DNA of 64,000 nt from Bacteroidales bacterium (GCA_024413595.1 JAKSUC010000009.1:1-64000), one strand, 5' to 3'. Counted from the first letter of the stretch, positions 1 through 64,000 are shown. Notes: a model not told the origin generated them from the sequence alone. Program-made: numbers and translations.

Positions 1-56
1 AGATATTTGTAGAGCCGTCGTATTGTGATTTTAGAAATTATCTCGGACAACAATAG
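1..56 (+). CDS. C-terminal end of an unidentified protein (cut by window edge)
   Basis: An open frame beginning at base 3 runs from the left edge to a TAG and reads IFVEPSYCDFRNYLGQQ. It is followed after about 12 bases by a strong hairpin terminator, which suggests a genuine gene end. Only 17 codons are visible, too few to name a family. It converges on the Crp/Fnr gene. Confidence 0.4.
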   Translation, partial: IFVEPSYCDFRNYLGQQ

Positions 57-66
57 ATTTTTATAA

Positions 67-104
67 AAAAACACCTCAAAAAAATTTTTTGAGGTGTTTT
101 TTTT
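67..104. terminator. Bidirectional intrinsic terminator
   Basis: A near-perfect palindrome, AACACCTC followed by an A-run then a T-run and GAGGTGTT, with T-tracts readable on both strands. It lies between the partial plus-strand gene on the left and the end of the minus-strand Crp/Fnr gene, so it can serve both. Confidence 0.85.
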
Positions 105-106
105 AA

Positions 107-793
107 TTACCCAACTTTACTGATAGTTGCTAATTTCTCAAAATCGAGTATTTCAATATTTTTTCCACTAACTTTTATTATATTGTCATTGTTAAGATTT
201 CGCAATGTATGAATTATTTGTTCCTTGCTACATCCTGCAAAATCAGCTAGTTCTTGTCGTGAAAGGTCTAATACAAATTTTCGTGAATTATATATTTTGT
301 CAGACAAATAAATTAAAACATCTGCCACTCTCCCATTACTTTGTTTGCGTGCTACACTTATAAAATTATTAATTGCACCTCTAAACATTTGTGTTGATAA
401 TGACATTACCTCAAACATAAAACTTTTATTATTCATCATCAACATTTTAAATTTTGAAAGATTAATTGCACAACCATTACAATCTGTTAGTGCTATTACT
501 GAAAAATAATTGATATCTTCATTTAATATATTAGCCAACCCTATAAGAGTCTGAGCTTTATCTACTGCAACAATTAATTCTCGACCATCATTATTCAAAA
601 CAAATTTTACTACACCTTTTGTTAAATATACAAGTTCAAAACACTTGGTATCTTGATCTAAAATAACATCGCCTTTTTTATACACATATAAACGTGAATA
701 ACTTGCTAATGCTTCAAATTCATTATCACTCAAACATTTACATAGAGTATCTCGTAAATGACATTCAACGCATTTTTTATTATCAAAAATCAT
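107..793 (-). CDS. Crp/Fnr family transcriptional regulator
   Basis: A 228-residue protein with the two-domain layout of the Crp/Fnr superfamily: a cyclic-nucleotide-binding-type beta-roll (about residues 25-115), a dimerisation helix, and a C-terminal winged helix (about 165-220, with LSRQELADFAGCSKEQIIHTL as the helix-turn-helix, recognition helix around SKEQIIHTLR). The N-terminus carries four cysteines, C8, C11, C18 and C20, and a further pair C105/C108 sits in the roll. The spacing resembles, but is not identical to, oxygen-sensing Fnr proteins (C-X2-C-X5-C plus a distant Cys), so an Fe-S or other redox sensor role is plausible but inferred. The gene starts 3 bases after the Rel gene stop, so the two are almost certainly co-transcribed. 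Family sure; ligand and targets unknown. Confidence 0.88.
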   Translation of the reverse strand: MIFDNKKCVECHLRDTLCKCLSDNEFEALASYSRLYVYKKGDVILDQDTKCFELVYLTKGVVKFVLNNDGRELIVAVDKAQTLIGLANILNEDINYFSVIALTDCNGCAINLSKFKMLMMNNKSFMFEVMSLSTQMFRGAINNFISVARKQSNGRVADVLIYLSDKIYNSRKFVLDLSRQELADFAGCSKEQIIHTLRNLNNDNIIKVSGKNIEILDFEKLATISKVG

Positions 794-796
794 AAT

Positions 797-3034
797 TTAC
801 TGAACCATTAAACTTAATATTCCATCAATATCTGATAATTTTTTAACAAGTTTATCAAGATGATTTTGTGTACGCACATAAACCTCTATCCAACCAGAAA
901 AACTAGTATCATCACTTTCTATATGAATTGTTTTAAGATTTAACTCAACTTCTTGCGAAATTGTACAAATAATTTTTTGTGCAATACCTTTTTGATCAAC
1001 ACCTTCAAAATTAATTTTTGCAGTTCCTGACAATTCTTTATGAGTTTTCCAAACAACAGGAACTAACAAACGTGGATCTTCCTTAATTTTAGATACTGCA
1101 TACAAACATTTATTCTTATGAATAAAAATAGTATTTTTATCACTATCAATTAAACCAACAGCTTCGTCTCCAGGCAATGGATTACAACAATCAGCCAATT
1201 CATAATTATCATCAAGATTTTCGCCATTTAAATATTTAGAAACATCTGAGTCAGTTTTTTTAACAATTGGAGAATTTCCAAATTGTAGTTTCCAAAATCT
1301 TACTATAGTATTTGATGCAAATTTTTTTACGCTTTGTTCTAAATCTTCAATAGAAATTTTTTGATTTGATATATTTGATAATAAATCATTTTTGGTAACA
1401 CACGAAAATTGCGTAACCAAATTATTTACAACCTCTTTTTCGTTGTTTATTCCATATTTTTTTATCAAATTGTGCAAAACTCTTTGACCTTCAGCTATTT
1501 CTACTTTCAAGAAATCGTGAAGTTGTTCTTTTAAAATTTCTAATGCTTTAGAAGTGTGAACAATAGAAAGCCATTCTGGTTTTGGTTTGGTTCTATTTGA
1601 TGTTACAGGTTCTACTAAATCTCCATTTTTTAAACGAGTTGCAATTGTAACCATCTTATGATTTACTTTTGCTCCAATACACGAACTTGCCTTTTCTGGA
1701 TTATAATAATACGCAAAATCAAGTACAGTTGCGCCAGAAGGCAATGTAAGCACTTCTCCATCAGATGAATAAACAGAAATTTCATCTGACATCAACAACT
1801 TAAAATCTTCTAAAAAGTCAAAATTTCTAACATTTGGATCTTCCAACTTTTGTTTAAGCATTTTAAGTTTATCGTCAAAAACATTTTTGCGATCTTTAAT
1901 ACCTTTATATTTCCAATGTGCAGCAAATCCATATTCAGCTATTTCGTCCATACGCTGACTACGAATTTGAATTTCTACCCAAACTTTATTTTTTTCATCA
2001 TAAACTGTTAAATGATATGCCTCATAACCATTTTCTTTTGGCACAGTAATCCAATCTCGTGTTCGTTCGGGATGAACATAAAAATCTTCTTTAATTAACT
2101 TTACTATTTTGAGACATTCTTCGCGTTCTTGGTCAGGATTATTTGGCGTAAAGATTATTCTAATTGCAAATTTATCAAATACTTCGTCTAATGAAATATT
2201 TTTCTTTTGCATTTTTTGATAAATGGAATAAATGCTTTTTGGACGACCTTTTACGTCAAATTTTATATTATTTTGAACTAATTTTGCAATTATTGGAAGT
2301 GTAAATTTATTAATAAAATTTTTACGTTCACCTTCGGTTAATTGTAGTTCTGAAGTAATTTCATCAAAAACTTTTCTATTTAAAAATTTAAAAGATAAAG
2401 TTTCAAGTTCAGTTTTAATTTTATTAAGTCCAAGTCGATGAGCCAAAGGCACATAAATTTGCATAGTTTCGTATGCTACTTGATATTGTTTATCTTTAGT
2501 CTTGATTTCTAATGTTCTAAGATTAGAAAGACGATCGGCAAGTTTTATAAATATTATTCTAATATCATTAGTTAATCCGAGAATAATTTTTTTATAAACT
2601 TCAGGTTCTGAATCTTTAAAATATTCAGAAGTACCTTTAATTCTAACCAAAGAATCAACAATGTTTGCCATTTTAGGACCAAACATTTGATTTATATCTT
2701 CAACTTTTAATTCAGTTTGAAAAGTAATTTCATGAAGTAAAGCACCAGCCGCACTAACAGCACCTAAACCAATATCTTGAATCACAATAGTCATAACGTC
2801 GAACAAATGATAAATAAAACTATCTCCAGTATGACGTTTTTGACCATGATGAACACGTTTGGCCACTTCATAGGCTTTTTGAACAAGATTTTTATCTTCT
2901 TCTGATTTAAAATATAAATCACCCATTAAAATTTGTTCAAACATTAGGTCGGTATCCTCTTCTGAATACGATTTTCGATGAAGAACTTGTTCTGCAGGTG
3001 TTGTTTCTGATAAGTAAACTGAATCTGTGGCCAT
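797..3034 (-). CDS. RelA/SpoT-type (p)ppGpp synthetase with degenerate hydrolase domain
   Basis: A 745-residue long Rel protein: HD hydrolase domain (about 50-200), synthetase domain (about 255-370), TGS (about 410-475), zinc-finger/CC region (ADCCNPLPGDEAVG, about 610) and C-terminal ACT. The synthetase looks active: GRPKSIYSIYQKM near 263, D287 in the DKFAIRII segment, NGYEAYH and EIQIR near 354. In the hydrolase domain H76, H101, D167 and N171 are kept, but the HD is HE (E102) and the catalytic ED pair that normally follows is F105-Q106. By comparison with characterised Rel enzymes, where that Glu-Asp pair is needed for hydrolysis, this copy is predicted to make but not degrade (p)ppGpp; Bacteroidetes commonly carry a second, bifunctional Rel/SpoT elsewhere. 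It shares an operon with the Crp/Fnr gene just downstream and probably with the K+ channel gene upstream (55-base gap). Confidence 0.93.
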   Translation of the reverse strand: MATDSVYLSETTPAEQVLHRKSYSEEDTDLMFEQILMGDLYFKSEEDKNLVQKAYEVAKRVHHGQKRHTGDSFIYHLFDVMTIVIQDIGLGAVSAAGALLHEITFQTELKVEDINQMFGPKMANIVDSLVRIKGTSEYFKDSEPEVYKKIILGLTNDIRIIFIKLADRLSNLRTLEIKTKDKQYQVAYETMQIYVPLAHRLGLNKIKTELETLSFKFLNRKVFDEITSELQLTEGERKNFINKFTLPIIAKLVQNNIKFDVKGRPKSIYSIYQKMQKKNISLDEVFDKFAIRIIFTPNNPDQEREECLKIVKLIKEDFYVHPERTRDWITVPKENGYEAYHLTVYDEKNKVWVEIQIRSQRMDEIAEYGFAAHWKYKGIKDRKNVFDDKLKMLKQKLEDPNVRNFDFLEDFKLLMSDEISVYSSDGEVLTLPSGATVLDFAYYYNPEKASSCIGAKVNHKMVTIATRLKNGDLVEPVTSNRTKPKPEWLSIVHTSKALEILKEQLHDFLKVEIAEGQRVLHNLIKKYGINNEKEVVNNLVTQFSCVTKNDLLSNISNQKISIEDLEQSVKKFASNTIVRFWKLQFGNSPIVKKTDSDVSKYLNGENLDDNYELADCCNPLPGDEAVGLIDSDKNTIFIHKNKCLYAVSKIKEDPRLLVPVVWKTHKELSGTAKINFEGVDQKGIAQKIICTISQEVELNLKTIHIESDDTSFSGWIEVYVRTQNHLDKLVKKLSDIDGILSLMVQ

Positions 3035-3089
3035 TTCAATTGTTAATATACAATTGTTTTAACTTAAAATTTACAATAAAGTTTCATAT

Positions 3090-3992
3090 TTAGTCTAATT
3101 TATGACCGCAATATGGACAATAATGTTTGTTGTCTGAATTATGATTACAAATATCTTGCAAATTTTCTGATTTTTTATCAATTAATTCTTCTTCCTTTTT
3201 ATCTTCTTCTTTAGATTTTTGATTTATTTTTTCTAAAAATCCAGCACTAATCAAACCTGTTGGTAATGCAACTAAACCTATTCCTAAAAATGCTATTATT
3301 CCGCCTAAAAGTCGCCCCACTCCTGTTACAGGAAACACATCTCCGTAACCTACTGTTGTTAAAGTTACTATCGACCACCAAATACAAGTTAATACATTGG
3401 GAAAATTTTCTGGCTGTGCCGAATGTTCTGCATAAAACATTAAGAATGAAGCTATTATCATTACTACAATAATCACAAAACACGTTACTCCTAATTCTGA
3501 ACGTTTTTCATACATTACTGATTTTATTAATTCTAGCGAATTGTTATATCGAGCTATTTTAAACAATCTTAAAAATCGTAATAATCTTAATGTTCTTACA
3601 ACTCGTAAATCTAAACTTGTAAATGGCATATAAAATGGCAATATTGCCAACAAATCTATTAATCCATAAAATGAAAATATATATTTTAAAATACTTTTTA
3701 ACCGACTAGTAGAAGGAAAAGCCAAATCTGCCGTTATTAAACGAATTAAATATTCTGCTGTAAATATTATGATTACAAAAATTTCAAATGAATGGAAAAT
3801 AACTTTATAAGGCTGATAAATTTCTTCAACAGTTTCTAATATCATTGTAAAAACGTTCAAGACTATCAAAACCATAATAAAATAATTAAAATATTTTGGT
3901 AATGGCTTGTCTTTGGCGTTTTCGTCAACTAGTGAATATAATTTTAATTCAAAATTTGAAACTTTTCTATTTGAATTATTTTCCATAAACAA
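3090..3992 (-). CDS. Voltage-gated potassium channel with C-terminal zinc-ribbon
   Basis: A 300-residue six-helix cation channel of the Kv type. A basic S4 voltage sensor (about 130-150, arginines every third or fourth residue in LRVVRTLRLLRFLRLFKIAR), a pore loop with the K+ selectivity filter TVGYGD at 213-218, and an S6 helix ending in a charged stretch are visible. After a Lys/Glu-rich linker the tail ends in C282, H284/H290, C292-x2-C295 and H297, a short zinc-ribbon-like knuckle, which may serve as a cytoplasmic assembly or sensor element (inferred). The second Met (residue 3) is an equally good start. It begins 5 bases after the tsaD stop, so is translated from the same message. Confidence 0.9.
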   Translation of the reverse strand: MFMENNSNRKVSNFELKLYSLVDENAKDKPLPKYFNYFIMVLIVLNVFTMILETVEEIYQPYKVIFHSFEIFVIIIFTAEYLIRLITADLAFPSTSRLKSILKYIFSFYGLIDLLAILPFYMPFTSLDLRVVRTLRLLRFLRLFKIARYNNSLELIKSVMYEKRSELGVTCFVIIVVMIIASFLMFYAEHSAQPENFPNVLTCIWWSIVTLTTVGYGDVFPVTGVGRLLGGIIAFLGIGLVALPTGLISAGFLEKINQKSKEEDKKEEELIDKKSENLQDICNHNSDNKHYCPYCGHKLD

Positions 3993-3997
3993 ACAAT

Positions 3998-5017
3998 TTA
4001 AAATTTTAAACGAGCATCTGGTGCTACACTTATATCAACAAATTCTTTATTTAAAAATTTGTAATAACCTGCTCCTGCAATCATTGCTGCATTGTCGGTT
4101 GTATATTTTCGTTCTGGAATAAACACATGCCAATGACGACGATCTGCTTCTGCTTGTAGAGTATTTCTTAGTTGTGAATTTGCAGCTACTCCACCTCCTA
4201 TTGTTATTCTGTTTATTCCTGTTTGTTTAACAGCAAGTTTTAATTTATCTAACAAAATTTCAATAATTGTTGTTTGAAGTGACGCACAAATATCATCAAT
4301 ATTATTTTCAATAAAATTGGGTTCAATAGCAATTTTATCTCTCAATGTATACAAAAATGCAGTTTTTAAACCACTAAAACTAAAATCAAGATTTGGAATA
4401 TGTGGTTTTGTAAACTTAAATGCTTGATCATTACCTAATTGAGCATGTTTATCAATAATAGGACCTCCAGGATAACCTAAACCCATAACTTTAGCACATT
4501 TGTCAAATGCTTCTCCTGCAGCATCATCAATTGTAGAACCTATTATTTCCATATCAAAATAATCTTTCACCAAAATTATTTGAGTATGACCTCCAGATAC
4601 TAAAAGAGTCAAAAATGGGAAAGCAGGATTTTCTTTAGGATTATCTTTTTCATGAACAAATTGAGAAAGTACATGTCCTTGTAAATGATTAACTTCAATC
4701 AAAGGAATTTCTGCAGAAAGAGCAAAACCTTTAGCAAAAGAAGTTCCAACTAAAAGCGACCCCAATAAACCTGGTCCTCGTGTAAAAGCAATTGCATCAA
4801 TTTGATTTTTAGATAATTGAGCAATTTTTAATGCTTGATCAACAACTGGAATTATATTTTGTTGATGAGCACGAGAAGCTAATTCTGGCACAACTCCTCC
4901 GTATGCACTATGAACTGCTTGACTTGCAATTACATTTGATATCAAAAAACCGTCGCTTACTACAGCAGCTGATGTATCGTCACATGACGACTCAATTCCT
5001 AATATATTAATACTCAA
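3998..5017 (-). CDS. tsaD: tRNA N6-adenosine threonylcarbamoyltransferase TsaD
   Basis: A 339-residue member of the Kae1/TsaD/YgjD family, which transfers the threonylcarbamoyl group to A37 of ANN-reading tRNAs together with TsaB and TsaE. The N-terminal MSINILGIESSCDDTSAA motif, the metal-binding histidines H110 and H114 in NHLQGH, the ASKH-fold loops VSGGHT and IGGGVAANS, and the C-terminal TDNAAMIAGAG motif are all present. Length matches the family. First gene of a minus-strand run with the channel, Rel and Crp/Fnr genes. Essential housekeeping function; no anomalies seen. Confidence 0.97.
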   Translation of the reverse strand: MSINILGIESSCDDTSAAVVSDGFLISNVIASQAVHSAYGGVVPELASRAHQQNIIPVVDQALKIAQLSKNQIDAIAFTRGPGLLGSLLVGTSFAKGFALSAEIPLIEVNHLQGHVLSQFVHEKDNPKENPAFPFLTLLVSGGHTQIILVKDYFDMEIIGSTIDDAAGEAFDKCAKVMGLGYPGGPIIDKHAQLGNDQAFKFTKPHIPNLDFSFSGLKTAFLYTLRDKIAIEPNFIENNIDDICASLQTTIIEILLDKLKLAVKQTGINRITIGGGVAANSQLRNTLQAEADRRHWHVFIPERKYTTDNAAMIAGAGYYKFLNKEFVDISVAPDARLKF

Positions 5018-5203
5018 TTTATTATATTTTTAAAAGTCTTACAAAATTAATCTTTAAAATTATAACTTTTTCGTTAGCTGTACAAATGAATTTTAAGTTT
5101 TTTATGATAAGAAATTAATTAAATTATATAATTTGATTTGATACATAATAAAATTTTTTATCAAAATTTTAATAATTTTGTTTTTATATTAATTCAGATT
5201 ATT

Positions 5204-5794
5204 ATGATAGAAAAATATTTAAAATCAGATCATTGGGAAATTTTTTTATTAACATTTGGACTTTTATTATTATTAATATTTGTCAACGAAAGTTTTTATA
5301 TTCCTAAAATTGACCAAAATAATACAAGTGAAATTTTGCAAGCAAGAATCGATAGTTATTTATATATTTTTATAATATACTACATTTCAATAATTTCGTG
5401 GGCAATTAATATATCTTTTGGATTAAATAACAAATTGAAAATTAAAAAATTAAACAATAAAATATTATTTTTAATAAGTATATTTTTTCCAATTATACAT
5501 CTTTTAGGATTTTTAATTGCTTCTAAAAATATAAACGGAAATAGTTCAAATATAACTATTATGATTATTTTTATATTAATCAGTTCATTAATAACAACAA
5601 TCGCAATATTCTATTGGACTTTAAAAACAAGTGAAATAATAAAAACTTTAGATGAAGAAACAAATAATAAACTAAAAATCAATAAATTATACTTAGCATT
5701 ATTGATTATTATTTTTCCAATAGGAATATGGTTGGTTCAAAAGAATATTACAGAAAATTATAACAAATTATTAGAAAACAATAGTAAAATTTAA
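5204..5794 (+). CDS. Hypothetical integral membrane protein (about five helices)
   Basis: I do not recognise the family. The 196-residue protein is highly hydrophobic, with membrane segments near residues 12-30, 50-68, 85-105, 118-138 and 160-178 separated by short Lys/Asn-rich loops. The frame is open further upstream, but those codons read as AT-rich non-coding sequence; the ATG at 5204 is chosen because the protein then begins MIEKYLKSDHWE ahead of the first helix. It stands alone, divergent from tsaD and convergent with the toxin-antitoxin pair. Confidence 0.65.
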   Translation: MIEKYLKSDHWEIFLLTFGLLLLLIFVNESFYIPKIDQNNTSEILQARIDSYLYIFIIYYISIISWAINISFGLNNKLKIKKLNNKILFLISIFFPIIHLLGFLIASKNINGNSSNITIMIIFILISSLITTIAIFYWTLKTSEIIKTLDEETNNKLKINKLYLALLIIIFPIGIWLVQKNITENYNKLLENNSKI

Positions 5795-5798
5795 TATT

Positions 5799-6071
5799 CT
5801 ATTTATCATCATAATGACCTAAGGCTTGAAGAACAAGAACTAATATTTTATCATCATAAACCTCATAAACCAAACGATTTTTTTTATCAATAGTTCTAGA
5901 ATAAGTATTTGGTAATCCTTTTAGTTGTTCAATATTTCCAACACCAACTAAAGGATGTTCTTGTAACTCTAATAAAAATAATTCAATTTTTTTCTTAATG
6001 GCTTTACTACCAGACTTTTTTATCTTATTAATGTCAGCTAAAGCTCTTTTAGTGAATTGTATTTCGTACAT
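5799..6071 (-). CDS. YoeB/Txe-type mRNA interferase toxin
   Basis: A 90-residue RelE/ParE-superfamily toxin of the Txe/YoeB branch: FTKRALADINKIKKSG at the start, a middle LKGLPNTYSRTIDKKNRLVYEV (the YoeB signature of SRRID-x-KNRLVY), and the terminal ALGHYDDK whose His-Tyr is part of the YoeB ribonuclease site. YoeB enzymes cut mRNA in the ribosomal A site when the antitoxin is degraded. The antitoxin gene lies immediately upstream, separated by one base, the usual antitoxin-first order. Complete and with no obvious lesions. Confidence 0.92.
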   Translation of the reverse strand: MYEIQFTKRALADINKIKKSGSKAIKKKIELFLLELQEHPLVGVGNIEQLKGLPNTYSRTIDKKNRLVYEVYDDKILVLVLQALGHYDDK

Positions 6072-6072
6072 A

Positions 6073-6330
6073 TTAGCCCCAAATTAAATCATGAATCTCT
6101 TGTTTTGATTTTACAGAAAAACATTCACCACGTTCAAATTCTGCATGTCCTTCTTCCAAATCTTTATAAAATTGTTCAGACTCATAATAATCAACATCAT
6201 TATGTTTTTGAGATTTGAGTTTAGTTAAAAATTTTGAAACTTTTTCAACAATTTCACAATCAAGATCTTGACTAAGAATTTCTCTTGCCAAATTAATTCG
6301 TAAAACATTTATATCCACAGTCGACTCCAT
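6073..6330 (-). CDS. Antitoxin partner of the YoeB-type toxin
   Basis: An 85-residue acidic protein just upstream of and co-transcribed with the toxin. The N-terminal half (INLAREILSQDLDCEIVEKVSKFLTKL) is helical and does not look like the usual YefM/Phd fold; the C-terminal half, with FYKDLEEGHAEFERGEC, is the likely toxin-binding tail. Similar small proteins precede YoeB/RelE toxins in many Bacteroidetes genomes. The assignment rests mainly on position and size. Confidence 0.78.
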   Translation of the reverse strand: MESTVDINVLRINLAREILSQDLDCEIVEKVSKFLTKLKSQKHNDVDYYESEQFYKDLEEGHAEFERGECFSVKSKQEIHDLIWG

Positions 6331-6449
6331 AATTATAATAATTTTTATTTATGCAAAATTAATGATTTTTTTTGTAAAAAAATCAAATATTAAATAAAAT
6401 GTGCTCATACTCAAACAATAGACACAAATTAAGATTAATCTTAAATCGT

Positions 6450-8174
6450 TTATTTAACAAACAAATATCCAGAAAAAATTAAACTTGATAAATCATCAGC
6501 TTGTATATTTAAACGATAATCATAGAAAACAAATAAAGAAAAATCTGTTTTAAGTATTATGCTAACAGAATCATTTTCATTATAATCAATTAATTTTTGA
6601 CGTTCTACAAAGAGTTGATATTCCTTTTGGTTTGGAATTGTAATATTCATTTTAAGTGAATCTTCAATTATTTCAGAATCAGAATAATAAATATATTCAT
6701 CGTCTATTCTATAAAAATAAGAGTATTTATCATTTAATTTTGAATTGACATTTAAATCATAATTACTATAATATCCACAAATATTAGTATCATTTACAAT
6801 AATTTTTTTATCATTATTTTCTTCATTAGAAGAAATATCAAAATCCCAATAACCAACATAACTATCAACAATTTCACTATATTTATCAAATGGATATTCT
6901 TGTACTAAATATCTAAATTTAGAAATATTATCAACTTCAGTAGAATCGATATTTTTTACCCAATCTTCAAACTGATCTTTTGTTATAGGAATTTGGTAAT
7001 TGGATTTTTCTAAAGAAGAAACAATATCATTTTTTAAAGACCTAAATGTAATATTAACCATACTTAAAGGTCCAAACGAAATAAGAATAAATATTATACA
7101 AAACGAAGCAGGAATCCAAATTACACGTTTCACTTTTGTAACTATCAAATAAATACAAACTGCATAAAACCAGATGTTTACAACTAATAAATAAAGACGA
7201 GAAATTGTAATTCCATAATCATAAAGACGTTTAAAAATTCCAATTGACATTAAAACTAATAGTGGTAATAACAAAATAGGAACATATTTTAAAAATAATT
7301 TATCAAGTTTATTTCCTTCCAAAAATTTGCTTCCATAAATAAATACAGAAATCAAAACCATAACAAACATTGAAACAGAAACCAAAACAGAAACCATACC
7401 TTTTGGCAATTCAAATGAAAACAAAATTTTTAGTCCATAAACATATAACACAATAAGATAAATTAATAAAAGTGGTATAAATAAATATCTTATTGCAACT
7501 TTTGAAATTTTATCCAAATCATAAACATTGTCATCTATAACTTGATCTTTTTTAGGTATTTGAATAAAAACTAAAATTGGTGTTAAATTTATAGAAATAA
7601 AGAAAAGAATTGAGACTAAAAAATCATCATCAAGTTTTAAATTAAATAATTGATCTACAGAATAAAACAACAAAGAAATTCCACCACATAAAATACAAAT
7701 TATTAAAACTGAAACTAAAATACTTTTGATAAATTTAGAAATAAAATTAACAAATGGAATGTCATTTTTGCACCTAAAAAATGGTAAGCAAAACATTGAT
7801 AATAAAATAGTTGTACATAAAGCAAACATTAAAGGAAAAATAAAAATTTGCTGTGATTGATAAAATGCATCTTTCGACACTACGAACGAATAAACAAACC
7901 AAAAAATATTTACAGAAACTAAAGTTATAATTTTGGTTTTTAAAGATTTACAACCTTCTGCCCAAAGAAATAATGCAAAATTCAAAAATGCACTAGAACT
8001 AAAATAAAATAATGTAAAAAATTTTATTCTTTCAGATGATATTAATTTATAATGATTAAATTCAATAGTTAAATATAGCAAAAAGAAAAAAATTAAAGCA
8101 ACATAAAAACGTTGCAAAGCATCTTTAACTAATTCTGTAAAATTTTGTGGTGAAAAAAACTTTTTTATATCCAT
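6450..8174 (-). CDS. DUF4153 family integral membrane protein
   Basis: A 574-residue membrane protein with about twelve hydrophobic helices between residues 20 and 370, followed by a soluble C-terminal domain (about 390-574) rich in Asp, Asn and Tyr. The transition FGPLSMVNITFRSLKNDI after the last helix matches the Bacteroidetes DUF4153 family, whose function is unknown. The C-terminal domain lies outside the membrane and probably faces the periplasm. A single-gene unit, flanked by the toxin-antitoxin pair and a terminator. Confidence 0.72.
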   Translation of the reverse strand: MDIKKFFSPQNFTELVKDALQRFYVALIFFFLLYLTIEFNHYKLISSERIKFFTLFYFSSSAFLNFALFLWAEGCKSLKTKIITLVSVNIFWFVYSFVVSKDAFYQSQQIFIFPLMFALCTTILLSMFCLPFFRCKNDIPFVNFISKFIKSILVSVLIICILCGGISLLFYSVDQLFNLKLDDDFLVSILFFISINLTPILVFIQIPKKDQVIDDNVYDLDKISKVAIRYLFIPLLLIYLIVLYVYGLKILFSFELPKGMVSVLVSVSMFVMVLISVFIYGSKFLEGNKLDKLFLKYVPILLLPLLVLMSIGIFKRLYDYGITISRLYLLVVNIWFYAVCIYLIVTKVKRVIWIPASFCIIFILISFGPLSMVNITFRSLKNDIVSSLEKSNYQIPITKDQFEDWVKNIDSTEVDNISKFRYLVQEYPFDKYSEIVDSYVGYWDFDISSNEENNDKKIIVNDTNICGYYSNYDLNVNSKLNDKYSYFYRIDDEYIYYSDSEIIEDSLKMNITIPNQKEYQLFVERQKLIDYNENDSVSIILKTDFSLFVFYDYRLNIQADDLSSLIFSGYLFVK

Positions 8175-8221
8175 AATCTATCACGATTTATTTTGTTCAA
8201 ATATCAGAAAAAAAAAGAAAT

Positions 8222-8256
8222 AACAAAAAAAAAGCTCGAATATTTGTCGAGCTTTT
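8222..8256 (-). terminator. Intrinsic terminator of the 8278-9000 gene
   Basis: On the minus strand the sequence reads AAAAGCTCGA, a 7-base loop, TCGAGCTTTT and then more T residues, ending about 22 bases past the stop codon of the upstream gene. Confidence 0.85.
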
Positions 8257-8277
8257 AAACATATTTAAGAATTAAAA

Positions 8278-9000
8278 TTATTCTTCTGTTTCGTAAGATT
8301 TATTAACTACGTTTTCAAGTTTAGTAGCAGACTCTCTTAACGATTTCATTTCTTCCTCAGGAATATCAGCTATTTTCTTTATTTCATCAAGTTCAGATGT
8401 CATAATTTTTAAATAAGAATCAATGTTTGCTTGAAGCGAATATGCAGCTAATAAAAATTTATTAAATGATTTATCTTGCATAATTTCAATAATAGGATTT
8501 TTAACACCTTCGCAATCTTTGTCAAAATATTTTTCGTATTGAACAAGTCTAATTTTATTAAAAGCCTCAATTTCAACTTTACTTAAATCTTTGTAAGAAT
8601 ATACTTGACCAATTTTTAAACGTAAATCTGTGTTATCAATAAATTCTCCTTTAGTTATAAAATTTTCTTCAATCCATCGATCGTATTGAACAAAAGACAA
8701 TTCAGCGAAAATATCGTAAAAATTATAAATTGAAGTAGAATCTTCTAAAGTTTCATCATCCATTTCACTGACACTTTCAAGAGTTTCTTGAATATAATCT
8801 AATTGATTTTTACAAGCACTAATTTGATCAACATATCTTTCAAGATTGATAATTGTAGCTGCTGTAATTTTTACATAATTTTCATGAGCATCGTGAACTT
8901 CAACTGCTTTGTCAAAGCCGAATGTTAACAAAATACCAATAATAGTACCTAATGCTCCGTTGGCTACATCTTTTAGCCATGATTTTGTTTCGTCTGTCAT
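8278..9000 (-). CDS. Hypothetical membrane-anchored helical protein
   Basis: Family not recognised. The 240-residue protein has a single hydrophobic segment near the N-terminus (about residues 14-30, GALGTIIGILLTFGFD) and an otherwise hydrophilic, mostly helical body with many Glu/Asp/Lys residues, consistent with a single-pass protein with a long extramembrane domain. No catalytic motif is visible. It resembles in layout the small anchored proteins annotated only as DUFs in Bacteroidetes. Monocistronic, closed by a strong terminator. Confidence 0.7.
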   Translation of the reverse strand: MTDETKSWLKDVANGALGTIIGILLTFGFDKAVEVHDAHENYVKITAATIINLERYVDQISACKNQLDYIQETLESVSEMDDETLEDSTSIYNFYDIFAELSFVQYDRWIEENFITKGEFIDNTDLRLKIGQVYSYKDLSKVEIEAFNKIRLVQYEKYFDKDCEGVKNPIIEIMQDKSFNKFLLAAYSLQANIDSYLKIMTSELDEIKKIADIPEEEMKSLRESATKLENVVNKSYETEE

Positions 9001-9156
9001 TTCTATTTTATGTTTTTAATTAATATTTCGGCAAATTTAAAAAAATTAATTGATTACAACTTTAATTCGCATATTATTTTTTAAGAAAATAAAATAATAA
9101 AAAAATGTAATTAGGTATTAAAATTGCTGTATATCAATTGAAAAAAAAGACTGAAA

Positions 9157-9891
9157 ATGAAAGAAGAATTAATAAAAAATTTTGTATCAAATCGAGATTA
9201 CACTTGGAAAGAAAAAATATATGACAAAGGAAAATATATCGGACAATTTTCGAAAGATAAACGCGAAGGTAAAGGAATAATGTATTACAACGATGGTTCG
9301 GTAAACTTTGGAGAATGGAAATATAATTATTTTCAGTCTGGGAAAATGATTTCTCCACAAAATGATATTTTTGAAGGAAAATATTCTGATGAAAAATCAC
9401 TTACTGGAATTTGTCATGCTCATGATGGTAGTATAATTTATGGAAGTTGGGTATATGGAAAATTGTTTGGTCATGCTACAAAAATTTTTCCTGAAAATCA
9501 TCCTAAAGGTTGTATAAAATTTTCTGGACTTTTTAATAATGATTTGCCAAATGGAATAGGAATGTTAACAACAAAACACGATTTATATTATGGAATTTGG
9601 GAAAACGGAAAACAAATTGCTGATTATAGAGATATAGACAATTCTCTAGAAAATGTAACAGACCGAACACGACAATTAATTATAGAATTAATATGTCCAG
9701 AACCTGAATTATTTTCATTTTCTAAATCTTTTACAAATGATTATAAAGCAAGCAAACAAGATTTACAAAATATCTTTTATGGTTGCGAAGGTGAATTTGG
9801 AATATTAATCAAAGAAACCGAAACAGAAAAAATAGAAAATACAAATCAACTTATAGAATTAATAATGAAAAAATTATCAGAATTGATTTAA
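9157..9891 (+). CDS. MORN-repeat protein
   Basis: A 244-residue cytoplasmic protein whose first two thirds are MORN repeats, recognisable as G-x-Y-x-G-x-(F/W) units: KGKYIGQFSKDKREGKGIMY, DGSVNFGEWKY, DIFEGKYSDEK, DGSIIYGSWVYG, IKFSGLFNNDLPNGIG and DLYYGIWENGK (about residues 25-165). The remaining 80 residues are helical and lack recognisable motifs. MORN repeats usually mediate protein or lipid contacts; no enzymatic domain is attached. The gene stands alone; promoter not obvious. Confidence 0.8.
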   Translation: MKEELIKNFVSNRDYTWKEKIYDKGKYIGQFSKDKREGKGIMYYNDGSVNFGEWKYNYFQSGKMISPQNDIFEGKYSDEKSLTGICHAHDGSIIYGSWVYGKLFGHATKIFPENHPKGCIKFSGLFNNDLPNGIGMLTTKHDLYYGIWENGKQIADYRDIDNSLENVTDRTRQLIIELICPEPELFSFSKSFTNDYKASKQDLQNIFYGCEGEFGILIKETETEKIENTNQLIELIMKKLSELI

Positions 9892-10344
9892 TAAAAATTT
9901 TAAATTCTAACCAAATATTATTATGTTATAATTCATTTCTATTTATTATTATAAAATATGGCGAAAAATTGACACTCTAAATATATACATACAATTATAA
10001 TACTTTTTTCATTCCTGGTATTAATTTGAATAACCAAGTAACTATAAAAGAAACAAAAGTAGCTAATATAGTACTATAAATTAATTTTAACACTACCGGC
10101 ATAACAAGACTATCAATTGCAAATTATATTGTCAATAATACAAAGTGTAAAATATTTTAACAAATAATATAAAATATAATTACAGATATATGACACCTAT
10201 AAAATAATTGGACAAAATCCACATTCCGAATTTTGCATTCAGTTTATTTTGTTAAAAAGCCATTAGGGCTGTCAAGATTTCCAAAAAAAATGCTATTATA
10301 GGGATGTGAAATTATATAGGTCTTGTGAAAATATTCTGATTCTT
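9892..10344. other. Gene-poor stretch at the left edge of the accessory island
   Basis: No full-length gene is visible. It holds a short hydrophobic reading frame on the minus strand (separate entry) and a region near 10190-10310 that is less AT-biased than the surroundings (around gccattagggctgtcaag) and looks like decayed coding or IS-derived DNA, but nothing there can be named. Confidence 0.4.
9995..10102 (-). pseudogene. Possible C-terminal remnant of a membrane protein
   Basis: A 35-codon frame ending in TAA, two membrane-spanning stretches rich in Ile/Leu/Val and a basic end (TWLFKLIPGMKKVL). The shape recalls the last helix of acyltransferase-3 type membrane proteins in this phylum, but the resemblance is weak. 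An in-frame stop lies just upstream, so if it is a remnant the rest of the gene is gone. Confidence 0.25.
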
Positions 10345-10379
10345 GTTCCTCAACTCGTTTTTTTTACCACTTAAGTAAC
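10345..10379. repeat. Degenerate copy of the 35-nt hairpin repeat
   Basis: Same length and order as the four good copies (GTTCC-arm, CAACTC, T-run, TACCACTTA, arm ending AAC, followed by GAAAAT), but with substitutions in both arms that break the stem. Confidence 0.7.
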
Positions 10380-10613
10380 GAAAATAGAAGATGGGAAACT
10401 AGGTAAAAATCTTAAATACAATCGTATAAAGTACTAAATTACCTAGAATAAACAAGATTATATTATGATTTTTTAGTCCATTTATTTCAATAAAAAAAAT
10501 AATAACAACAAATAAAAATTATTTATAATTCCAAAATTAGAAGTATTTTTTGTGGGTAATATTTTTTATCCTTTTATTTATCAACACACACTCTCTCATA
10601 GCCCCACAAAATT

Positions 10614-10699
10614 GTTCCCTAACTCATTTTTTTTACCACTTAGGGAACGAAAATCGTGATTTTTGTTCCCTAACTCGGATTTTTGGATAGTTAGGGAAC
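10614..10699. repeat. Left pair of 35-nt hairpin repeats bounding the island
   Basis: Two copies, at 10614-10648 and 10665-10699, each GTTCCCTAA, a 17-base middle and TTAGGGAAC, so each can fold as a 9-bp stem. The copies start 51 bases apart and are joined by GAAAATCGTGATTTTT. The same pair, same pitch and same joining sequence recurs at 17091-17176. Confidence 0.92.
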
Positions 10700-10724
10700 G
10701 AGAATCGGTGTTTTAACATAATTA

Positions 10725-10731
10725 AGGAGGT
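10725..10731 (+). promoter_or_regulatory. Strong Shine-Dalgarno ahead of the 30-codon ORF
   Basis: AAGGAGG lies a few bases before the ATG at 10736. Such full-length Shine-Dalgarno sites are rare in this window, where almost all starts are preceded only by A/T-rich sequence, so it marks this short frame as probably translated and probably foreign. Confidence 0.65.
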
Positions 10732-10735
10732 AACT

Positions 10736-10828
10736 ATGAAAAACTATTTCTATTGCTCTTGCTTCGAGATAGACATAACCTCGGCGACGAATGAGGAAAT
10801 TACACTTGTGGCGTTGAAGGTGGAGTGA
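10736..10828 (+). CDS. Small ORF (30 residues) with strong ribosome-binding site
   Basis: The frame reads MKNYFYCSCF, then EIDITSATNE and EITLVALKVE, ending in TGA. It is too short for routine gene finders. Support for it being real: a perfect Shine-Dalgarno, a G+C-richer base composition than its surroundings, and a hairpin plus T-run just after the stop. It starts 37 bases after the left repeat pair. Function unknown; it could be a small protein, a leader peptide, or the surviving start of a lost larger gene. Confidence 0.5.
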   Translation: MKNYFYCSCFEIDITSATNEEITLVALKVE

Positions 10829-10833
10829 GAAAG

Positions 10834-10857
10834 TGTGAAAAATATTCACGTTTTTTT
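10834..10857 (+). terminator. Terminator after the small ORF
   Basis: GTGAA, a five-base loop, TTCAC, then seven T residues beginning six bases after the small ORF's stop. Short stem, but the T-run is clear. Confidence 0.6.
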
Positions 10858-10890
10858 GATTGAAGAGAACTCCCAATTGAAAAAAATAAC

Positions 10891-10898
10891 TATCTTTG
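10891..10898 (+). promoter_or_regulatory. Probable promoter -7 box of the Gabija operon
   Basis: TATCTTTG matches the Bacteroidetes TAnnTTTG box and is correctly placed about 50 bases ahead of the first frame of the operon. The -33 TTG element is not convincing. Confidence 0.45.
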
Positions 10899-10951
10899 TA
10901 AAAAGGGCTTGAGTTTAAGGTCTATTAAATATTAATTTAAACTTGTTTACA

Positions 10952-11566
10952 ATGTTATCTATATTAGGAGGCATATTATTTATTATAATTATTTTTGTTT
11001 TGTTGGAGGCTTCAGCAAGCAAAGGAAATCCCAAAGAAAAGTTGAACTCGGCAGTAATTACTGTTGCCTCAGAGGTTGCTGGCGGTGTAATCAATACTGC
11101 CAATACAATACTGGAAAGTTCTTCTGAGAAAGAGGTTCGACTTGCGAAGGAATATGTATGGCATAGAAACTGTGACATTTAAAATTATAATAGTTATCTT
11201 AACAGAAAGTCTATTAAGGATTTAATTGGGGTTGAAGAACAATTATCTAAGAAATTAAAAGTATTGAATATACCAGAAAAGAAGTGGACAAAAGTAGCAA
11301 GAATGCTATTGCTTATTGGGGTAATTGTTCATATCGAAGGAGAAACCAAAACAGGTAATGATATATATAGTGTACATTTTAGGGAAAGGATATTGGAGGA
11401 TTATAAAGATGGAGGATTATATAATGTACCGCTTTTATTGAAGGCTCTTAAGGTCTTGAAAATCCCAGTTCGGGAATGGATTAAATATGGTAATATCGTT
11501 ATTGATATGCACAACTTAAGAAACGATCCAGATTTCAAGAAATATTCTTTGATATTTGATTCTTAA
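10952..11566 (+). pseudogene. Unknown island gene interrupted by one in-frame stop
   Basis: Two frames, 10952-11182 and one ending at 11566, lie in the same reading frame and are separated by a single TAA at 11180-11182; the codons between the stop and the next possible start (11264, a TTG) remain open and look protein-like (SIKDLIGVEEQLSKKLKV). Read through, they give about 204 residues: an N-terminal membrane helix (LSILGGILFIIIIFVLLEA), a linker, then a soluble domain ending HNLRNDPDFKKYSLIFDS. The simplest reading is one gene broken by a nonsense mutation; two separate short genes is the alternative. It directly precedes gajA in the same orientation. No family recognised. Confidence 0.5.
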
Positions 11567-11629
11567 ATGTATTCTTTTTTGAGATTTAAGATCAATTGGT
11601 ATAGTTTAAATAATTATATAATTATTATT

Positions 11630-13525
11630 ATGTATTTATCTAGAATTGAAATAACAAATTACAAGGGAATTGATCATTTAGTAGTTAATTTCAATTCCTC
11701 TCTAAATGTAGTTATTGGTAGTAATGGCTGTTGTAAATCATCGTTAATTGATGCTATAAGATTATTTTATTGCATTGGCGATAAAGACCAAGACTTGAGT
11801 GTGGATATTGATGATTTTCATATCCATTTTAATGATGATGGTTCATATTCACAAGCAGATAAAATAACTATTGATTATACTTTTGAGGAATTATCTGATT
11901 CTCAGAAGGGGGCTTATATAAATTATTTGTGTGATATTGACCATAAAATTGTTGCACAAGTTAGATTAGAATATTCTAAAATTGAAAACAATAGAATACA
12001 AAGAAGATGTGTGCCTGGAAATCCTGATAATTCTGTTTCTTTGGATTATAATACCCTTTCTTTGTTTAAATCCTATTATCTTGGAGCTGTTAGGGATAGC
12101 ACAAAAGATTTGATGAGCACAAAGAATAATTTGTTAGGAAATGTTATCAGAAGGAAGATTAACCAAAACAATTCTGCAAATGATATTAGGAATATTATAA
12201 AGCAGGCTAATGAAACTTTGTTGGATAGGGAAGAGGTTAAATCAACACGAAAGGGTGTTAATGAAAATATGTCAAATATTTTCAAGCACGATTATGATGA
12301 AGTTGATTTAAAAATTGAAGACAATAGGATTGAATATATCGTTAATGCAATTAAGCCTATTTTGAAGTTGGGACACGACAAAGAGATGAAGTTGTGGCAA
12401 AATAGTTTGGGGTATAATAATTTGATATACATAGCCACTGTATTAAGCGATATTAAAGATAATTATGACAATGATAAGGATGAAATATACGCATTGTTTA
12501 TTGAAGAACCTGAAGCTCATCTACATACTCAACTTCAATTAAATTTATATAGTTTTTTGGTGAATGCTAGTTATATTGAAAATTCTCAATTATTCATTAC
12601 AACTCATTCTCCTACGTTAACTTCACGAATTCCGTTGGACAATCTTTTCGTGTTGAATAGAAATATTGTTAGATTATCTGACTGTTTCTTAGAACGTGAA
12701 AATGAAAATATAATTTGTGATGTGGTGGGGCAAAATAAAATTGATGATAGTAAGTCTAAAAAATATATGAAGATGTTAGAACGGTATTTAGATGTTACTC
12801 GTTCTCAAATGCTTTATGCTCGTGGTTGCGTTTTTATTGAAGGTATTTCAGAGGCACTTTTAATAGATGTGTTTTCTGAAGTTATTAACAAAAAATTGAG
12901 TGACAAACAAATTGAAATTGTTGATACAGGAGGAACTGCGTTTGCTCAATTTCTGATGTTATATAATTCAAGCGACTCTAACAGGAGATTGTCTAACAAG
13001 GTAGCAGTTATTACTGATGGTGATCAGTTTACTGATTCAAAAAACAAAGAATATTCATTAGACAAACTTATCGCCGATGATTTTGCTAAATTGTATGAAT
13101 TGAGAGAGAATATAAAAAATGGTCAGTCAAATAAACGAGTTGCTAATTTGAGAAGCATTTCAAATAATCAAGAAACAATTTTGATTTGCGAAGGCTATAA
13201 AACATTAGAATATCAAATATGTTTGGCTAATATAGGAAATTATATTTCAGAGGTTAAATTAAATGAATTGTATTTGTTTATTAAAAATAATTATAAAAAT
13301 CAGTATGTAAAGATTGAGGATTTTATTAATTCGAAAGCTGGTATTGATTTGCAGGATGATGATAAAATGGACATTGCCATTTTATTGTGGAAATGTATTC
13401 CTCAGAAGTCAACCTTTGCTCAAGATTTGTCGATGCATTTGAAGGACAAGTTAATAAATAGTTCTTCCTTCAATTTTAATGTGCCTGATTATATAATTGA
13501 CGCTATTAATCATTTAACTATTTAG
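11630..13525 (+). CDS. gajA: Gabija nuclease GajA (OLD-family ATPase with TOPRIM domain)
   Basis: A 631-residue protein with an ABC/SMC-like ATPase followed by a TOPRIM nuclease, the OLD-family layout of GajA, the DNA-cleaving subunit of the Gabija anti-phage complex. Visible motifs: N-terminal MYLSRIEITNYKGID; Walker A GSNGCCKSS at 30-38; signature region NSLGYNNLIYIA; Walker B ALFIEEPEAHLH near 290; switch histidine ITTHSPTL; TOPRIM glutamate FIEGISEALL near 400 and acidic pair ITDGDQF near 462. The residue before the Walker A lysine is Cys where Gly is usual. The ATG at 11630 is chosen over an upstream in-frame start because only from there does the sequence fit the family. gajB follows after 3 bases. 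The order ATPase/TOPRIM then UvrD-like helicase is diagnostic for Gabija. Confidence 0.9.
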   Translation: MYLSRIEITNYKGIDHLVVNFNSSLNVVIGSNGCCKSSLIDAIRLFYCIGDKDQDLSVDIDDFHIHFNDDGSYSQADKITIDYTFEELSDSQKGAYINYLCDIDHKIVAQVRLEYSKIENNRIQRRCVPGNPDNSVSLDYNTLSLFKSYYLGAVRDSTKDLMSTKNNLLGNVIRRKINQNNSANDIRNIIKQANETLLDREEVKSTRKGVNENMSNIFKHDYDEVDLKIEDNRIEYIVNAIKPILKLGHDKEMKLWQNSLGYNNLIYIATVLSDIKDNYDNDKDEIYALFIEEPEAHLHTQLQLNLYSFLVNASYIENSQLFITTHSPTLTSRIPLDNLFVLNRNIVRLSDCFLERENENIICDVVGQNKIDDSKSKKYMKMLERYLDVTRSQMLYARGCVFIEGISEALLIDVFSEVINKKLSDKQIEIVDTGGTAFAQFLMLYNSSDSNRRLSNKVAVITDGDQFTDSKNKEYSLDKLIADDFAKLYELRENIKNGQSNKRVANLRSISNNQETILICEGYKTLEYQICLANIGNYISEVKLNELYLFIKNNYKNQYVKIEDFINSKAGIDLQDDDKMDIAILLWKCIPQKSTFAQDLSMHLKDKLINSSSFNFNVPDYIIDAINHLTI

Positions 13526-13528
13526 AGT

Positions 13529-15295
13529 ATGGATTATGAATTGACGGAAGAAAGACAACGTTATTTAGACGCAAGAGGTCGTATTGTATTGTCTGCGTGC
13601 CCTGGTAGCGGGAAAACTACTAGTGTTGTTAAAAAATTAAAATATTTGGCAGAAGAATGTCAACAGAAATATGGACATTATAGAGGGATTGCTTGTCTTT
13701 CATTTACAAACAAGGCTTGTGATGAAATAAAAAGCAAATACCAATTGATGCATAATGAAAATTTTGCATTTCCGAATATTGTGTCTACTATTGATAGTTT
13801 TATTTTTGAATATATTGTTTCTCCATTTTGGAAATGTTCTAATTTGGTCCATTATAAACCTTTTGTTACAAATGATGGAGAATTTATACATAGCTTGTAT
13901 TTTGCCACAAATTCAGAAGGAGAAAGGTTTCCTTTGGTCGGAAGACAACAAATACATATAATGCCTCCGGAAAAAACTTCTTTGGGTATAAATGCAAGAT
14001 ATTTTGGTAATAAAAAGGTTGAAAAGGAAGACGAAAAAGAATATATAGAGAGCATTGTTAAATATAGAATGAGAAAGGGTGTTATTAATAGTAATGATGC
14101 TTTGTATCTTGCCAATTTAATTATGCACAATAATCCAGAAATTGCAAAAGTAATTATTTCTAGATTCCCTTATGTAATAATTGATGAAGCGCAGGATACT
14201 TCATTGATGCAGAATAATCTGTTTAGTATATTGGTTGAGGCTGGGTTAAGTAATATTGAATATATAGGTGATAGTTATCAAGCTATATACGAATGGCGAG
14301 ATGCTAATCCTCAATTTTTTAGTGACTTGTTGGCGGATGATTCCTTTCAGAAATTAGTTTTGTCTGAGAATAGAAGGTCCGTTCAACGTATTATTGATAT
14401 GTATAGTAAGATAAGGACTGACTCTGATGCGCCAATTATTTCACATAATGTTATTGATCGCAACATACCAATAAAAGTATATTTTTATAACAATGAAAAT
14501 TTGTCTCTGGTTATAAATGATTATTTAGAAATATGTAAATCAAATTCATTGTCAAATTGTCATATATTAGTTAGAGGTAATAGTTTTATTGGAAATTATC
14601 TAAACACAAGACAGCAGGTTGCTTATTGGAAATCTGATATCCCATATATGTTAATTGATGTTTTGGATAATTATAAAAGATGTAACTATTCAGAGGCCGT
14701 TTATATATTAAAAAAGATTTTTGTAAAATTAGTTTTCCCAACAGATTTTACAAAACAAAAAGAATATTTATCAGAAAATAATTGTAATGAAAATTCTAAA
14801 TTAATGGCTATTCTACCATTGATACCTACTTTGGAAGAGACTTTTGAGAATTGGACTTCAAAATCACAAATAGTATTGAAAAATTGTATGGGTTTAGAGC
14901 AGGAACCTGATTTTTCTCCCAAAAAGCGAATTGATGGATTTCGTATTGCTGAATTAAAACGTCAATCTTTATCTCAATATTATTCTAACAATACCAATTC
15001 TCAAATTCCAATTGAAACCATTCATTCTTCTAAGGGTGCTTCTTATGGAGGTGTACTTCTCGTTTTATCAAAGAATAGTGCTGGTAATAATATTTCTTTG
15101 AGTGAGTTTAAAAGAAATGGGAACGAAATATCGGAAAAGCAAAGGTTGGTTTATGTAGCTTGTTCAAGAGCTGAACAATTTTTAGCGTTAGCAATTCCAG
15201 ATAGTGTGAGCGAGTCTCAAGTCATAGAAACATTAGGAGTGAATGCTGATAATATATCAAGAGTTGGAATTCAAATGCGTTTGAATTTAACGTAA
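13529..15295 (+). CDS. gajB: Gabija helicase GajB (UvrD/Rep-type)
   Basis: A 588-residue superfamily 1A helicase: Walker A ACPGSGKTT (about 23-31), motif Ia CLSFTNKACDEIK, motif II VIIDEAQD near 217, motif III YIGDSYQAIYEWR, motif IV LSENRR, motif V ETIHSSKGASYGG and motif VI YVACSRAEQFLALA near 545. In Gabija the UvrD-like GajB binds GajA and, by current models, senses DNA or nucleotide changes during infection and activates cleavage. It is somewhat longer than the best studied GajB proteins (about 500 residues). It starts 3 bases after gajA. No lesions seen, so the pair should be functional provided the unusual GajA Walker A tolerates its Cys. Confidence 0.9.
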   Translation: MDYELTEERQRYLDARGRIVLSACPGSGKTTSVVKKLKYLAEECQQKYGHYRGIACLSFTNKACDEIKSKYQLMHNENFAFPNIVSTIDSFIFEYIVSPFWKCSNLVHYKPFVTNDGEFIHSLYFATNSEGERFPLVGRQQIHIMPPEKTSLGINARYFGNKKVEKEDEKEYIESIVKYRMRKGVINSNDALYLANLIMHNNPEIAKVIISRFPYVIIDEAQDTSLMQNNLFSILVEAGLSNIEYIGDSYQAIYEWRDANPQFFSDLLADDSFQKLVLSENRRSVQRIIDMYSKIRTDSDAPIISHNVIDRNIPIKVYFYNNENLSLVINDYLEICKSNSLSNCHILVRGNSFIGNYLNTRQQVAYWKSDIPYMLIDVLDNYKRCNYSEAVYILKKIFVKLVFPTDFTKQKEYLSENNCNENSKLMAILPLIPTLEETFENWTSKSQIVLKNCMGLEQEPDFSPKKRIDGFRIAELKRQSLSQYYSNNTNSQIPIETIHSSKGASYGGVLLVLSKNSAGNNISLSEFKRNGNEISEKQRLVYVACSRAEQFLALAIPDSVSESQVIETLGVNADNISRVGIQMRLNLT

Positions 15296-15346
15296 AAATT
15301 AGATAATTCACATTATTTTTGATGTTTAGTTATTGAATGCCGAACT

Positions 15347-15613
15347 ATGACCCCAACCAATTCTACAATATTCCAATCTGCCTTGGATTCGATTCCTGAG
15401 GAAGTGAATATCCAGGTGAACTTGTCGTTTGACATTGCCGACAAGATTGCAGAGATTCTGTCGAGGCAAAATATGACTCAACGTGATTTCGCAAAGAAAA
15501 TCAAGCGGTCGGAGGCTGAGGTTTCTCGCTGGCTTAGCGGTACGCATAATTTCACGTTGTCAACAATCGCCAAAATCTCTGCGGTGTTGGGAGAAAAAAT
15601 TGTACGGGTTTAA
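15347..15613 (+). CDS. XRE-family HTH protein (HigA-like, orphan)
   Basis: An 88-residue protein with a Cro/XRE helix-turn-helix in the C-terminal half (LSRQNMTQRDFAKKI, then SEAEVSRWLSGTHNFTLSTIAKISAVLG), the pattern seen in HigA/RelB-type antitoxins and small regulators. No toxin-sized frame is adjacent: upstream is gajB, downstream the convergent ATPase. Its base composition is much richer in G+C than gajB, so it arrived separately. It could be the stranded antitoxin of a lost module or the partner or regulator of the ATPase next to it. Confidence 0.8.
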   Translation: MTPTNSTIFQSALDSIPEEVNIQVNLSFDIADKIAEILSRQNMTQRDFAKKIKRSEAEVSRWLSGTHNFTLSTIAKISAVLGEKIVRV

Positions 15614-15623
15614 TCCCCCCTCT

Positions 15624-17039
15624 CTATTCCGCCACAAACAAATCATCGGTCACAATCTCGTTTTGGATGTTTCCGCTGTATTCGTTTCGTTTTAGACCGT
15701 ATGTGGTCACCATTGTCAGGTACAGCGATTTCTTGGTTCCTGAGAGAATCCGGAACTGTTCGCGACGCTCCCTCAGGTGCTCGTCGTAGCGCTTGTCGAT
15801 GGTGTATTCCGATTGTGAGAATTTCATCTCGCAAAGGTTTATCACCTGGTCTCTGCGGTCGATGAGGAGGTCTATCTGGAAATCCTTGTTCTTGTATGCG
15901 AATGCGTTGGTCTCCACTCCAAGTATGCCCAACTTGTTTTTTATTTGCCAGATGTGGTGCAGACAGACTTGCTCGAATGCGTATCCCGACCAGGCTCTTC
16001 TTGATGGTGAGTCTGTCATATTCGACCAGTGGTTCTTGTCGTTTCCCGAATATCCCTTTACATAGCGGAGGTAATATAGCGAGAAGAGGTCGCTGAGTTG
16101 GTAAATAACCTCGCGCTTCTTTTTGCCAAACGAGTTGTATGACCTGATGAAGTCGCTGTCTATCAAATCGTTGAGAATATACGACAGTTTTCCGCCGTCA
16201 GGAATTTTCAATGACTCCTTGATTTCCAGACGCGACATTCCTATGGCTTTCTGCGCCAGAAGTTCAATCACGTTTTTGCAGATTGTGGACTCTTTGAATA
16301 GCGACGAGAACAGGAAATTGTATTCGGTTTTCAGTTTGGCGTTGTCGTAGAAAAACAGTCTGTCGATGTTCTGACTTAGAGAGAACTCTTTCTCCAACAT
16401 ACTCAGGTACAATGGAATACCGCCCAAAATCATATAGGCTTCAAGTATCTGATACCTGTTGAGAGCCAGGCCGTTGCATTTAAGGTATTCCTCGGTTTCG
16501 GCAAGGTTGAATGGCGCAAGGTACATTGTCTGCGTCATTCTGTTGTATAGTCCACCCTTGTTGCCGAAAAGTTTGTCCCTCATCCACGTGGTTGCCGAAC
16601 CGCAGACTATCATCATTATTTTTTTGTTGGCTGACGCGTAACTGTTCCAGAAATATTCAAACGCTCTCAGAAATTCCGATTTCTGAGTATCGATCCAGGG
16701 AAGTTCGTCGAGGAATATCAGGATTCTGTCCTTGTGGCTCAATGTCTCTATGTAGTCCTTGAGCATAGCCAGGGCGTCGAACCAGTTTTTGAATTTTGGT
16801 AATTTCTGATTGGAGTATTCGGTAAGTTGTCTCCAAAATTCATTCAACTGTTCGGTCTTGCTACCTTTGTATATTCCTGTAAAATAGAAATCGAATTCGT
16901 TGTTGAAGAACTCTTTTACAAGATAAGTCTTGCCCACTCGTCGACGACCGTAAATCGCCACGAATTCCGTCTTGCCCGAGTTGTAGAGTTTCCTCAGTTG
17001 CGCTTTCTCGAATGATCTTCCTACCAATAGTTTTCCCAT
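15624..17039 (-). CDS. AAA/STAND-like ATPase with DUF234 nuclease-like tail
   Basis: A 471-residue protein of the COG1672 'archaeal-type ATPase' group common in Bacteroidetes. Walker A YGRRRVGKTYLV at about 30-41, Walker B ILIFLDELPWID near 106-117, sensor-like MIVCGSATTWM, a winged-helix region (about 260-320, ELLAQKAIGMSRLEIKESL), then the DUF234 domain, whose FQIDLLIDRRDQVINLCEMK carries the D...ExK pattern of PD-(D/E)XK nucleases. These proteins are frequent in genomic islands and are suspected of defence or selfish roles, but function is not established. The G+C content is conspicuously high compared with the rest of the window. Convergent with the HTH gene, 10 bases apart; the right-hand hairpin repeats begin about 50 bases upstream of its start. 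Confidence 0.85.
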   Translation of the reverse strand: MGKLLVGRSFEKAQLRKLYNSGKTEFVAIYGRRRVGKTYLVKEFFNNEFDFYFTGIYKGSKTEQLNEFWRQLTEYSNQKLPKFKNWFDALAMLKDYIETLSHKDRILIFLDELPWIDTQKSEFLRAFEYFWNSYASANKKIMMIVCGSATTWMRDKLFGNKGGLYNRMTQTMYLAPFNLAETEEYLKCNGLALNRYQILEAYMILGGIPLYLSMLEKEFSLSQNIDRLFFYDNAKLKTEYNFLFSSLFKESTICKNVIELLAQKAIGMSRLEIKESLKIPDGGKLSYILNDLIDSDFIRSYNSFGKKKREVIYQLSDLFSLYYLRYVKGYSGNDKNHWSNMTDSPSRRAWSGYAFEQVCLHHIWQIKNKLGILGVETNAFAYKNKDFQIDLLIDRRDQVINLCEMKFSQSEYTIDKRYDEHLRERREQFRILSGTKKSLYLTMVTTYGLKRNEYSGNIQNEIVTDDLFVAE

Positions 17040-17061
17040 AGCCGAATTAATTATTTGAGCG

Positions 17062-17069
17062 CAAAGATA
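17062..17069 (-). promoter_or_regulatory. Probable promoter -7 box of the DUF234 ATPase gene
   Basis: On the minus strand TATCTTTG occurs 22 bases before the ATG, matching the phylum's TAnnTTTG box. The right-hand hairpin pair lies just upstream of it. Confidence 0.55.
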
Positions 17070-17090
17070 AACAAAAATATTCGGATTTTT

Positions 17091-17176
17091 GTTCCCTAAC
17101 TCGATTTTTTTACCACTTAGGGAACGAAAATCGTGATTTTTGTTCCCTAACTCGGGGTTTTTACCACTTAGGGAAC
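17091..17176. repeat. Right pair of 35-nt hairpin repeats bounding the island
   Basis: Copies at 17091-17125 and 17142-17176, each with GTTCCCTAA and TTAGGGAAC arms, start 51 bases apart and are joined by GAAAATCGTGATTTTT, the same as the left pair. Over roughly 95 bases the two pairs are near-identical and in direct orientation. Confidence 0.92.
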
Positions 17177-17198
17177 AGGAATCGGTTTTTTTTCACAA

Positions 17199-17234
17199 AA
17201 AAGAGGTTATTCCAAATTTGAAATAACCTCTTTT
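17199..17234 (-). terminator. Terminator of the metallopeptidase gene
   Basis: AAAAGAGGTTAT and its complement ATAACCTCTTTT separated by 12 bases, followed on the minus strand by TT runs, about 26 bases after the stop codon. Confidence 0.85.
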
Positions 17235-17259
17235 ATAATATTGTATTGTTACACAAAAT

Positions 17260-18153
17260 CTACAATTGACTTTCGCTACAAGTTAAAATGTCGTTAGCTC
17301 TACTTAAATCACCAGTTGTTAAACCAAGTTTAAGCCATTTCATACGTTGCGCAGAAGTTCCATGAGTAAATTCTTTAGCATTAACAGTTCCACGTGCAGA
17401 TTTTTGTAGATAATCATCACCTATTTGATGAGCACAATTAATAGCTTCTTGTAAATCGCCATCTTCTAAAGATTTAAATGTTTTATTTTCATAATATCCC
17501 CAAACTCCTGCATAAAAATCTGCCAAAAGTTCGATTCTAACACTAATTTTATTAGCTTCAGCTTCTGTTCTACACTGGTTCATTTGTTGATGAAGTTTTT
17601 GAAGCAAACCTGTTTCATATTCAACATGGTGACCAACTTCGTGAGCAATAACATAAGCATAAGCAAAATCACCATCAGCACCTAATTGTCTTTTCATTAA
17701 AGTAAAAAAAGATAAATCAAGATAAACAGCTTGATCGGCAGAACAATAAAATGGTCCAGTAGCCGAAGTCGCACTACCACAACCAGTATTTACGCCATCT
17801 TTAAATAATACCATTTTTGGACAATGATAAGTTAAATTGCTATTATCAAAAACTTTTGTCCAAACATCTTCGGTACTTGCTAAGATTTTTTTAGAAAAAG
17901 AAGCTAATTCTTGTTCCTCTTTAGAATAATTAGCTTGTCCACCCGTAGAAACTTCTTCAGTTTGAGTGATATTTCCTTGATTTTGAGCAAATTCAAGCAA
18001 AGTAGAATTGCCAGTTTTGGCATAAATTAAATAACCAATTATTAAAACAATAATTGAAAGGCAACCACCTTTTTTACCAGTAGAAACATTTGATAAACCA
18101 CCGCCTCTACGGTCTTCTACATTAGAACTTTCTCTTCTTCCACTTAATTTCAT
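17260..18153 (-). CDS. YpfJ-type neutral zinc metallopeptidase
   Basis: A 297-residue membrane-anchored protease: a basic, glycine-rich start (MKLSGRRESSNVEDRRGGG) shared by the YpfJ family, one membrane segment at about 31-45, and a catalytic domain with the zinc motif HEVGHHVE (H171, E172, H175). The family-typical CGSATSATGPFYCSAD and LDLSFF segments precede it, and the third-ligand region contains RIELLADFYAGVWG. Physiological substrates of the family are unknown. Single-gene unit with its own terminator. Full length, nothing odd. Confidence 0.93.
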   Translation of the reverse strand: MKLSGRRESSNVEDRRGGGLSNVSTGKKGGCLSIIVLIIGYLIYAKTGNSTLLEFAQNQGNITQTEEVSTGGQANYSKEEQELASFSKKILASTEDVWTKVFDNSNLTYHCPKMVLFKDGVNTGCGSATSATGPFYCSADQAVYLDLSFFTLMKRQLGADGDFAYAYVIAHEVGHHVEYETGLLQKLHQQMNQCRTEAEANKISVRIELLADFYAGVWGYYENKTFKSLEDGDLQEAINCAHQIGDDYLQKSARGTVNAKEFTHGTSAQRMKWLKLGLTTGDLSRANDILTCSESQL

Positions 18154-18278
18154 AATGATTTTTTTAAGTTAACAGATAAATTAATTGATAAACAAATTTA
18201 CAAAAAAATATCGTATTGAATGATAAAAATTCAAAAAATAAAATTTTTTTTTTAAATTCGCATAAAAATAAGAATAAA

Positions 18279-19061
18279 ATGATTTCAGCAACAGAACAAA
18301 TAAAATTAGGATTTTCATCTTACGGAAAAGCTTTTAAAGTAATAGTATCAAACAAAATGGGTAAATTATTTATTATTCCATTGATACTCAACATAATATT
18401 AGTATTTTTAATATGGCATTATAGTGGAAATTTATCAGATTGGTTAAACACAAAAATCACTGAAACTGGAGCAATATCAACTAATTGGGCAGGATTTGTT
18501 GGCGGAGCAACAACTGTTTTAACAAAATTAATATGCTTTGTAATATTTATCTTTTTAGGTGGTAGTATTGTAATTATGTGTATGTCACCAATATATTCAA
18601 CATTATCAGAAAAAACAGACACATTTTTAACAGGTAGACAATTTGATTTTAGTGCAAAACAAACTATGAAAGATATTTGGAGAGGAGTTTTAATTGCATT
18701 AAAAAATACAATTAAACAAACTTTTTTTATAGCACTATGTTTTATTGCTAGCTTTATACCAGTAATTGGGGTAATAATGCCATTTATTATATTTTTAATA
18801 AATAGTTATTACTTTGGATTTTCATTTATGGACTATACAAACGAAAGATTACGAAGAGACAGAAAAGAAAGTGCTAGAATAATAAGCAAATACCGTTGGT
18901 TAGCAATTGCAAATGGAGCTGTTTACACATTAACATTATACATAATGTGCGGAACCTTTATCGCAGTATTTACAGGAGGAATTTCTACCGTAGCTGCAAC
19001 AATAGCGCAATTAGAAGCCGAAAAAATTGACAATTCTACAGGAACTAACATAAATCAATAA
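18279..19061 (+). CDS. EI24 domain membrane protein (CysZ-like)
   Basis: A 260-residue polytopic protein of the EI24/CysZ family: the start MISATEQIKLGFSSYGKAFK, four to five hydrophobic segments, and the family's conserved FSFMDYTNERLRRDRKES stretch. E. coli CysZ is a sulphate channel, but in Bacteroidetes the substrate of EI24 proteins is unknown. The frame is open for 21 codons further upstream, but that is Lys/Asn-rich non-coding-like sequence, so the ATG directly before the family N-terminus is used. mqnA follows after 2 bases, implying one transcript. Confidence 0.82.
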   Translation: MISATEQIKLGFSSYGKAFKVIVSNKMGKLFIIPLILNIILVFLIWHYSGNLSDWLNTKITETGAISTNWAGFVGGATTVLTKLICFVIFIFLGGSIVIMCMSPIYSTLSEKTDTFLTGRQFDFSAKQTMKDIWRGVLIALKNTIKQTFFIALCFIASFIPVIGVIMPFIIFLINSYYFGFSFMDYTNERLRRDRKESARIISKYRWLAIANGAVYTLTLYIMCGTFIAVFTGGISTVAATIAQLEAEKIDNSTGTNINQ

Positions 19062-19063
19062 AA

Positions 19064-19819
19064 ATGGATAAAATAAAAATTGTAGCTGTATCTTATTACA
19101 ATACACTACCAATGCTATATGGATTAGAAAATTCAGATTTTATAAAAAATAATTGCGAAATATTATTAAAATATCCTTCAGAATGTGCAAGAATGTTAGT
19201 TGAAAATGAATGTGACATTTCATTAATTCCTGTAGGAGCAATTCCAAGATTAACAAAACCTTATAAAATAATATCTGATTATTGTATAGGAGCGGAAAAT
19301 AAAGTTAGAACGGTTTTACTAGTTAGCGACTCTCCTATTGAAAAAGTAAAAGGCATATATCTTGATTATCAATCAGCTACAAGTGTACGATTAATCAAAA
19401 TTTTAGCAAAATATTTTTGGAAAATATCACCAGAATGGCTCAAAACGGAACCTGAATATGAAAATAATATAGAAATCGAAAAAGCAGGAATTATTATCGG
19501 AGATAGATGTTTTACAAAGCGTAAATACAAATATGAATACGATTTAGCCGAAGAGTGGATAAAATTCACAGGATTTCCATTTGTATTTGCATCATGGGTA
19601 ACAACAAAAGATTTGAGTTCTGATTTTAAACAAAAATTCAACGAAGCCATTAAAATTGGTGTTTCTGATATTAATAAAGTTATAAATTTTTATAAAAATA
19701 AATTTATTAAAGAATTTGAACCATTAGAATATTATACAAAAAACATAAGTTTTTATTTATCAGAACAAAAAGTAATAGGAATGAACAAATTTTTGGAATA
19801 TTTGAAAAGTAATTTATAA
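19064..19819 (+). CDS. mqnA: Chorismate dehydratase MqnA (futalosine menaquinone pathway)
   Basis: A 251-residue MqnA, a periplasmic-binding-protein-fold enzyme that dehydrates chorismate to 3-enolpyruvylbenzoate, the first step of futalosine-dependent menaquinone synthesis. Characteristic are the start IKIVAVSYYNTLPMLYGLE, CDISLIPVGAIP, the SATSVRL motif near 105, GIIIGDR and ASWVTTK. Its presence indicates that this organism makes menaquinone via futalosine rather than through the MenFDHC route; other mqn genes are not in the window. Downstream is a bidirectional terminator. Confidence 0.93.
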   Translation: MDKIKIVAVSYYNTLPMLYGLENSDFIKNNCEILLKYPSECARMLVENECDISLIPVGAIPRLTKPYKIISDYCIGAENKVRTVLLVSDSPIEKVKGIYLDYQSATSVRLIKILAKYFWKISPEWLKTEPEYENNIEIEKAGIIIGDRCFTKRKYKYEYDLAEEWIKFTGFPFVFASWVTTKDLSSDFKQKFNEAIKIGVSDINKVINFYKNKFIKEFEPLEYYTKNISFYLSEQKVIGMNKFLEYLKSNL

Positions 19820-19877
19820 TATACCTAAATATATTTTCACAAAATAAAGAATTATTATACAATATTTTGAAAATAAA

Positions 19878-19910
19878 AAAAGCCAAATTCTAAATTCGAA
19901 TTTGGCTTTT
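19878..19910. terminator. Bidirectional terminator between mqnA and the facing membrane protein gene
   Basis: AAAAGCCAAATTC and GAATTTGGCTTTT with a 7-base loop, with A/T runs on both sides so that it can end transcription from either direction. Confidence 0.85.
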
Positions 19911-19930
19911 CTTATAATTATTTAGTATTA

Positions 19931-20620
19931 TTATTCAATAGCTAATAAATTGCTTTTATCTTTTACAATTAAATATAGAATTGAAATCACTAAATATTGA
20001 AATGGCAAAGCAACTAGCAAACCAATTCCAGTTCCACCAACAACACTTGAAATTGCAGAAATTATTAATGTTGTTATAATTACAGGTTTCCAATTCTTTT
20101 TAACCATAGCAAAAGAATATTTAATTGAGTCAATAATTCCAGCTTTTGGATTTTCTATAATAATCAACATTGAAAATTGAAGGAAAAAAGCTAAAATAAT
20201 ACCAGGTATAATACATAGTGCCAAACCTATTGAAACAAGTATTAATGTAGCAATCATTAAACCAATCAATTTTAAATATGTTGAAATATTTAAAAAGAAA
20301 TCTTTGAAAGATACAGATTGATTTTTTGCAATTTTTAATGTTACATTTTGAGCACCAAATGTATATAAAAATAAAATTAGATAAAATAGTATCATTACAA
20401 TAAAGAAAGAGGAACCAATGGTAGTTTTATATGCTTCCATGTCCACATTTAATTGTATTGCTCCCATTATACCAATATAAAAAGCAATAAATAGACCCAT
20501 AGGTACAAGAAAACCAATTATAGTTGAAATAACTAACATTTGCCAATTGGCTTTAAATTTTTCCCATGCTGATTTTAAAATTTCTAAAAAATCAATTTCG
20601 TTTGTGATATTTTCTTCCAT
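19931..20620 (-). CDS. Hypothetical polytopic membrane protein
   Basis: A 229-residue protein with a short acidic cytoplasmic start (ITNEIDFLEILKSAWEKFKANW) followed by about six hydrophobic helices, among them two Gly/Pro-containing ones (LALCIIPGIILAFFLQF). The layout, with 'ILKSAWEKFKANWQ' leading into helix 1 and 'YSFAMVKKNWKPV' before the last pair, resembles the loosely defined DUF975/GPDPase-membrane-domain group, but I cannot assign it firmly. No partner genes. Confidence 0.68.
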   Translation of the reverse strand: MEENITNEIDFLEILKSAWEKFKANWQMLVISTIIGFLVPMGLFIAFYIGIMGAIQLNVDMEAYKTTIGSSFFIVMILFYLILFLYTFGAQNVTLKIAKNQSVSFKDFFLNISTYLKLIGLMIATLILVSIGLALCIIPGIILAFFLQFSMLIIIENPKAGIIDSIKYSFAMVKKNWKPVIITTLIISAISSVVGGTGIGLLVALPFQYLVISILYLIVKDKSNLLAIE

Positions 20621-20835
20621 GATAATGTGTTTTAAAGATTTATTATAATTGTTGCGTATTATATTCCATTTTGAAAAATTTTAATAGACAAATATAAAAA
20701 AATTTTTAATACATTTTGATTAATTTCCTTATTTATTTTTATGAAATATTGTAAAATATTGAGCATATTACGATTAATAAAATGTAATATTATTTCAAAT
20801 TAAAAATAAATTATTATTACAAATTAAATAGGAGA

Positions 20836-22017
20836 TTATTTATATTTTTCCATATTCCAAATAAACGTTACAAACAATGAACAAATTATCATACCAATTC
20901 CCGCACAAATAGTACCGTTCCATCCAAAAGAATTCCACATTGTTCCTGACATAAAAGTTCCGAAAGAACCACCTAAAAAATAAGTTACCATATAAATTGT
21001 GTTCATTCTACTAGTTGCTTCAGAACATAGTTTCATTGTAGCACTTTGATTACTAAGTTGAATACATTGCATTCCAATATCAATTATGATTATTCCTGTA
21101 ATCATTCCTAAATAACAATTTCCTAAAAAATACATTATAATCCACGAAATCAGAATAAGAAAAACTCCAATTATATTAATTTTTTCAACTCCATATTTGG
21201 GAATATATTTACCTACATTAGAAGCTGTTAAAGCACCAGCTACACCACAAAGTGCTAACAAGCCTACGGTATTGCTATCAGCATAAAAAGGTGCTTCTTT
21301 CATGTGAAATGCTAAACAAGCCCAAAGTCCTAACATAGAACCAAATGCAAATGCTGAACGAATTGAATAAAATATTGAACGAGGATATTTTTTTATTAAA
21401 TTTCGCATACTTGTTATTAGTGACAAGAATGTGCCATTGTATGTAGGTTCTACGTTTGGAAATATTTTAAAAATGATAATTGCTGAAATTGCCATAATTA
21501 CACTAGCAATTAAATACATACTTCGCCAACCCATAATATGACCAACATAACCACTTATTACTCTTGAAACAAGAATTCCAACGAGTAATCCTGATAATAC
21601 AATTCCTGATTTTCTCTCTTTTTGATCTGGTTTTGCATAAAGTAGAACAAATGGTATAAAAACTTGTGGCGATACAGAACAAAATCCAGTGATAAATGAA
21701 GCTCCAAGTAGCAAAGGTGTATTTTGTGCAAAATAAATTATCAGTAAAGATATTACACACGCTATAAAACTTGTTAAAATAGTTTTTCTTCTATTATATA
21801 AATCGCCCATTGGTACAATTAAAAGTAATCCAAGAGCGTAGCCTATTTGAGTAAAAACAGGTATCAGATTTACTTCAAAAACTGATAATCTTGTATCTTC
21901 TCGTATCATATTTAATAGTGGCTGACAATAATATAAATTTGCCACAGAAATACCAGCCATTACACTCAATGCCAAAATTAAAGGCATTGGCAATCCTTGA
22001 TTAGGTTTTAATGACAC
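20836..22017 (-). CDS. Major facilitator superfamily transporter
   Basis: A 393-residue protein with twelve predicted helices and the MFS loop 2-3 motif GDLYNRRK (residues about 71-78), placing it in the drug:H+ antiporter/YgaY-like branch. The substrate cannot be deduced. Last gene of a minus-strand run: its start lies 26 bases after the mnmE stop. An efflux role would be usual for this branch (inferred). Confidence 0.88.
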   Translation of the reverse strand: MSLKPNQGLPMPLILALSVMAGISVANLYYCQPLLNMIREDTRLSVFEVNLIPVFTQIGYALGLLLIVPMGDLYNRRKTILTSFIACVISLLIIYFAQNTPLLLGASFITGFCSVSPQVFIPFVLLYAKPDQKERKSGIVLSGLLVGILVSRVISGYVGHIMGWRSMYLIASVIMAISAIIIFKIFPNVEPTYNGTFLSLITSMRNLIKKYPRSIFYSIRSAFAFGSMLGLWACLAFHMKEAPFYADSNTVGLLALCGVAGALTASNVGKYIPKYGVEKINIIGVFLILISWIIMYFLGNCYLGMITGIIIIDIGMQCIQLSNQSATMKLCSEATSRMNTIYMVTYFLGGSFGTFMSGTMWNSFGWNGTICAGIGMIICSLFVTFIWNMEKYK

Positions 22018-22043
22018 GATTTTGATATTTAAAATGTTGAAAT

Positions 22044-23420
22044 TTATTTTCCTATACAGAAATTCTTAAAAATATTACCTAAAACTTCATTGGGTGTAAT
22101 TTCATCACCTGTTATATCTCCAAAAAGTCGTAATGCTTCACGAATATCTTGTGATACAAATTCGCCTGAAAGTCCAGAGTTTAAAGCCGTTTCTCCACGT
22201 TCTATTGAGTCTAATGCTTCTCTAAATATTTCATAATGACGAAGATTTGTTAAAATCACATCATCTGTAGAATAATTTGTTTGGCTAAATTCTGATATTG
22301 TATTTAGCAATAAATCTATGTTTTCTTTATGTTTTGCTGATATTTTTATGATTTTAGTATTATCTGGGAATTTTTGAGAGTCAATTTCGATTGATTTGAT
22401 ATCTAATTTGTTAATTGCAATAATTAATTTCCCATTAAAACTACTTGGAATAACATCTTGATATTGTTTATAAATATCAGTCATTGGATCAACTACTAAA
22501 ATAACAATTTCTGCTTTTTCTACAGCATTTTTTGCGCGGTCAATTCCTAGTTTTTCGATAGTATCAGAAGTATTTCTAATACCTGCAGTATCAATTAATC
22601 TGTATGTTATTCCATTAATTATTAAAGAATCTTCAATAGAATCACGGGTTGTTCCTGGAATATCAGAAACAATTGCGCGTTCGTCGTTTAATAACGCATT
22701 TAATAAGGTTGATTTTCCTGCATTTGGTTGACCCGCAATTGCTACTGGAATTCCATTTTTTATTGCATTACCAACAGCAAATGAATTTATTAGTCGTTTT
22801 AAATAATTTTTAGTTTCGTTCAAAATTTCTCTTAGTTGACTACGATCGGCAAATTCAACATCTTCTTCACTAAAATCTAATTCTAATTCCATTAACGAAG
22901 TAAATTTTAGTAATAAATCTCTAAGTCGTTTTATTTCATTAGTAATTCCACCTCGCATTTGATTAATGGCAATATTATGTTCTGCGGCAGATTTAGATGC
23001 TATTAAGTCTGCAACAGCTTCTGCTTGAGATAAATCCATTTTTCCATTCATGTATGCTCGTTGGGTAAATTCACCAGGTTGGGCTGGTTGTGCACCATTT
23101 TCTAATACAATTTTTAGAATTTGACGTTGAATATAAATACTTGCATGACAAGATATTTCTATTGTGTCTTCGCCTGTGTAACTATGTGGATTTTTATAAC
23201 AAAAAACTACGACTCTATCAATTGTTTTTCCATTATTATCAATAATATAGCCATTATAAAATTTATTACCTTGAGATTGTGTTTCAAAATTGAAATTCTT
23301 TTTTAAAGGAGAAAATATTTTAGCCACAATATTATATGTGTCTTTTCCTGATATTCTAATTATTGAAATTGCACCATTGCCTTGAGCTGTACAAATTGCA
23401 GCTATTGTATTATTTTCCAT
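22044..23420 (-). CDS. mnmE: tRNA uridine-5-carboxymethylaminomethyl GTPase MnmE
   Basis: A 458-residue MnmE (TrmE), which with MnmG modifies U34 of several tRNAs. Seen: the N-terminal TIAAICTAQGNGAISIIRISG formyl-THF-binding domain, helical domain, G domain with G1 GQPNAGKSTLLN (about 226-237), G2/G3 DIPGTTRD and DTAGIR, G4 INKLD, and the obligatory C-terminal CIGK. Length is normal. Preceded by the COG0313 methyltransferase with a 28-base gap; both act on RNA. Confidence 0.97.
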   Translation of the reverse strand: MENNTIAAICTAQGNGAISIIRISGKDTYNIVAKIFSPLKKNFNFETQSQGNKFYNGYIIDNNGKTIDRVVVFCYKNPHSYTGEDTIEISCHASIYIQRQILKIVLENGAQPAQPGEFTQRAYMNGKMDLSQAEAVADLIASKSAAEHNIAINQMRGGITNEIKRLRDLLLKFTSLMELELDFSEEDVEFADRSQLREILNETKNYLKRLINSFAVGNAIKNGIPVAIAGQPNAGKSTLLNALLNDERAIVSDIPGTTRDSIEDSLIINGITYRLIDTAGIRNTSDTIEKLGIDRAKNAVEKAEIVILVVDPMTDIYKQYQDVIPSSFNGKLIIAINKLDIKSIEIDSQKFPDNTKIIKISAKHKENIDLLLNTISEFSQTNYSTDDVILTNLRHYEIFREALDSIERGETALNSGLSGEFVSQDIREALRLFGDITGDEITPNEVLGNIFKNFCIGK

Positions 23421-23448
23421 GGCTTTATTTATTATTGAACTTTATTTA

Positions 23449-24165
23449 TTATTTCTTTTTAAGTATTAAAAAAATTGCAGGACGTTTGTCGATATCGATT
23501 TTTATATTTTTCCAATCTTTAATATATTTGGTGACAATATATTCAGTAGGAAGTGTTATGTCGCATGCAATACATAATAAAGTATTTGGAGATAATGTTG
23601 AAGTTAGATTTTCAATCAACAAATTATTACGATAAGGAGTTTCTATAAAAATTTGTGTTTGATTAAGTTCGCGACTACGTTCTTCTAACTTTTTGATATA
23701 TTTTGCACGTTCTGGATTTTTTACAGGAAGATAACCAACAAAAGCAAAACTTTGTCCATTAAGACCAGAAGCCATCATCGACATTAAAATAGAAGAAGGT
23801 CCAACTAATGGAATAACTTTTATTCCAGCACGATGAGCACTTAAAGCAACAGTAGCTCCCGGATCTGCAACTCCTGGACAACCTGCTTCTGAAATAACTC
23901 CTAAATTATTACCTGATTTTACAACATTAAAATATTGTGAATAGTCAAAATCCTTGTTGTGTTTATCCATTTCATAAATTTCTATTTCGTTTAGAAATTC
24001 TTTCATTCCTAAAGAAATAAGATAACGACGACAAGTTCTTGTATTTTCAGCAATAAAAAACCTTAAAGAACGAATTGTGTCAAGAACAAAAGGAGGAAGA
24101 AAAACAGAATCGTTTACATCTCCCAAGTTCATTGGCACCATATATATGTTTCCTTGACTACTCAT
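23449..24165 (-). CDS. SAM-dependent (tetrapyrrole-methylase-fold) methyltransferase, RsmI-related
   Basis: A 238-residue COG0313 protein. It has the family's SEAGCPGVADPG and GPSSILMSMMASGLNGQSFAFVGYLP landmarks and the IFIETPYRN motif, but the N-terminus (GNIYMVPMNLGDVND) departs from RsmI's ATPIGNL signature; this is the shorter Bacteroidetes form. RsmI proper 2'-O-methylates C1402 of 16S rRNA; whether this relative does the same is not certain. Its start overlaps the end of the barrel protein gene by 8 bases. Confidence 0.85.
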   Translation of the reverse strand: MSSQGNIYMVPMNLGDVNDSVFLPPFVLDTIRSLRFFIAENTRTCRRYLISLGMKEFLNEIEIYEMDKHNKDFDYSQYFNVVKSGNNLGVISEAGCPGVADPGATVALSAHRAGIKVIPLVGPSSILMSMMASGLNGQSFAFVGYLPVKNPERAKYIKKLEERSRELNQTQIFIETPYRNNLLIENLTSTLSPNTLLCIACDITLPTEYIVTKYIKDWKNIKIDIDKRPAIFLILKKK

Positions 24166-25111
24166 TTTCTTTTAAATTAATCATTTCTTCTGTTTGGATA
24201 GATTCTGATTTGTCTTCAGATTCCAAAAGTTCTATATTTACTTCAGTTTCAGTTGAATCAAGCATTATTTCATTTTGATTTACATTGTTTTCAACTTCAG
24301 AATTTTGTTTTTTATTCTTTTTGTTTTTTTTAGGTTCAGAAACTTGAGTTTTTATTTTAGTAGAATCTTGAACGTTTTCAATATTATAAACAGAAGGATC
24401 AGCAGAATCATCACCAAAAGCATCTACAATAATTTTATCCTTTTTTGTAGAATAAGGAATTTCACCAAAAGGAACTAAATAACCGACCCCAAAACCAAAA
24501 GTTCTAGGCAAAGTTAAATTAAAAAGAGCAACATTTTCAAACTTAACAAGATTAGATAACCCAATACAAGCTCGACCAGAAATTTGAAAAACACCAACTT
24601 TTGTACAAAAAGCAATACCAGCCTCCCCCATTAAACCATACGAAAATCTATTTAAATTAGATTTATACAATTTTGAAAAACCGTTTTTAGATATTGTATT
24701 GATATCAGTTTCTGGATTAGGAGCTTCTAATAAAACATTAATATAAGGACCTAAAGCTAAAAGACCATGAACAAAATGTTTCCCAATGTCAGCGTGCATT
24801 AATAAAGGTATTGATACATAAGTTAAATCTTGATCATAAGTAATTGTATCATTGGTAAATGAAAATCCACTTTTTTCATAATTTATTTCAAATTGAACGC
24901 CTAGCGGTCCTAATTCTAAATGTTTATACATAGCACCAACACCAAACCCCTCAACAAATTGATTAACTTTATTAAGTTTATTGGTGTCTGTTGATATTTT
25001 AGATTTAATAGCATAGCCATAAAATCCAGCAACATTCTGAGCATTAATTGTTTCACAAAACAAAATGCTGATTATTGCAATAAAAAGACACAAAACAAAT
25101 TTATTTTTCAT
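24158..25111 (-). CDS. Outer-membrane beta-barrel protein with disordered charged tail
   Basis: Begins MKNKFVLCLFIAIISILFCE..INAQ, a signal peptide with cleavage after NAQ; the start at 25111 is chosen because the longer frame would bury this signal. The body (about residues 20-220) alternates hydrophobic and polar residues and contains GVQFEINYEKSGF, YVSIPLLMHADIG, GLMGEAGIAF and FGFGVGYLVPFG, the pattern of PorT-like/OmpA-type eight-stranded barrels. The last 90 residues are Lys/Glu/Asn rich, including a KKNKKNKKQN stretch, and look unstructured. Role unknown. First gene of the barrel-methyltransferase-mnmE-MFS run. Confidence 0.72.
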   Translation of the reverse strand: MKNKFVLCLFIAIISILFCETINAQNVAGFYGYAIKSKISTDTNKLNKVNQFVEGFGVGAMYKHLELGPLGVQFEINYEKSGFSFTNDTITYDQDLTYVSIPLLMHADIGKHFVHGLLALGPYINVLLEAPNPETDINTISKNGFSKLYKSNLNRFSYGLMGEAGIAFCTKVGVFQISGRACIGLSNLVKFENVALFNLTLPRTFGFGVGYLVPFGEIPYSTKKDKIIVDAFGDDSADPSVYNIENVQDSTKIKTQVSEPKKNKKNKKQNSEVENNVNQNEIMLDSTETEVNIELLESEDKSESIQTEEMINLKENE

Positions 25112-25360
25112 AAAAATATAATTTACATTCATTTTTGCAGGTTGCAAAATTAATAAATTCATTCAAAAAATCTTAATAAATATCATACTTTAGTTAAATG
25201 TTTGATAGATATTATTTTTAATAATAATTTGATTGGAGAGTTTTAATTTAAATTATAAAAAAAATACATTAGATAATTCGTAACTCAAATTTAATTCTTA
25301 TATTTGAAATTATAAGAAAAATAAAACATAAAAAGTTAATCTTTTAATATTAAATAAATT

Positions 25361-25741
25361 ATGAAAAAACTTGTATTAATTTTAATAGTAATATTTACTA
25401 TAGCATTAGTAGGATTTTTGTTTATATTCTTTACAAGATATATTTCAGATGGCGAAGGAGTTCAAGCTGGACAATTAACCACCTTTATGCATAAAGGTTT
25501 TGTAATAAAAACATACGAAGGAAAAATAATTCAAACTGGTTTAAAAAATGCCAAAGGTGCAATAGAAAGCAATACTGTAGAATTTTCTGTTGAAGATCAA
25601 GAAATTGCAGATTCATTAATGCGTTGTACTGGTCGCGATGTTGAATTACATTATAAACATTATCCAAATTCATTTTTCTGGAGAGGTGAACAAAAAGTAA
25701 TTGTAGACAAAATAGTTTCAGTATCAAAGAGCACATATTAA
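25361..25741 (+). CDS. Conserved hypothetical single-pass membrane protein
   Basis: A 126-residue protein with one N-terminal membrane helix (about 4-27) and a small extracytoplasmic domain starting RYISDGEGVQAGQL and containing GFVIKTYEGKI. The 'SDGxRxGxL...KGxxxKTxEG' pattern recurs in short Bacteroidetes proteins, sometimes labelled 6-phosphogluconate dehydrogenase in error. No enzymatic motif. It ends 2 bases before the carboxyltransferase gene, so both are on one transcript. Confidence 0.72.
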   Translation: MKKLVLILIVIFTIALVGFLFIFFTRYISDGEGVQAGQLTTFMHKGFVIKTYEGKIIQTGLKNAKGAIESNTVEFSVEDQEIADSLMRCTGRDVELHYKHYPNSFFWRGEQKVIVDKIVSVSKSTY

Positions 25742-25743
25742 TA

Positions 25744-27288
25744 ATGTCGTCTAATCAAAATAAAAATCGCGAACTCCAAAAACTTCGCGAACAAGTAAAA
25801 CATGGTGGCGGAGAACAAGCTCTTGAAAAACAAATGGCTCTTGGTAAACTTTCTGCCCGTGAAAGAATTATTGATATTCTTGATAAAGATTCTTTTCAAG
25901 AATATGATATGTTTGTTCAAAATTCTAACGCAGTTTTTGAAGACGATAGAAAAGAAATATTTGGAGATGGTGTAATAACAGGAACAGGAACTATAAACGG
26001 AATGCCAGTTTGTATTTATGCTCAAGATTTTACAGTGGCAGGAGGTTCTTTAGGAATGATGCACGCCAAAAAAATTGTAAAAATAATGGATCGTGCATTA
26101 AAAATGCGAGTTCCATTAATAGGCATAAACGATAGTGGTGGTGCTCGTATTCAAGAAGGTATAAATTCTTTAGCTGGATATGGCGAAATTTTTTATCGTA
26201 ATACAATGGCATCAGGAATAATACCTCAAATTTCTGTTGTTTTAGGACCTTGTGCTGGTGGGGCTGTTTATTCACCTGCGCTAACTGACTTTGTTTTTGT
26301 TGTTAACAAAATTTCTAAAATGTTTATAACAGGACCTGAAGTTATCAGAACTGTATTAGGGGAAAAAATTTCGGCAGAAGATCTTGGTGGGGCTAAAATT
26401 CAAAGCGAAATTTCTGGTAATGCTCATTTTTTTGCAAATTCTGAGCTTGAATGTTTTGAACAAGTAAAAAAACTATTGGAATATATTCCTCAAAATAATT
26501 CAGTAAAATCGTTACATAAATCACCTTCTCTTCCTAAACGAACTGATATAGAAAATATAATACCTTCTGATCCAAGAGAACCATATGATGTTAAACATAT
26601 AATTGAATGTTTAACAGATAATTCTGAATTTTTAGAAGTTCGAAAAATGTTTGCGCCTAACGCTGTTATAGGTTTTGGACGCATAAATGGAGATAGTGTA
26701 GGATTTGTAGCCAATCAACCTGCTGTTATGGCAGGAGTTTTAGATGTAGATAGTAGTGATAAAGTTTCTGCATTTGTTAGATTTTGTGATGCGTTTAGTA
26801 TTCCAATTGTAACTTTGGTTGATTTACCTGGATATTTACCTGGTGTGGATCAAGAACATGCAGGAGTAATTCGTCATGGTGCAAAAATTTTGTATGCTTA
26901 TAGCGAAGCCACAGTTCCTACAATAACAGTAATTTTAAGAAAAGCCTATGGTGGTGGATATATAGCAATGAATAGTATTCACTTAGGTGCTGATTCGGTT
27001 TTTGCATGGCCAAATGCTGAAATTTCTGTAATGGGTCCAGAAAGCGCTGTAAATGTTATTTTTAGAAAAGAAATAATGGCTGCTGATAATCCTGAATTAA
27101 TAAAGCAAAAAAAGATTGAAGAATATAAAAAGAAGTTTGCTAGTCCTTATGTTGCAGCTGGAATGGGGTATGTTGATGCTGTTATTGAACCTTCTGAAAC
27201 TCGTACAATGCTAGAACACGCTTTAAAAGTTTCAAAAAATAAAAAAGCAAATCTTCCTGAAAAAAAACATGGTTTAATTCCAATGTAA
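25744..27288 (+). CDS. Acyl-CoA carboxylase/carboxyltransferase beta subunit
   Basis: A 514-residue carboxyltransferase of the propionyl-CoA carboxylase/methylmalonyl-CoA decarboxylase family. Landmarks: GKLSARERIIDILDKDSF, the acyl-CoA oxyanion segments GINDSGGARIQEG and GPCAGGAVYSPAL in the N-domain, FVRFCDAFSIPIVTLVDLPGYLPG and RKAYGGGYIAM in the C-domain, and the final KHGLIPM typical of the family. It moves CO2 between biotin and propionyl/methylmalonyl-CoA, part of the propionate branch of anaerobic Bacteroidetes. No biotin carrier or membrane subunit is adjacent, so PccB and MmdA cannot be told apart here. Confidence 0.93.
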   Translation: MSSNQNKNRELQKLREQVKHGGGEQALEKQMALGKLSARERIIDILDKDSFQEYDMFVQNSNAVFEDDRKEIFGDGVITGTGTINGMPVCIYAQDFTVAGGSLGMMHAKKIVKIMDRALKMRVPLIGINDSGGARIQEGINSLAGYGEIFYRNTMASGIIPQISVVLGPCAGGAVYSPALTDFVFVVNKISKMFITGPEVIRTVLGEKISAEDLGGAKIQSEISGNAHFFANSELECFEQVKKLLEYIPQNNSVKSLHKSPSLPKRTDIENIIPSDPREPYDVKHIIECLTDNSEFLEVRKMFAPNAVIGFGRINGDSVGFVANQPAVMAGVLDVDSSDKVSAFVRFCDAFSIPIVTLVDLPGYLPGVDQEHAGVIRHGAKILYAYSEATVPTITVILRKAYGGGYIAMNSIHLGADSVFAWPNAEISVMGPESAVNVIFRKEIMAADNPELIKQKKIEEYKKKFASPYVAAGMGYVDAVIEPSETRTMLEHALKVSKNKKANLPEKKHGLIPM

Positions 27289-27315
27289 CGAAGTTATAAA
27301 ACTAAATTATTACCA

Positions 27316-27349
27316 AAAAACGGTTGATAAGAAATTATCAACCGTTTTT
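27316..27349. terminator. Bidirectional terminator between carboxyltransferase and the large sensor gene
   Basis: AAAAACGGTTGATAA and TTATCAACCGTTTTT around a 4-base loop; both flanking genes converge on it. Confidence 0.9.
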
Positions 27350-27393
27350 ATTATAAAATTAAATTACGATTTTTTTCAAGAATATATAATTAC

Positions 27394-30300
27394 CTAACTA
27401 ATCTTAAATCCAATAACCAAAATATCATCAACTTGAGAATAAACCCCACCCATCCAATTTTCTATTTTTTCATCAAGTATTTCACGCTGTTCGGCAAGTG
27501 GATTTTGAGAAATTTCAAGTAATAATTTTTTGAAACGACTAGTCATAAATTTTTTACCAGTTTTGCCACCAAATTGCGAAGCATAACCATCAGAAAAAAT
27601 ATAAACAATATCGTCTTTTATCATGTCAACATCGTATGTTGTGAACCCGACATCTGCATAATCATGAATACCAATTGGCATACGATCAGCACGATATTCT
27701 TCAATGTCACCATCTCTAACCAAAAACATCGGATTAAAAGCACCTGAAAATTGAAGTTTATTTGTGTCGGTATCTAAAACACAAAGTGCTATGTCCATAC
27801 CATCTTTAGCTTCATCAAAACGACCAGTTTGATGCAATGACTCAATTATATAAGATCTTAACAAATCAAGAATATGTCCAGAATTTAATTCGTCTTGAGT
27901 TTTAACAATAATTTCGTTTAAATAAGCAGAACCTAACATACTCATAAAAGCACCAGGAACGCCATGACCTGTACAATCGGCTGCAACAATTACAGCATAA
28001 TGATTTACTTGTTTAAAATAGTAAAAATCACCGCTTACAATATCACGAGGTTTAAACAATATGAAATGTTCAGGTAAAACTTTTGCAATATTCGAAGAAA
28101 TTGGAAGTAATGCAGTTTGAATACGTTTAGCATAATAAATACTATCCATAATTTCTTTTTGATGATGAGCAATTTCATCACGTTGTTGAGTTGCAATATT
28201 TTTTTGAACTTCAAGTTCATCTCGTTGAGATAGAATTTCTGTTTTTTGTTGTTCTAGAGTTGCATTCTTTTCTTCAATAGCATCACGTTGCAAAAGGATT
28301 TCTTCACGTTGTGTTTCAAGTTCTGCATTTTTTTGTTCAATAGCATCTTTCTGTTTTTTAATTTCAGAAGTACGCTCATTAACAATCATTTCCAAATGTT
28401 CGTTACGTTTACGAAGTTGAGCTTCGCGCATCTTGATTATAAAATAAACAATAGCTGCTAAAGACAAAATAACAATTGTCATAAACCACCATTTACGATA
28501 AAAAGGTCGTTTAATTTCAAATTTATAAGAATTGCTATAACTCCAAATGCCATCTTTACCTTTTGCACGATAAACAAATTCATATTTTCCAGGAGGAAGA
28601 TTTTGATAATTGGCTCTATGTTCTTTGCCACTTGACGCAACATAATCATTATCAAGACCTTTCATATAAAATTCATAAATCAAAGCAGACTCATCTTTAA
28701 AAGATAAACCTGCCAATTCAAATACAAAATTGTTTTCTGAATAATTAAATTTATTTCTAGAAAGATCAAATGGTAAACCATTTAATAAAATATTTTCTAA
28801 ACGACATTGAGGAACAAATTTTTCGGAATTTTCTTTCTTTAAATCAAAAGAAGAAACTCCATGAAATGTTGCTACATAAAGAACTCCTTTTTTATTAAGC
28901 AACAATCCATTAGTAACAATTTCATTACCAGGTAAACCGTCATTTGTATAAACCGAAAATTCAACTCTATTTTCAGGAATATTATAATAACAAAAACCAG
29001 CATTAGTTCCAAGCCATAAATAATCTTTATCTTTTGCTTGTAAAATAGAATTTACTGAATTAGAAGGTAATGTAGAAATATCAAGAACTTTAAAATCACC
29101 TTTTTCATTATAAATTCCTATACCATCTTCCATTCCAACATAAAGTAAATCTCCTACTGTTGCCATTGATAATACTGAAGATGGTGTTGTTTTTAATAAA
29201 TCAAAACTATTTCCATCAAATTTTACAATTCCTGTATTATTTCCTCCTAATACTAAGGTTTGATATTGAACCAATTGAGAAACCAAAGATGTTGAAACAC
29301 TTCGAATTAATGTTGGTTGACTTTCAAAATCTGATAAATGATAAATAACACCATCAACACCTGTTAACAAGAAAATGTCTCCTTTAGAAGATTGAAAAAT
29401 ATTTTTAAGATTGTGAATTTTGTTTTTAAAGGCAAATTTTCGTTTAAGTTTTAATGATTTAGCATCAAAAATCATCCAGCCATAACTATCAGCAAAGAAA
29501 ATTTCATCATTGTTAAGTACTTTAACAACGTATGGAACAATTTGACCATCAAGATTATATGAAAAATCAACTAATTCATGCTGAAAATAATAAATTTTAT
29601 TATTAAAAGCCATCCAAATTCGTCCATAAGCATCTTCTTCAAAATTATTTAGATAACTATCAAGAATTTCTGGATAAAGATTTCTTAAAGAACGGTTTGT
29701 AAGTTTTTGAATACCACCAGAAAAACCGAACCAATAATTATCTTCTTTATCTTCAAAATAAGATAATAATTTCAGATTTTTTAAACCAATACTTTGGTCA
29801 AAACGAATTGCACTTTGATTTAAAGAAAACAATTGAAATGCTTCAAAATCAGAAATCAAGAATATAGAACCATCTCGATTTTGTTTTATTGTATGAACTC
29901 GACATTTTTCAGGAACACCAACTTTGTTATTAATTTTAAGTACTTCTATATCAGAACGTCTAAATTGAGATAGATTTCCTGTATAAACTCCATCAGTAGT
30001 TGATAACCAAATGATACCATCTTCATCAACAAAAACAGAATAACATTTTTTATCAAAAATTAAATTTAAATCTTCATCTTCTGATAATTCAAATAATCCA
30101 TCAGGAGAAGCTATTAACGTTGTTCTACCTGTTCTATTTTGAGCAATTGCATGAATACAATCAGGAAGAGCTGGTATACGTTTATTTAATTGTTGTAAAT
30201 TTCCTGTTGAGTCTAAAGTATATAAACGTTTGTCTCCATAAAAATACTTTGTTTCTTCTTTGTCGATATAAATATGTTTAAAAGAAATTTCTTGTGAATA

Positions 30301-32220
30301 TTGTGTAAAAGTTCCATCTTCGTTTAAACAAGAAATACCTTTTAATGTTGCAAAATATATTTTACCTTTTTTATCTTGAGCAATATCAAAAACAATATTA
30401 TTAGCTAATTCAGGAAAGGTAAGCATTTTACGCCCATTAAATTTGATAGCTCCTGCTTGAGTACCAAACCACATAAAACCTTGATTATCTTGAAAAATAC
30501 ACATAATATCTTCCTGAGGTAATCCTTGTTCTGAACCATAAAATACAAATGGGAAATATCCTGTTTGATAAGTTTGATACATTGCATTCAAGTGATTTTG
30601 AGCCGCTTTATATGGAATTCCAGCTTGTTCCATAAATGCTGCATCAAGAATACCTCTTGAATTTGCTGAAACCAAAAATTCTAGGATTTTTTGACGTAAT
30701 TTTGGTTGATTTTTCTTTATACCCCAACCTACTGGACTAATTTCACCTAAAATAAATTTTGACTCTAATGTTGGATATTTTGGCAAACTATAAATATCAA
30801 AGTTTACAATACAATAATCAGCTTTGCCATTCATAATTTCAGAAAAGAATTCATTAGCTTCTTTATAATAATAATTTGTTATATCATTATCAATCAAAGC
30901 TTCTTCATATACAGAACCTTTAGAAGTTACACCACGATAATGATTTAAATCATTAATATTTTTAATATCCAAATCTTTTCGAGCAACAACAACATTTGCT
31001 GTTGGCAAAACATCTACAATATCAATCTTTTTTAAACGCCAATCTATTGGAGCAAGTAAATCACATGCAACATCAATATTATTAAACCATTCAGGTGTAT
31101 AACTACTATCACGAACTATATTACCTTTACTATCAAGGAAATAATCTGAAAGATTTGGTATAATTCTTATTTCTAGGTCTAGTCCCAAATATTTTGCAAA
31201 ATCTTCAGCTAAATAATGGTTAAATTGTTTAATACCATTAGAATGATAAACCATTTCACGATCACGAAGACCTACAATTAATTTTCCCGACTCCATTATT
31301 TCATCGTAATCTCTACTAATAAATAATTCTTCTGTTGACTCAGAATAAGAATTAATTATCTCATTATAAGAATCATAAGAAACTCCAAATTTAGTAGTGA
31401 ATAATTTATCAAGAGTTTTGCTTCCTTTCATCATTGCAAAAAAATCGTTTATTTCATTACGAAGCGAACGATTTCCTTTTTCAACTGCCCAACCCACATT
31501 ATCAGGTTTTGCAATAGGAAATGCAAGTTTAAATTGAGAATTATCATTAACAAACTGCAAACCTACATATGAAACAGTAATAAAACCATCTACTTTACCT
31601 TGACGCGCTAATAATTGCGACTCTTCTTCACTTTTGGTGGTTACAAATGTAATTCCTCCTCCTATAAAATCATTAATCTTTGCTAAATTTGTGGCATATG
31701 AAGAATTTTCAAGAAAGGCTATTCGTAAACCTTTTAAATCATTATAATTTTTTACATTAATTTTTATATCATTTTGATGTAAATTTTCAGGTAATAAAAA
31801 ATTAGAGAAAAGAGATTTTTGAGTTTTGCGTTTACTTACAATTAATAAGTCTGTAACATCCATAATACCAGCAAAATCAAAGAATTTTTCGCGCCAATCA
31901 TAAATATAAGTTGTTCCACAAATAAAATCTGCTTTTTTTAAGGCATCAGGAGTATAATAAATTGAGTCATTTGTTTGATAATCAGTGGGTATAATACCAT
32001 TTTTTGAAAATATTTCGTTCCAAGAAACTATTACAATTTCTAAATCACAATTAATAAATTTAGCAAATTCTTGTGCTAATCTATAATTAACTGTTTGCAA
32101 ACCACTTTCAGTAAAAGCCACCTTAACTACTCCACTTCGGCGTATTTCGTCAAGAGACCTTCCTACCGAAATGGTAGAAATAAATATTAATAATATGAAT
32201 AGAGGTAATAATTTTTTCAT
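27394..32220 (-). CDS. Giant sensor phosphatase: signal peptide - 2x SBP_bac_3 - Reg_prop propeller - Y_Y_Y - TM - coiled coil - SpoIIE/PP2C
   Basis: A 1608-residue single protein. A signal peptide (1-20) leads into two tandem solute-binding-protein family 3 domains (about 23-290, starting DEIRRSGVVKVAFTESGL, and 303-555, starting YDEIMESGKLIVGLRDRE). Next comes a propeller of Reg_prop repeats (about 560-1130; units such as IFQDNQGFMWFGTQAGAIKF and ILQAKDKDYLWLGTNAGFCY), a Y_Y_Y domain (about 1155-1232, ending PPGKYEFVYRAKGKDGIW), one membrane helix (about 1240-1262), a coiled coil of DAIEQKNAELETQ-like repeats (about 1270-1355) and a SpoIIE/PP2C-type Ser/Thr phosphatase (about 1362-1608) with intact ADCTGHGVPGAFMSMLG, DGMDIALC and IFSDGYASQFGG. 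The layout implies ligand binding in the periplasm controlling cytoplasmic dephosphorylation. Known hybrid propeller sensors normally carry histidine kinases; the SBP pair in front and the SpoIIE output are the unusual points. Confidence 0.9.
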   Translation of the reverse strand: MKKLLPLFILLIFISTISVGRSLDEIRRSGVVKVAFTESGLQTVNYRLAQEFAKFINCDLEIVIVSWNEIFSKNGIIPTDYQTNDSIYYTPDALKKADFICGTTYIYDWREKFFDFAGIMDVTDLLIVSKRKTQKSLFSNFLLPENLHQNDIKINVKNYNDLKGLRIAFLENSSYATNLAKINDFIGGGITFVTTKSEEESQLLARQGKVDGFITVSYVGLQFVNDNSQFKLAFPIAKPDNVGWAVEKGNRSLRNEINDFFAMMKGSKTLDKLFTTKFGVSYDSYNEIINSYSESTEELFISRDYDEIMESGKLIVGLRDREMVYHSNGIKQFNHYLAEDFAKYLGLDLEIRIIPNLSDYFLDSKGNIVRDSSYTPEWFNNIDVACDLLAPIDWRLKKIDIVDVLPTANVVVARKDLDIKNINDLNHYRGVTSKGSVYEEALIDNDITNYYYKEANEFFSEIMNGKADYCIVNFDIYSLPKYPTLESKFILGEISPVGWGIKKNQPKLRQKILEFLVSANSRGILDAAFMEQAGIPYKAAQNHLNAMYQTYQTGYFPFVFYGSEQGLPQEDIMCIFQDNQGFMWFGTQAGAIKFNGRKMLTFPELANNIVFDIAQDKKGKIYFATLKGISCLNEDGTFTQYSQEISFKHIYIDKEETKYFYGDKRLYTLDSTGNLQQLNKRIPALPDCIHAIAQNRTGRTTLIASPDGLFELSEDEDLNLIFDKKCYSVFVDEDGIIWLSTTDGVYTGNLSQFRRSDIEVLKINNKVGVPEKCRVHTIKQNRDGSIFLISDFEAFQLFSLNQSAIRFDQSIGLKNLKLLSYFEDKEDNYWFGFSGGIQKLTNRSLRNLYPEILDSYLNNFEEDAYGRIWMAFNNKIYYFQHELVDFSYNLDGQIVPYVVKVLNNDEIFFADSYGWMIFDAKSLKLKRKFAFKNKIHNLKNIFQSSKGDIFLLTGVDGVIYHLSDFESQPTLIRSVSTSLVSQLVQYQTLVLGGNNTGIVKFDGNSFDLLKTTPSSVLSMATVGDLLYVGMEDGIGIYNEKGDFKVLDISTLPSNSVNSILQAKDKDYLWLGTNAGFCYYNIPENRVEFSVYTNDGLPGNEIVTNGLLLNKKGVLYVATFHGVSSFDLKKENSEKFVPQCRLENILLNGLPFDLSRNKFNYSENNFVFELAGLSFKDESALIYEFYMKGLDNDYVASSGKEHRANYQNLPPGKYEFVYRAKGKDGIWSYSNSYKFEIKRPFYRKWWFMTIVILSLAAIVYFIIKMREAQLRKRNEHLEMIVNERTSEIKKQKDAIEQKNAELETQREEILLQRDAIEEKNATLEQQKTEILSQRDELEVQKNIATQQRDEIAHHQKEIMDSIYYAKRIQTALLPISSNIAKVLPEHFILFKPRDIVSGDFYYFKQVNHYAVIVAADCTGHGVPGAFMSMLGSAYLNEIIVKTQDELNSGHILDLLRSYIIESLHQTGRFDEAKDGMDIALCVLDTDTNKLQFSGAFNPMFLVRDGDIEEYRADRMPIGIHDYADVGFTTYDVDMIKDDIVYIFSDGYASQFGGKTGKKFMTSRFKKLLLEISQNPLAEQREILDEKIENWMGGVYSQVDDILVIGFKIS

Positions 32221-32386
32221 TATTTTTAAACCTAAAAGAAAAATATCTTCTTAAGATTTTGCAAATATACAATAAGTTTATTTGTTTTTATACTTGTAAA
32301 TACAATTTTTGTGCCTACATAAATAAAAATATCATTTTAAGATATATTTATAAAAAAATTGTAGATATAAAAAAATATCAGTTGTT

Positions 32387-32950
32387 TTATTGTTCCTTAA
32401 AAGAAAATATTATTTTTTTCATAATATTTATATTTTCATCTGATTTATTTGTTGGTGTCATTGAAAATATTTGATAATAATTTTCTTTTCCTTGATAAAT
32501 TGCTAGTGTAACAAATGATTTATCAGTATCATAAATTGCATTATATGAGTAGAATTTTGTGTTTAATGAATTTATTATTGTATCATAATTTTCTACCAAT
32601 TTAAATTTAGAAGCATTATCTTTCAAATTAAATAAAACTAAAGAATAATATCCAATAAAACCATGTGCTAAATTAAAATTAGCAGAATCTGGTGTATTTG
32701 CTACAATACTATCAACCAATTCGTTATAATTATTAATATTATCTTTAATTGCAATAACAGTTAAATTTTTATCAAGAGAACCATATTGCATTTGAGCATC
32801 TGAATTTAAACCTTCTAATTTGTGCATATCAGGAGGTAATAACAAAGAAAATAACGAATCATTTGATTTTGTTTCTATATAACCATCAGATTTACTACAT
32901 GATGTAACTAAAAATAAAGAAACAATAGTTAATATGTATATATATTTCAT
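32387..32950 (-). CDS. Hypothetical lipoprotein
   Basis: A 187-residue protein starting MKYIYILTIVSLFLVTSCSK, a lipoprotein signal with the lipobox ending at Cys18. The mature part shows no recognised domain; LFSLLLPPDMHKLEGLNSDAQMQYG and the C-terminal FSMTPTNKSDENINIMKKII suggest a compact alpha/beta domain like those of PsbP/DUF-type periplasmic lipoproteins, but this is a guess. Its ATG overlaps the aminotransferase stop by one base (TAATG on the minus strand), implying translational coupling. Confidence 0.72.
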   Translation of the reverse strand: MKYIYILTIVSLFLVTSCSKSDGYIETKSNDSLFSLLLPPDMHKLEGLNSDAQMQYGSLDKNLTVIAIKDNINNYNELVDSIVANTPDSANFNLAHGFIGYYSLVLFNLKDNASKFKLVENYDTIINSLNTKFYSYNAIYDTDKSFVTLAIYQGKENYYQIFSMTPTNKSDENINIMKKIIFSFKEQ

Positions 32951-34098
32951 TACTTTAAAAGTGATTTTGATTTCAAATATTTTTCAATACGATTTGTTGC
33001 TTCAACAATATTTTCAAGAGAATTTGCATACGAAAATCTTAAAAATCCTTGACCTTGACTACCAAAATCAATTCCAGGAGTAACTCCTACATGAGCATTC
33101 TCTAAAATGTCAAAAGCAAATTTATAAGTGTCAGAAGCATACATTCTTGCGTCAACAAAAATGTAAAAAGCAGCTTGTGGTTCAACCAAAATTTTAAATC
33201 CTAAATCTCTAAGACGATTTATTAAATAAACACGACGTTCATTATATAATTTTTTCATATAATCAACATCAGATTGAGAATTTTCAATAGCAGAAATACC
33301 AGCAAATTGCGAAATTGAAGGAGCACAAATAAATAAATTTTGCTGCATAATTTGAAGTTTGCGCATAAATTTAATAGGTGATATTAAATATCCAAGTCGC
33401 AATCCTGTCATAGCATAACGTTTTGAAAATCCGTTTATTACAAAAGCATTATCTGTATATTCTAATATTGAATGTGCTATATCTTTATAAACTAAACCAT
33501 GATAAATTTCATCAGAAATAATTGGAATATTGAGACTTGCAATTTGTTTCATTGTATTTTCATCAATCAAAGTACCAAAAGGATTTGAAGGTGAATTGAT
33601 AAAAATTGCGCGAGTTTTTTCTGAAATTTTTGCTTTAATATCATTGATATTAATTTTAAATCCATCATCAGGATTTAAATTAACCTCAACAGGAATAGCA
33701 TTTACAGATAAAATAAAATTTTTATAACAAGAATATCCTGGATTAAAAATAATTACTTCATCGTTAGGATTACATAAAAGCTGTAGAACTAACAAAATAG
33801 CAGTAGAAGAACCAGAAGTAACAACAACATTATCAGGCAAAAAATCTACATTATATTCATTTTTATAAAGTCCAGCTATTTTTGATCTTAAAACAAAATC
33901 ACCTAAAGAATGAGTATAATGAGTTTTCCCATTATTAACAGCTTCATTTATAGAAAGTTTAACACATTTAGGAACATCAAAATCTGGTTCTCCAACTTCC
34001 ATGTGGATTATATCAACTCCCTGACGTTGAAGTTCTTGAGCTCGTTCTAAAACTTCCATAACAATAAAGGGAGACATTTTATCAATATTAGAATTCAT
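32950..34098 (-). CDS. Class I/II PLP-dependent aminotransferase (AspC-like)
   Basis: A 382-residue fold-type I aminotransferase. Seen are DIIHMEVGEPDF near the start, the substrate-loop HYTHSLG, NSPSNPFGTLI (Asn binding PLP), ISDEIYHGLVY, the PLP-lysine motif NGFSKRYAMTGLRLGYL and the C-terminal FLRFSYANSLENI arginine region. This group acts on aspartate, alanine or aromatic amino acids; the exact donor cannot be read. First gene of a two-gene unit with a lipoprotein, divergent from the TPR-SpoIIE pair. Confidence 0.9.
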   Translation of the reverse strand: MNSNIDKMSPFIVMEVLERAQELQRQGVDIIHMEVGEPDFDVPKCVKLSINEAVNNGKTHYTHSLGDFVLRSKIAGLYKNEYNVDFLPDNVVVTSGSSTAILLVLQLLCNPNDEVIIFNPGYSCYKNFILSVNAIPVEVNLNPDDGFKININDIKAKISEKTRAIFINSPSNPFGTLIDENTMKQIASLNIPIISDEIYHGLVYKDIAHSILEYTDNAFVINGFSKRYAMTGLRLGYLISPIKFMRKLQIMQQNLFICAPSISQFAGISAIENSQSDVDYMKKLYNERRVYLINRLRDLGFKILVEPQAAFYIFVDARMYASDTYKFAFDILENAHVGVTPGIDFGSQGQGFLRFSYANSLENIVEATNRIEKYLKSKSLLK

Positions 34099-34198
34099 TT
34101 CTATTTTATATTTAGTGCAAAAATAGTAAATAGAATAAAAAAATAAAATTTGAAAAAAATAAATATGATAAAATAATTGAAAATAATTTAGAATAACG

Positions 34199-34206
34199 TA
34201 TATTTG
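34199..34206 (+). promoter_or_regulatory. Promoter -7 box of the tandem TPR-SpoIIE genes
   Basis: TATATTTG fits the TAnnTTTG box. Because it overlaps the first codons of the longest open frame, translation must start further down; the GTG at 34231 in front of a clear signal peptide is the best choice. Confidence 0.6.
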
Positions 34207-34230
34207 TATAATATAAAGAGAATATTAATT

Positions 34231-36153
34231 GTGAAGAACTATCATATTTTATTATTAGTTTTATTCTTATTTTGTTTCAAACTATCAAAATCTCAACATT
34301 TCAGCAAAGAAATTGATAGTATGATAATTGTGTCTGAAAAACAAGACAACAAAGAAAAACTAAAAACATATAATAAAATATGTTGGGAAATACGCGATAT
34401 ATCATCACACGAAGGAATAAAATATGGAACAAAAGCTATAAAATTAGGAGAAAAACTCAATTATACTTACGAAATAACTCAAGCATATAATTTTATAGGT
34501 GTAAATTATAGAAACAATGGAAATTTTGTAAAAGCATTAGCATATTATAACAAAGCGATTGAATTTTCACAAAAATATAATTATAAAGATCAAGAGGCTT
34601 ACGGATATACAAATTTGGGAAATATATTTTTATTGCAAGAAAATTATGAAAATGCAATAGAAATGCTACTAATAGCCACAAAATTTGCAAAAGAAATTAA
34701 AGACACATCAATTTTAACATACACAACAACATATTTAGGACAAGCATATTTAGGTATCAAAGAACTAGAAAAGGCGAAATCTTGTTTTGAACAATGTTTT
34801 AAATTAAGACAAAATACAAAAGATTTACAACAATATGCTTTAAGATTAAAAAAACTATTTGGAGATATATATTTTGAAAAAGGTCAATACGACTCTGCCA
34901 AAATTAACTATTATAATTGTTTGGTTAACGAAGAAATAATCAATAGTGTTAGCATAATATCCGACATCTATTATCAATTATCAAAAATATATCAAATTCA
35001 AAATGAAACACTATCAGCCTTAAGATCAGCTCAACAATCATTAGAATATGCAGAAAAAAACCATACTTTAGACAAAATAAAATTGGCTTATGGAGAAATA
35101 GCAAACTCGTATTTCAAAATGAAAGATTACGAAAATGCAGAAAAAAATTACAAAATTCAAATGCAATATTTTGACAGTGTATATAATGAAGATTTAATAA
35201 AAAGTATGGTAAATTTTCAATCTACACAAGAAAAATACGAAAAAGATTTAGAAATTGAAAATCAAATACACAAAAACAAAATACAAAATTTAATTTTAAT
35301 TGCGATTATTATTATTATTGTTATAGTTATAATTGCCTCAATATTAATGACTTTTACAAATAACAAAATAAAAAAAATAAATCAACAATTAGATATTCAA
35401 AAAACAGAAATTACCGATAGTATAGAATATGCACAAAAAATTCAACAAGCATTTCAACCAGAAAAAGAAAAATTTGCTTCATATTTTTCAGACAAATTTG
35501 TAATCTATAAACCCAAAGACATAATAAGTGGAGATTTTTATTGGCAATTTGATAATGATGAATATCAAATAATTGCATTAGCCGATTGTAAAGGAGATGG
35601 TGTTTCTGGAGCTTTTCTAACAGCACTTGGACAAACCACATTACAAGAAATTGCTAATTTAAAAATAAATAAACCTAATCTAATTTTGCAAAAATTAGAA
35701 TACTCAATAAAAAATATAGTAAATAAAAACGAAATTGAAAGTATAGAAACAGAAGGCATAGAAATATCAATTATATCAATAAACAAAAAAGATAATACTT
35801 TAGAATATTCTGGAGCTAAAATTCCATTATATCATATATCAAATAATCAGTTGGTTAAATATAAAGCAACACAAAGATTAATAGGATTAAACAACCAAGA
35901 AACCGATTTTAATACAATTAAAATACAACTTAAAAAAGATGATTATATATTTATGTGTACCAAAGGGTATATAAAACAAATAGGAGAAGCAACTAAAACA
36001 AAATTAAGTAGCAACAAATTTCAAGAACTGATAGAAAAAAATCAAAATCTACCAATGGAAAAACTAAAAGAAGAACTCGAAAATTATTTTAATAATTGGA
36101 TAGGAAAAATAAAACAAAATCACGATATTTGTGTCTTAGGATTTAAAGTATAA
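34231..36153 (+). CDS. TPR - TM - SpoIIE-like protein with eroded phosphatase site
   Basis: Starting at GTG, a 640-residue protein: signal peptide (MKNYHILLLVLFLFCFKLSKSQ), six or seven TPR units (about 25-340, e.g. AYNFIGVNYRNNGNFVKALAYYNKAI), a membrane helix (about 350-375, LILIAIIIIIVIVIIASILM), a short coiled coil and a SpoIIE/PP2C domain (about 395-640). Compared with its downstream paralogue the phosphatase has ADCKGDGVSGAF instead of ADCTGHGVPGA (near 450), EGIEISI instead of DGMDIAL (near 508) and CTKGY instead of STDGY (near 577). At least two metal-binding aspartates are therefore missing, so it is predicted to be inactive or altered and to act as a regulator or decoy. The paralogue begins 4 bases after its stop. 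Confidence 0.87.
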   Translation: MKNYHILLLVLFLFCFKLSKSQHFSKEIDSMIIVSEKQDNKEKLKTYNKICWEIRDISSHEGIKYGTKAIKLGEKLNYTYEITQAYNFIGVNYRNNGNFVKALAYYNKAIEFSQKYNYKDQEAYGYTNLGNIFLLQENYENAIEMLLIATKFAKEIKDTSILTYTTTYLGQAYLGIKELEKAKSCFEQCFKLRQNTKDLQQYALRLKKLFGDIYFEKGQYDSAKINYYNCLVNEEIINSVSIISDIYYQLSKIYQIQNETLSALRSAQQSLEYAEKNHTLDKIKLAYGEIANSYFKMKDYENAEKNYKIQMQYFDSVYNEDLIKSMVNFQSTQEKYEKDLEIENQIHKNKIQNLILIAIIIIIVIVIIASILMTFTNNKIKKINQQLDIQKTEITDSIEYAQKIQQAFQPEKEKFASYFSDKFVIYKPKDIISGDFYWQFDNDEYQIIALADCKGDGVSGAFLTALGQTTLQEIANLKINKPNLILQKLEYSIKNIVNKNEIESIETEGIEISIISINKKDNTLEYSGAKIPLYHISNNQLVKYKATQRLIGLNNQETDFNTIKIQLKKDDYIFMCTKGYIKQIGEATKTKLSSNKFQELIEKNQNLPMEKLKEELENYFNNWIGKIKQNHDICVLGFKV

Positions 36154-36157
36154 TACG

Positions 36158-38083
36158 ATGAAAAATATAACAAATATAATTAAACTATTATTATCAATTG
36201 TCATCGTATTGCTCTGCCAAAAATCAAAAGCCGATCAAACACAACAAGATATTGATAGTTTAAAATTATTAATAGAAAAATCGCCAGACTCCCTAAAAGC
36301 AATATATTGCGACCAAATAGCTTGGGAAGCAAGATATATTTGGCCTGAAATTGCAATAAAATACGCACTTCAAGCAACACAACTTGCAAAAAAAACTAAA
36401 AACTATAGCGAATATGTAAAAGCATATAATTATTTAGGTGTTATAGAACGAAATATTGACAATTTTGAAGAAGCACTTGAATATTATCTGAAAGCATTAG
36501 AAGCAGCAATCAAATATAAAATTGTTGATCAAGAAGGATATGGATATAATAATATTGGAAACATTTATTATTATTTAAAAAATTACCAAAAATCTTTTGA
36601 ATTTTTGTTACTTGCTTTAAAAAAAGGAGAAGAACTAAAAAATGATGACATCATTTCTTACGCTTGTTTAAACCTTGGATTAACTAGTTTTGCTACAGAA
36701 AAATATAATGATGCTGAACAATACTTTGTCAAATCATATCAAATAAGAAAAAACGCTGGTAAAAGTATATCAGTTTGGATTATACCATTAACTCATTTAG
36801 CAGAACTTTATATCAAAATTGGTAAATTTAAAGAAGCTAAAAAAATTTTATATACACACATCGAATACGAAAAAAACAAAAGTACAATTTCGGTTTCATA
36901 TAATAAATTATCAGAAATTTATTTTAAAGAAAACAATTATGACTCTGCTTTATATTGTGGAGAAAAAGCTTTAGAAATTGGAATAAAATCTAATTATAAA
37001 TACAGAATTGATAATGCTTACAATTCTTTATACAATATTTTAATAGCTACCAACAACTACAAAAAATTAGCAAAATATAGAAAAAATCAAATTTTAATAA
37101 ACGATACTTTATACAAAAAAAATTACATTGATAAATTAAAAAACTTGAAATACGCTATTGACTTTTATGAAAAAGAAACTAAAATCAAAACGTTAGAAGA
37201 AGAAAAAATAATTCAAGAAAAAAAATTAAACGTAGTTTCATTAATATTAATAACAATATTATTATTAGGAATTATCATATTAAACAAATATATAAAACAA
37301 CGAAAACTAAATAAAGAACTAAATAGTCAAAAACAATTAATAACAAACAATATAATTTACGCATCAAAAATACAAAAATCAATATTGCCAAATCTCGAAA
37401 AATTTGGAACAATATTTTCAGATAAATTTTTGATATACAAACCATTAAACATAGTTTCTGGAGATTTTTATTGGCAATTTTCTGACGAAGAATACGAAAT
37501 AATTGCAATAGCAGATTGCACTGGACATGGAGTTCCTGGTGCATCAATGAGTATGCTAGGAAGTTCTGCTCTTCAACAAATAGCTCTTTTAAACATTAGA
37601 GAAGCACACATAATTTTAGAAAAATTGCGTGAAATGGTAAAGACATTACTTCATCAAACTCAAATGATTAAATCTCAAAACGATGGTATGGATATAGCTT
37701 TAATGATTATAAACAAAAAAACTTTAAAATTAGATTTTGCAGGTGCTTATCTCCCACTCTATTATATACGTGATAATCAATTATATCAATTAAATAGCGT
37801 TAGAAATCCAATTTCAATATACATAAAAGAAAAACCTTTTAAATCAGAATATCTACAACTACAAAAAGGTGATTGCATTTATTTATCCACAGATGGATAT
37901 ACATCTCAATTTGGAGGAGATGAAAATAAAAAAATGCCAATTCAATTGTATAAAGACCTAATACTAAAATATCACAAATTGCCAATGAATGAACAAAAAC
38001 AAAAATACGAAAATTTCTTCATTAAATATAAAGGTAACAACGAAACAATCGATGATGTTTGCGTAGCAGGTTTTAGAGTTTAA
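36158..38083 (+). CDS. TPR - TM - SpoIIE/PP2C phosphatase
   Basis: A 641-residue paralogue of the preceding gene with the same layout: signal peptide (MKNITNIIKLLLSIVIVLLCQKSKA), TPR array (about 30-340), membrane helix (about 352-372), coiled coil, SpoIIE domain (about 390-641). The phosphatase motifs are complete: SGDFYWQF, IADCTGHGVPGASMSMLG near 451, NDGMDIALMI near 508 and LSTDGYTSQFGG near 577, ending IDDVCVAGFRV. Periplasmic TPRs joined to a cytoplasmic SpoIIE phosphatase suggest a partner-switch pathway governing an anti-sigma-antagonist or similar target, none of which is encoded here. Likely co-transcribed with the eroded paralogue; possibly they form a heteromer. Confidence 0.9.
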   Translation: MKNITNIIKLLLSIVIVLLCQKSKADQTQQDIDSLKLLIEKSPDSLKAIYCDQIAWEARYIWPEIAIKYALQATQLAKKTKNYSEYVKAYNYLGVIERNIDNFEEALEYYLKALEAAIKYKIVDQEGYGYNNIGNIYYYLKNYQKSFEFLLLALKKGEELKNDDIISYACLNLGLTSFATEKYNDAEQYFVKSYQIRKNAGKSISVWIIPLTHLAELYIKIGKFKEAKKILYTHIEYEKNKSTISVSYNKLSEIYFKENNYDSALYCGEKALEIGIKSNYKYRIDNAYNSLYNILIATNNYKKLAKYRKNQILINDTLYKKNYIDKLKNLKYAIDFYEKETKIKTLEEEKIIQEKKLNVVSLILITILLLGIIILNKYIKQRKLNKELNSQKQLITNNIIYASKIQKSILPNLEKFGTIFSDKFLIYKPLNIVSGDFYWQFSDEEYEIIAIADCTGHGVPGASMSMLGSSALQQIALLNIREAHIILEKLREMVKTLLHQTQMIKSQNDGMDIALMIINKKTLKLDFAGAYLPLYYIRDNQLYQLNSVRNPISIYIKEKPFKSEYLQLQKGDCIYLSTDGYTSQFGGDENKKMPIQLYKDLILKYHKLPMNEQKQKYENFFIKYKGNNETIDDVCVAGFRV

Positions 38084-38094
38084 ACAAAAAAAAA

Positions 38095-38586
38095 ATGAAA
38101 ATACCCAATAATTTATCACCAACAGAACGAGAACAAATAGCAATTGAAAACTTTAAAAAAGGTTACAATTGTTGTCAATCATTATTATTAACATTCAGTG
38201 ATATAATAGAATTATCACCAGAAATAATATTAACAATTTCGTCAGGATTTGGAGGAGGAATGGGACGATTGCGCGAAGTTTGCGGTTCGTTTAGTGGAAT
38301 GGTAGCAATGGCAGGATTTATTTCACCAGCAACAGATCCAACAATAAAAGAAGCTAGAACAAAAAATTATGCTTTAGTTCAAGAATTTGCAGAAAAATTT
38401 AAAACAGAAAACGGAGGAAGTATTATTTGTAAAGAATTATTAAACCTTAAAAAAGACAACAAAACAGAAAGTCCACAACCATCAGACCGAACAAAAGAAT
38501 ATTATCAAAAACGACCATGCGCAAAAATAGTAGGAACTAGTGCAAAAATTATAACAGAAAAAATAATAGAAATGTCACAAATTTAA
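38095..38586 (+). CDS. C_GCAxxG_C_C family redox-type protein
   Basis: A 163-residue member of the C_GCAxxG_C_C family, so named for its cysteine pattern: YNCCQSLLLTF at the start, SSGFGGGMGRLREVCGSFSGMVAMAG in the middle (Cys in LREVCG), then C(K)ELL and RPCAKIV. The first GC motif is NCC here rather than NCA. These small cytoplasmic proteins of anaerobes are thought to bind metal or take part in redox reactions, but no reaction is proven. It starts 11 bases after the SpoIIE gene and its end overlaps the convergent DUF1653 gene by 12 bases. Confidence 0.85.
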   Translation: MKIPNNLSPTEREQIAIENFKKGYNCCQSLLLTFSDIIELSPEIILTISSGFGGGMGRLREVCGSFSGMVAMAGFISPATDPTIKEARTKNYALVQEFAEKFKTENGGSIICKELLNLKKDNKTESPQPSDRTKEYYQKRPCAKIVGTSAKIITEKIIEMSQI

Positions 38587-38814
38587 AACCTCTTCAAATC
38601 TATACTTTTGCAACACATTAGGATATTTTTGATGATCAACTTCACTTAAAAAATCATTTAAAGGTCTAATCCATAATTTTCCATCACCATAAAGAGCACG
38701 ATAAACCACAAAATCCTCTAAAGAATCACAATGTTTAGCAATATCAACAACCAAATATTTGTTACCTTTAAAATGTTGATACACCTTATTAATATATATA
38801 TTTCGATTTTCCAT
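38575..38814 (-). CDS. DUF1653 family protein
   Basis: A 79-residue protein: VYQHFKGNKYLVVDIAKHCD, then FVVYRALYGDGKLWIRPLNDFLSEV, the full DUF1653 pattern of a tyrosine- and tryptophan-rich beta domain. Function of the family is unknown. The ATG at 38814 is preferred to a TTG two codons upstream. Its 3' end overlaps the 3' end of the convergent C_GCAxxG_C_C gene. Confidence 0.85.
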   Translation of the reverse strand: MENRNIYINKVYQHFKGNKYLVVDIAKHCDSLEDFVVYRALYGDGKLWIRPLNDFLSEVDHQKYPNVLQKYRFEEVLNL

Positions 38815-39228
38815 AATCAATATTCTTTTACACTTATTTAGAAATAGTTATAAGAAATTTGTTTTATATAAATTTGAATTTCAATAACTTAGCAATAACA
38901 ATATATAAAAAAAAATAAATGTTAAAATCTGCGTTTTTTACCCCTATTCGCATTAAAAAACAATGTTAATAAAAACCATTAAAAAAGGTTAACTATTTTT
39001 CAAACGTTTACAACAATCAGAAAATCAAAGAATAAAAAAGCAGATACTTTTTTTTAAGTTGTTAATAACTTGTTAATATCGAAGTAAAGGTAAACACCAA
39101 TTTTCCTTTAACTTTGCATAAGAAGTTAATAAACACGGTAAACAATATAAACAAAAAGCGTTCCAAAATGCTCACAAATATATGTAAATTATATTTAAAA
39201 GTAATAGGAATCAATAAATCAAGGAAAA
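38815..39228. other. Intergenic region with four GTTAATA motifs ahead of nrdD
   Basis: No gene seen. It contains GTTAATA at 38965, 39061, 39072 and 39125, a TAACTTTG promoter box at 39109, and otherwise A-rich sequence. The two motifs at 39061 and 39072 are 11 bases apart, one helical turn. See findings. Confidence 0.5.
39109..39116 (+). promoter_or_regulatory. Probable promoter -7 box of nrdDG
   Basis: TAACTTTG matches TAnnTTTG and lies about 110 bases upstream of the first possible start, leaving a long leader. The -33 element is not clear. Confidence 0.45.
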
Positions 39229-41487
39229 ATGGAATTAAAAACAAAAAACACTTATCAAACAAAACAAGAAAATAATATGATACAAACAGTAGTAAAACGA
39301 GACGGAAGAATAGTTGGATTTAACGAAGAAAAAATTGCAGCAGCAATACGTAAAGCTATGTTGCAAACCGAACTCGGAGAAGATATCAAACTAATCAACC
39401 GAATTACTGATCATATTGCTTGTAATGGCAAACAACAAATGACAGTAGAAGAAATTCAAGATTGCGTAGAAAACGAACTTATGAAAAGTTCTAGAAAAGA
39501 AGTTGCACGCATCTACATTTCTTATCGCGACAAACGTAATGTTGCACGTAAAGCAAAAACTCATAATATTTTCACAGAAATTATTGAAGCTAAAAGCAAT
39601 GACATTACACGTGAAAATGCAAATATGAATGCCGACACTCCTGCTGGTATGATGATGAAATTTGCTAGCGAAAGCACAAAACCTTTTGTTGACGACTATT
39701 TGTTATCAGAAGATGTTAAAGAAGCTGTAAAAAATGGATATATTCACATTCATGACAAAGATTATTACCCTACAAAAAGTTTAACATGCGTACAACATCC
39801 ATTAGATAAAATATTAGAAAATGGATTTTATGCAGGTCACGGTGAATCTCGTCCTGCAAAAAGAATAGAAACTGCTAGTATACTCGGTTGTATTTCTATG
39901 GAAACCGTTCAAAACGAAATGCACGGTGGACAAGCAATTCCTGCTTTTGACTTTTATCTTGCTCCATACGTTAGAAGTTCGTATATCGAAGAAATTAAAG
40001 TTTTGGAAAAACTAAACGGAGAAGATTATAGTTCATTATACAATGCAGAAATCAAAGATTATTTAAACATAGATCTTGGTGAATTAAAAGGACTTGAAAG
40101 ATTAAAACAACACGCCATTAACCGTACAGTTAATAGAGTTCATCAAGCAATGGAAGCATTTATCCACAATATGAACACTATACATTCTCGTGGAGGTAAT
40201 CAAGTAGTTTTCAGTTCAGTAAACTATGGAACAGACACTTCTGCAGAAGGTAGATGTATTATTCGTGAAATGCTTACAAGCACATACGAAGGCGTTGGTA
40301 ATGGAAGTACAGCAATTTTCCCAATACAAATTTGGAAAAAGAAACGTGGCGTAAATTATTTACCAGAAGATAGAAACTACGATTTATATCAAATGGCTTG
40401 TAAAGTTACAGCAAAAAGATTTTTCCCAAATTTCTTAAACTTAGACGCTACATTTAATACATGTGACAAATGGAAAGCTGACGACCCAAAACGTTACGAA
40501 TATGAAGTAGCAACAATGGGTTGTAGAACACGAGTATTTGAAAACCGTTTTGGTAAAAAAACTTCAATAGGTCGTGGAAATATTTCATTCACATCTGTAA
40601 ACATTGTTCGTTTAGCAATTGAATGTATGTCTATCGAAGACAAACAACAAAGAATAGACAAATTTTTTGAAAAATTAGAAAACACACTCGATTTAGCAGC
40701 AAAACAACTAAACGAAAGATTTAATTTTCAAAAAACAGCACTAGCAAAACAATTTCCACTACTAATGTCACGCTTATGGATTGGTAGCGAAAAACTAAAA
40801 CCTAACGATACAATAGAAAGCGTAATAAATCAAGGAACTTTATCAATTGGATTTATAGGTTTAGCAGAATGTTTAAAAGCATTAATTGGAAAACACCACG
40901 GAGAAAGTGACGAAGCACAAGAACTTGGACTTAAAATAGTTACATTTATGCGAGATAAATGTAATGATTATAGCGAACAATATAGTCACGGCTACGCAGT
41001 TTTAGCAACACCAGCTGAAGGATTAAGCGGTTCGTTTACAAGAAAAGATAAAAAAGAATTTGGAATAATAGAAGGTGTAACCGACCGTGAATATTACACA
41101 AATTCAAGCCATGTTCCTGTATATTATAAATGTACAGCAATGCACAAAGCAAAAATTGAAGCACCTTATCACACATTAGAACGTGCAGGTCATATTTTTT
41201 ACGTAGAAATTGACGGCGACGCAACACATAATCCAGGCGTTGTTTCAGGTGTTGTTGACATGATGGACAAATTTGATATGGGATATGGTTCAATAAACCA
41301 TAACAGAAATCGTTGTATGGATTGCGGATACGAAAACGCAGAAAAAGAAATGAAAAAATGTCCTAAATGCGGAAGCGACAACATCGATAAATTACAACGT
41401 ATAACAGGTTATTTAGTTGGAACAACAGACCGCTGGAACAGAGCAAAACTATCAGAACTAAACGACCGTCAAATTCATCAACTTTAA
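39229..41487 (+). CDS. nrdD: Anaerobic ribonucleoside-triphosphate reductase NrdD
   Basis: The class III glycyl-radical enzyme that makes dNTPs without oxygen. Up to 752 residues: an ATP-cone (IQTVVKRDGRIVGFNEEKI, about 18-100), the ten-stranded barrel with catalytic cysteine region SILGCISMETVQ, a zinc site near the end (CMDCG and CPKCGS) and the glycyl radical segment RITGYLVGTTDRW. The family usually starts at the internal Met of MIQTVVKRDG (39277); the upstream ATG used here has a modest AAGGA before it, so the true start is uncertain. nrdG follows 12 bases downstream. Confidence 0.96.
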   Translation: MELKTKNTYQTKQENNMIQTVVKRDGRIVGFNEEKIAAAIRKAMLQTELGEDIKLINRITDHIACNGKQQMTVEEIQDCVENELMKSSRKEVARIYISYRDKRNVARKAKTHNIFTEIIEAKSNDITRENANMNADTPAGMMMKFASESTKPFVDDYLLSEDVKEAVKNGYIHIHDKDYYPTKSLTCVQHPLDKILENGFYAGHGESRPAKRIETASILGCISMETVQNEMHGGQAIPAFDFYLAPYVRSSYIEEIKVLEKLNGEDYSSLYNAEIKDYLNIDLGELKGLERLKQHAINRTVNRVHQAMEAFIHNMNTIHSRGGNQVVFSSVNYGTDTSAEGRCIIREMLTSTYEGVGNGSTAIFPIQIWKKKRGVNYLPEDRNYDLYQMACKVTAKRFFPNFLNLDATFNTCDKWKADDPKRYEYEVATMGCRTRVFENRFGKKTSIGRGNISFTSVNIVRLAIECMSIEDKQQRIDKFFEKLENTLDLAAKQLNERFNFQKTALAKQFPLLMSRLWIGSEKLKPNDTIESVINQGTLSIGFIGLAECLKALIGKHHGESDEAQELGLKIVTFMRDKCNDYSEQYSHGYAVLATPAEGLSGSFTRKDKKEFGIIEGVTDREYYTNSSHVPVYYKCTAMHKAKIEAPYHTLERAGHIFYVEIDGDATHNPGVVSGVVDMMDKFDMGYGSINHNRNRCMDCGYENAEKEMKKCPKCGSDNIDKLQRITGYLVGTTDRWNRAKLSELNDRQIHQL

Positions 41488-41499
41488 TAAAAATAGATT

Positions 41500-42063
41500 A
41501 TGAAATTAATGATAATGGACGTCATAGAATATACAACATCTGACGGACCAGGATTTAGAACTTCAATATATTGTTCAGGTTGTAACCATAAATGTCGCGA
41601 ATGTCAAAACCCACAAACATGGGACATCATGCACGGACATCCTGTTGATGTAGAAGATTTATTTAGCAAAATTCGAAGAAACGAAATGTCAAACGTAACA
41701 TTTAGTGGAGGAGATCCTTTTTATCAACCTACAGCATTTACCGAACTTGCAAAAATGATAAAAGAAAAAACCGATAAAACTATTTGGTGTTACACAGGAT
41801 TTACATACGAACAAATTATCAAAGACGCCAAAATGAGTAAAATGTTACAATATATCGATGTTTTGGTAGACGGAGAATTTATAGTAGAACTAAAAGATCC
41901 AGACCTTTTGTTTAGAGGAAGTAGCAATCAACGATTGATTGACGTTCAAGCATCTTTAAAAAAAGGAGAAGTTGTATTGGACAGTTACAATCCTTATAAT
42001 CTTTACGAACCACAACACGAAGAAAACAAAAAGATTGAAAAAAAAGAACTAATCCTAATATAA
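41500..42063 (+). CDS. nrdG: Anaerobic ribonucleotide reductase activating enzyme NrdG
   Basis: A 187-residue radical-SAM activase that installs the glycyl radical on NrdD. The 4Fe-4S cluster motif is CSGCNHKCREC (C-x3-C-x2-C within it), followed by VTFSGGDPFYQ, the SAM-binding GGE-like segment, and DVLVDGEF. Slightly longer than typical (about 155-170) because of a charged Lys/Glu tail. Same operon as nrdD; closed by a hairpin about 45 bases downstream. Confidence 0.95.
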   Translation: MKLMIMDVIEYTTSDGPGFRTSIYCSGCNHKCRECQNPQTWDIMHGHPVDVEDLFSKIRRNEMSNVTFSGGDPFYQPTAFTELAKMIKEKTDKTIWCYTGFTYEQIIKDAKMSKMLQYIDVLVDGEFIVELKDPDLLFRGSSNQRLIDVQASLKKGEVVLDSYNPYNLYEPQHEENKKIEKKELILI

Positions 42064-42105
42064 AATAAATATATCAGAGCCAATTATTGAGCTTACTAAT
42101 TTTTT

Positions 42106-42140
42106 AAGGTGCACGTTGAGAAATGTTGCACCTTATTTTA
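42106..42140 (+). terminator. Probable terminator after nrdG
   Basis: AAGGTGCA and TGCACCTT separated by 13 bases, followed by a T-rich stretch. The T-run is interrupted by A, so efficiency may be moderate. The remaining intergenic sequence up to 42401 shows nothing except the promoter box listed next. Confidence 0.65.
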
Positions 42141-42289
42141 TATATATATTCAAAAAAGTGGATATTTATTGCATAATTATTCAATAAATATCCAATAATA
42201 ATTAAATAAATGTTACCTTTCACATTAATGATATAGTTTAAATATCATTAATTTAGAATATTATAAAATTAATAATAAATTTACTCTTT

Positions 42290-42297
42290 TATGTTTG
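42290..42297 (+). promoter_or_regulatory. Probable promoter -7 box of the arginine cluster
   Basis: TATGTTTG fits TAnnTTTG, about 105 bases before the acyltransferase start. Upstream sequence is too A/T-rich to place the -33 element. Confidence 0.45.
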
Positions 42298-42401
42298 CAT
42301 AATTATGAAAAATGAATTTAATTTGCGTAAAAATAAAACAAACAAAGTCCAACAAAGGACAAAAAAATAATCAAATCATAAAAAAATAAAATTATAAAAC
42401 C

Positions 42402-43028
42402 ATGACAGATCAGGACGAAATCATTGTTAGAACAGCTGTTGAAGCAGATAGCAAGTATTCTCAAGAAATAGTTGACGAAATGGCAAGTTCAGCCAAAGCC
42501 CGTGGAACAGGTATTGCAAAACGATCACCAGAATACGTAACAGGCAAAATGGTTGAAGGAAAGGGAATTATTGCTCTTACAAAATCTGGTCTTTGGGTTG
42601 GTTTCTGCTATATCGAAAGTTGGGGTCACGAAAAATTTGTAGCAAATTCTGGTTTAATAGTAAACCCTGCATTCCGTGGTCGTGGAGTTGCTAAAGCAAT
42701 AAAATTCAAAGCATTCCATCTTTCAAGAACCAAATTTCCTACAGCTAAAATATTTGGATTAACAACTGGTTTGCAAGTAATGAAAATCAACAATGAACTT
42801 GGATATCATCCAGTTCCATTTTCAGAATTAACCGACGATGACGAATTTTGGAAAGGTTGTCAAAGTTGTGTAAACTTTGGAATTCTTACTTCTAAAAATC
42901 GCAAAAATTGTTTATGTACAGGTATGCTTTACGATCCAGAATGGGAAAAAGAAACTGGACCAAAAGACATGAACAAATTAGCAGAACATGCAAGTTTTAA
43001 GAATAACAACGTTTTTGTTGAATTCTAA
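42402..43028 (+). CDS. GNAT acyltransferase of the arginine cluster (probable N-acylglutamate synthase)
   Basis: A 208-residue GNAT-fold protein; the acetyl-CoA loop NPAFRGRGVAKAIKFKA (about 87-103) is clear. The C-terminal part carries four cysteines, CQSC and CLC (about 153-172), which could bind zinc. In Bacteroidetes a protein of this kind heads the argG-argC-argD cluster, and position argues that it supplies the first step, acylation of glutamate, where a classical ArgA or ArgJ is absent. Whether acetyl or succinyl is transferred (succinyl intermediates are known in Bacteroides) cannot be read. Followed by an inverted repeat and argG. Confidence 0.82.
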   Translation: MTDQDEIIVRTAVEADSKYSQEIVDEMASSAKARGTGIAKRSPEYVTGKMVEGKGIIALTKSGLWVGFCYIESWGHEKFVANSGLIVNPAFRGRGVAKAIKFKAFHLSRTKFPTAKIFGLTTGLQVMKINNELGYHPVPFSELTDDDEFWKGCQSCVNFGILTSKNRKNCLCTGMLYDPEWEKETGPKDMNKLAEHASFKNNNVFVEF

Positions 43029-43066
43029 ACTTATTTTTTATATTTTTACAAAGTCAAATCATAAAA

Positions 43067-43094
43067 GTGTGAACATAAAACATTAGTTCACACT
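43067..43094 (+). promoter_or_regulatory. Perfect inverted repeat upstream of argG
   Basis: AGTGTGAAC and GTTCACACT around a 10-base loop, 34 bases before the argG ATG. No T-run follows, so it is not a standard terminator. It may be an operator for an arginine repressor or an RNA element separating the acyltransferase from argG. Confidence 0.5.
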
Positions 43095-43128
43095 AAATTT
43101 AAACATAAAAATCAAATCATTTTTGAAA

Positions 43129-44316
43129 ATGAAAACACTGGTAGCTTACAGCGGTGGGTTGGATACCACTTGGGTAACAACCTACTTATCATCAAAGGGA
43201 GAAGACGTTACAGCATTAATGATTAATTCTGGCGCATTTGGAAAAGACGAAATCGAATCAGCAAAAGATAGAGCTTTTCAAGGTGGCGCAAAAAAATTTG
43301 AATGTATCGACATTTCTCAAGATTATTACAACAAAACTGTTAAATATATGATTTATGGTAATATGCTCAAAAACAACACTTATCCTATGAGTGTTAGTTC
43401 AGAACGTATTATACAAGCAATTGCAGTAGCAAACTATGCAAAAGAACATAAATTTGACAAAATAGCTCATGGTTGCACAGGAGCTGGCAACGACCAAGTT
43501 CGTTTCGAAATGGTTTTTGATATTCTTTGTCCTGAAATTGAAGTTCAAGCATTAGTTCGTGAACAAAATATTCAACGTGTTGACGAAATAGCATTCCTTA
43601 AAGAAAAAGGAATAAAAATGAACTTTGAAAAAGCAAAATATTCTATCAATAAAGGACTTTGGGGTACTTCAATTGGAGGTAAAGAAACATTAAGCTCTAA
43701 TCTTCCATTACCAGAAGAAGCATATCCAACACACTGTACAGCAAAAGAAGATAGTGTTTTAACAATAGAATTTGAAAAAGGTGAAATTTCTGCCGTTAAT
43801 GGCAAAAAATTTACCGACAAAGTAGCAGCAATTCGCGAAGTTGAATCAATTACAGCTCCATATGCAATTGGTCGTGATATGCACATTGGCGATACAATTA
43901 TTGGTATTAAAGGCCGTGTTGGTTTTGAAGCTGCAGCTCCAATGGTTATTATAAAAGCTCACCATGCTCTTGAAAAACACGTACTTAGCAAATGGCAAAT
44001 ATATTGGAAAGATAATATTTCACAATGGTACGGAAACCGTCTTCACGAAGGTATGATTTTGGAACCAGAAATGCGTGACCTTGAAAAATTCCTTGAAAGC
44101 ACACAAGACAAAGTTTCAGGTAAAGTTTTTGTTCAACTAAAACCTTATTCATTCTTTATCAACGGTATAGAATCAGAACACGATTTGATGACAAGCAAAT
44201 TTGGTGTTTATGGTGAAGAAAACAAAGCATTTACTGCACAAGATATAGTTGGTTTCACAAAAGTTGTTGGCATTCAATCAAAAATTTGGTATAGCGTAAA
44301 CAACGAAAAATATTAA
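43129..44316 (+). CDS. argG: Argininosuccinate synthase
   Basis: A 395-residue ArgG joining citrulline and aspartate with ATP. The PP-loop ATP site is LVAYSGGLDTTW at the start (SGGLDT); HGCTGAGNDQVRFE and the tetramerisation/substrate segments NKGLWGTSIGG and YAIGRDMHIG are present. A TTG two codons upstream opens the frame, but the ATG before KTLVAYSGG is the natural start. Followed by a strong terminator-like hairpin, so argG can be expressed separately from argCDBE. Confidence 0.96.
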   Translation: MKTLVAYSGGLDTTWVTTYLSSKGEDVTALMINSGAFGKDEIESAKDRAFQGGAKKFECIDISQDYYNKTVKYMIYGNMLKNNTYPMSVSSERIIQAIAVANYAKEHKFDKIAHGCTGAGNDQVRFEMVFDILCPEIEVQALVREQNIQRVDEIAFLKEKGIKMNFEKAKYSINKGLWGTSIGGKETLSSNLPLPEEAYPTHCTAKEDSVLTIEFEKGEISAVNGKKFTDKVAAIREVESITAPYAIGRDMHIGDTIIGIKGRVGFEAAAPMVIIKAHHALEKHVLSKWQIYWKDNISQWYGNRLHEGMILEPEMRDLEKFLESTQDKVSGKVFVQLKPYSFFINGIESEHDLMTSKFGVYGEENKAFTAQDIVGFTKVVGIQSKIWYSVNNEKY

Positions 44317-44339
44317 ACCATTATTCAAAACATATTCGG

Positions 44340-44390
44340 AATCCGAAACCGTGTTGTTTATTGAATAATTCGGTTTCGGATTTTTTTTTA
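44340..44390 (+). terminator. Terminator between argG and argC
   Basis: AATCCGAAACCG and CGGTTTCGGATT, a 12-bp perfect stem with 19-base loop, followed by a run of eight or nine T. It may act as an attenuator within the arginine cluster, because argC starts only about 20 bases further on. Confidence 0.88.
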
Positions 44391-44408
44391 ATCACAAAAT
44401 ATAAAACA

Positions 44409-45368
44409 ATGATAAAAGTTGGAATTATTGGTGCTGCAGGTTACACTGGCGGTGAACTACTTAGAATATTAACATATCATCCTGAAGTTGAAATAGTTTG
44501 GGCTGTTAGCCGAAGCAATGCAGGAAATCATTTTTATGATGTTCATGCAGATTTGTTTGGTGATACCGACAAAGTTTTTGTTGAAAAACCAGGAGAAAAA
44601 GCAGACGTAGTATTTTTCTGTACATCACATGGCGAAACAGGAAAATTATTAGCAGAATATAATTTTGATAAAGACGTTAAAATCATTGATTTAACAAACG
44701 AATTTCGTGTTAATAATACAGAATTTGTTTATGGATTACCAGAAATAAATCGTGAACAAATAAAAAAAGCAACCAAAATAGCAAATCCGGGTTGTTTTGC
44801 AACATGTATTCAACTTGCTTTAGTTCCAGCACTTAAAGCAGGAATTATAAAATCAGATATTAATGTTTCAGCCATAACAGGAAGTACAGGAGCAGGAGTA
44901 AAACTCTCAGCAACAAGTCATTTTAGCTGGAGAAACAATAACATGTCGGTTTATAAAGCATTTACACACCAACATTTAGCAGAAATTAATCAAACCAAAG
45001 ATCTTTTAGATCCAAAACTACAACGACCAATCCACTTTATACCATATCGTGGCGATTTTTCTCGTGGAATTATAGCTTCAGTATATTTTACATGCGATAA
45101 ATCACAAGAAGAAGTTGAAAAAATATATTCAGAATATTATCAAAATGAACCATTTACACATTATTACAACGGAAATTTATATTTAAAACAAGTTGTAAAT
45201 ACAAACAAGTGTATAGTTTCAGTAAAAAAAGAAGGCGACCAAGTTTTGGTTCAAAGTGTAATTGATAATCTAGTAAAAGGAGCAGTAGGACAAGCTACTG
45301 AAAATATGAACCTAATGTTTGGTTTAGACGAAAAATGTGGTTTAAAATTAAAACCATCAGCTTTCTAA
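44409..45368 (+). CDS. argC: N-acetyl-gamma-glutamyl-phosphate reductase
   Basis: A 319-residue ArgC. Rossmann start MIKVGIIGAAGYTGGELL, catalytic cysteine in NPGCFATC (about 130), and histidine region HFIPYRGDFSRGI. The frame is open upstream through the terminator, so the ATG at 44409 directly before the NADP-binding motif is used. Third step of arginine biosynthesis, reducing the acylglutamyl phosphate made by ArgB. Confidence 0.96.
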   Translation: MIKVGIIGAAGYTGGELLRILTYHPEVEIVWAVSRSNAGNHFYDVHADLFGDTDKVFVEKPGEKADVVFFCTSHGETGKLLAEYNFDKDVKIIDLTNEFRVNNTEFVYGLPEINREQIKKATKIANPGCFATCIQLALVPALKAGIIKSDINVSAITGSTGAGVKLSATSHFSWRNNNMSVYKAFTHQHLAEINQTKDLLDPKLQRPIHFIPYRGDFSRGIIASVYFTCDKSQEEVEKIYSEYYQNEPFTHYYNGNLYLKQVVNTNKCIVSVKKEGDQVLVQSVIDNLVKGAVGQATENMNLMFGLDEKCGLKLKPSAF

Positions 45369-45395
45369 TTGTTTAATTTTTAAGAATTTACAAAA

Positions 45396-46538
45396 ATGCA
45401 CACATTCGAAGTATATAAAGTATATCCAATCAGTATTGTAAAAGCAAAAGGTTGCGAACTTACAGACTCTGAAGGAAAAAAATATCTTGACTTTTATGGA
45501 GGTCACGGAGTAATTAGCATTGGACATTGCCAAGACGACTATGTAAAAGGAGTTGCAGAACAACTATCAACATTGGGATTTTATTCAAATTCAGTTCAAA
45601 TACCACAACAAGAAGAACTAGCAATTCATTTAACAAAAATTTCAGGTTACACAGATTATAAATTATTTTTATGTAACTCAGGAGCAGAAGCAAACGAAAA
45701 TGCTTTAAAATTAGCGTCTTTCTACACAAATAGAAGTAAAGTAATAGCATTTAAACATAGTTTTCACGGACGTACATCATTAGCAGTAGCCGTTACAGAC
45801 AATCCAAAAATACAAGCACCAGTAAACGAAACAGATAAAGTATTATGGGCAGAACTTAACAACATTGAAAGTGTTAAAGCTTTGATGGATAATGACGTAG
45901 CTGCTGTTATAATAGAAGGAATTCAAGGAGTAGGTGGTGTTCAAATGCCAACAACAGAATTTATGAAACAATTAAGAGAACTATGTACACAAAATGGTTC
46001 ATTATTAATTGTTGACGAAATTCAAAGTGGTTATGGTCGTACAGGAAAATTCTTTGCACATCAACATCATGATGTAAAAGCAGATATTATAAGTATGGCC
46101 AAAGGAATTGCTAACGGATTTCCTGTTGGAGCAATTTTGATTAATCCTGAAATCAAAGCTGTATTTGGAATGTTAGGAACCACATTTGGAGGCAATCACC
46201 TTGGCTGTAGAGCTGCAATCGAAACAGTAAAAGTTATGGAAAAAAATAACTATGTTGAAAATGCAGCAAAAATGGGTAAATATTTAAAAGAAAAACTTTC
46301 TTTAAATAAAGAAATAAAAGATTTACGTGGAGAAGGTCTTATTATTGGTGTTGAACCCAAAGGAAATGCCTCAGAACTTCGTGATAAACTATTATTTGAT
46401 TATCATATATTTACAGGTTTTTCAGGAAGTGTAAACACAATTAGATTAATTCCACCATTGTGTATCACAAAAAAAGAAGCTGATATGTTTATAGAAGCAT
46501 TCTTTAAAGCAACCAATCAACCATTACCTACAAAATAA
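45396..46538 (+). CDS. argD: Acetylornithine (acylornithine) aminotransferase
   Basis: A 380-residue class III aminotransferase. LFLCNSGAEANENALKLA, FKHSFHGRTSLAVAVTDNPK, IVDEIQSGYGRTGKFFAHQ and the PLP lysine in SMAKGIANGFPVGA are all present. Shorter than E. coli ArgD by about 25 residues but complete. Between argC and argB, so it forms N-acylornithine from the semialdehyde. Confidence 0.94.
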   Translation: MHTFEVYKVYPISIVKAKGCELTDSEGKKYLDFYGGHGVISIGHCQDDYVKGVAEQLSTLGFYSNSVQIPQQEELAIHLTKISGYTDYKLFLCNSGAEANENALKLASFYTNRSKVIAFKHSFHGRTSLAVAVTDNPKIQAPVNETDKVLWAELNNIESVKALMDNDVAAVIIEGIQGVGGVQMPTTEFMKQLRELCTQNGSLLIVDEIQSGYGRTGKFFAHQHHDVKADIISMAKGIANGFPVGAILINPEIKAVFGMLGTTFGGNHLGCRAAIETVKVMEKNNYVENAAKMGKYLKEKLSLNKEIKDLRGEGLIIGVEPKGNASELRDKLLFDYHIFTGFSGSVNTIRLIPPLCITKKEADMFIEAFFKATNQPLPTK

Positions 46539-46547
46539 TTTTCTATT

Positions 46548-47339
46548 ATGGAAGAAATAAATATTGTAAAAGTTGGCGGAAAAGTAATTGACAACGAAGA
46601 TGCACGAAACGAATTTCTTGCACGACTTTCAAAAATAAAAAAGAACATAATTCTTGTTCATGGAGGCGGAAAGGTTGCAAATCAGATACTTTCAAGTATG
46701 GGAATTGAACCTAAAATGATTAATGGTCGTCGTATAACAGATGAAGAAACATTAAAAGTTGTAACAATGGTTTACGCCGGATTAATCAATAAAACCATAA
46801 CAGCAAAACTTAATTCATTGAACCGTAAATCAGTAGGAATTTCGGGAGTAGACGGAATATTGTTAGATGCAGTAAAACGTCCAGTTAAAGATATAGATTA
46901 TGGTTTTGCAGGAGATATAACATCAGAAGGAGTTAATGCTCAACTACTTATTGATTTAGTAAAATCAGGCTATACACCAGTTATTGCAACAATAGCAGCT
47001 GATAAAAACGCACAACTTTTAAATATAAATGCCGACACTGTAGCATCAACATTAGCAGCAGGTTTAGCAAAATTTGTTAAAACAAATCTTTATTTCTGTT
47101 TTGAGAAAAAAGGAGTTTTAATGAATGCAGAAGATGATAATAGTGTAATTCCAAATTTAAACAAAGTTAATTATCCTGAATTGTCATCCAAAGGAATTTT
47201 CTCAGAAGGAATGATACCAAAACTTGAAAATGCCTTTAAAACAATAGATAAAGGAGTTAACAAAGTTATAATTGGAAATAGCAACGACGTAGAACAATTT
47301 TTTGAAGAAAATCATGCAGGAACCCTCATTAGCAAATAA
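46548..47339 (+). CDS. argB: N-acetylglutamate kinase
   Basis: A 263-residue amino-acid kinase: VKVGGKVIDNED at the start (lysine of the phosphate loop), ILVHGGGKVANQILSSMGI with the glycine-rich phosphate-binding turn, NGRRITDEET, GISGVDGILLDAV and the nucleotide site NINADTVASTLAAGLA. The C-terminal lysine region EGMIPKLENAFK is also present. No N-terminal helix, which in arginine-inhibited kinases mediates hexamerisation, so feedback control by arginine is less likely (inferred). Its last 26 bases overlap the start of the deacylase gene. Confidence 0.94.
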   Translation: MEEINIVKVGGKVIDNEDARNEFLARLSKIKKNIILVHGGGKVANQILSSMGIEPKMINGRRITDEETLKVVTMVYAGLINKTITAKLNSLNRKSVGISGVDGILLDAVKRPVKDIDYGFAGDITSEGVNAQLLIDLVKSGYTPVIATIAADKNAQLLNINADTVASTLAAGLAKFVKTNLYFCFEKKGVLMNAEDDNSVIPNLNKVNYPELSSKGIFSEGMIPKLENAFKTIDKGVNKVIIGNSNDVEQFFEENHAGTLISK

Positions 47340-48399
47340 ACTTACAGATGAAGGTATCGAATTGCTTAAAAATCTGATTTCTACACCTTCAACAAGTAAA
47401 AACGAAGACAAAACAGCAGAATTACTAGTTAACTATTTCAAAAAACATGGAGTTGAAAAAGTTGAACGTGTAATAAATAACGTTTGGGCAGTAAACAAAT
47501 ATTTTGATGAGAAAAAACCATCAATACTTCTAAATTCTCATCACGATACAGTTTTACCTTCAAAAAGTTATACACGAGATCCATTTAGTCCAACAGTTGA
47601 AAATGGAATTTTATATGGATTAGGAAGTAATGATGCAGGAGGACCATTAATAAATTTGCTTACAACATTTCTTTATTTTTATGATAAAGAAAATTTGCCA
47701 TACAATTTTGTAATATGTTTATCAGCCGAAGAAGAAAATTCTGGAGTAAATGGGATTTCAGCAGTAATTAACACATTACCCAAATGTGAATTTGCAGTAG
47801 TAGGCGAACCAACATGTATGGAAATGTCTGTTGCAGAAAAAGGTATTCTTGTACTTGATTGTATTGCAAAAGGAAAAGCAGGACATGCAGCTCGAAACAA
47901 TGGTATCAATGCAATTTATAAAGCAATAGATGACATCAATTGGTTTAGAACTTACAAATTTGAAAAAGTATCACCATGGCTAGGCGAAGTTAAATGTACA
48001 GTAACAGGAGTAAATGCAGGAACATTGCATAATGTAATACCAGAAGCATGTAACTATATGGTTGACGTACGTTTAACAGAAAAATACACACATGAAGAAG
48101 CATTAGAATTAATTCAAAAAGCATTACCAAATTCAGAAATAAAACCACGTAGTTTTAGATTACGCAGTTCACAAATAGATGTAAATCATAAATTTGTACA
48201 ATGCGCAAAAAACATGGGTTTTAACTTATTTGGTTCTCCAACCACAAGTGATAGAGCATTTATACCATATCAATCGGTAAAAATGGGACCTGGCGATAGC
48301 AATCGTTCTCATACAGCCGATGAATATATTCTTTTGTCAGAAATAACCGAAGGAGTTCAAAAAACAATAAATTTATTTGAAAACTTTTTCGGAATATAA
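47314..48399 (+). CDS. argE: M20-family deacylase (ArgE-like)
   Basis: A 361-residue M20 metallopeptidase/deacylase. Metal ligands: NSHHDTVLP, YGLGSNDAGGPLINLL, SAEEENSG (Glu-Glu pair), VVGEPTCMEM and the late GPGDSNRSHTADEY histidine. In this cluster it should remove the acyl group from N-acylornithine; the succinyl/acetyl preference is not readable. The ATG inside the end of argB (47314) gives a family-typical N-terminus and translational coupling. Last gene of the cluster, ended by a clear terminator; an ornithine carbamoyltransferase gene is not in the window. Confidence 0.92.
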   Translation: MQEPSLANKLTDEGIELLKNLISTPSTSKNEDKTAELLVNYFKKHGVEKVERVINNVWAVNKYFDEKKPSILLNSHHDTVLPSKSYTRDPFSPTVENGILYGLGSNDAGGPLINLLTTFLYFYDKENLPYNFVICLSAEEENSGVNGISAVINTLPKCEFAVVGEPTCMEMSVAEKGILVLDCIAKGKAGHAARNNGINAIYKAIDDINWFRTYKFEKVSPWLGEVKCTVTGVNAGTLHNVIPEACNYMVDVRLTEKYTHEEALELIQKALPNSEIKPRSFRLRSSQIDVNHKFVQCAKNMGFNLFGSPTTSDRAFIPYQSVKMGPGDSNRSHTADEYILLSEITEGVQKTINLFENFFGI

Positions 48400-48432
48400 A
48401 ATATTTTTTGGTTCCCTTATGATTTGATTTTT

Positions 48433-48469
48433 GGGCATTTCGAATTTAATGAAATGCCCTTTTTTTTTG
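48433..48469 (+). terminator. Terminator of the arginine cluster
   Basis: GGGCATTTC and GAAATGCCC around a nine-base loop, followed by nine T. Confidence 0.93.
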
Positions 48470-48612
48470 TTTTAATAATTAAAACTAAATTATAATGATT
48501 AAAGTATAATTTTTTCACAGATAATAATAGAAAAATATTTTGAGATAATTTTAAATATGTATAAATTTGAAAATAATTGTTATAAATTATAATTAAACTA
48601 AAATTTAATATT

Positions 48613-49032
48613 ATGAAATACATAGGAACTTACAAAGCTGTAAAAGCAGCAAAACTAATTGAAGGACAGGGTTTTGTATTTGAAGAAATAAACAAAATGC
48701 TCTCAGAAACCACAGATCCTGGACAAAAACACACATTAGAACAAACAGCTAGAACATTATTAATTGTAGACGAAAACGCAAACATTAATAACGCAATGGA
48801 AATTCCTTCAGGAACTCCTGCTGAAGAAATTGAAAAAGCTAAAAGTAGAGGAATGATTATTACAGAAGATGGAAAATTCATAATCACAAAACAAAACAAA
48901 GGAAAAATCGAAAACAATGAACTTTACTTTTATGAACCAACCAAGTTTCTTGCTGGTACAGAATGGGTAAAAATCAGCACAGATAAAGAAGATGAACTCA
49001 ACCTCGTTACCACTATATACAAAAAAATCTAA
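48613..49032 (+). CDS. Hypothetical soluble protein
   Basis: A 139-residue protein of unknown family. N-terminal MKYIGTYKAVKAAKLIEGQGF and EEINKMLSETTDPGQKHTLEQTARTLL are helical; the second half is Lys/Glu rich beta structure (GMIITEDGKFIITKQNKGKIEN...LYFYEPTKFLAGTEWVKI). No signal peptide and no catalytic motif. Monocistronic, between the arginine terminator and a stem-loop shared with the convergent lamin-tail gene. Confidence 0.65.
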   Translation: MKYIGTYKAVKAAKLIEGQGFVFEEINKMLSETTDPGQKHTLEQTARTLLIVDENANINNAMEIPSGTPAEEIEKAKSRGMIITEDGKFIITKQNKGKIENNELYFYEPTKFLAGTEWVKISTDKEDELNLVTTIYKKI

Positions 49033-49082
49033 GATAAAATATAGTGATTTTTACAATTAGACAAAAACTTAGAATATAATTA

Positions 49083-49148
49083 TACCAAAGTAAAAAACAT
49101 AATAATTGATAAGATAAAATTCAAATATAATTGTTTTCTACTTTGGTA
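49083..49148. terminator. Long stem-loop between convergent genes
   Basis: TACCAAAGTA and TACTTTGGTA extend inward to a 16-17 bp stem with one mismatch; the loop is AT-rich. It may end transcription from both sides, though no long T-run is attached. Confidence 0.5.
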
Positions 49149-49191
49149 TTTAACATTTAAAAACAAACGAAAATTGCGTGACATATATTTA

Positions 49192-50973
49192 TTACAACCC
49201 ATTTGAAATTACACAAGTTTTTTTATATTCCTTTAAATATCCATTAGGTTTGTAAACACGTATATATACAACATAAATACCTGATAAACAAAGATTTTCA
49301 TTATCATTTTTACCATTCCAAGAAAATATTTGATTAGATGAAATGTTTTGATTAACAGCAATAACCTTTTTTAAAATTCCATTACTATCAAAAATTTTTA
49401 TGTCTACAAAATATTCATCACTATCATAATTAAAAACTATTTGTAATTCATTATTATCATAATCAGAATTAGGTTTAAATAATTCATTTATGATAGAAAT
49501 GTCATTTTTTGAATTTTCAAAAACATCATCATTATTATCCAAAATTGAAAAATTACTATTTTCAACGCCAGGCGTGCCTCCAGACCAATTAATTGATGCT
49601 TTCCAATTATTAGGTAAATTTTTATAAGGATTAATTCGTTCAATAGAATAACCGCCAGAAGATTTTTCTGAATTATTATACATTGATTTATTGTATGTTA
49701 CCGAGTCAACAACAAAATCGAAAGGTGTTAATAATTGTAATGTACGATTAGAAAGAATTAATTTTGTATCATCTTTATAATTAACAATTTTACCATAAGT
49801 TGATAAACTATCATATTTTGATAAAATCAAATATTCACCACCATGTAAACTAATTTTTGGAAATAAAAAACTATAACTACCTAAATAAAAAGAATAATTT
49901 GTCAAATTAAAAGTTTGATCAGTTGTATTAAAAAGTTCAATATATTTAACAGTAGGAAGTCCAAAAGGTTTAGGATCTATATCACACATAATCTCATTTA
50001 TCACAATATCACCAAAATCTGCAAAATAAATAGTTGTATCATAAGGTTTAATTAACGAATTATCAACATGGAGCAAATTATTGATTTTTAAAGATAATTC
50101 TGTTTGTTTAAGAGATTTAGGATTTAAAAATAAAGAAATATAATTATTATAAAATTTTACAGAGTCAGGATTATGTCCGTTAATAGAATAATTTTTAAGA
50201 TTATAAACTGAATTTAAATTAATTCTACCATTAAAATAAGCATTAATTGTTTTATTATCAATGATTTCTACACTATCAAATTTTGTTTCAAAAGTATTTC
50301 CAGTTAAATTGAAATTAAATTTTGAAACATAAACAGAAAAAGCATTATGACCATATTTGTTATGTTTATAAATAACAGAAAACCAATTAGCAATATAAAT
50401 ATTATTATTCAGTTCAGAATAAATAATAGAGTCGTTTAAAGACCAAATACCATTAGAAGTTCTTGAAATATTGATATTTATATTATTAGATTTAGATTTA
50501 AAAAAAAGGTTAGTAGTTGCTAAAATATTTGTATTTTTTCCATCAAATTCTAACAAACATAATTGAGAATAATCACCTGTTTTTAAACCAGTTCCAATAC
50601 CTAAACCTTTAAAATTAGAAGTTTGTGGCAAAGTATCATTACTAATTAAAATAATCTTCCAATTATTTGTTGATGAATTATTTACCGAAGTTTGAATATT
50701 AAAATTCCATTCAATAGTTCCAGTTTCAGGAACCAAATTATTTATTTGTTTAGAAATAAAATCAGTACCACTAATAGTAGAAGTATCAATCAACAATAAA
50801 TTATAATTAGATGTATCAATATAATTAATCCATTTTTTAGAATTATAATCATTCCAAAAATTAACATTCATAAAATTATTGTCAACATAATCAATTGATT
50901 GAGCAAAAAAATAAGAACTCTTTAAAAATAAAAAAATAAAAATAACTAAAAATTTAAAATTTATATTAATCAT
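49192..50973 (-). CDS. Secreted lamin-tail-domain protein with FlgD-like C-terminus
   Basis: A 593-residue exported protein: signal peptide (INFKFLVIFIFLFLKSSYFFAQ), N-terminal beta-rich region (about 25-300, lectin-like: WNFNIQTSVNNSSTNNWKI), a lamin-tail domain (about 330-455; DIVINEIMCDIDPKPFG, VKYIELFNTTDQTFNLTNYSF, SGGYSIERINPYKNLPNNWKAS, SGGTPGVENS) and a C-terminal Ig-like domain of the FlgD/gliding-associated type (FDSNGILKKVIAVNQN, FSWNGKNDNENLCLSGIYVVYIRV, about 520-590). Such ends occur in proteins exported and attached to the surface in Bacteroidetes. Its PatB neighbour is 4 bases upstream, though a functional link is not obvious. Confidence 0.8.
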   Translation of the reverse strand: MININFKFLVIFIFLFLKSSYFFAQSIDYVDNNFMNVNFWNDYNSKKWINYIDTSNYNLLLIDTSTISGTDFISKQINNLVPETGTIEWNFNIQTSVNNSSTNNWKIILISNDTLPQTSNFKGLGIGTGLKTGDYSQLCLLEFDGKNTNILATTNLFFKSKSNNININISRTSNGIWSLNDSIIYSELNNNIYIANWFSVIYKHNKYGHNAFSVYVSKFNFNLTGNTFETKFDSVEIIDNKTINAYFNGRINLNSVYNLKNYSINGHNPDSVKFYNNYISLFLNPKSLKQTELSLKINNLLHVDNSLIKPYDTTIYFADFGDIVINEIMCDIDPKPFGLPTVKYIELFNTTDQTFNLTNYSFYLGSYSFLFPKISLHGGEYLILSKYDSLSTYGKIVNYKDDTKLILSNRTLQLLTPFDFVVDSVTYNKSMYNNSEKSSGGYSIERINPYKNLPNNWKASINWSGGTPGVENSNFSILDNNDDVFENSKNDISIINELFKPNSDYDNNELQIVFNYDSDEYFVDIKIFDSNGILKKVIAVNQNISSNQIFSWNGKNDNENLCLSGIYVVYIRVYKPNGYLKEYKKTCVISNGL

Positions 50974-50977
50974 AAAA

Positions 50978-52168
50978 TCAATTATTTAAAGCATTAGCTA
51001 TATTTTCAAGAGCATTAAGCAACATAGATTTAGGACAACCAATATTAATGCGTTGAAAACCAGCACCACCACTACCAAAATCTACTCCAGAATTTAAAGC
51101 AACCCCACATTTATTAACAAAAAAATCTTTAAGAACATCATTGTCACAAGAAATTTGAGAACAATCAAGCCAATTTAAAAAAGTAGCTTGCGATTTAGTA
51201 ACTTTAATTTGAGGAATATATTTATTAACAAAATCATTTAAAAATAAATAATTGTTATAAATATACTTAACTAATTGATTTTCCCATTCTTGCCCATTAC
51301 GATAAGCAGCATTTTGAGCAGTAACCCCCATGATATTTGAAATCATCAAATGAAGTTCGCTTTGCTTTTTAATAAATTGTCTTCTAATTTTAGCATTAGG
51401 AATAATGCAATATGCACAATTTAAACCTGCTATATTAAAAGTTTTACTAGCAGAAAAAATAGTAATGGAATTTTGTTCAATTTGTTGATTAATAGAGAAA
51501 AGCGGAGTATATTTTTCACCAGGATAAACAATATCACAATGAATAGCATCTTCAATAATAATTTTATCAGAATTAAAATTATTAGTAAAAATATTCGAAA
51601 TATTTACAATTTCATTAGTATTCCAAATACGCCCAACAGGATTATGAGGATTACAAATAATCATCATTTTATTATCCGGATTTATTGCAATATCTTGAAT
51701 ATCATTAAAATCTATAGAAAAAGAGCCATCTAAATTTCTAATAAGATTATTTTCAACTAAACGACGATTATTACCAACAATAGTTTCGGCAAAAGGTCCA
51801 TAAACAGGAGGCTGAATAACAACACCTTGATTATCATTAGAAAAAGCATAAACACAAATAGCTAAAGCAGGCACAACACCAGGCACTTGCACAATCCAAT
51901 CACGATGAACAACAACACCATATTTTTTTTGCATACGCTTATTAATCAAATTATAAAAATCTTCACCACATAAAGTATAAGAAAAAATAGGATGTTTTAA
52001 ACGATTATACATTTCATCAATAACACATTTAGGAGTAGCAAATTCCATATCAGCCACCCATAAAGGAATTAAATCAGATTTACCGAAAAGTTTTTTCATC
52101 ATATCATATTTAAAACTATCGGTATTATAACGATTAATAATTTGATCAAAATCGAAAACTTTGCACAT
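50978..52168 (-). CDS. MalY/PatB-type C-S lyase (cystathionine beta-lyase)
   Basis: A 396-residue PLP enzyme of the MalY/PatB group: MCKVFDFDQIINRYNTDSFKYD, SDLIPLWVADMEFATP, the family's YGPFAETIVGNNRR, ICNPHNPVGRIWNTNEI, and PLP lysine in IFSASKTFNIAGLNCAY. It cleaves cystathionine or cysteine with release of a thiol or sulfide, ammonia and pyruvate. Upstream of the lamin-tail gene in the same direction; cysK for cysteine synthesis lies some 5 kb away. Full length. Confidence 0.92.
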   Translation of the reverse strand: MCKVFDFDQIINRYNTDSFKYDMMKKLFGKSDLIPLWVADMEFATPKCVIDEMYNRLKHPIFSYTLCGEDFYNLINKRMQKKYGVVVHRDWIVQVPGVVPALAICVYAFSNDNQGVVIQPPVYGPFAETIVGNNRRLVENNLIRNLDGSFSIDFNDIQDIAINPDNKMMIICNPHNPVGRIWNTNEIVNISNIFTNNFNSDKIIIEDAIHCDIVYPGEKYTPLFSINQQIEQNSITIFSASKTFNIAGLNCAYCIIPNAKIRRQFIKKQSELHLMISNIMGVTAQNAAYRNGQEWENQLVKYIYNNYLFLNDFVNKYIPQIKVTKSQATFLNWLDCSQISCDNDVLKDFFVNKCGVALNSGVDFGSGGAGFQRINIGCPKSMLLNALENIANALNN

Positions 52169-52274
52169 AATAAAAAAAAATTAATGCTTAAAATTACAGC
52201 AATATTAAAACAAATAAAAGATTAAATCAATATGATTTTTGAAAAAATAAGAGCGAAATAATTCAAAAAATTTA

Positions 52275-52282
52275 TATATTTG
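52275..52282 (+). promoter_or_regulatory. Promoter -7 box of the NifU-like/GGGtGRT operon
   Basis: TATATTTG matches TAnnTTTG, about 98 bases before the start. The leader then carries a short palindrome GATTATT-ATT-AATAATC at 52312. Confidence 0.6.
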
Positions 52283-52379
52283 CAACGTGACAGAAAATTA
52301 GTGATAATAAACGATTATTATTAATAATCTGATAATACAAGAAAAAAAATAAATAAAAAATACAATTTTAATTGTTATT

Positions 52380-53072
52380 ATGATTTACACAAACGAAGTG
52401 CAACACATGTGTTGTGTTGCAAAAGGCGCAAACCACGCCAATGCACCAATACCTGAAGAAGGACAATGGGTGCATGTAAAAGAAATCAAAGACGTATCAG
52501 GTCTTACACACGGTATTGGCTGGTGCGCACCACAACAAGGTTGTTGCAAATTAACATTAAATGTTAAAGAAGGCATCATCGAAGAAGCATTGGTAGAAAC
52601 ACTAGGTTGCTCAGGTATGACCCACTCAGCAGCTATGGCATCAGAAATTTTACCAGGAAAAACTTTATTAGAAGCATTAAATACTGACTTAGTATGCGAC
52701 GCTATCAACACAGCAATGCGTGAATTATTCTTACAAATAGTTTACGGTCGTACACAATCAGCTTTCTCAGAAGGCGGATTACCAGTAGGTGGTTCTCTTG
52801 AAGATTTAGGTAAAAACTTACGTAGCCAAGTTGGAACAATGTACGGTACCAAAGCAAAAGGTAGCCGTTACCTAGAAATGACCGAAGGTTATTGTACAAA
52901 AATGGCTTTGGATTCAAACAACGAAGTTATTGGTTACGAATTTGTAAACCTAGGTAAATTAATGGACGCACTAAAAGGCGGTGCAACAGGACCAGAAGCT
53001 ATCGAAAAAGCTAAAGGAACATACGGCCGTTTTAAAGATGCAGTTAAATATATTGACCCACGTAAAGAATAA
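52380..53072 (+). CDS. NifU-like Fe-S scaffold domain protein, partner of GGGtGRT
   Basis: A 230-residue cytoplasmic protein annotated in related genomes as iron-sulfur cluster assembly scaffold. The N-terminal MIYTNEVQHMCCV start, IGWCAPQQGCCKLTL and ETLGCSGMTHSAAMASEILPG (NifU-like GCG motif region) give cysteines C11, C12, C49, C55, C56 and C77, and C105 and C172 follow, more than a standard scaffold. It is well above NifU/IscU length (about 130) because of a C-terminal extension with YGTKAKGSRYLEMTEGYCTKMAL. The codons used are regular and G+C-richer than neighbours, as in highly expressed genes. It is paired with the GGGtGRT gene 8 bases downstream, a partnership common in anaerobes but with no settled reaction. 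Confidence 0.83.
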   Translation: MIYTNEVQHMCCVAKGANHANAPIPEEGQWVHVKEIKDVSGLTHGIGWCAPQQGCCKLTLNVKEGIIEEALVETLGCSGMTHSAAMASEILPGKTLLEALNTDLVCDAINTAMRELFLQIVYGRTQSAFSEGGLPVGGSLEDLGKNLRSQVGTMYGTKAKGSRYLEMTEGYCTKMALDSNNEVIGYEFVNLGKLMDALKGGATGPEAIEKAKGTYGRFKDAVKYIDPRKE

Positions 53073-53080
53073 TAAACGAA

Positions 53081-54076
53081 ATGGCATTATTTGAAAGCTA
53101 TGAGCGTCGTATTAATCAGATTAATGCAGCTCTAAATAAATATGGTATCAAAGATATCGACGAAGCAAAAGCAATTTGTGCAGCAAAAGGTCTTGATCCT
53201 TACAAAATGTGTGAAGACACACAAAAAATTTGCTTTGAAAATGCAAAGTGGGCATACGTTGTAGGTGCTGCCATTGCAATAAAAAAAGGTTGTAAAAATG
53301 CAGCAGATGCAGCAGAAGCAATTGGAGAAGGTCTTCAAGCATTCTGTATCCCTGGTTCAGTAGCTGATGATCGTAAAGTAGGTTTAGGCCACGGTAACTT
53401 AGCAGCACGTTTACTTCGTGAAGAAACAGAATGTTTTGCATTCTTAGCAGGTCACGAGTCATACGCAGCAGCTGAAGGTGCTATCAAAATTGCTGAAATG
53501 GCAAACAAAGTACGTAAAAAACCTTTACGCGTAATTCTTAACGGTCTTGGAAAAGATGCAGCAAAAATTATTTCTCGTATCAATGGTTTCACATACGTTC
53601 AAACAGAATTTGACTACTTTACAGGTGAAGTAAAAATCATTTCTGAAACAAAATATTCAGATGGTGTTCGTGGTGGCGTTCGTTGCTACGGTGCAAATGA
53701 TGTTCGTGAAGGTGTTGCAATTATGCACAAAGAAGGTGTAGACGTATCAATCACTGGTAACTCTACAAACCCAACACGTTTCCAACATCCAGTTGCAGGT
53801 ACATACAAAAAAGAATGTATCCTTCAAGGTAAAAAATACTTCTCAGTTGCATCAGGAGGAGGTACAGGACGTACACTTCACCCAGACAACATGGCAGCAG
53901 GTCCAGCTTCTTATGGTATGACCGACACAATGGGACGTATGCACTCAGATGCTCAATTCGCAGGTTCATCATCAGTTCCAGCTCACGTTGAAATGATGGG
54001 ATTCTTAGGAATGGGTAACAACCCAATGGTTGGTGCTTCAGTTGCTGTTGCAGTTGCTGTTGCTCAAGCTATGTAA
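53081..54076 (+). CDS. GGGtGRT protein
   Basis: A 331-residue conserved protein named after its motif, seen as SVASGGGTGRTLHPDN near 259. Other strongly conserved stretches: CIPGSVADDRKVGLGHGNLAARLL, GHESYAAAEGA, NGLGKDAAKIISRINGF, SITGNSTNPTRFQHPVAGTYKKE and MGRMHSDAQFAGSSSVPAHVEMMGFLG. Eight or so Cys, Asp and His residues suggest a metal-dependent enzyme, but the activity is not known. It is always the partner of the NifU-like gene here preceding it, which points to a metallocluster-dependent enzyme with a dedicated scaffold (inference). A strong terminator follows. Confidence 0.9.
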   Translation: MALFESYERRINQINAALNKYGIKDIDEAKAICAAKGLDPYKMCEDTQKICFENAKWAYVVGAAIAIKKGCKNAADAAEAIGEGLQAFCIPGSVADDRKVGLGHGNLAARLLREETECFAFLAGHESYAAAEGAIKIAEMANKVRKKPLRVILNGLGKDAAKIISRINGFTYVQTEFDYFTGEVKIISETKYSDGVRGGVRCYGANDVREGVAIMHKEGVDVSITGNSTNPTRFQHPVAGTYKKECILQGKKYFSVASGGGTGRTLHPDNMAAGPASYGMTDTMGRMHSDAQFAGSSSVPAHVEMMGFLGMGNNPMVGASVAVAVAVAQAM

Positions 54077-54102
54077 TTTAGTTTTTTACTAAATAATAAT
54101 TT

Positions 54103-54134
54103 AACCGTGTAGAAATTCTACACGGTTTTTTTTG
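54103..54134 (+). terminator. Terminator after the GGGtGRT gene
   Basis: AACCGTGTAGAA and TTCTACACGGTT separated by a single base, followed by eight T. Very stable. Confidence 0.93.
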
Positions 54135-54187
54135 TCAAGAAATTTTTATTTACAAACAATAATATTAACTAAGTTAAAGCCAATTCA

Positions 54188-55525
54188 ATGAATTCAAAAA
54201 TAGACATTATAAATAGTGAATATTCTGATTTTAAGATATTTACCAAATATTTAATACCATGTGTAACAGCAATGACATTAATTGCAGTATACGCATTTGT
54301 AGATTCATTTGTAGTTGGACAAAAACTTGGACCAATAGCACTTGCTGCATTAGGAATAGCAACACCAATATTAATGACAGCATTTGCATTAGGTTATATG
54401 TTTGGAGTTGGAGGAGGAAGTTTGTTTTCAATATCCTTAGGCGAAAAAAAATACGAAAATTCAGATAAATATTTTTCAACTTCATTTATTCTTACAGTAA
54501 TTTTTGGTGTAACAATAGCAATTCTTGGTAATATTTATATAGAAGAAATATCAATATTTCTAGGAAGTGATTCACTTAGTTTGCCATTTGTAATAGAATA
54601 TTCAAAATGTATTTTATGGGGTTATCCATTTATAATGCTCAATATATTAATGGGTTGCTTTATGAAAAACGAAGGATATCCCAAAATTGCAATGATTTCA
54701 ACAATAATTGGTGCTATTTCAAATGTAATATTAGATTTTTTGTTTGTATATGGATTTGAAATGGGAATGTTTGGAGCAGGATTAGCCACAGCAATTTGTC
54801 AATCAATAACATTTTTAATCAATTTTAGTTATAGTTATTACAAAAAATTGAGAATACGAACAAAAATTTCAAATTTTCATACACCTTATATATTAGCAAT
54901 ATTCAAAAATGGATTAAGTTCATTTATTTTAGAAAGTGCATCAGGCATAGAAACATTTGTATTTATATATTTTTCAACAAAATTTTATTCAACCATAGGC
55001 GCATCAGCCTACACAATAATTCAAAATTGGATATTAATATTTATCAGCATATTAATGGGCATAACACAAGCAGCGCAACCATTAATAAGTTTTTGTTATG
55101 GAGCAAAATTATATTCAAGAATGATTTCATTTAGAAAATATTCTATAATAATATCAACAATTTATGGTGTTATTTTTGTAATTTTGGGATATATATTTAC
55201 AGAACAATTTGTTACAATATTTGAAAATACCAACAAAGAATTATTAACAATATCAATATTTGCCTTAAAATTATATCTACCAGCATTTGCAATGATGGGA
55301 ATTTGTATATGTACAGCAGTATATTTTCAAAGTATCAACAACAATAAATATTCACTTTGGTTAATGCTTTTACGAAGTTTGATTTTACCAATATCATTAA
55401 CCATAATTTTATCAGAACTATTTCAAGAAAAAGGTATGTGGAGTTCAATAACAATTACAGAATTTATATGTACGTTAATTTCTATTTGGCTAATTATGAG
55501 AGAAAATAGAAAAATGATAAAGTAG
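54188..55525 (+). CDS. MATE family efflux transporter
   Basis: A 445-residue protein with twelve hydrophobic helices and MATE features: KYLIPCVTAMTLIAVYAFVDSFVVGQKLGPIALAALGIATPI in helices 1-2, FGVGGGSLFSISLGEKKYENSD, and MGITQAAQPLISFCYGAK in helix 7-8. MATE proteins export cationic drugs or metabolites with Na+ or H+; the substrate is unknown. Monocistronic. Confidence 0.9.
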   Translation: MNSKIDIINSEYSDFKIFTKYLIPCVTAMTLIAVYAFVDSFVVGQKLGPIALAALGIATPILMTAFALGYMFGVGGGSLFSISLGEKKYENSDKYFSTSFILTVIFGVTIAILGNIYIEEISIFLGSDSLSLPFVIEYSKCILWGYPFIMLNILMGCFMKNEGYPKIAMISTIIGAISNVILDFLFVYGFEMGMFGAGLATAICQSITFLINFSYSYYKKLRIRTKISNFHTPYILAIFKNGLSSFILESASGIETFVFIYFSTKFYSTIGASAYTIIQNWILIFISILMGITQAAQPLISFCYGAKLYSRMISFRKYSIIISTIYGVIFVILGYIFTEQFVTIFENTNKELLTISIFALKLYLPAFAMMGICICTAVYFQSINNNKYSLWLMLLRSLILPISLTIILSELFQEKGMWSSITITEFICTLISIWLIMRENRKMIK

Positions 55526-55584
55526 AAAAATTAATTCTTAAACAGAGAGGTAAAAAAATCAAAACTTAAAGCAAACATTTTAAA

Positions 55585-55755
55585 TTACTTTTTTAAAACT
55601 TGATTCAACATCCCAAAAAATATCACCATGTCAAGTCGAACAGTAATTACAATACCTCTAAATGGATTTTCTTCGATATCAATAATTTGCCCTTTTACCC
55701 AATCACTAAGATGAGTAACTTGAGGCGCAACCATTACATATTCGTTCATTGCCAT
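55585..55755 (-). CDS. Small conserved-looking protein (56 residues)
   Basis: A short frame missed by length filters: MAMNEYVMVAPQVTHLSDWV, then KGQIIDIEENPFRGIVITVR and LDMVIFFGMLNQVLKK. The VAPQVTHLSDWVKGQIIDIE..PFRGIVI stretch looks like a genuine conserved small beta-domain protein of Bacteroidetes (often called transcriptional regulator without evidence); I am not certain of the family. The start may be the second ATG two codons in. Confidence 0.6.
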   Translation of the reverse strand: MAMNEYVMVAPQVTHLSDWVKGQIIDIEENPFRGIVITVRLDMVIFFGMLNQVLKK

Positions 55756-56101
55756 GATTATAAGATATTTAATATATTACAAATATTAATAAATAAACTT
55801 TAGATAAAAAAAATTTTATTCAAAAAAATACTAAAAAATCAGCATAAAACTATTGAAAAACTACCCGAAAATATGCATATTTGCATTTGAAAATATACCG
55901 AAAATATGCATTAAAACTTATAACATATTAAAATTGTTATGTTAAAACGAAAAATTACAGAAAAACAACTTCATTAAATTCATTGCTAAAACAAAATTAC
56001 TTTACCATTATATTTAGCAATGTTTATATAATAACATAAAAAATTATTACATTTTATTTGATTATAAGAGAAAATAAAAAATAAAAAAATCTAGAAAAAA
56101 G
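55756..56101. other. Intergenic AT-rich region with a direct repeat
   Basis: No gene seen. It contains two copies of CCGAAAATATGCAT at 55865 and 55898, 33 bases apart, between the small minus-strand gene and the promoter of the lipoprotein gene. They may be operator sites. Confidence 0.45.
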
Positions 56102-56131
56102 TTGATAATTTAAATAAACTCATTAAATTTG
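56102..56131 (+). promoter_or_regulatory. Promoter of the small lipoprotein gene
   Basis: TTG at 56102 and TAAATTTG at 56124 with a 19-base spacer fit the Bacteroidetes consensus well. About 60 bases separate it from the ATG. Confidence 0.75.
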
Positions 56132-56190
56132 CAATTGAAAAATTTAACATTTTTTAAGTTTTCACATAATTAATTTAAAAACTAAATAAT

Positions 56191-56535
56191 ATGAAAAAAA
56201 TTATTGCATTAGCTTGTGCAGCATTAAGTATTGCAGCATTAGCATCTTGTGGCGGAAGTAGTTCTAATACAGGTTCATCAGAAGCATCTTCAAATTCATT
56301 AATCGGACAATGGGCACACGACAGCTACGTATATGATTTTACCGATGCTACCAATGGAAAATATATTGTTAGCGAAAGTACAGTAATGGATTTTACATAC
56401 GAAGCTAAAAACGACACACTTTCAATATTATACACAGGAAATACCGACCCAATGAAATTAGCTTACAAAATTCAAGGAAACGAATTAACAGTTACTGATT
56501 CATTTGGCTCAGACGTTGTATATACAAAGAAATAA
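56191..56535 (+). CDS. Small lipoprotein
   Basis: A 114-residue secreted protein: lipoprotein signal MKKIIALACAALSIAALASC with Cys20 as the lipid-modified residue, a Gly/Ser linker (GGSSSNTGSSEASSNS), then a 75-residue beta domain (GQWAHDSYVYDFTDA...FTYEAKNDTLSILYTG) of the lipocalin-like/DUF5640 type. No known function. Strong promoter and terminator define a single-gene unit. Confidence 0.78.
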   Translation: MKKIIALACAALSIAALASCGGSSSNTGSSEASSNSLIGQWAHDSYVYDFTDATNGKYIVSESTVMDFTYEAKNDTLSILYTGNTDPMKLAYKIQGNELTVTDSFGSDVVYTKK

Positions 56536-56556
56536 TTTCAAAAAATAAAATAAATT

Positions 56557-56587
56557 AAGCCTCAAATGAATAATTTGAGGCTTTTTT
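56557..56587 (+). terminator. Terminator after the small lipoprotein
   Basis: AAGCCTCAAAT and ATTTGAGGCTT with a 5-base loop, followed by a T-run. Confidence 0.92.
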
Positions 56588-56618
56588 ATTAGATATTAAA
56601 TTAAAGAAATTAATTATC

Positions 56619-57548
56619 ATGTCAAAAATAGCAAAACAAATTACAGAATTAATAGGCAACACTCCCCTATTAGAATTAACAAAAATTGAAAAACAATACA
56701 AACTATCAGCCAAAATATTAGTAAAAATAGAGTCATTTAATCCAGGCGGAAGTATAAAAGATCGTGCAGCGATGTCAATGATACTAGATGCAGAAAAAAA
56801 AGGATTATTAAAAGAAGGGGCAACAATAATTGAACCTACAAGTGGAAATACAGGAGTTGGAATTGCTTTAGTATCAGCAATAAAAGGTTACAAAGCAATA
56901 TTTACAATGCCCGAAACAATGAGCATAGAACGCCAAAAGTTATTAAAAGCATACGGAGCAAAAATAGAACTAACTCCAGGAAAAGACGGAATGGCAGGTT
57001 CTATAAAACGAGCACAAGAATTAAACAAAGAAATTAAAAACTCAATAATACTTCAACAATTTGAAAATCAATCAAATCCACAAATTCATATAACCACAAC
57101 AGCCGAAGAAATTTGGAAAGATACAGATGGAAAAGTTGATATATTTGTAGCTGGAGTTGGAAGTGGAGGAACAATTTCAGGCGTAGGAGAAGGATTAAAA
57201 AAACACAATACAAACATAGAAATAGTTGCCGTTGAACCCAAAGAGTCGCCTATCTTAGAAGGAGGAAAAGCAGGTTCTCACAAAATACAAGGAATTGGAG
57301 CTAATTTTATTCCCAAAACATACAATTCAAAAGTAGTAGACAAAATTATGCCAATAGCAGGAAATGATGCAATACAAACCGCCAGACAATTATGTAAAAC
57401 AGAAGGCTTATTAGTTGGCATATCTTCAGGAGCAGCAGTTTGGGCAGCAATTGAATTGGCACAAAATAATAAAAACAAAGATAAAAACATTGTTGTAATA
57501 TTACCAGATACAGGAGAAAGATACCTTTCTACAGAACTATTTGAATAA
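56619..57548 (+). CDS. cysK: Cysteine synthase A (O-acetylserine sulfhydrylase)
   Basis: A 309-residue CysK. ELIGNTPLLELTKI at the start, PLP lysine in FNPGGSIKDRAAMSMI, the substrate loop PTSGNTGVGIALV, and the phosphate-binding GVGSGGTISGVGEGLK, plus SSGAAVWAA near the C-terminus. Makes cysteine from O-acetylserine and sulfide. Complementary in pathway terms to the PatB lyase at 50978-52168. Own terminator; only a short gap after the preceding terminator, so the promoter must lie between 56588 and 56618 or be shared by read-through. Confidence 0.96.
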   Translation: MSKIAKQITELIGNTPLLELTKIEKQYKLSAKILVKIESFNPGGSIKDRAAMSMILDAEKKGLLKEGATIIEPTSGNTGVGIALVSAIKGYKAIFTMPETMSIERQKLLKAYGAKIELTPGKDGMAGSIKRAQELNKEIKNSIILQQFENQSNPQIHITTTAEEIWKDTDGKVDIFVAGVGSGGTISGVGEGLKKHNTNIEIVAVEPKESPILEGGKAGSHKIQGIGANFIPKTYNSKVVDKIMPIAGNDAIQTARQLCKTEGLLVGISSGAAVWAAIELAQNNKNKDKNIVVILPDTGERYLSTELFE

Positions 57549-57553
57549 AACAT

Positions 57554-57588
57554 AAAAAATCTCGATTTTTTTATCGAGATTTTTTATT
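57554..57588 (+). terminator. Terminator after cysK
   Basis: AAAAAATCTCGAT and ATCGAGATTTTTT with a six-base loop and T-run. Confidence 0.92.
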
Positions 57589-57600
57589 CTATCTGATTAG

Positions 57601-57631
57601 TTGTCAAACAACAATATTTTTTATAATTTTG
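57601..57631 (+). promoter_or_regulatory. Promoter of the Kelch operon
   Basis: TTG at 57601 and TAATTTTG at 57624, 20-base spacer, matching the consensus; the ATG follows 30 bases later. Confidence 0.75.
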
Positions 57632-57660
57632 CAACCAAAAATAAGTTATAAAATAACAAT

Positions 57661-59187
57661 ATGAAAAAGCTATTCTCTTCAATAACCGTAGCGGCTTTAT
57701 TATTAATAGGTTGTAATGCTGACGACCAATTATTTTCAGATTATCGAGTATTTTATAAAAACGCTTTTGTCACAAATTCAGGATCAATATTAGAAAGTTC
57801 AGCATTTTCAGATTCAATAATACAAGTAACAGATGATATTGCCATAATAAATGGCTCATTTGAATACGCATCGCCCAATGAAATAATACGTTATGGACAT
57901 TGTTGGACAAAAGGAAATACGTTACCAACAATAAACTCAGACTCATCAAATTGTACAATGTTTGAAACCAACGTAGAAAGTGGAAATTCATTTAAATCAT
58001 CAATTTATAATTTAATACACGAAACAGATTATAGTGTTCGTTCATTTGTTATAACATCAAATGGAACAGTAGGTTATAATCCAATACAAACAAAATTTAA
58101 AACCTCAATACCACATGATGAATGGTTTGATAATGGAACAATCAATCCACAATCACGCGCAGATGGAATTTCAGTAACATTGGTTCAAGGAAATGATACA
58201 GTAACATATTTTGGATTAGGAAGAAACGCAAGTAATTGTTATAATGATTTTTACACAATAAATAGTTCAACAGGCAAAATAGAACAATTACGAAATTTTC
58301 CAGGAAAAAGCAGATGGGGCGCTGTTGCTTTTGCATTAAATTACGAAGATAAAGAAAGTAGAGAAAAAGTTAGATGTATATATGTAGGATTAGGATGTTC
58401 AGATGCAACAGGAAAAGGAGGATATGAAAAAGATTTTTATGTATATGATATTCAAAAACAAAAGTGGGAACAAGTAAAATATGAAAATAATGGGAAAATT
58501 TATAGTGATTTAGTATTTCCAGGAAACGAACGAACAGGAGCAATAGGATTTACACTAGACGATTGTGGATTTGTAGGACTAGGCTCAAATGCTTTAGATG
58601 CTTGTCATCAAGATTTTTATATCTTTTTGATGGACCGAGATCATAATAATTTTCCAAATCCAAGTAGAGGATATTTTGAACAAATGACAGACAACTTTGA
58701 TTTTGGATATAGAACAGGAGCATCAGTATTTGTAATTCAAAATCAAGCATATATAGTAGGAGGAAAAAGTAATTATGGAACATATTTTAACGAAACAATT
58801 CAATGTAGTTTTGTAAATCCAGGACGAAAAGATGTTCCGTATTATTTTACATGGACCAAGAAAAAACCATTTCCAGGCAATCCAAGAAGTTTTGGTGCAA
58901 CATTTTCAATAAATGGATATGGATATTATGGAACAGGAGAAGATGAAAATGGGTTATATTCAGATTTTTATAAATACGACGCCTATAATGATAAATGGAC
59001 ACAATGTGCTGATTATAAAAACGGAGAATATCAAGATGACCCAAGTGATAAAACACAATCAATATCACCAGCAGTATCACGAGCATTTTCATTAAATGTA
59101 AACGACCGAGGATACATAGGAGGTGGTTATCTCGGAAATAATGCAGGAGTAAAATATTCAAACTTTATGTGGGTATACCGTCCTTAA
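57661..59187 (+). CDS. Kelch-type beta-propeller lipoprotein
   Basis: A 508-residue lipoprotein (MKKLFSSITVAALLLIGCN, Cys18 lipidated). After a fibronectin-like domain (about 45-145, YGHCWTKGNTLPTINSD..SNC, ETDYSVRSFVITSNGTVGY) comes a propeller of Kelch-like repeats, each with a hydrophobic run then GlyGly or GlyLeuGly, e.g. VTYFGLGRNASNCYNDFYTI, GFVGLGSNALDACHQDFYIF and GYYGTGEDENGLYSDFYKYD, through residue 508. Lipid-anchored, probably surface-exposed. Heads an operon with a barrel protein and a DUF4907 lipoprotein, an arrangement seen in several Bacteroidetes with unknown substrate; propellers of this type often bind sugars or sialic acid. Confidence 0.85.
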   Translation: MKKLFSSITVAALLLIGCNADDQLFSDYRVFYKNAFVTNSGSILESSAFSDSIIQVTDDIAIINGSFEYASPNEIIRYGHCWTKGNTLPTINSDSSNCTMFETNVESGNSFKSSIYNLIHETDYSVRSFVITSNGTVGYNPIQTKFKTSIPHDEWFDNGTINPQSRADGISVTLVQGNDTVTYFGLGRNASNCYNDFYTINSSTGKIEQLRNFPGKSRWGAVAFALNYEDKESREKVRCIYVGLGCSDATGKGGYEKDFYVYDIQKQKWEQVKYENNGKIYSDLVFPGNERTGAIGFTLDDCGFVGLGSNALDACHQDFYIFLMDRDHNNFPNPSRGYFEQMTDNFDFGYRTGASVFVIQNQAYIVGGKSNYGTYFNETIQCSFVNPGRKDVPYYFTWTKKKPFPGNPRSFGATFSINGYGYYGTGEDENGLYSDFYKYDAYNDKWTQCADYKNGEYQDDPSDKTQSISPAVSRAFSLNVNDRGYIGGGYLGNNAGVKYSNFMWVYRP

Positions 59188-59207
59188 CTTTCAAAAAATA
59201 TAAAAAA

Positions 59208-59978
59208 ATGAAAAAAAATATAATAATAATAATTTGCATAATATTATCGTCAATAAGTGTAAAAGCACAATACAGATGGGAATTTAATTATTTTGCACTA
59301 GAATTAAGTATGAACCATAATTTTGCAGGTGCACCAGACACACTACTAAATAGATTTGTAAATATTGGCGAAGGAAATATAGCAGTTTATCCAGCGCAAA
59401 ATATACAATATACCCCAGGATATAATTTTGGACTTCAATTTCATCACGATTTTGATAACGACAAAATAGGTTTAGTTTTTGGCGTAAATTATTCATCTTA
59501 TGGAACTTCAGCATTATTTTATTCAGCCGATAAAGCAATAGAATTAAAAGAAACAAACAGAATAAGTTGTCTTGGAATTCCCGTTTTATTAAAATTTGGA
59601 CATCAAATATATAATAATCAAGGATACTTTTTTGTAGGAGGACAATTTAATTTAAATCTAAAACTAATAACAAGTCAAAAACTTAAAGGAAATTCAAAAA
59701 CAGTAAAAAAAGCACAAGATAAAGAATGTTACAACTCATTTTCAACACCAATTTTTGTAGGATTTAACTACAAACTATTTAACATGAAATTTTCTATAAT
59801 GCCACAAAATTTCTTGAAAAAAGATTATGAAATAGTAATTGGAGATAAAGTTAACAAACAGAAAATAAAACCTTACGAATGTCAACCCAAAACATTATTT
59901 TATATAAACACAGGATTTATAATTCCAATTTCACAATGGACAACAAATAGATCATATATATTGAGCAAAATTTTCTAA
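59208..59978 (+). CDS. Outer-membrane beta-barrel protein (Kelch operon)
   Basis: A 256-residue protein starting MKKNIIIIICIILSSISVKAQ, a signal peptide; the frame is open 13 codons earlier but the ATG at 59208 directly before the signal is chosen. The mature part alternates as in an outer-membrane barrel of eight to ten strands (YNFGLQFHHDFDNDKIGLVFGVNYSSYG, YFFVGGQFNLNLKL, IFVGFNYKLFNMKFSIMP, LFYINTGFIIPIS). Likely the membrane partner of the Kelch lipoprotein. Function unknown. Confidence 0.75.
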   Translation: MKKNIIIIICIILSSISVKAQYRWEFNYFALELSMNHNFAGAPDTLLNRFVNIGEGNIAVYPAQNIQYTPGYNFGLQFHHDFDNDKIGLVFGVNYSSYGTSALFYSADKAIELKETNRISCLGIPVLLKFGHQIYNNQGYFFVGGQFNLNLKLITSQKLKGNSKTVKKAQDKECYNSFSTPIFVGFNYKLFNMKFSIMPQNFLKKDYEIVIGDKVNKQKIKPYECQPKTLFYINTGFIIPISQWTTNRSYILSKIF

Positions 59979-59982
59979 AAAA

Positions 59983-60354
59983 ATGAAAAAAATAGCGTTA
60001 ATTACAATATTGTTTATTAGTTTTGTTTCATGTTTAAATAAAGCCAACAACCAAAATACCGAAACGTATATATTTGATACAGTAGAAGTTGGCGGATGCA
60101 AATTTCATCTAGAAACACAAGCAATAGATAGTGGTTGGGGTTACATAATATTTGTTGACAACAAAAAACTAATAAACCAAAAATGTATACCAGCAGTAGA
60201 AGGTAATCATACATTCAAAAATCAAGAAGATGCACTTAATTGTGGAAAATTAGTTGTAAATAAAATGATAAATGGAAGTACCTTACCCTCAATAACAATG
60301 GAAGATTTAGTCAAATTAAAAATAATAAATCAAAACTATAAATTAGAACAATAA
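59983..60354 (+). CDS. DUF4907 lipoprotein
   Basis: A 123-residue lipoprotein (MKKIALITILFISFVSCLN, lipobox Cys17) with the DUF4907 pattern: GWGYIIFVDNKKLINQKCIPAVEGNHTFKNQEDALNCGKLVVNKMINGSTLPSITMEDL, where 'I.Q..IPA..G...F' and 'PSIT..DL' are the conserved parts. Third gene of the Kelch operon (4 bases after the barrel gene). Function unknown; the domain occurs almost always beside Kelch and barrel genes. Confidence 0.85.
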   Translation: MKKIALITILFISFVSCLNKANNQNTETYIFDTVEVGGCKFHLETQAIDSGWGYIIFVDNKKLINQKCIPAVEGNHTFKNQEDALNCGKLVVNKMINGSTLPSITMEDLVKLKIINQNYKLEQ

Positions 60355-60399
60355 CATAACAAAATCACAAAAACTCAAACAATCAAAAAAATTTTACAA

Positions 60400-61020
60400 A
60401 TGAAAAACGATTTACAAAAACAAGAATTTATTCAACTTCTTAAATCAACCAAACGAGATGGAATAGAAGAAGTTATTGAAGAGATAGAAGAATTAGGATT
60501 TTTTGACGCACCAGCGTCAGCCAAACATCATTTAAATTATGATGGCGGACTTTTAGAACATTCATTAAATGTTTATAAATGTTCATTAAAAGTTAGAGAC
60601 ATGATGGCAGAATTTCAACCAGAATTAAAAGAAGAATGTCCCGACGATAGTATAATCATATCATCATTGCTTCATGATGTTTGTAAATCAGATATTTACA
60701 AAAAAGTAGTAAAACGACAAAAAGATCAAAACGGAGTATGGCAAGATGTACCAGGATTTGACTTAGATTATTCAAATTTTCCATTAGGACATGGCGAAAA
60801 ATCTGTAATAATGCTACTTAGATGTGGACTAGCTATGAGTGATTATGAAATAATGGCAATACGTTGGCACATGACTGCGTGGGATTTACCTTTTCAAAGT
60901 GCAGAACTTAAAGCATGTTTAAATACAGCACGTGATTTATGTCCTTTATGTGCAATAATTCAAGCTGGAGACACATTAGCTGCCAATATTTTAGAAAGAA
61001 AAGTTGAAGAATTAGATTAA
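60400..61020 (+). CDS. HD-domain phosphohydrolase
   Basis: A 206-residue cytoplasmic protein with an HD metal-dependent phosphohydrolase domain: H in LLEHSLNVYKC, the HD doublet in IISSLLHDVCKSDIYKKV, then HMTAWDL and an aspartate in CAIIQAGDTLAANIL. Such enzymes act on nucleotides or nucleotide signals. It follows the Kelch operon after a 45-base gap and precedes the LTA-synthase-like gene, and may share their transcript. Substrate unknown. Confidence 0.86.
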   Translation: MKNDLQKQEFIQLLKSTKRDGIEEVIEEIEELGFFDAPASAKHHLNYDGGLLEHSLNVYKCSLKVRDMMAEFQPELKEECPDDSIIISSLLHDVCKSDIYKKVVKRQKDQNGVWQDVPGFDLDYSNFPLGHGEKSVIMLLRCGLAMSDYEIMAIRWHMTAWDLPFQSAELKACLNTARDLCPLCAIIQAGDTLAANILERKVEELD

Positions 61021-61063
61021 TAAAAAATTGTTGATTAATCAAATTTCTATCAAAAGCAAAAAT

Positions 61064-63037
61064 ATGAAAAATTTATTTAGAGATTTAAAATCTCAACCTG
61101 TCATAATAATGACAATTAACATGCTATTAGCCATGATTTTATACATGGCTGAACGCTTGTTTTTTTTCTTTGAATATAAAAGTGCATTTTCTGATGTAGA
61201 TTTATCAGAAATGATGACAATATGTTTTGGAGGTTTAAGATTTGATATAAGTTCATTATGTTATATCAATTTGATTTGCATATTGTTACAAACAATACCT
61301 TCAAAAATTAGAGATACAATAAAATATCAAAAAATAGTAAAATTCATATTTTTGATAGTAAATATACCATTCATCTTGGCAAATGTAGCAGATGTAGTAT
61401 ATTATGAATTTGGAGGCAGACGAACAACATCAACATTTTTTTCAGAATTTGGAAACGAAACCAATATTGGAACAATTCTCTTAAATACATTAACCCAAAA
61501 TTGGGAAGTTTGGTTATTTGGAATTGCTTCAGTTTTAATTTTAATAATATTTTATTATAATCCAATAAAAAAACAAGACAACAAATATCATTATTTAGCG
61601 GGAAAATCATATTATATAAGTAACTCAATAATAATGTGTTTAGCCATTTTCTTAGCAATAGGTGGCGCACGTGGAGGATTTGGATTAAAAATGCACCCAA
61701 TGCGAATGGATGTAGCTGATATTTATTGTAATAAACCATCACACACAGCCATTGTTTTAAATACACCATTTACATTAATAACAACAATTCACAAAAGTGG
61801 ATACAAAAATCCAAATTTCTTTAAAAGCGAAGAATTAGATTCATATTTTAATCCAATAATAATCCCAGATTCAACCAATCAAATAAAAAAATATAACATT
61901 GTATTAATCATCATGGAAAGTTTTAGCAGAGAATACACAAGTATTTTTAATAAAAATATTCCTGATTATCAAGGTTATACACCATTTTTAGATTCATTAA
62001 TTAAAGAAAGTTTTGCCTTTGAATATTCATTTGCCAATGGCATTCGTTCAGTAGATTGTATGCCAGGAGTATTAGCAGGAATTCCACGATACAAAGAACC
62101 ATATTGCTATTATTTTTATGCCAACAACACATTACAAGGATTGCCAGAAATGTTGAAAAATGAAGGATATTATTGTGCATTTTTTCATGGAGCACCAAAT
62201 ACATCATTAGGATTTAAAGGATTTGCTAATGCTGTTGGTTATCAAGACTATTATGGAATGACAGAATATAACAACGATGCCGATTTTGATGGAACTTGGG
62301 CAATTTGGGACGAACCATTCTTTGATTATTTTGCCGAAAATACAGATAAAATATCAAAAGAAGGAAAACCATTTTTTGTAACAATATTCTCAGCATCAAG
62401 TCATCAACCATATAAAGTTCCAGAAAAATATGAAGGAAAATTTAAAGAAGGAAAAATACCAATGCACAAAGCAATTTCGTATGCAGATTATTCATTAAAA
62501 CAATATTTTGAAAAAGTAAAAAATTATGATTGGTATAATAATACAATATTTGTATTTACCGCCGATCATACAGGACCAGGAGCTCTTGACGAATATCAAG
62601 GAGAATGCGGAAGATTTTTAATTCCAATTTTCTTTTATACGCCAAATGGAATGTTGCCTAAAAAAATTGATAATCAACGAATTATACAACAAATGGACAT
62701 AACTCCTACCCTATTAAATTTAATTAATTATAACAAATCATATTTTACATTTGGTAAAAACATATTAGAAAGTGATTCAACAGGATATATAAATTATGTA
62801 TTCAATGATTTAAATGGAACATCACAATATTATCTTGATACATTAATGATTCAATATAAAGCCGATAAATTATTTGGAATTTTTGATTATCAAAAAGATA
62901 TAACACTACAAAATAATTTAATATCCCAAAAAGAAGAATTTCCACAATTAGAATTTATGGAAAATCAAATGAAAGCAATAATTCAACAATATGTTGAACG
63001 AATGAAAGATAATAAATTAACAGCTAATCAAAAATAA
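61064..63037 (+). CDS. LTA synthase-like/sulfatase-fold phosphotransferase
   Basis: A 657-residue inner-membrane enzyme: five helices in the first 190 residues, then an alkaline-phosphatase/sulfatase-fold extracellular domain. Motifs: LIIMESFSREYTSIF (metal glutamate in MESFS), ANGIRSVDCMPGVLAGIPRY (nucleophile region: Ser where S. aureus LtaS has Thr), FFHGAPNTSLGFKGFANAVGYQDYYG, FVTIFSASSHQPYKVP and TADHTGPG. Enzymes of this group transfer phosphoglycerol or phosphoethanolamine units to glycans or lipids at the cell surface. Start at 61064 is used because the longer frame adds only Lys/Ile-rich non-coding-like residues. A hairpin follows the stop. Confidence 0.9.
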   Translation: MKNLFRDLKSQPVIIMTINMLLAMILYMAERLFFFFEYKSAFSDVDLSEMMTICFGGLRFDISSLCYINLICILLQTIPSKIRDTIKYQKIVKFIFLIVNIPFILANVADVVYYEFGGRRTTSTFFSEFGNETNIGTILLNTLTQNWEVWLFGIASVLILIIFYYNPIKKQDNKYHYLAGKSYYISNSIIMCLAIFLAIGGARGGFGLKMHPMRMDVADIYCNKPSHTAIVLNTPFTLITTIHKSGYKNPNFFKSEELDSYFNPIIIPDSTNQIKKYNIVLIIMESFSREYTSIFNKNIPDYQGYTPFLDSLIKESFAFEYSFANGIRSVDCMPGVLAGIPRYKEPYCYYFYANNTLQGLPEMLKNEGYYCAFFHGAPNTSLGFKGFANAVGYQDYYGMTEYNNDADFDGTWAIWDEPFFDYFAENTDKISKEGKPFFVTIFSASSHQPYKVPEKYEGKFKEGKIPMHKAISYADYSLKQYFEKVKNYDWYNNTIFVFTADHTGPGALDEYQGECGRFLIPIFFYTPNGMLPKKIDNQRIIQQMDITPTLLNLINYNKSYFTFGKNILESDSTGYINYVFNDLNGTSQYYLDTLMIQYKADKLFGIFDYQKDITLQNNLISQKEEFPQLEFMENQMKAIIQQYVERMKDNKLTANQK

Positions 63038-63065
63038 TAGGAAGTACAAATATGTAACTTCCTAT
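63037..63065 (+). terminator. Stem-loop after the LTA-synthase-like gene
   Basis: ATAGGAAGT and ACTTCCTAT with an 11-base loop, immediately after the stop codon. No T-run, so its efficiency as a terminator is uncertain. The following sequence up to 63347 shows only a weak inverted repeat (GCCAAAGC at 63116, GCTTTGGC at 63180). Confidence 0.6.
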
Positions 63066-63347
63066 CAAAAACAATATTTATAATATGAAAAAATTCTGTT
63101 AAAAAATCAGAACTCGCCAAAGCTATGAATTGTTATTCAATATTTTAGATTATATTAAGTTGTGTATTTGGCTGTCTATGCTTTGGCTCGCCTGATTAAA
63201 TGATTTTAATTATCGTTTGAAAAACTCTTCACTATATAGATGAAAAAAGGCATGAAATTCCATAAAAAAAAATGAGTTTTTTTCACTTTTTCTTCAAAAA
63301 AAAATATAACAAATTGATTTTTAAAAATATAGAATTGTTAATAAATG

Positions 63348-64000
63348 TTATTTTTTCAAAAAAGTATACAGACGAAATCTAAACTGATAATAAAATTTTC
63401 GAAGATATAATTTAGAAAATAAATTAGGTTTATGTCCATTTTCGTAACAAAATTCAAGAAAAGCTTTAATTATAAAATCTTTAGCATTTATAAAATCATT
63501 GATTTTAAAATAAGAAATAGCAAGATTATTAAAAATAGAAGATTGAGAAAAATTTTTAACATTATTATCTTCACCAAATTTAATTGCTAACAAAGAATAA
63601 ATCAATGATTTATTATAATCTTTTAGACAATTCCACGCAGAAGATAAAACGCTATAACACAAAGCCAAAGCGTATGTTTTAGTTTTATTAACATTATTAT
63701 TAATAACACAAAAATCTAAACATTTAATACCCGTATCAATAGCTTCACTATATTTTCCATTAGAATTTAAAATATTAGCCTTTTCAGCATAAAAAGTACA
63801 TAAATCATCATCATTATCATCAATTTCAGTCTGAATTTTAACGGCTAAATCAGAATACTTTAAGGCAAGAGATTTTTGTTTAAATTTATTGAAATATTGC
63901 GAAAAATTATGAGCTAAAATAGCAATTTGTTTAGTAGGCTTTTTGATATATTCAAAAATATTAATAGCAATATCTTCATATTCAAAATTTCGATTATTAA
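63348..64000 (-). CDS. TPR-repeat protein, C-terminal part (cut by window edge)
   Basis: The frame is open from the right edge (no stop over 217 codons) to the TAA at 63348. It consists of TPR-like helical pairs, e.g. QIAILAHNFSQYFNKFKQKS, LALKYSDLAVKIQ, FYAEKANILNSNGKYSEAIDTGIKCL, YSVLSSAWNCLKDYNKSLIYSLLAIKFG and FNNLAISYFKINDFINAKDF. Similar in style to the TPR part of the SpoIIE proteins, but it ends without a phosphatase domain, with a basic tail (LRKFYYQFRFRLYTFLKK). The upstream part, including any signal or DNA-binding domain, lies outside the window. Confidence 0.75.
   Translation of the reverse strand, partial: NNRNFEYEDIAINIFEYIKKPTKQIAILAHNFSQYFNKFKQKSLALKYSDLAVKIQTEIDDNDDDLCTFYAEKANILNSNGKYSEAIDTGIKCLDFCVINNNVNKTKTYALALCYSVLSSAWNCLKDYNKSLIYSLLAIKFGEDNNVKNFSQSSIFNNLAISYFKINDFINAKDFIIKAFLEFCYENGHKPNLFSKLYLRKFYYQFRFRLYTFLKK

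Follow-up and report, generated by a model that had tools for sequence, protein, structure and literature searches.

Palindrome pairs around a Gabija-containing insertion as candidate private recognition arrays of the PDC-S27 ATPase-nuclease gene family

Few 'defence candidates' in archaea and rumen genomes are as abundant and as little understood as the PDC-S27 proteins, for which the descriptors in use are ATPase_2/COG1672 with a PD-(D/E)XK C-terminus and 'archaeal ATPase fused to DUF234'. In the literature, PDC-S27 is an abundant untested phage-defence candidate in which an ATPase is fused to a PD-(D/E)XK domain (PMC12988326), and 2,865 were counted in rumen genomes (PMC13356809). Private arrays, helical phasing and unit movement are not mentioned in the accessible portions of the open-access papers on PDC-S27 or on arrays of the kind described here, and we found no published description of private arrays of PDC-S27 genes in those papers.

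Several described systems resemble this locus in part. Like RAYT/REP and IS200/IS605 elements, it combines palindromes that regularly accompany a nuclease gene with solo copies; however, no Y1 transposase is linked here, the palindromes are not dispersed, each gene copy has its own stem and the spacing follows the double-stranded helix. Tn7-type elements, whose recognition ends lie near promoters, also combine an AAA+ ATPase with a PD-(D/E)XK nuclease (TnsA/TnsC), whereas in PDC-S27 both domains are in one protein, no DDE transposase is known beside it, and neither a defined second end nor a 5-bp duplication was seen. ORC/Cdc6 initiators use inverted origin repeats as binding sites and are, with the Walker ATPase of Pyrococcus abyssi, the best fold matches; PDC-S27 differs in having an extra nuclease domain and in its position at its own promoter rather than at an origin. 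Mobile genes of a selfish type with self-specific operators beside the promoter are also known from restriction-modification control proteins and toxin-antitoxin systems, but no methylase or antitoxin was recognised here, and long palindromes also occur after the gene and alone. Integron gene cassettes, with attC-type hairpins after each gene, fit poorly, as the stems differ from paralogue to paralogue and, in sequences read by eye, have no GTTRRRY/RYYYAAC attC core.

Palindromes and gene content of the inserted stretch

The window, by which we mean the whole 64,000-nt stretch of Bacteroidales DNA that was analysed, contains four exact 35-nt palindromes of the form GTTCCCTAA...TTAGGGAAC, at 10614-10648, 10665-10699, 17091-17125 and 17142-17176. 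They share orientation, a 51-nt pitch and the joiner sequence, exactly as a preliminary description of this DNA had it, and 0 such palindromes arose in 100 shuffles. The left and right blocks, described there as nearly identical, match at 89% over 97 nt. The features of the locus are as follows.

8278..9000, minus strand: left flanking gene (240 aa), adjoining the metallopeptidase gene in relatives
9001..17259, no strand: stretch missing from 12 of 16 genus relatives; there the site is empty and the two flanking genes adjoin
10333..10385, minus strand: worn single palindrome of the same family, folding lost (similarity and fold z-score)
10612..10708, minus strand: left array, a tandem pair matching the right array in stem and orientation, lacking an ATPase gene of its own, probably a solo array
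11567..13525, plus strand: Gabija GajA, OLD-type ATPase with TOPRIM (PADLOC, E 6e-243; Pfam)
13529..15295, plus strand: Gabija GajB, UvrD-like helicase (PADLOC, E 4e-92; Pfam)
15347..15613, plus strand: small HTH protein, PDC-M64C-like (PADLOC), tail to tail with the ATPase gene, 10 bp apart
15624..17039, minus strand: PDC-S27 ATPase-nuclease, 43% G+C (PADLOC, Pfam, alignment, AlphaFold2, Foldseek)
17062..17069, minus strand: TATCTTTG, Bacteroidota -7-type box (TAnnTTTG) of the ATPase promoter (sequence and phasing)
17084..17185, minus strand: right array, two tandem palindromes upstream of the ATPase gene, on its coding strand
17260..18153, minus strand: right flanking gene, neutral zinc metallopeptidase (PF04228; Pfam)

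Sixteen genus relatives carry the right flanking gene, and in 12 of them the zinc metallopeptidase gene is followed directly, on the same strand, by a homologue of the 240-aa gene, which indicates that approximately 8.2 kb (9000-17260) has been inserted in the window. The island previously placed at 10614-17176 thus reflects a real insertion, but the insertion extends beyond the interval enclosed by the repeats: it also holds a MORN-repeat gene (9157-9891) and the worn palindrome, both outside the intact repeat pairs. Because the MORN-repeat gene lies inside the insertion yet outside the repeats, the insertion was probably assembled stepwise.

As had been proposed, the content between the repeat blocks is accessory, consisting of GajA and GajB (adjacent, and a complete Gabija pair by PADLOC and Pfam), the small HTH protein and the PDC-S27 ATPase. 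Since the PADLOC GajA models start at residue 22, the true start of GajA is probably near 11630. A sharp shift in base usage had also been reported; it is present and takes two steps rather than one: the flanks have 23-27% G+C, Gabija has approximately 30% together with a strong G skew, and the ATPase gene reaches 43%, suggesting that cargo and ATPase were probably acquired separately. To the left of the island, at 5799-6330, a YoeB-type toxin gene and an upstream 85-aa ORF probably form a toxin-antitoxin pair.

The worn palindrome is 87% identical to the intact sequence over 53 nt. Folded as single strands, the intact blocks are much more stable than shuffles (z = -6.0 and -7.1), compared with z = 0.9 for the worn copy, and Rfam gave no match to a known RNA family at 8200-18300. 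The earlier suggestion that the worn copy reflects turnover at this site agrees with our results, in which worn and solo copies point the same way.

Arrays across the PDC-S27 family and their helical phasing

The window ATPase is a full-length member of PDC-S27 (PADLOC model, E 2.7e-193, residues 4-468 of 471) and comprises an ATPase_2 (AAA+) domain, a winged-helix-like middle and a C-terminal PD-(D/E)XK domain with the motif QID390...CE404xK406. Walker A (GRRRxGK), Walker B (FxDE), D390, E404 and K406 are invariant across 25 aligned paralogues. Foldseek searches with the AlphaFold2 model (pLDDT 91.5) returned the P. abyssi Walker ATPase (2qen) and Cdc6/Orc1 bound to origin DNA as best matches, and a weak profile match to VchTnsC was obtained (E = 0.009). 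On the basis of these models, an ORC-like AAA+ ATPase with a winged helix and a nuclease would be a plausible reader of the array. Windowed partial correlation gave no clear peak for the protein region governing stem specificity.

Homologues of this ATPase number from 3 to 49 per genome in the genus, including 16 in the genome of the window. In the first 29 homologues, tandem palindromes were present by the start of almost every gene, with differing wording; stems seen beside different paralogues include GTTCCCTAA, GGTGCCGTAAGT, CTCCGTAACT, CCGCCCTAAGTAC, AGCGGAATC and CAGCCAAATCT, among others. Within 200 nt upstream of 102 PDC-S27 genes, the best palindrome had a median score of 17.8, compared with 8.0 in controls and 7.8 in shuffles (Mann-Whitney p = 5e-37 against 200 control gene upstreams, a value to be read with the non-independence of related genes in mind). 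In the window, the adjoining PDC-S27 gene has the right pair as its promoter-side array.

We further compared stems between pairs of genes with unrelated flanks. Similar stems were found in 0-2% of pairs below 50% ATPase identity, rising to 29% at 62-70%, 48% at 70-80% and 83% at 80-92%. At the level of sequence, the stem co-diverges with the ATPase, and each paralogue has a private array. Two stems searched for in 18 genus genomes occurred mostly as one pair per genome, 52-53 bp apart, with an inner spacer of nearly always 17-18 nt although 10 to 26 or 30 was allowed; reversed control patterns of the same stems gave 0 matches in these genomes. Another PDC-S27 gene of the window's own genome (L055, G000:C68) has seven tandem palindromes at a 53-bp pitch.

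The spacing of the palindromes follows the DNA helix. Centre-to-centre pitch within arrays is mostly 51-55, 63-64 or 72-74 bp with nothing between, corresponding to 5, 6 and 7 helical turns, and some longer pitches of 99-119 bp are less regular. Distances from the proximal palindrome to the -7 box of the promoter cluster at 26, 38, 48-50 and 58-59 bp; in the window, the proximal palindrome has its centre 39 bp from the TAnnTTTG box of the ATPase gene, among these phased distances. With one unit per 75%-identity group, the best period of the promoter distance was 10.5 bp (R = 0.65, nominal p ~7e-9); grouping at 60% identity gave p = 1.6e-5, and periods of 7, 8, 13 and 15 yielded weak signals at most. 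Two control motifs occurred too rarely to serve as a comparison. The array is thus in helical phase with the promoter, as expected of an autoregulated gene, and because both pitch and promoter distance are in phase, the arrays look like double-stranded protein-binding sites. The simplest reading would have a putative protein bound along a single face of B-DNA and adjacent to RNA polymerase, rather than single-strand recognition of hairpins.

These results bear on two further readings of the palindromes. One, raised in the preliminary description, is that they are REP/BIME-like elements mobilised in trans by a Y1 transposase of the RAYT or IS200/IS605 type. Tandem palindromes do lie near a mobile gene, and the genome does contain two Y1_Tnp genes, as had been thought possible; neither carries the window repeat, and pattern and similarity searches of the whole 3.9-Mb genome found 0 copies outside this locus, rather than copies at many intergenic sites. 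Dispersal is also lacking for the two other stems above, with their usual single pair per genome; each stem tracks its own ATPase, and the pitch follows the B-DNA helix, which single-strand hairpin recognition does not require. We consider this reading scarcely credible. The other is that the palindromes terminate transcription and in this way shield the ATPase promoter from read-through, since strong stems are often followed by T runs directly before the promoter. Insulation would need neither a paralogue-specific stem nor tandem, helically phased copies with a constant spacer, so that a terminator function appears very improbable.

Units, variable sites and bracketed genes

The array, the promoter and one ATPase gene together form a unit of approximately 1.6 kb. 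Units with 91-98% DNA identity were found in different species with different flanks (L023/L024, L039/L040, L026/L038, L082/L085 and L072/L073), and in these pairs similarity begins at the outer palindrome, ends within ~11 nt of the ATPase stop codon and does not continue on either side. Any older common flanks would remain visible at 91-98% identity. Two features expected of a transposable element were thus observed: a defined unit that keeps its ends while its flanks differ, and empty sites in relatives.

Orthologous sites differ in occupancy between genomes. At site A, G017 has nothing inserted, G012 has only the array, and G015 and G003 have the filled site. Site B holds an array alone in three genomes and is filled in one other, and all three states occur at site C. 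Two further sites are array-only or filled, and another is empty or filled. Some array-only sites look like deletion derivatives that retain the promoter edge and the last codons. By analogy with variable sites A to E, the left pair in the window may be read as a solo array, either left behind by a second unit or serving as the distal bracket of a composite.

A cognate array lies within 200 nt after the ATPase stop in 17 of 93 units, in direct orientation in 13 of the 14 that could be scored; at the 3' end of most units there is no array, and similarity ends at the stop codon. No clean target-site duplication was found at site A. The ATPase copies within a genome are diverse (best identity at most 74%, median 49%, among sampled full-length genes), which is unlike a proliferating transposon, but short-read MAGs lose identical repeats.

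Direct same-stem arrays bracket Gabija in the window and different genes at L343, L066 and L070. At L343 (G001:C111, 2085-8380), two direct same-stem palindromes enclose 6.2 kb with six glycosyltransferase/polysaccharide-type (capsule-type) genes, and this cluster adjoins a different AAA-ATPase gene. At L066 (G009:C25), two PDC-S27 copies of the same specificity, the second broken into fragments, flank a Fic gene; this is the sole same-specificity pair seen inside one genome. At L070, the bracketed gene belongs to PDC-S01. The 75 ORFs neighbouring units are mostly housekeeping genes, with approximately 10 PADLOC matches at E <= 1e-20, a rough figure for the defence share drawn up with no matched control set.

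The preliminary description had interpreted the locus as a site for defence-gene cassettes with recombination repeats at its borders. Part of this stands: Gabija lies between direct arrays at a site that is empty in 12 of 16 relatives, and other accessory genes are bracketed in L343, L066 and L070. A dedicated defence slot, however, does not fit the right array, which belongs to the ATPase promoter as in nearly all 102 family members, nor the predominance of housekeeping genes beside units, nor the confinement of the repeat to this place in the genome. We regard a cassette site as improbable, and the Gabija genes are incidental cargo or neighbours rather than part of the array family.

Probable autoregulation, possible movement and distribution of PDC-S27 units

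The explanation towards which we lean, with somewhat more confidence than doubt, is that the palindrome pairs are private cis-acting recognition arrays of a mobile PDC-S27 ATPase-nuclease gene family. On our best reading, PDC-S27 is a very large bacterial family whose members carry differently worded arrays and move as a gene-plus-array unit. The ORC/Cdc6-like AAA+/winged-helix/PD-(D/E)XK protein would most likely bind its own array as double-stranded DNA and oligomerise on one helix face next to the promoter, thereby controlling its own gene. The same binding would probably mark the left end of the unit during copying or movement, and arrays without an ATPase would be remnants of units. In the window, the right pair would be the live array of the ATPase gene and the left pair a solo array, with Gabija between them. 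The parts of this model differ in strength: arrays throughout the family, stems that diverge together with the ATPase, phasing with the helix, the boundaries of units and sites in empty, solo or filled state were all observed, binding by the cognate ATPase is what we infer, cognate recognition with autoregulation is likely from the sequence evidence, and it is possible, as the least certain part, that the ATPase-nuclease itself drives movement.

Two accounts of how units spread should be weighed, each of which we hold to be possible rather than probable. First, the arrays may be orthogonal operators only. The ATPase genes, whether phage-defence candidates or selfish, would be autoregulated, private operators would avoid cross-talk among paralogues (up to 49 per genome), and spread would occur by ordinary horizontal transfer and homologous recombination. 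This account agrees with helical phasing both between repeats and with the promoter, with the array adjoining the -7 box, with a winged helix in an ORC-like fold, with approximately one array per stem per genome, and with the different palindrome (core GGTTTATAAACC) near the promoters of related PDC-S01 genes; autoregulation and ordinary horizontal transfer could account for the arrays without self-mobilisation. It does not predict that copies 91-98% identical but unrelated in their flanks share exact unit boundaries, nor array-only sites, nor direct-orientation arrays after the stop codon or bracketing other genes.

Second, and just as tentatively, PDC-S27 may represent a mobile element of a new class: its one ORC-like AAA+/winged-helix/PD-(D/E)XK protein would move the gene that encodes it by recognising a private double-stranded palindrome array, and the element could carry bracketed cargo (Gabija, surface-polysaccharide genes, Fic) and would tolerate no more than a single unit per specificity in a genome. 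The lack of a clean target duplication, of a regular second end and of close within-genome copies argues against self-movement. If this account is true, a large share of the counted 'PDC-S27 defence systems' would be such elements.

For the favoured reading of private recognition arrays, the consequences are practical. The private array next to a gene would make that member's DNA target predictable from sequence alone, and binding, autoregulation and movement become directly testable. Where PDC-S27 genes are tallied as phage-defence systems, the tallies may consist largely of mobile self-recognising genes.

Palindromes are also present at PDC-S27 loci of other Bacteroidota and of Bacillota, Spirochaetota and Chloroflexota, in some cases flanking the gene on both sides; the share of loci with arrays outside the genus is approximate, the ORF search having covered about two thirds of 80 distant loci. 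Arrays were found on finished plasmids of Segatella hominis, Butyrivibrio fibrisolvens and Emticicia oligotrophica. With the detector used, no strong array was found in a Wolbachia phage, a gut phage and some distant members. The same array principle may hold in the larger PDC-S01 family.

Other repeats were noted as well. In an order-level relative, a tandem palindrome (GTCCACGAAAGGCAC...GGGCACGAAAGTTTTT) at a contig end (L051, G052:C104, 1-420) proved to be a different, unrelated repeat. In Wolbachia phage WO (L354, MN180249.1), a PDC-S27/DUF234 gene lies within the phage head gene cluster and is preceded by a short tandem ACCGCGG...CCGCGGT repeat around a TATAAT-like (-10-like) box. Within the genus, promoters of PDC-S01 genes (AAA_14/DUF4143) often have perfect palindromes of another type, with the core GGTTTATAAACC or AGTTTATAAACT, as seen at L293, L294, L308, L298 and L299.
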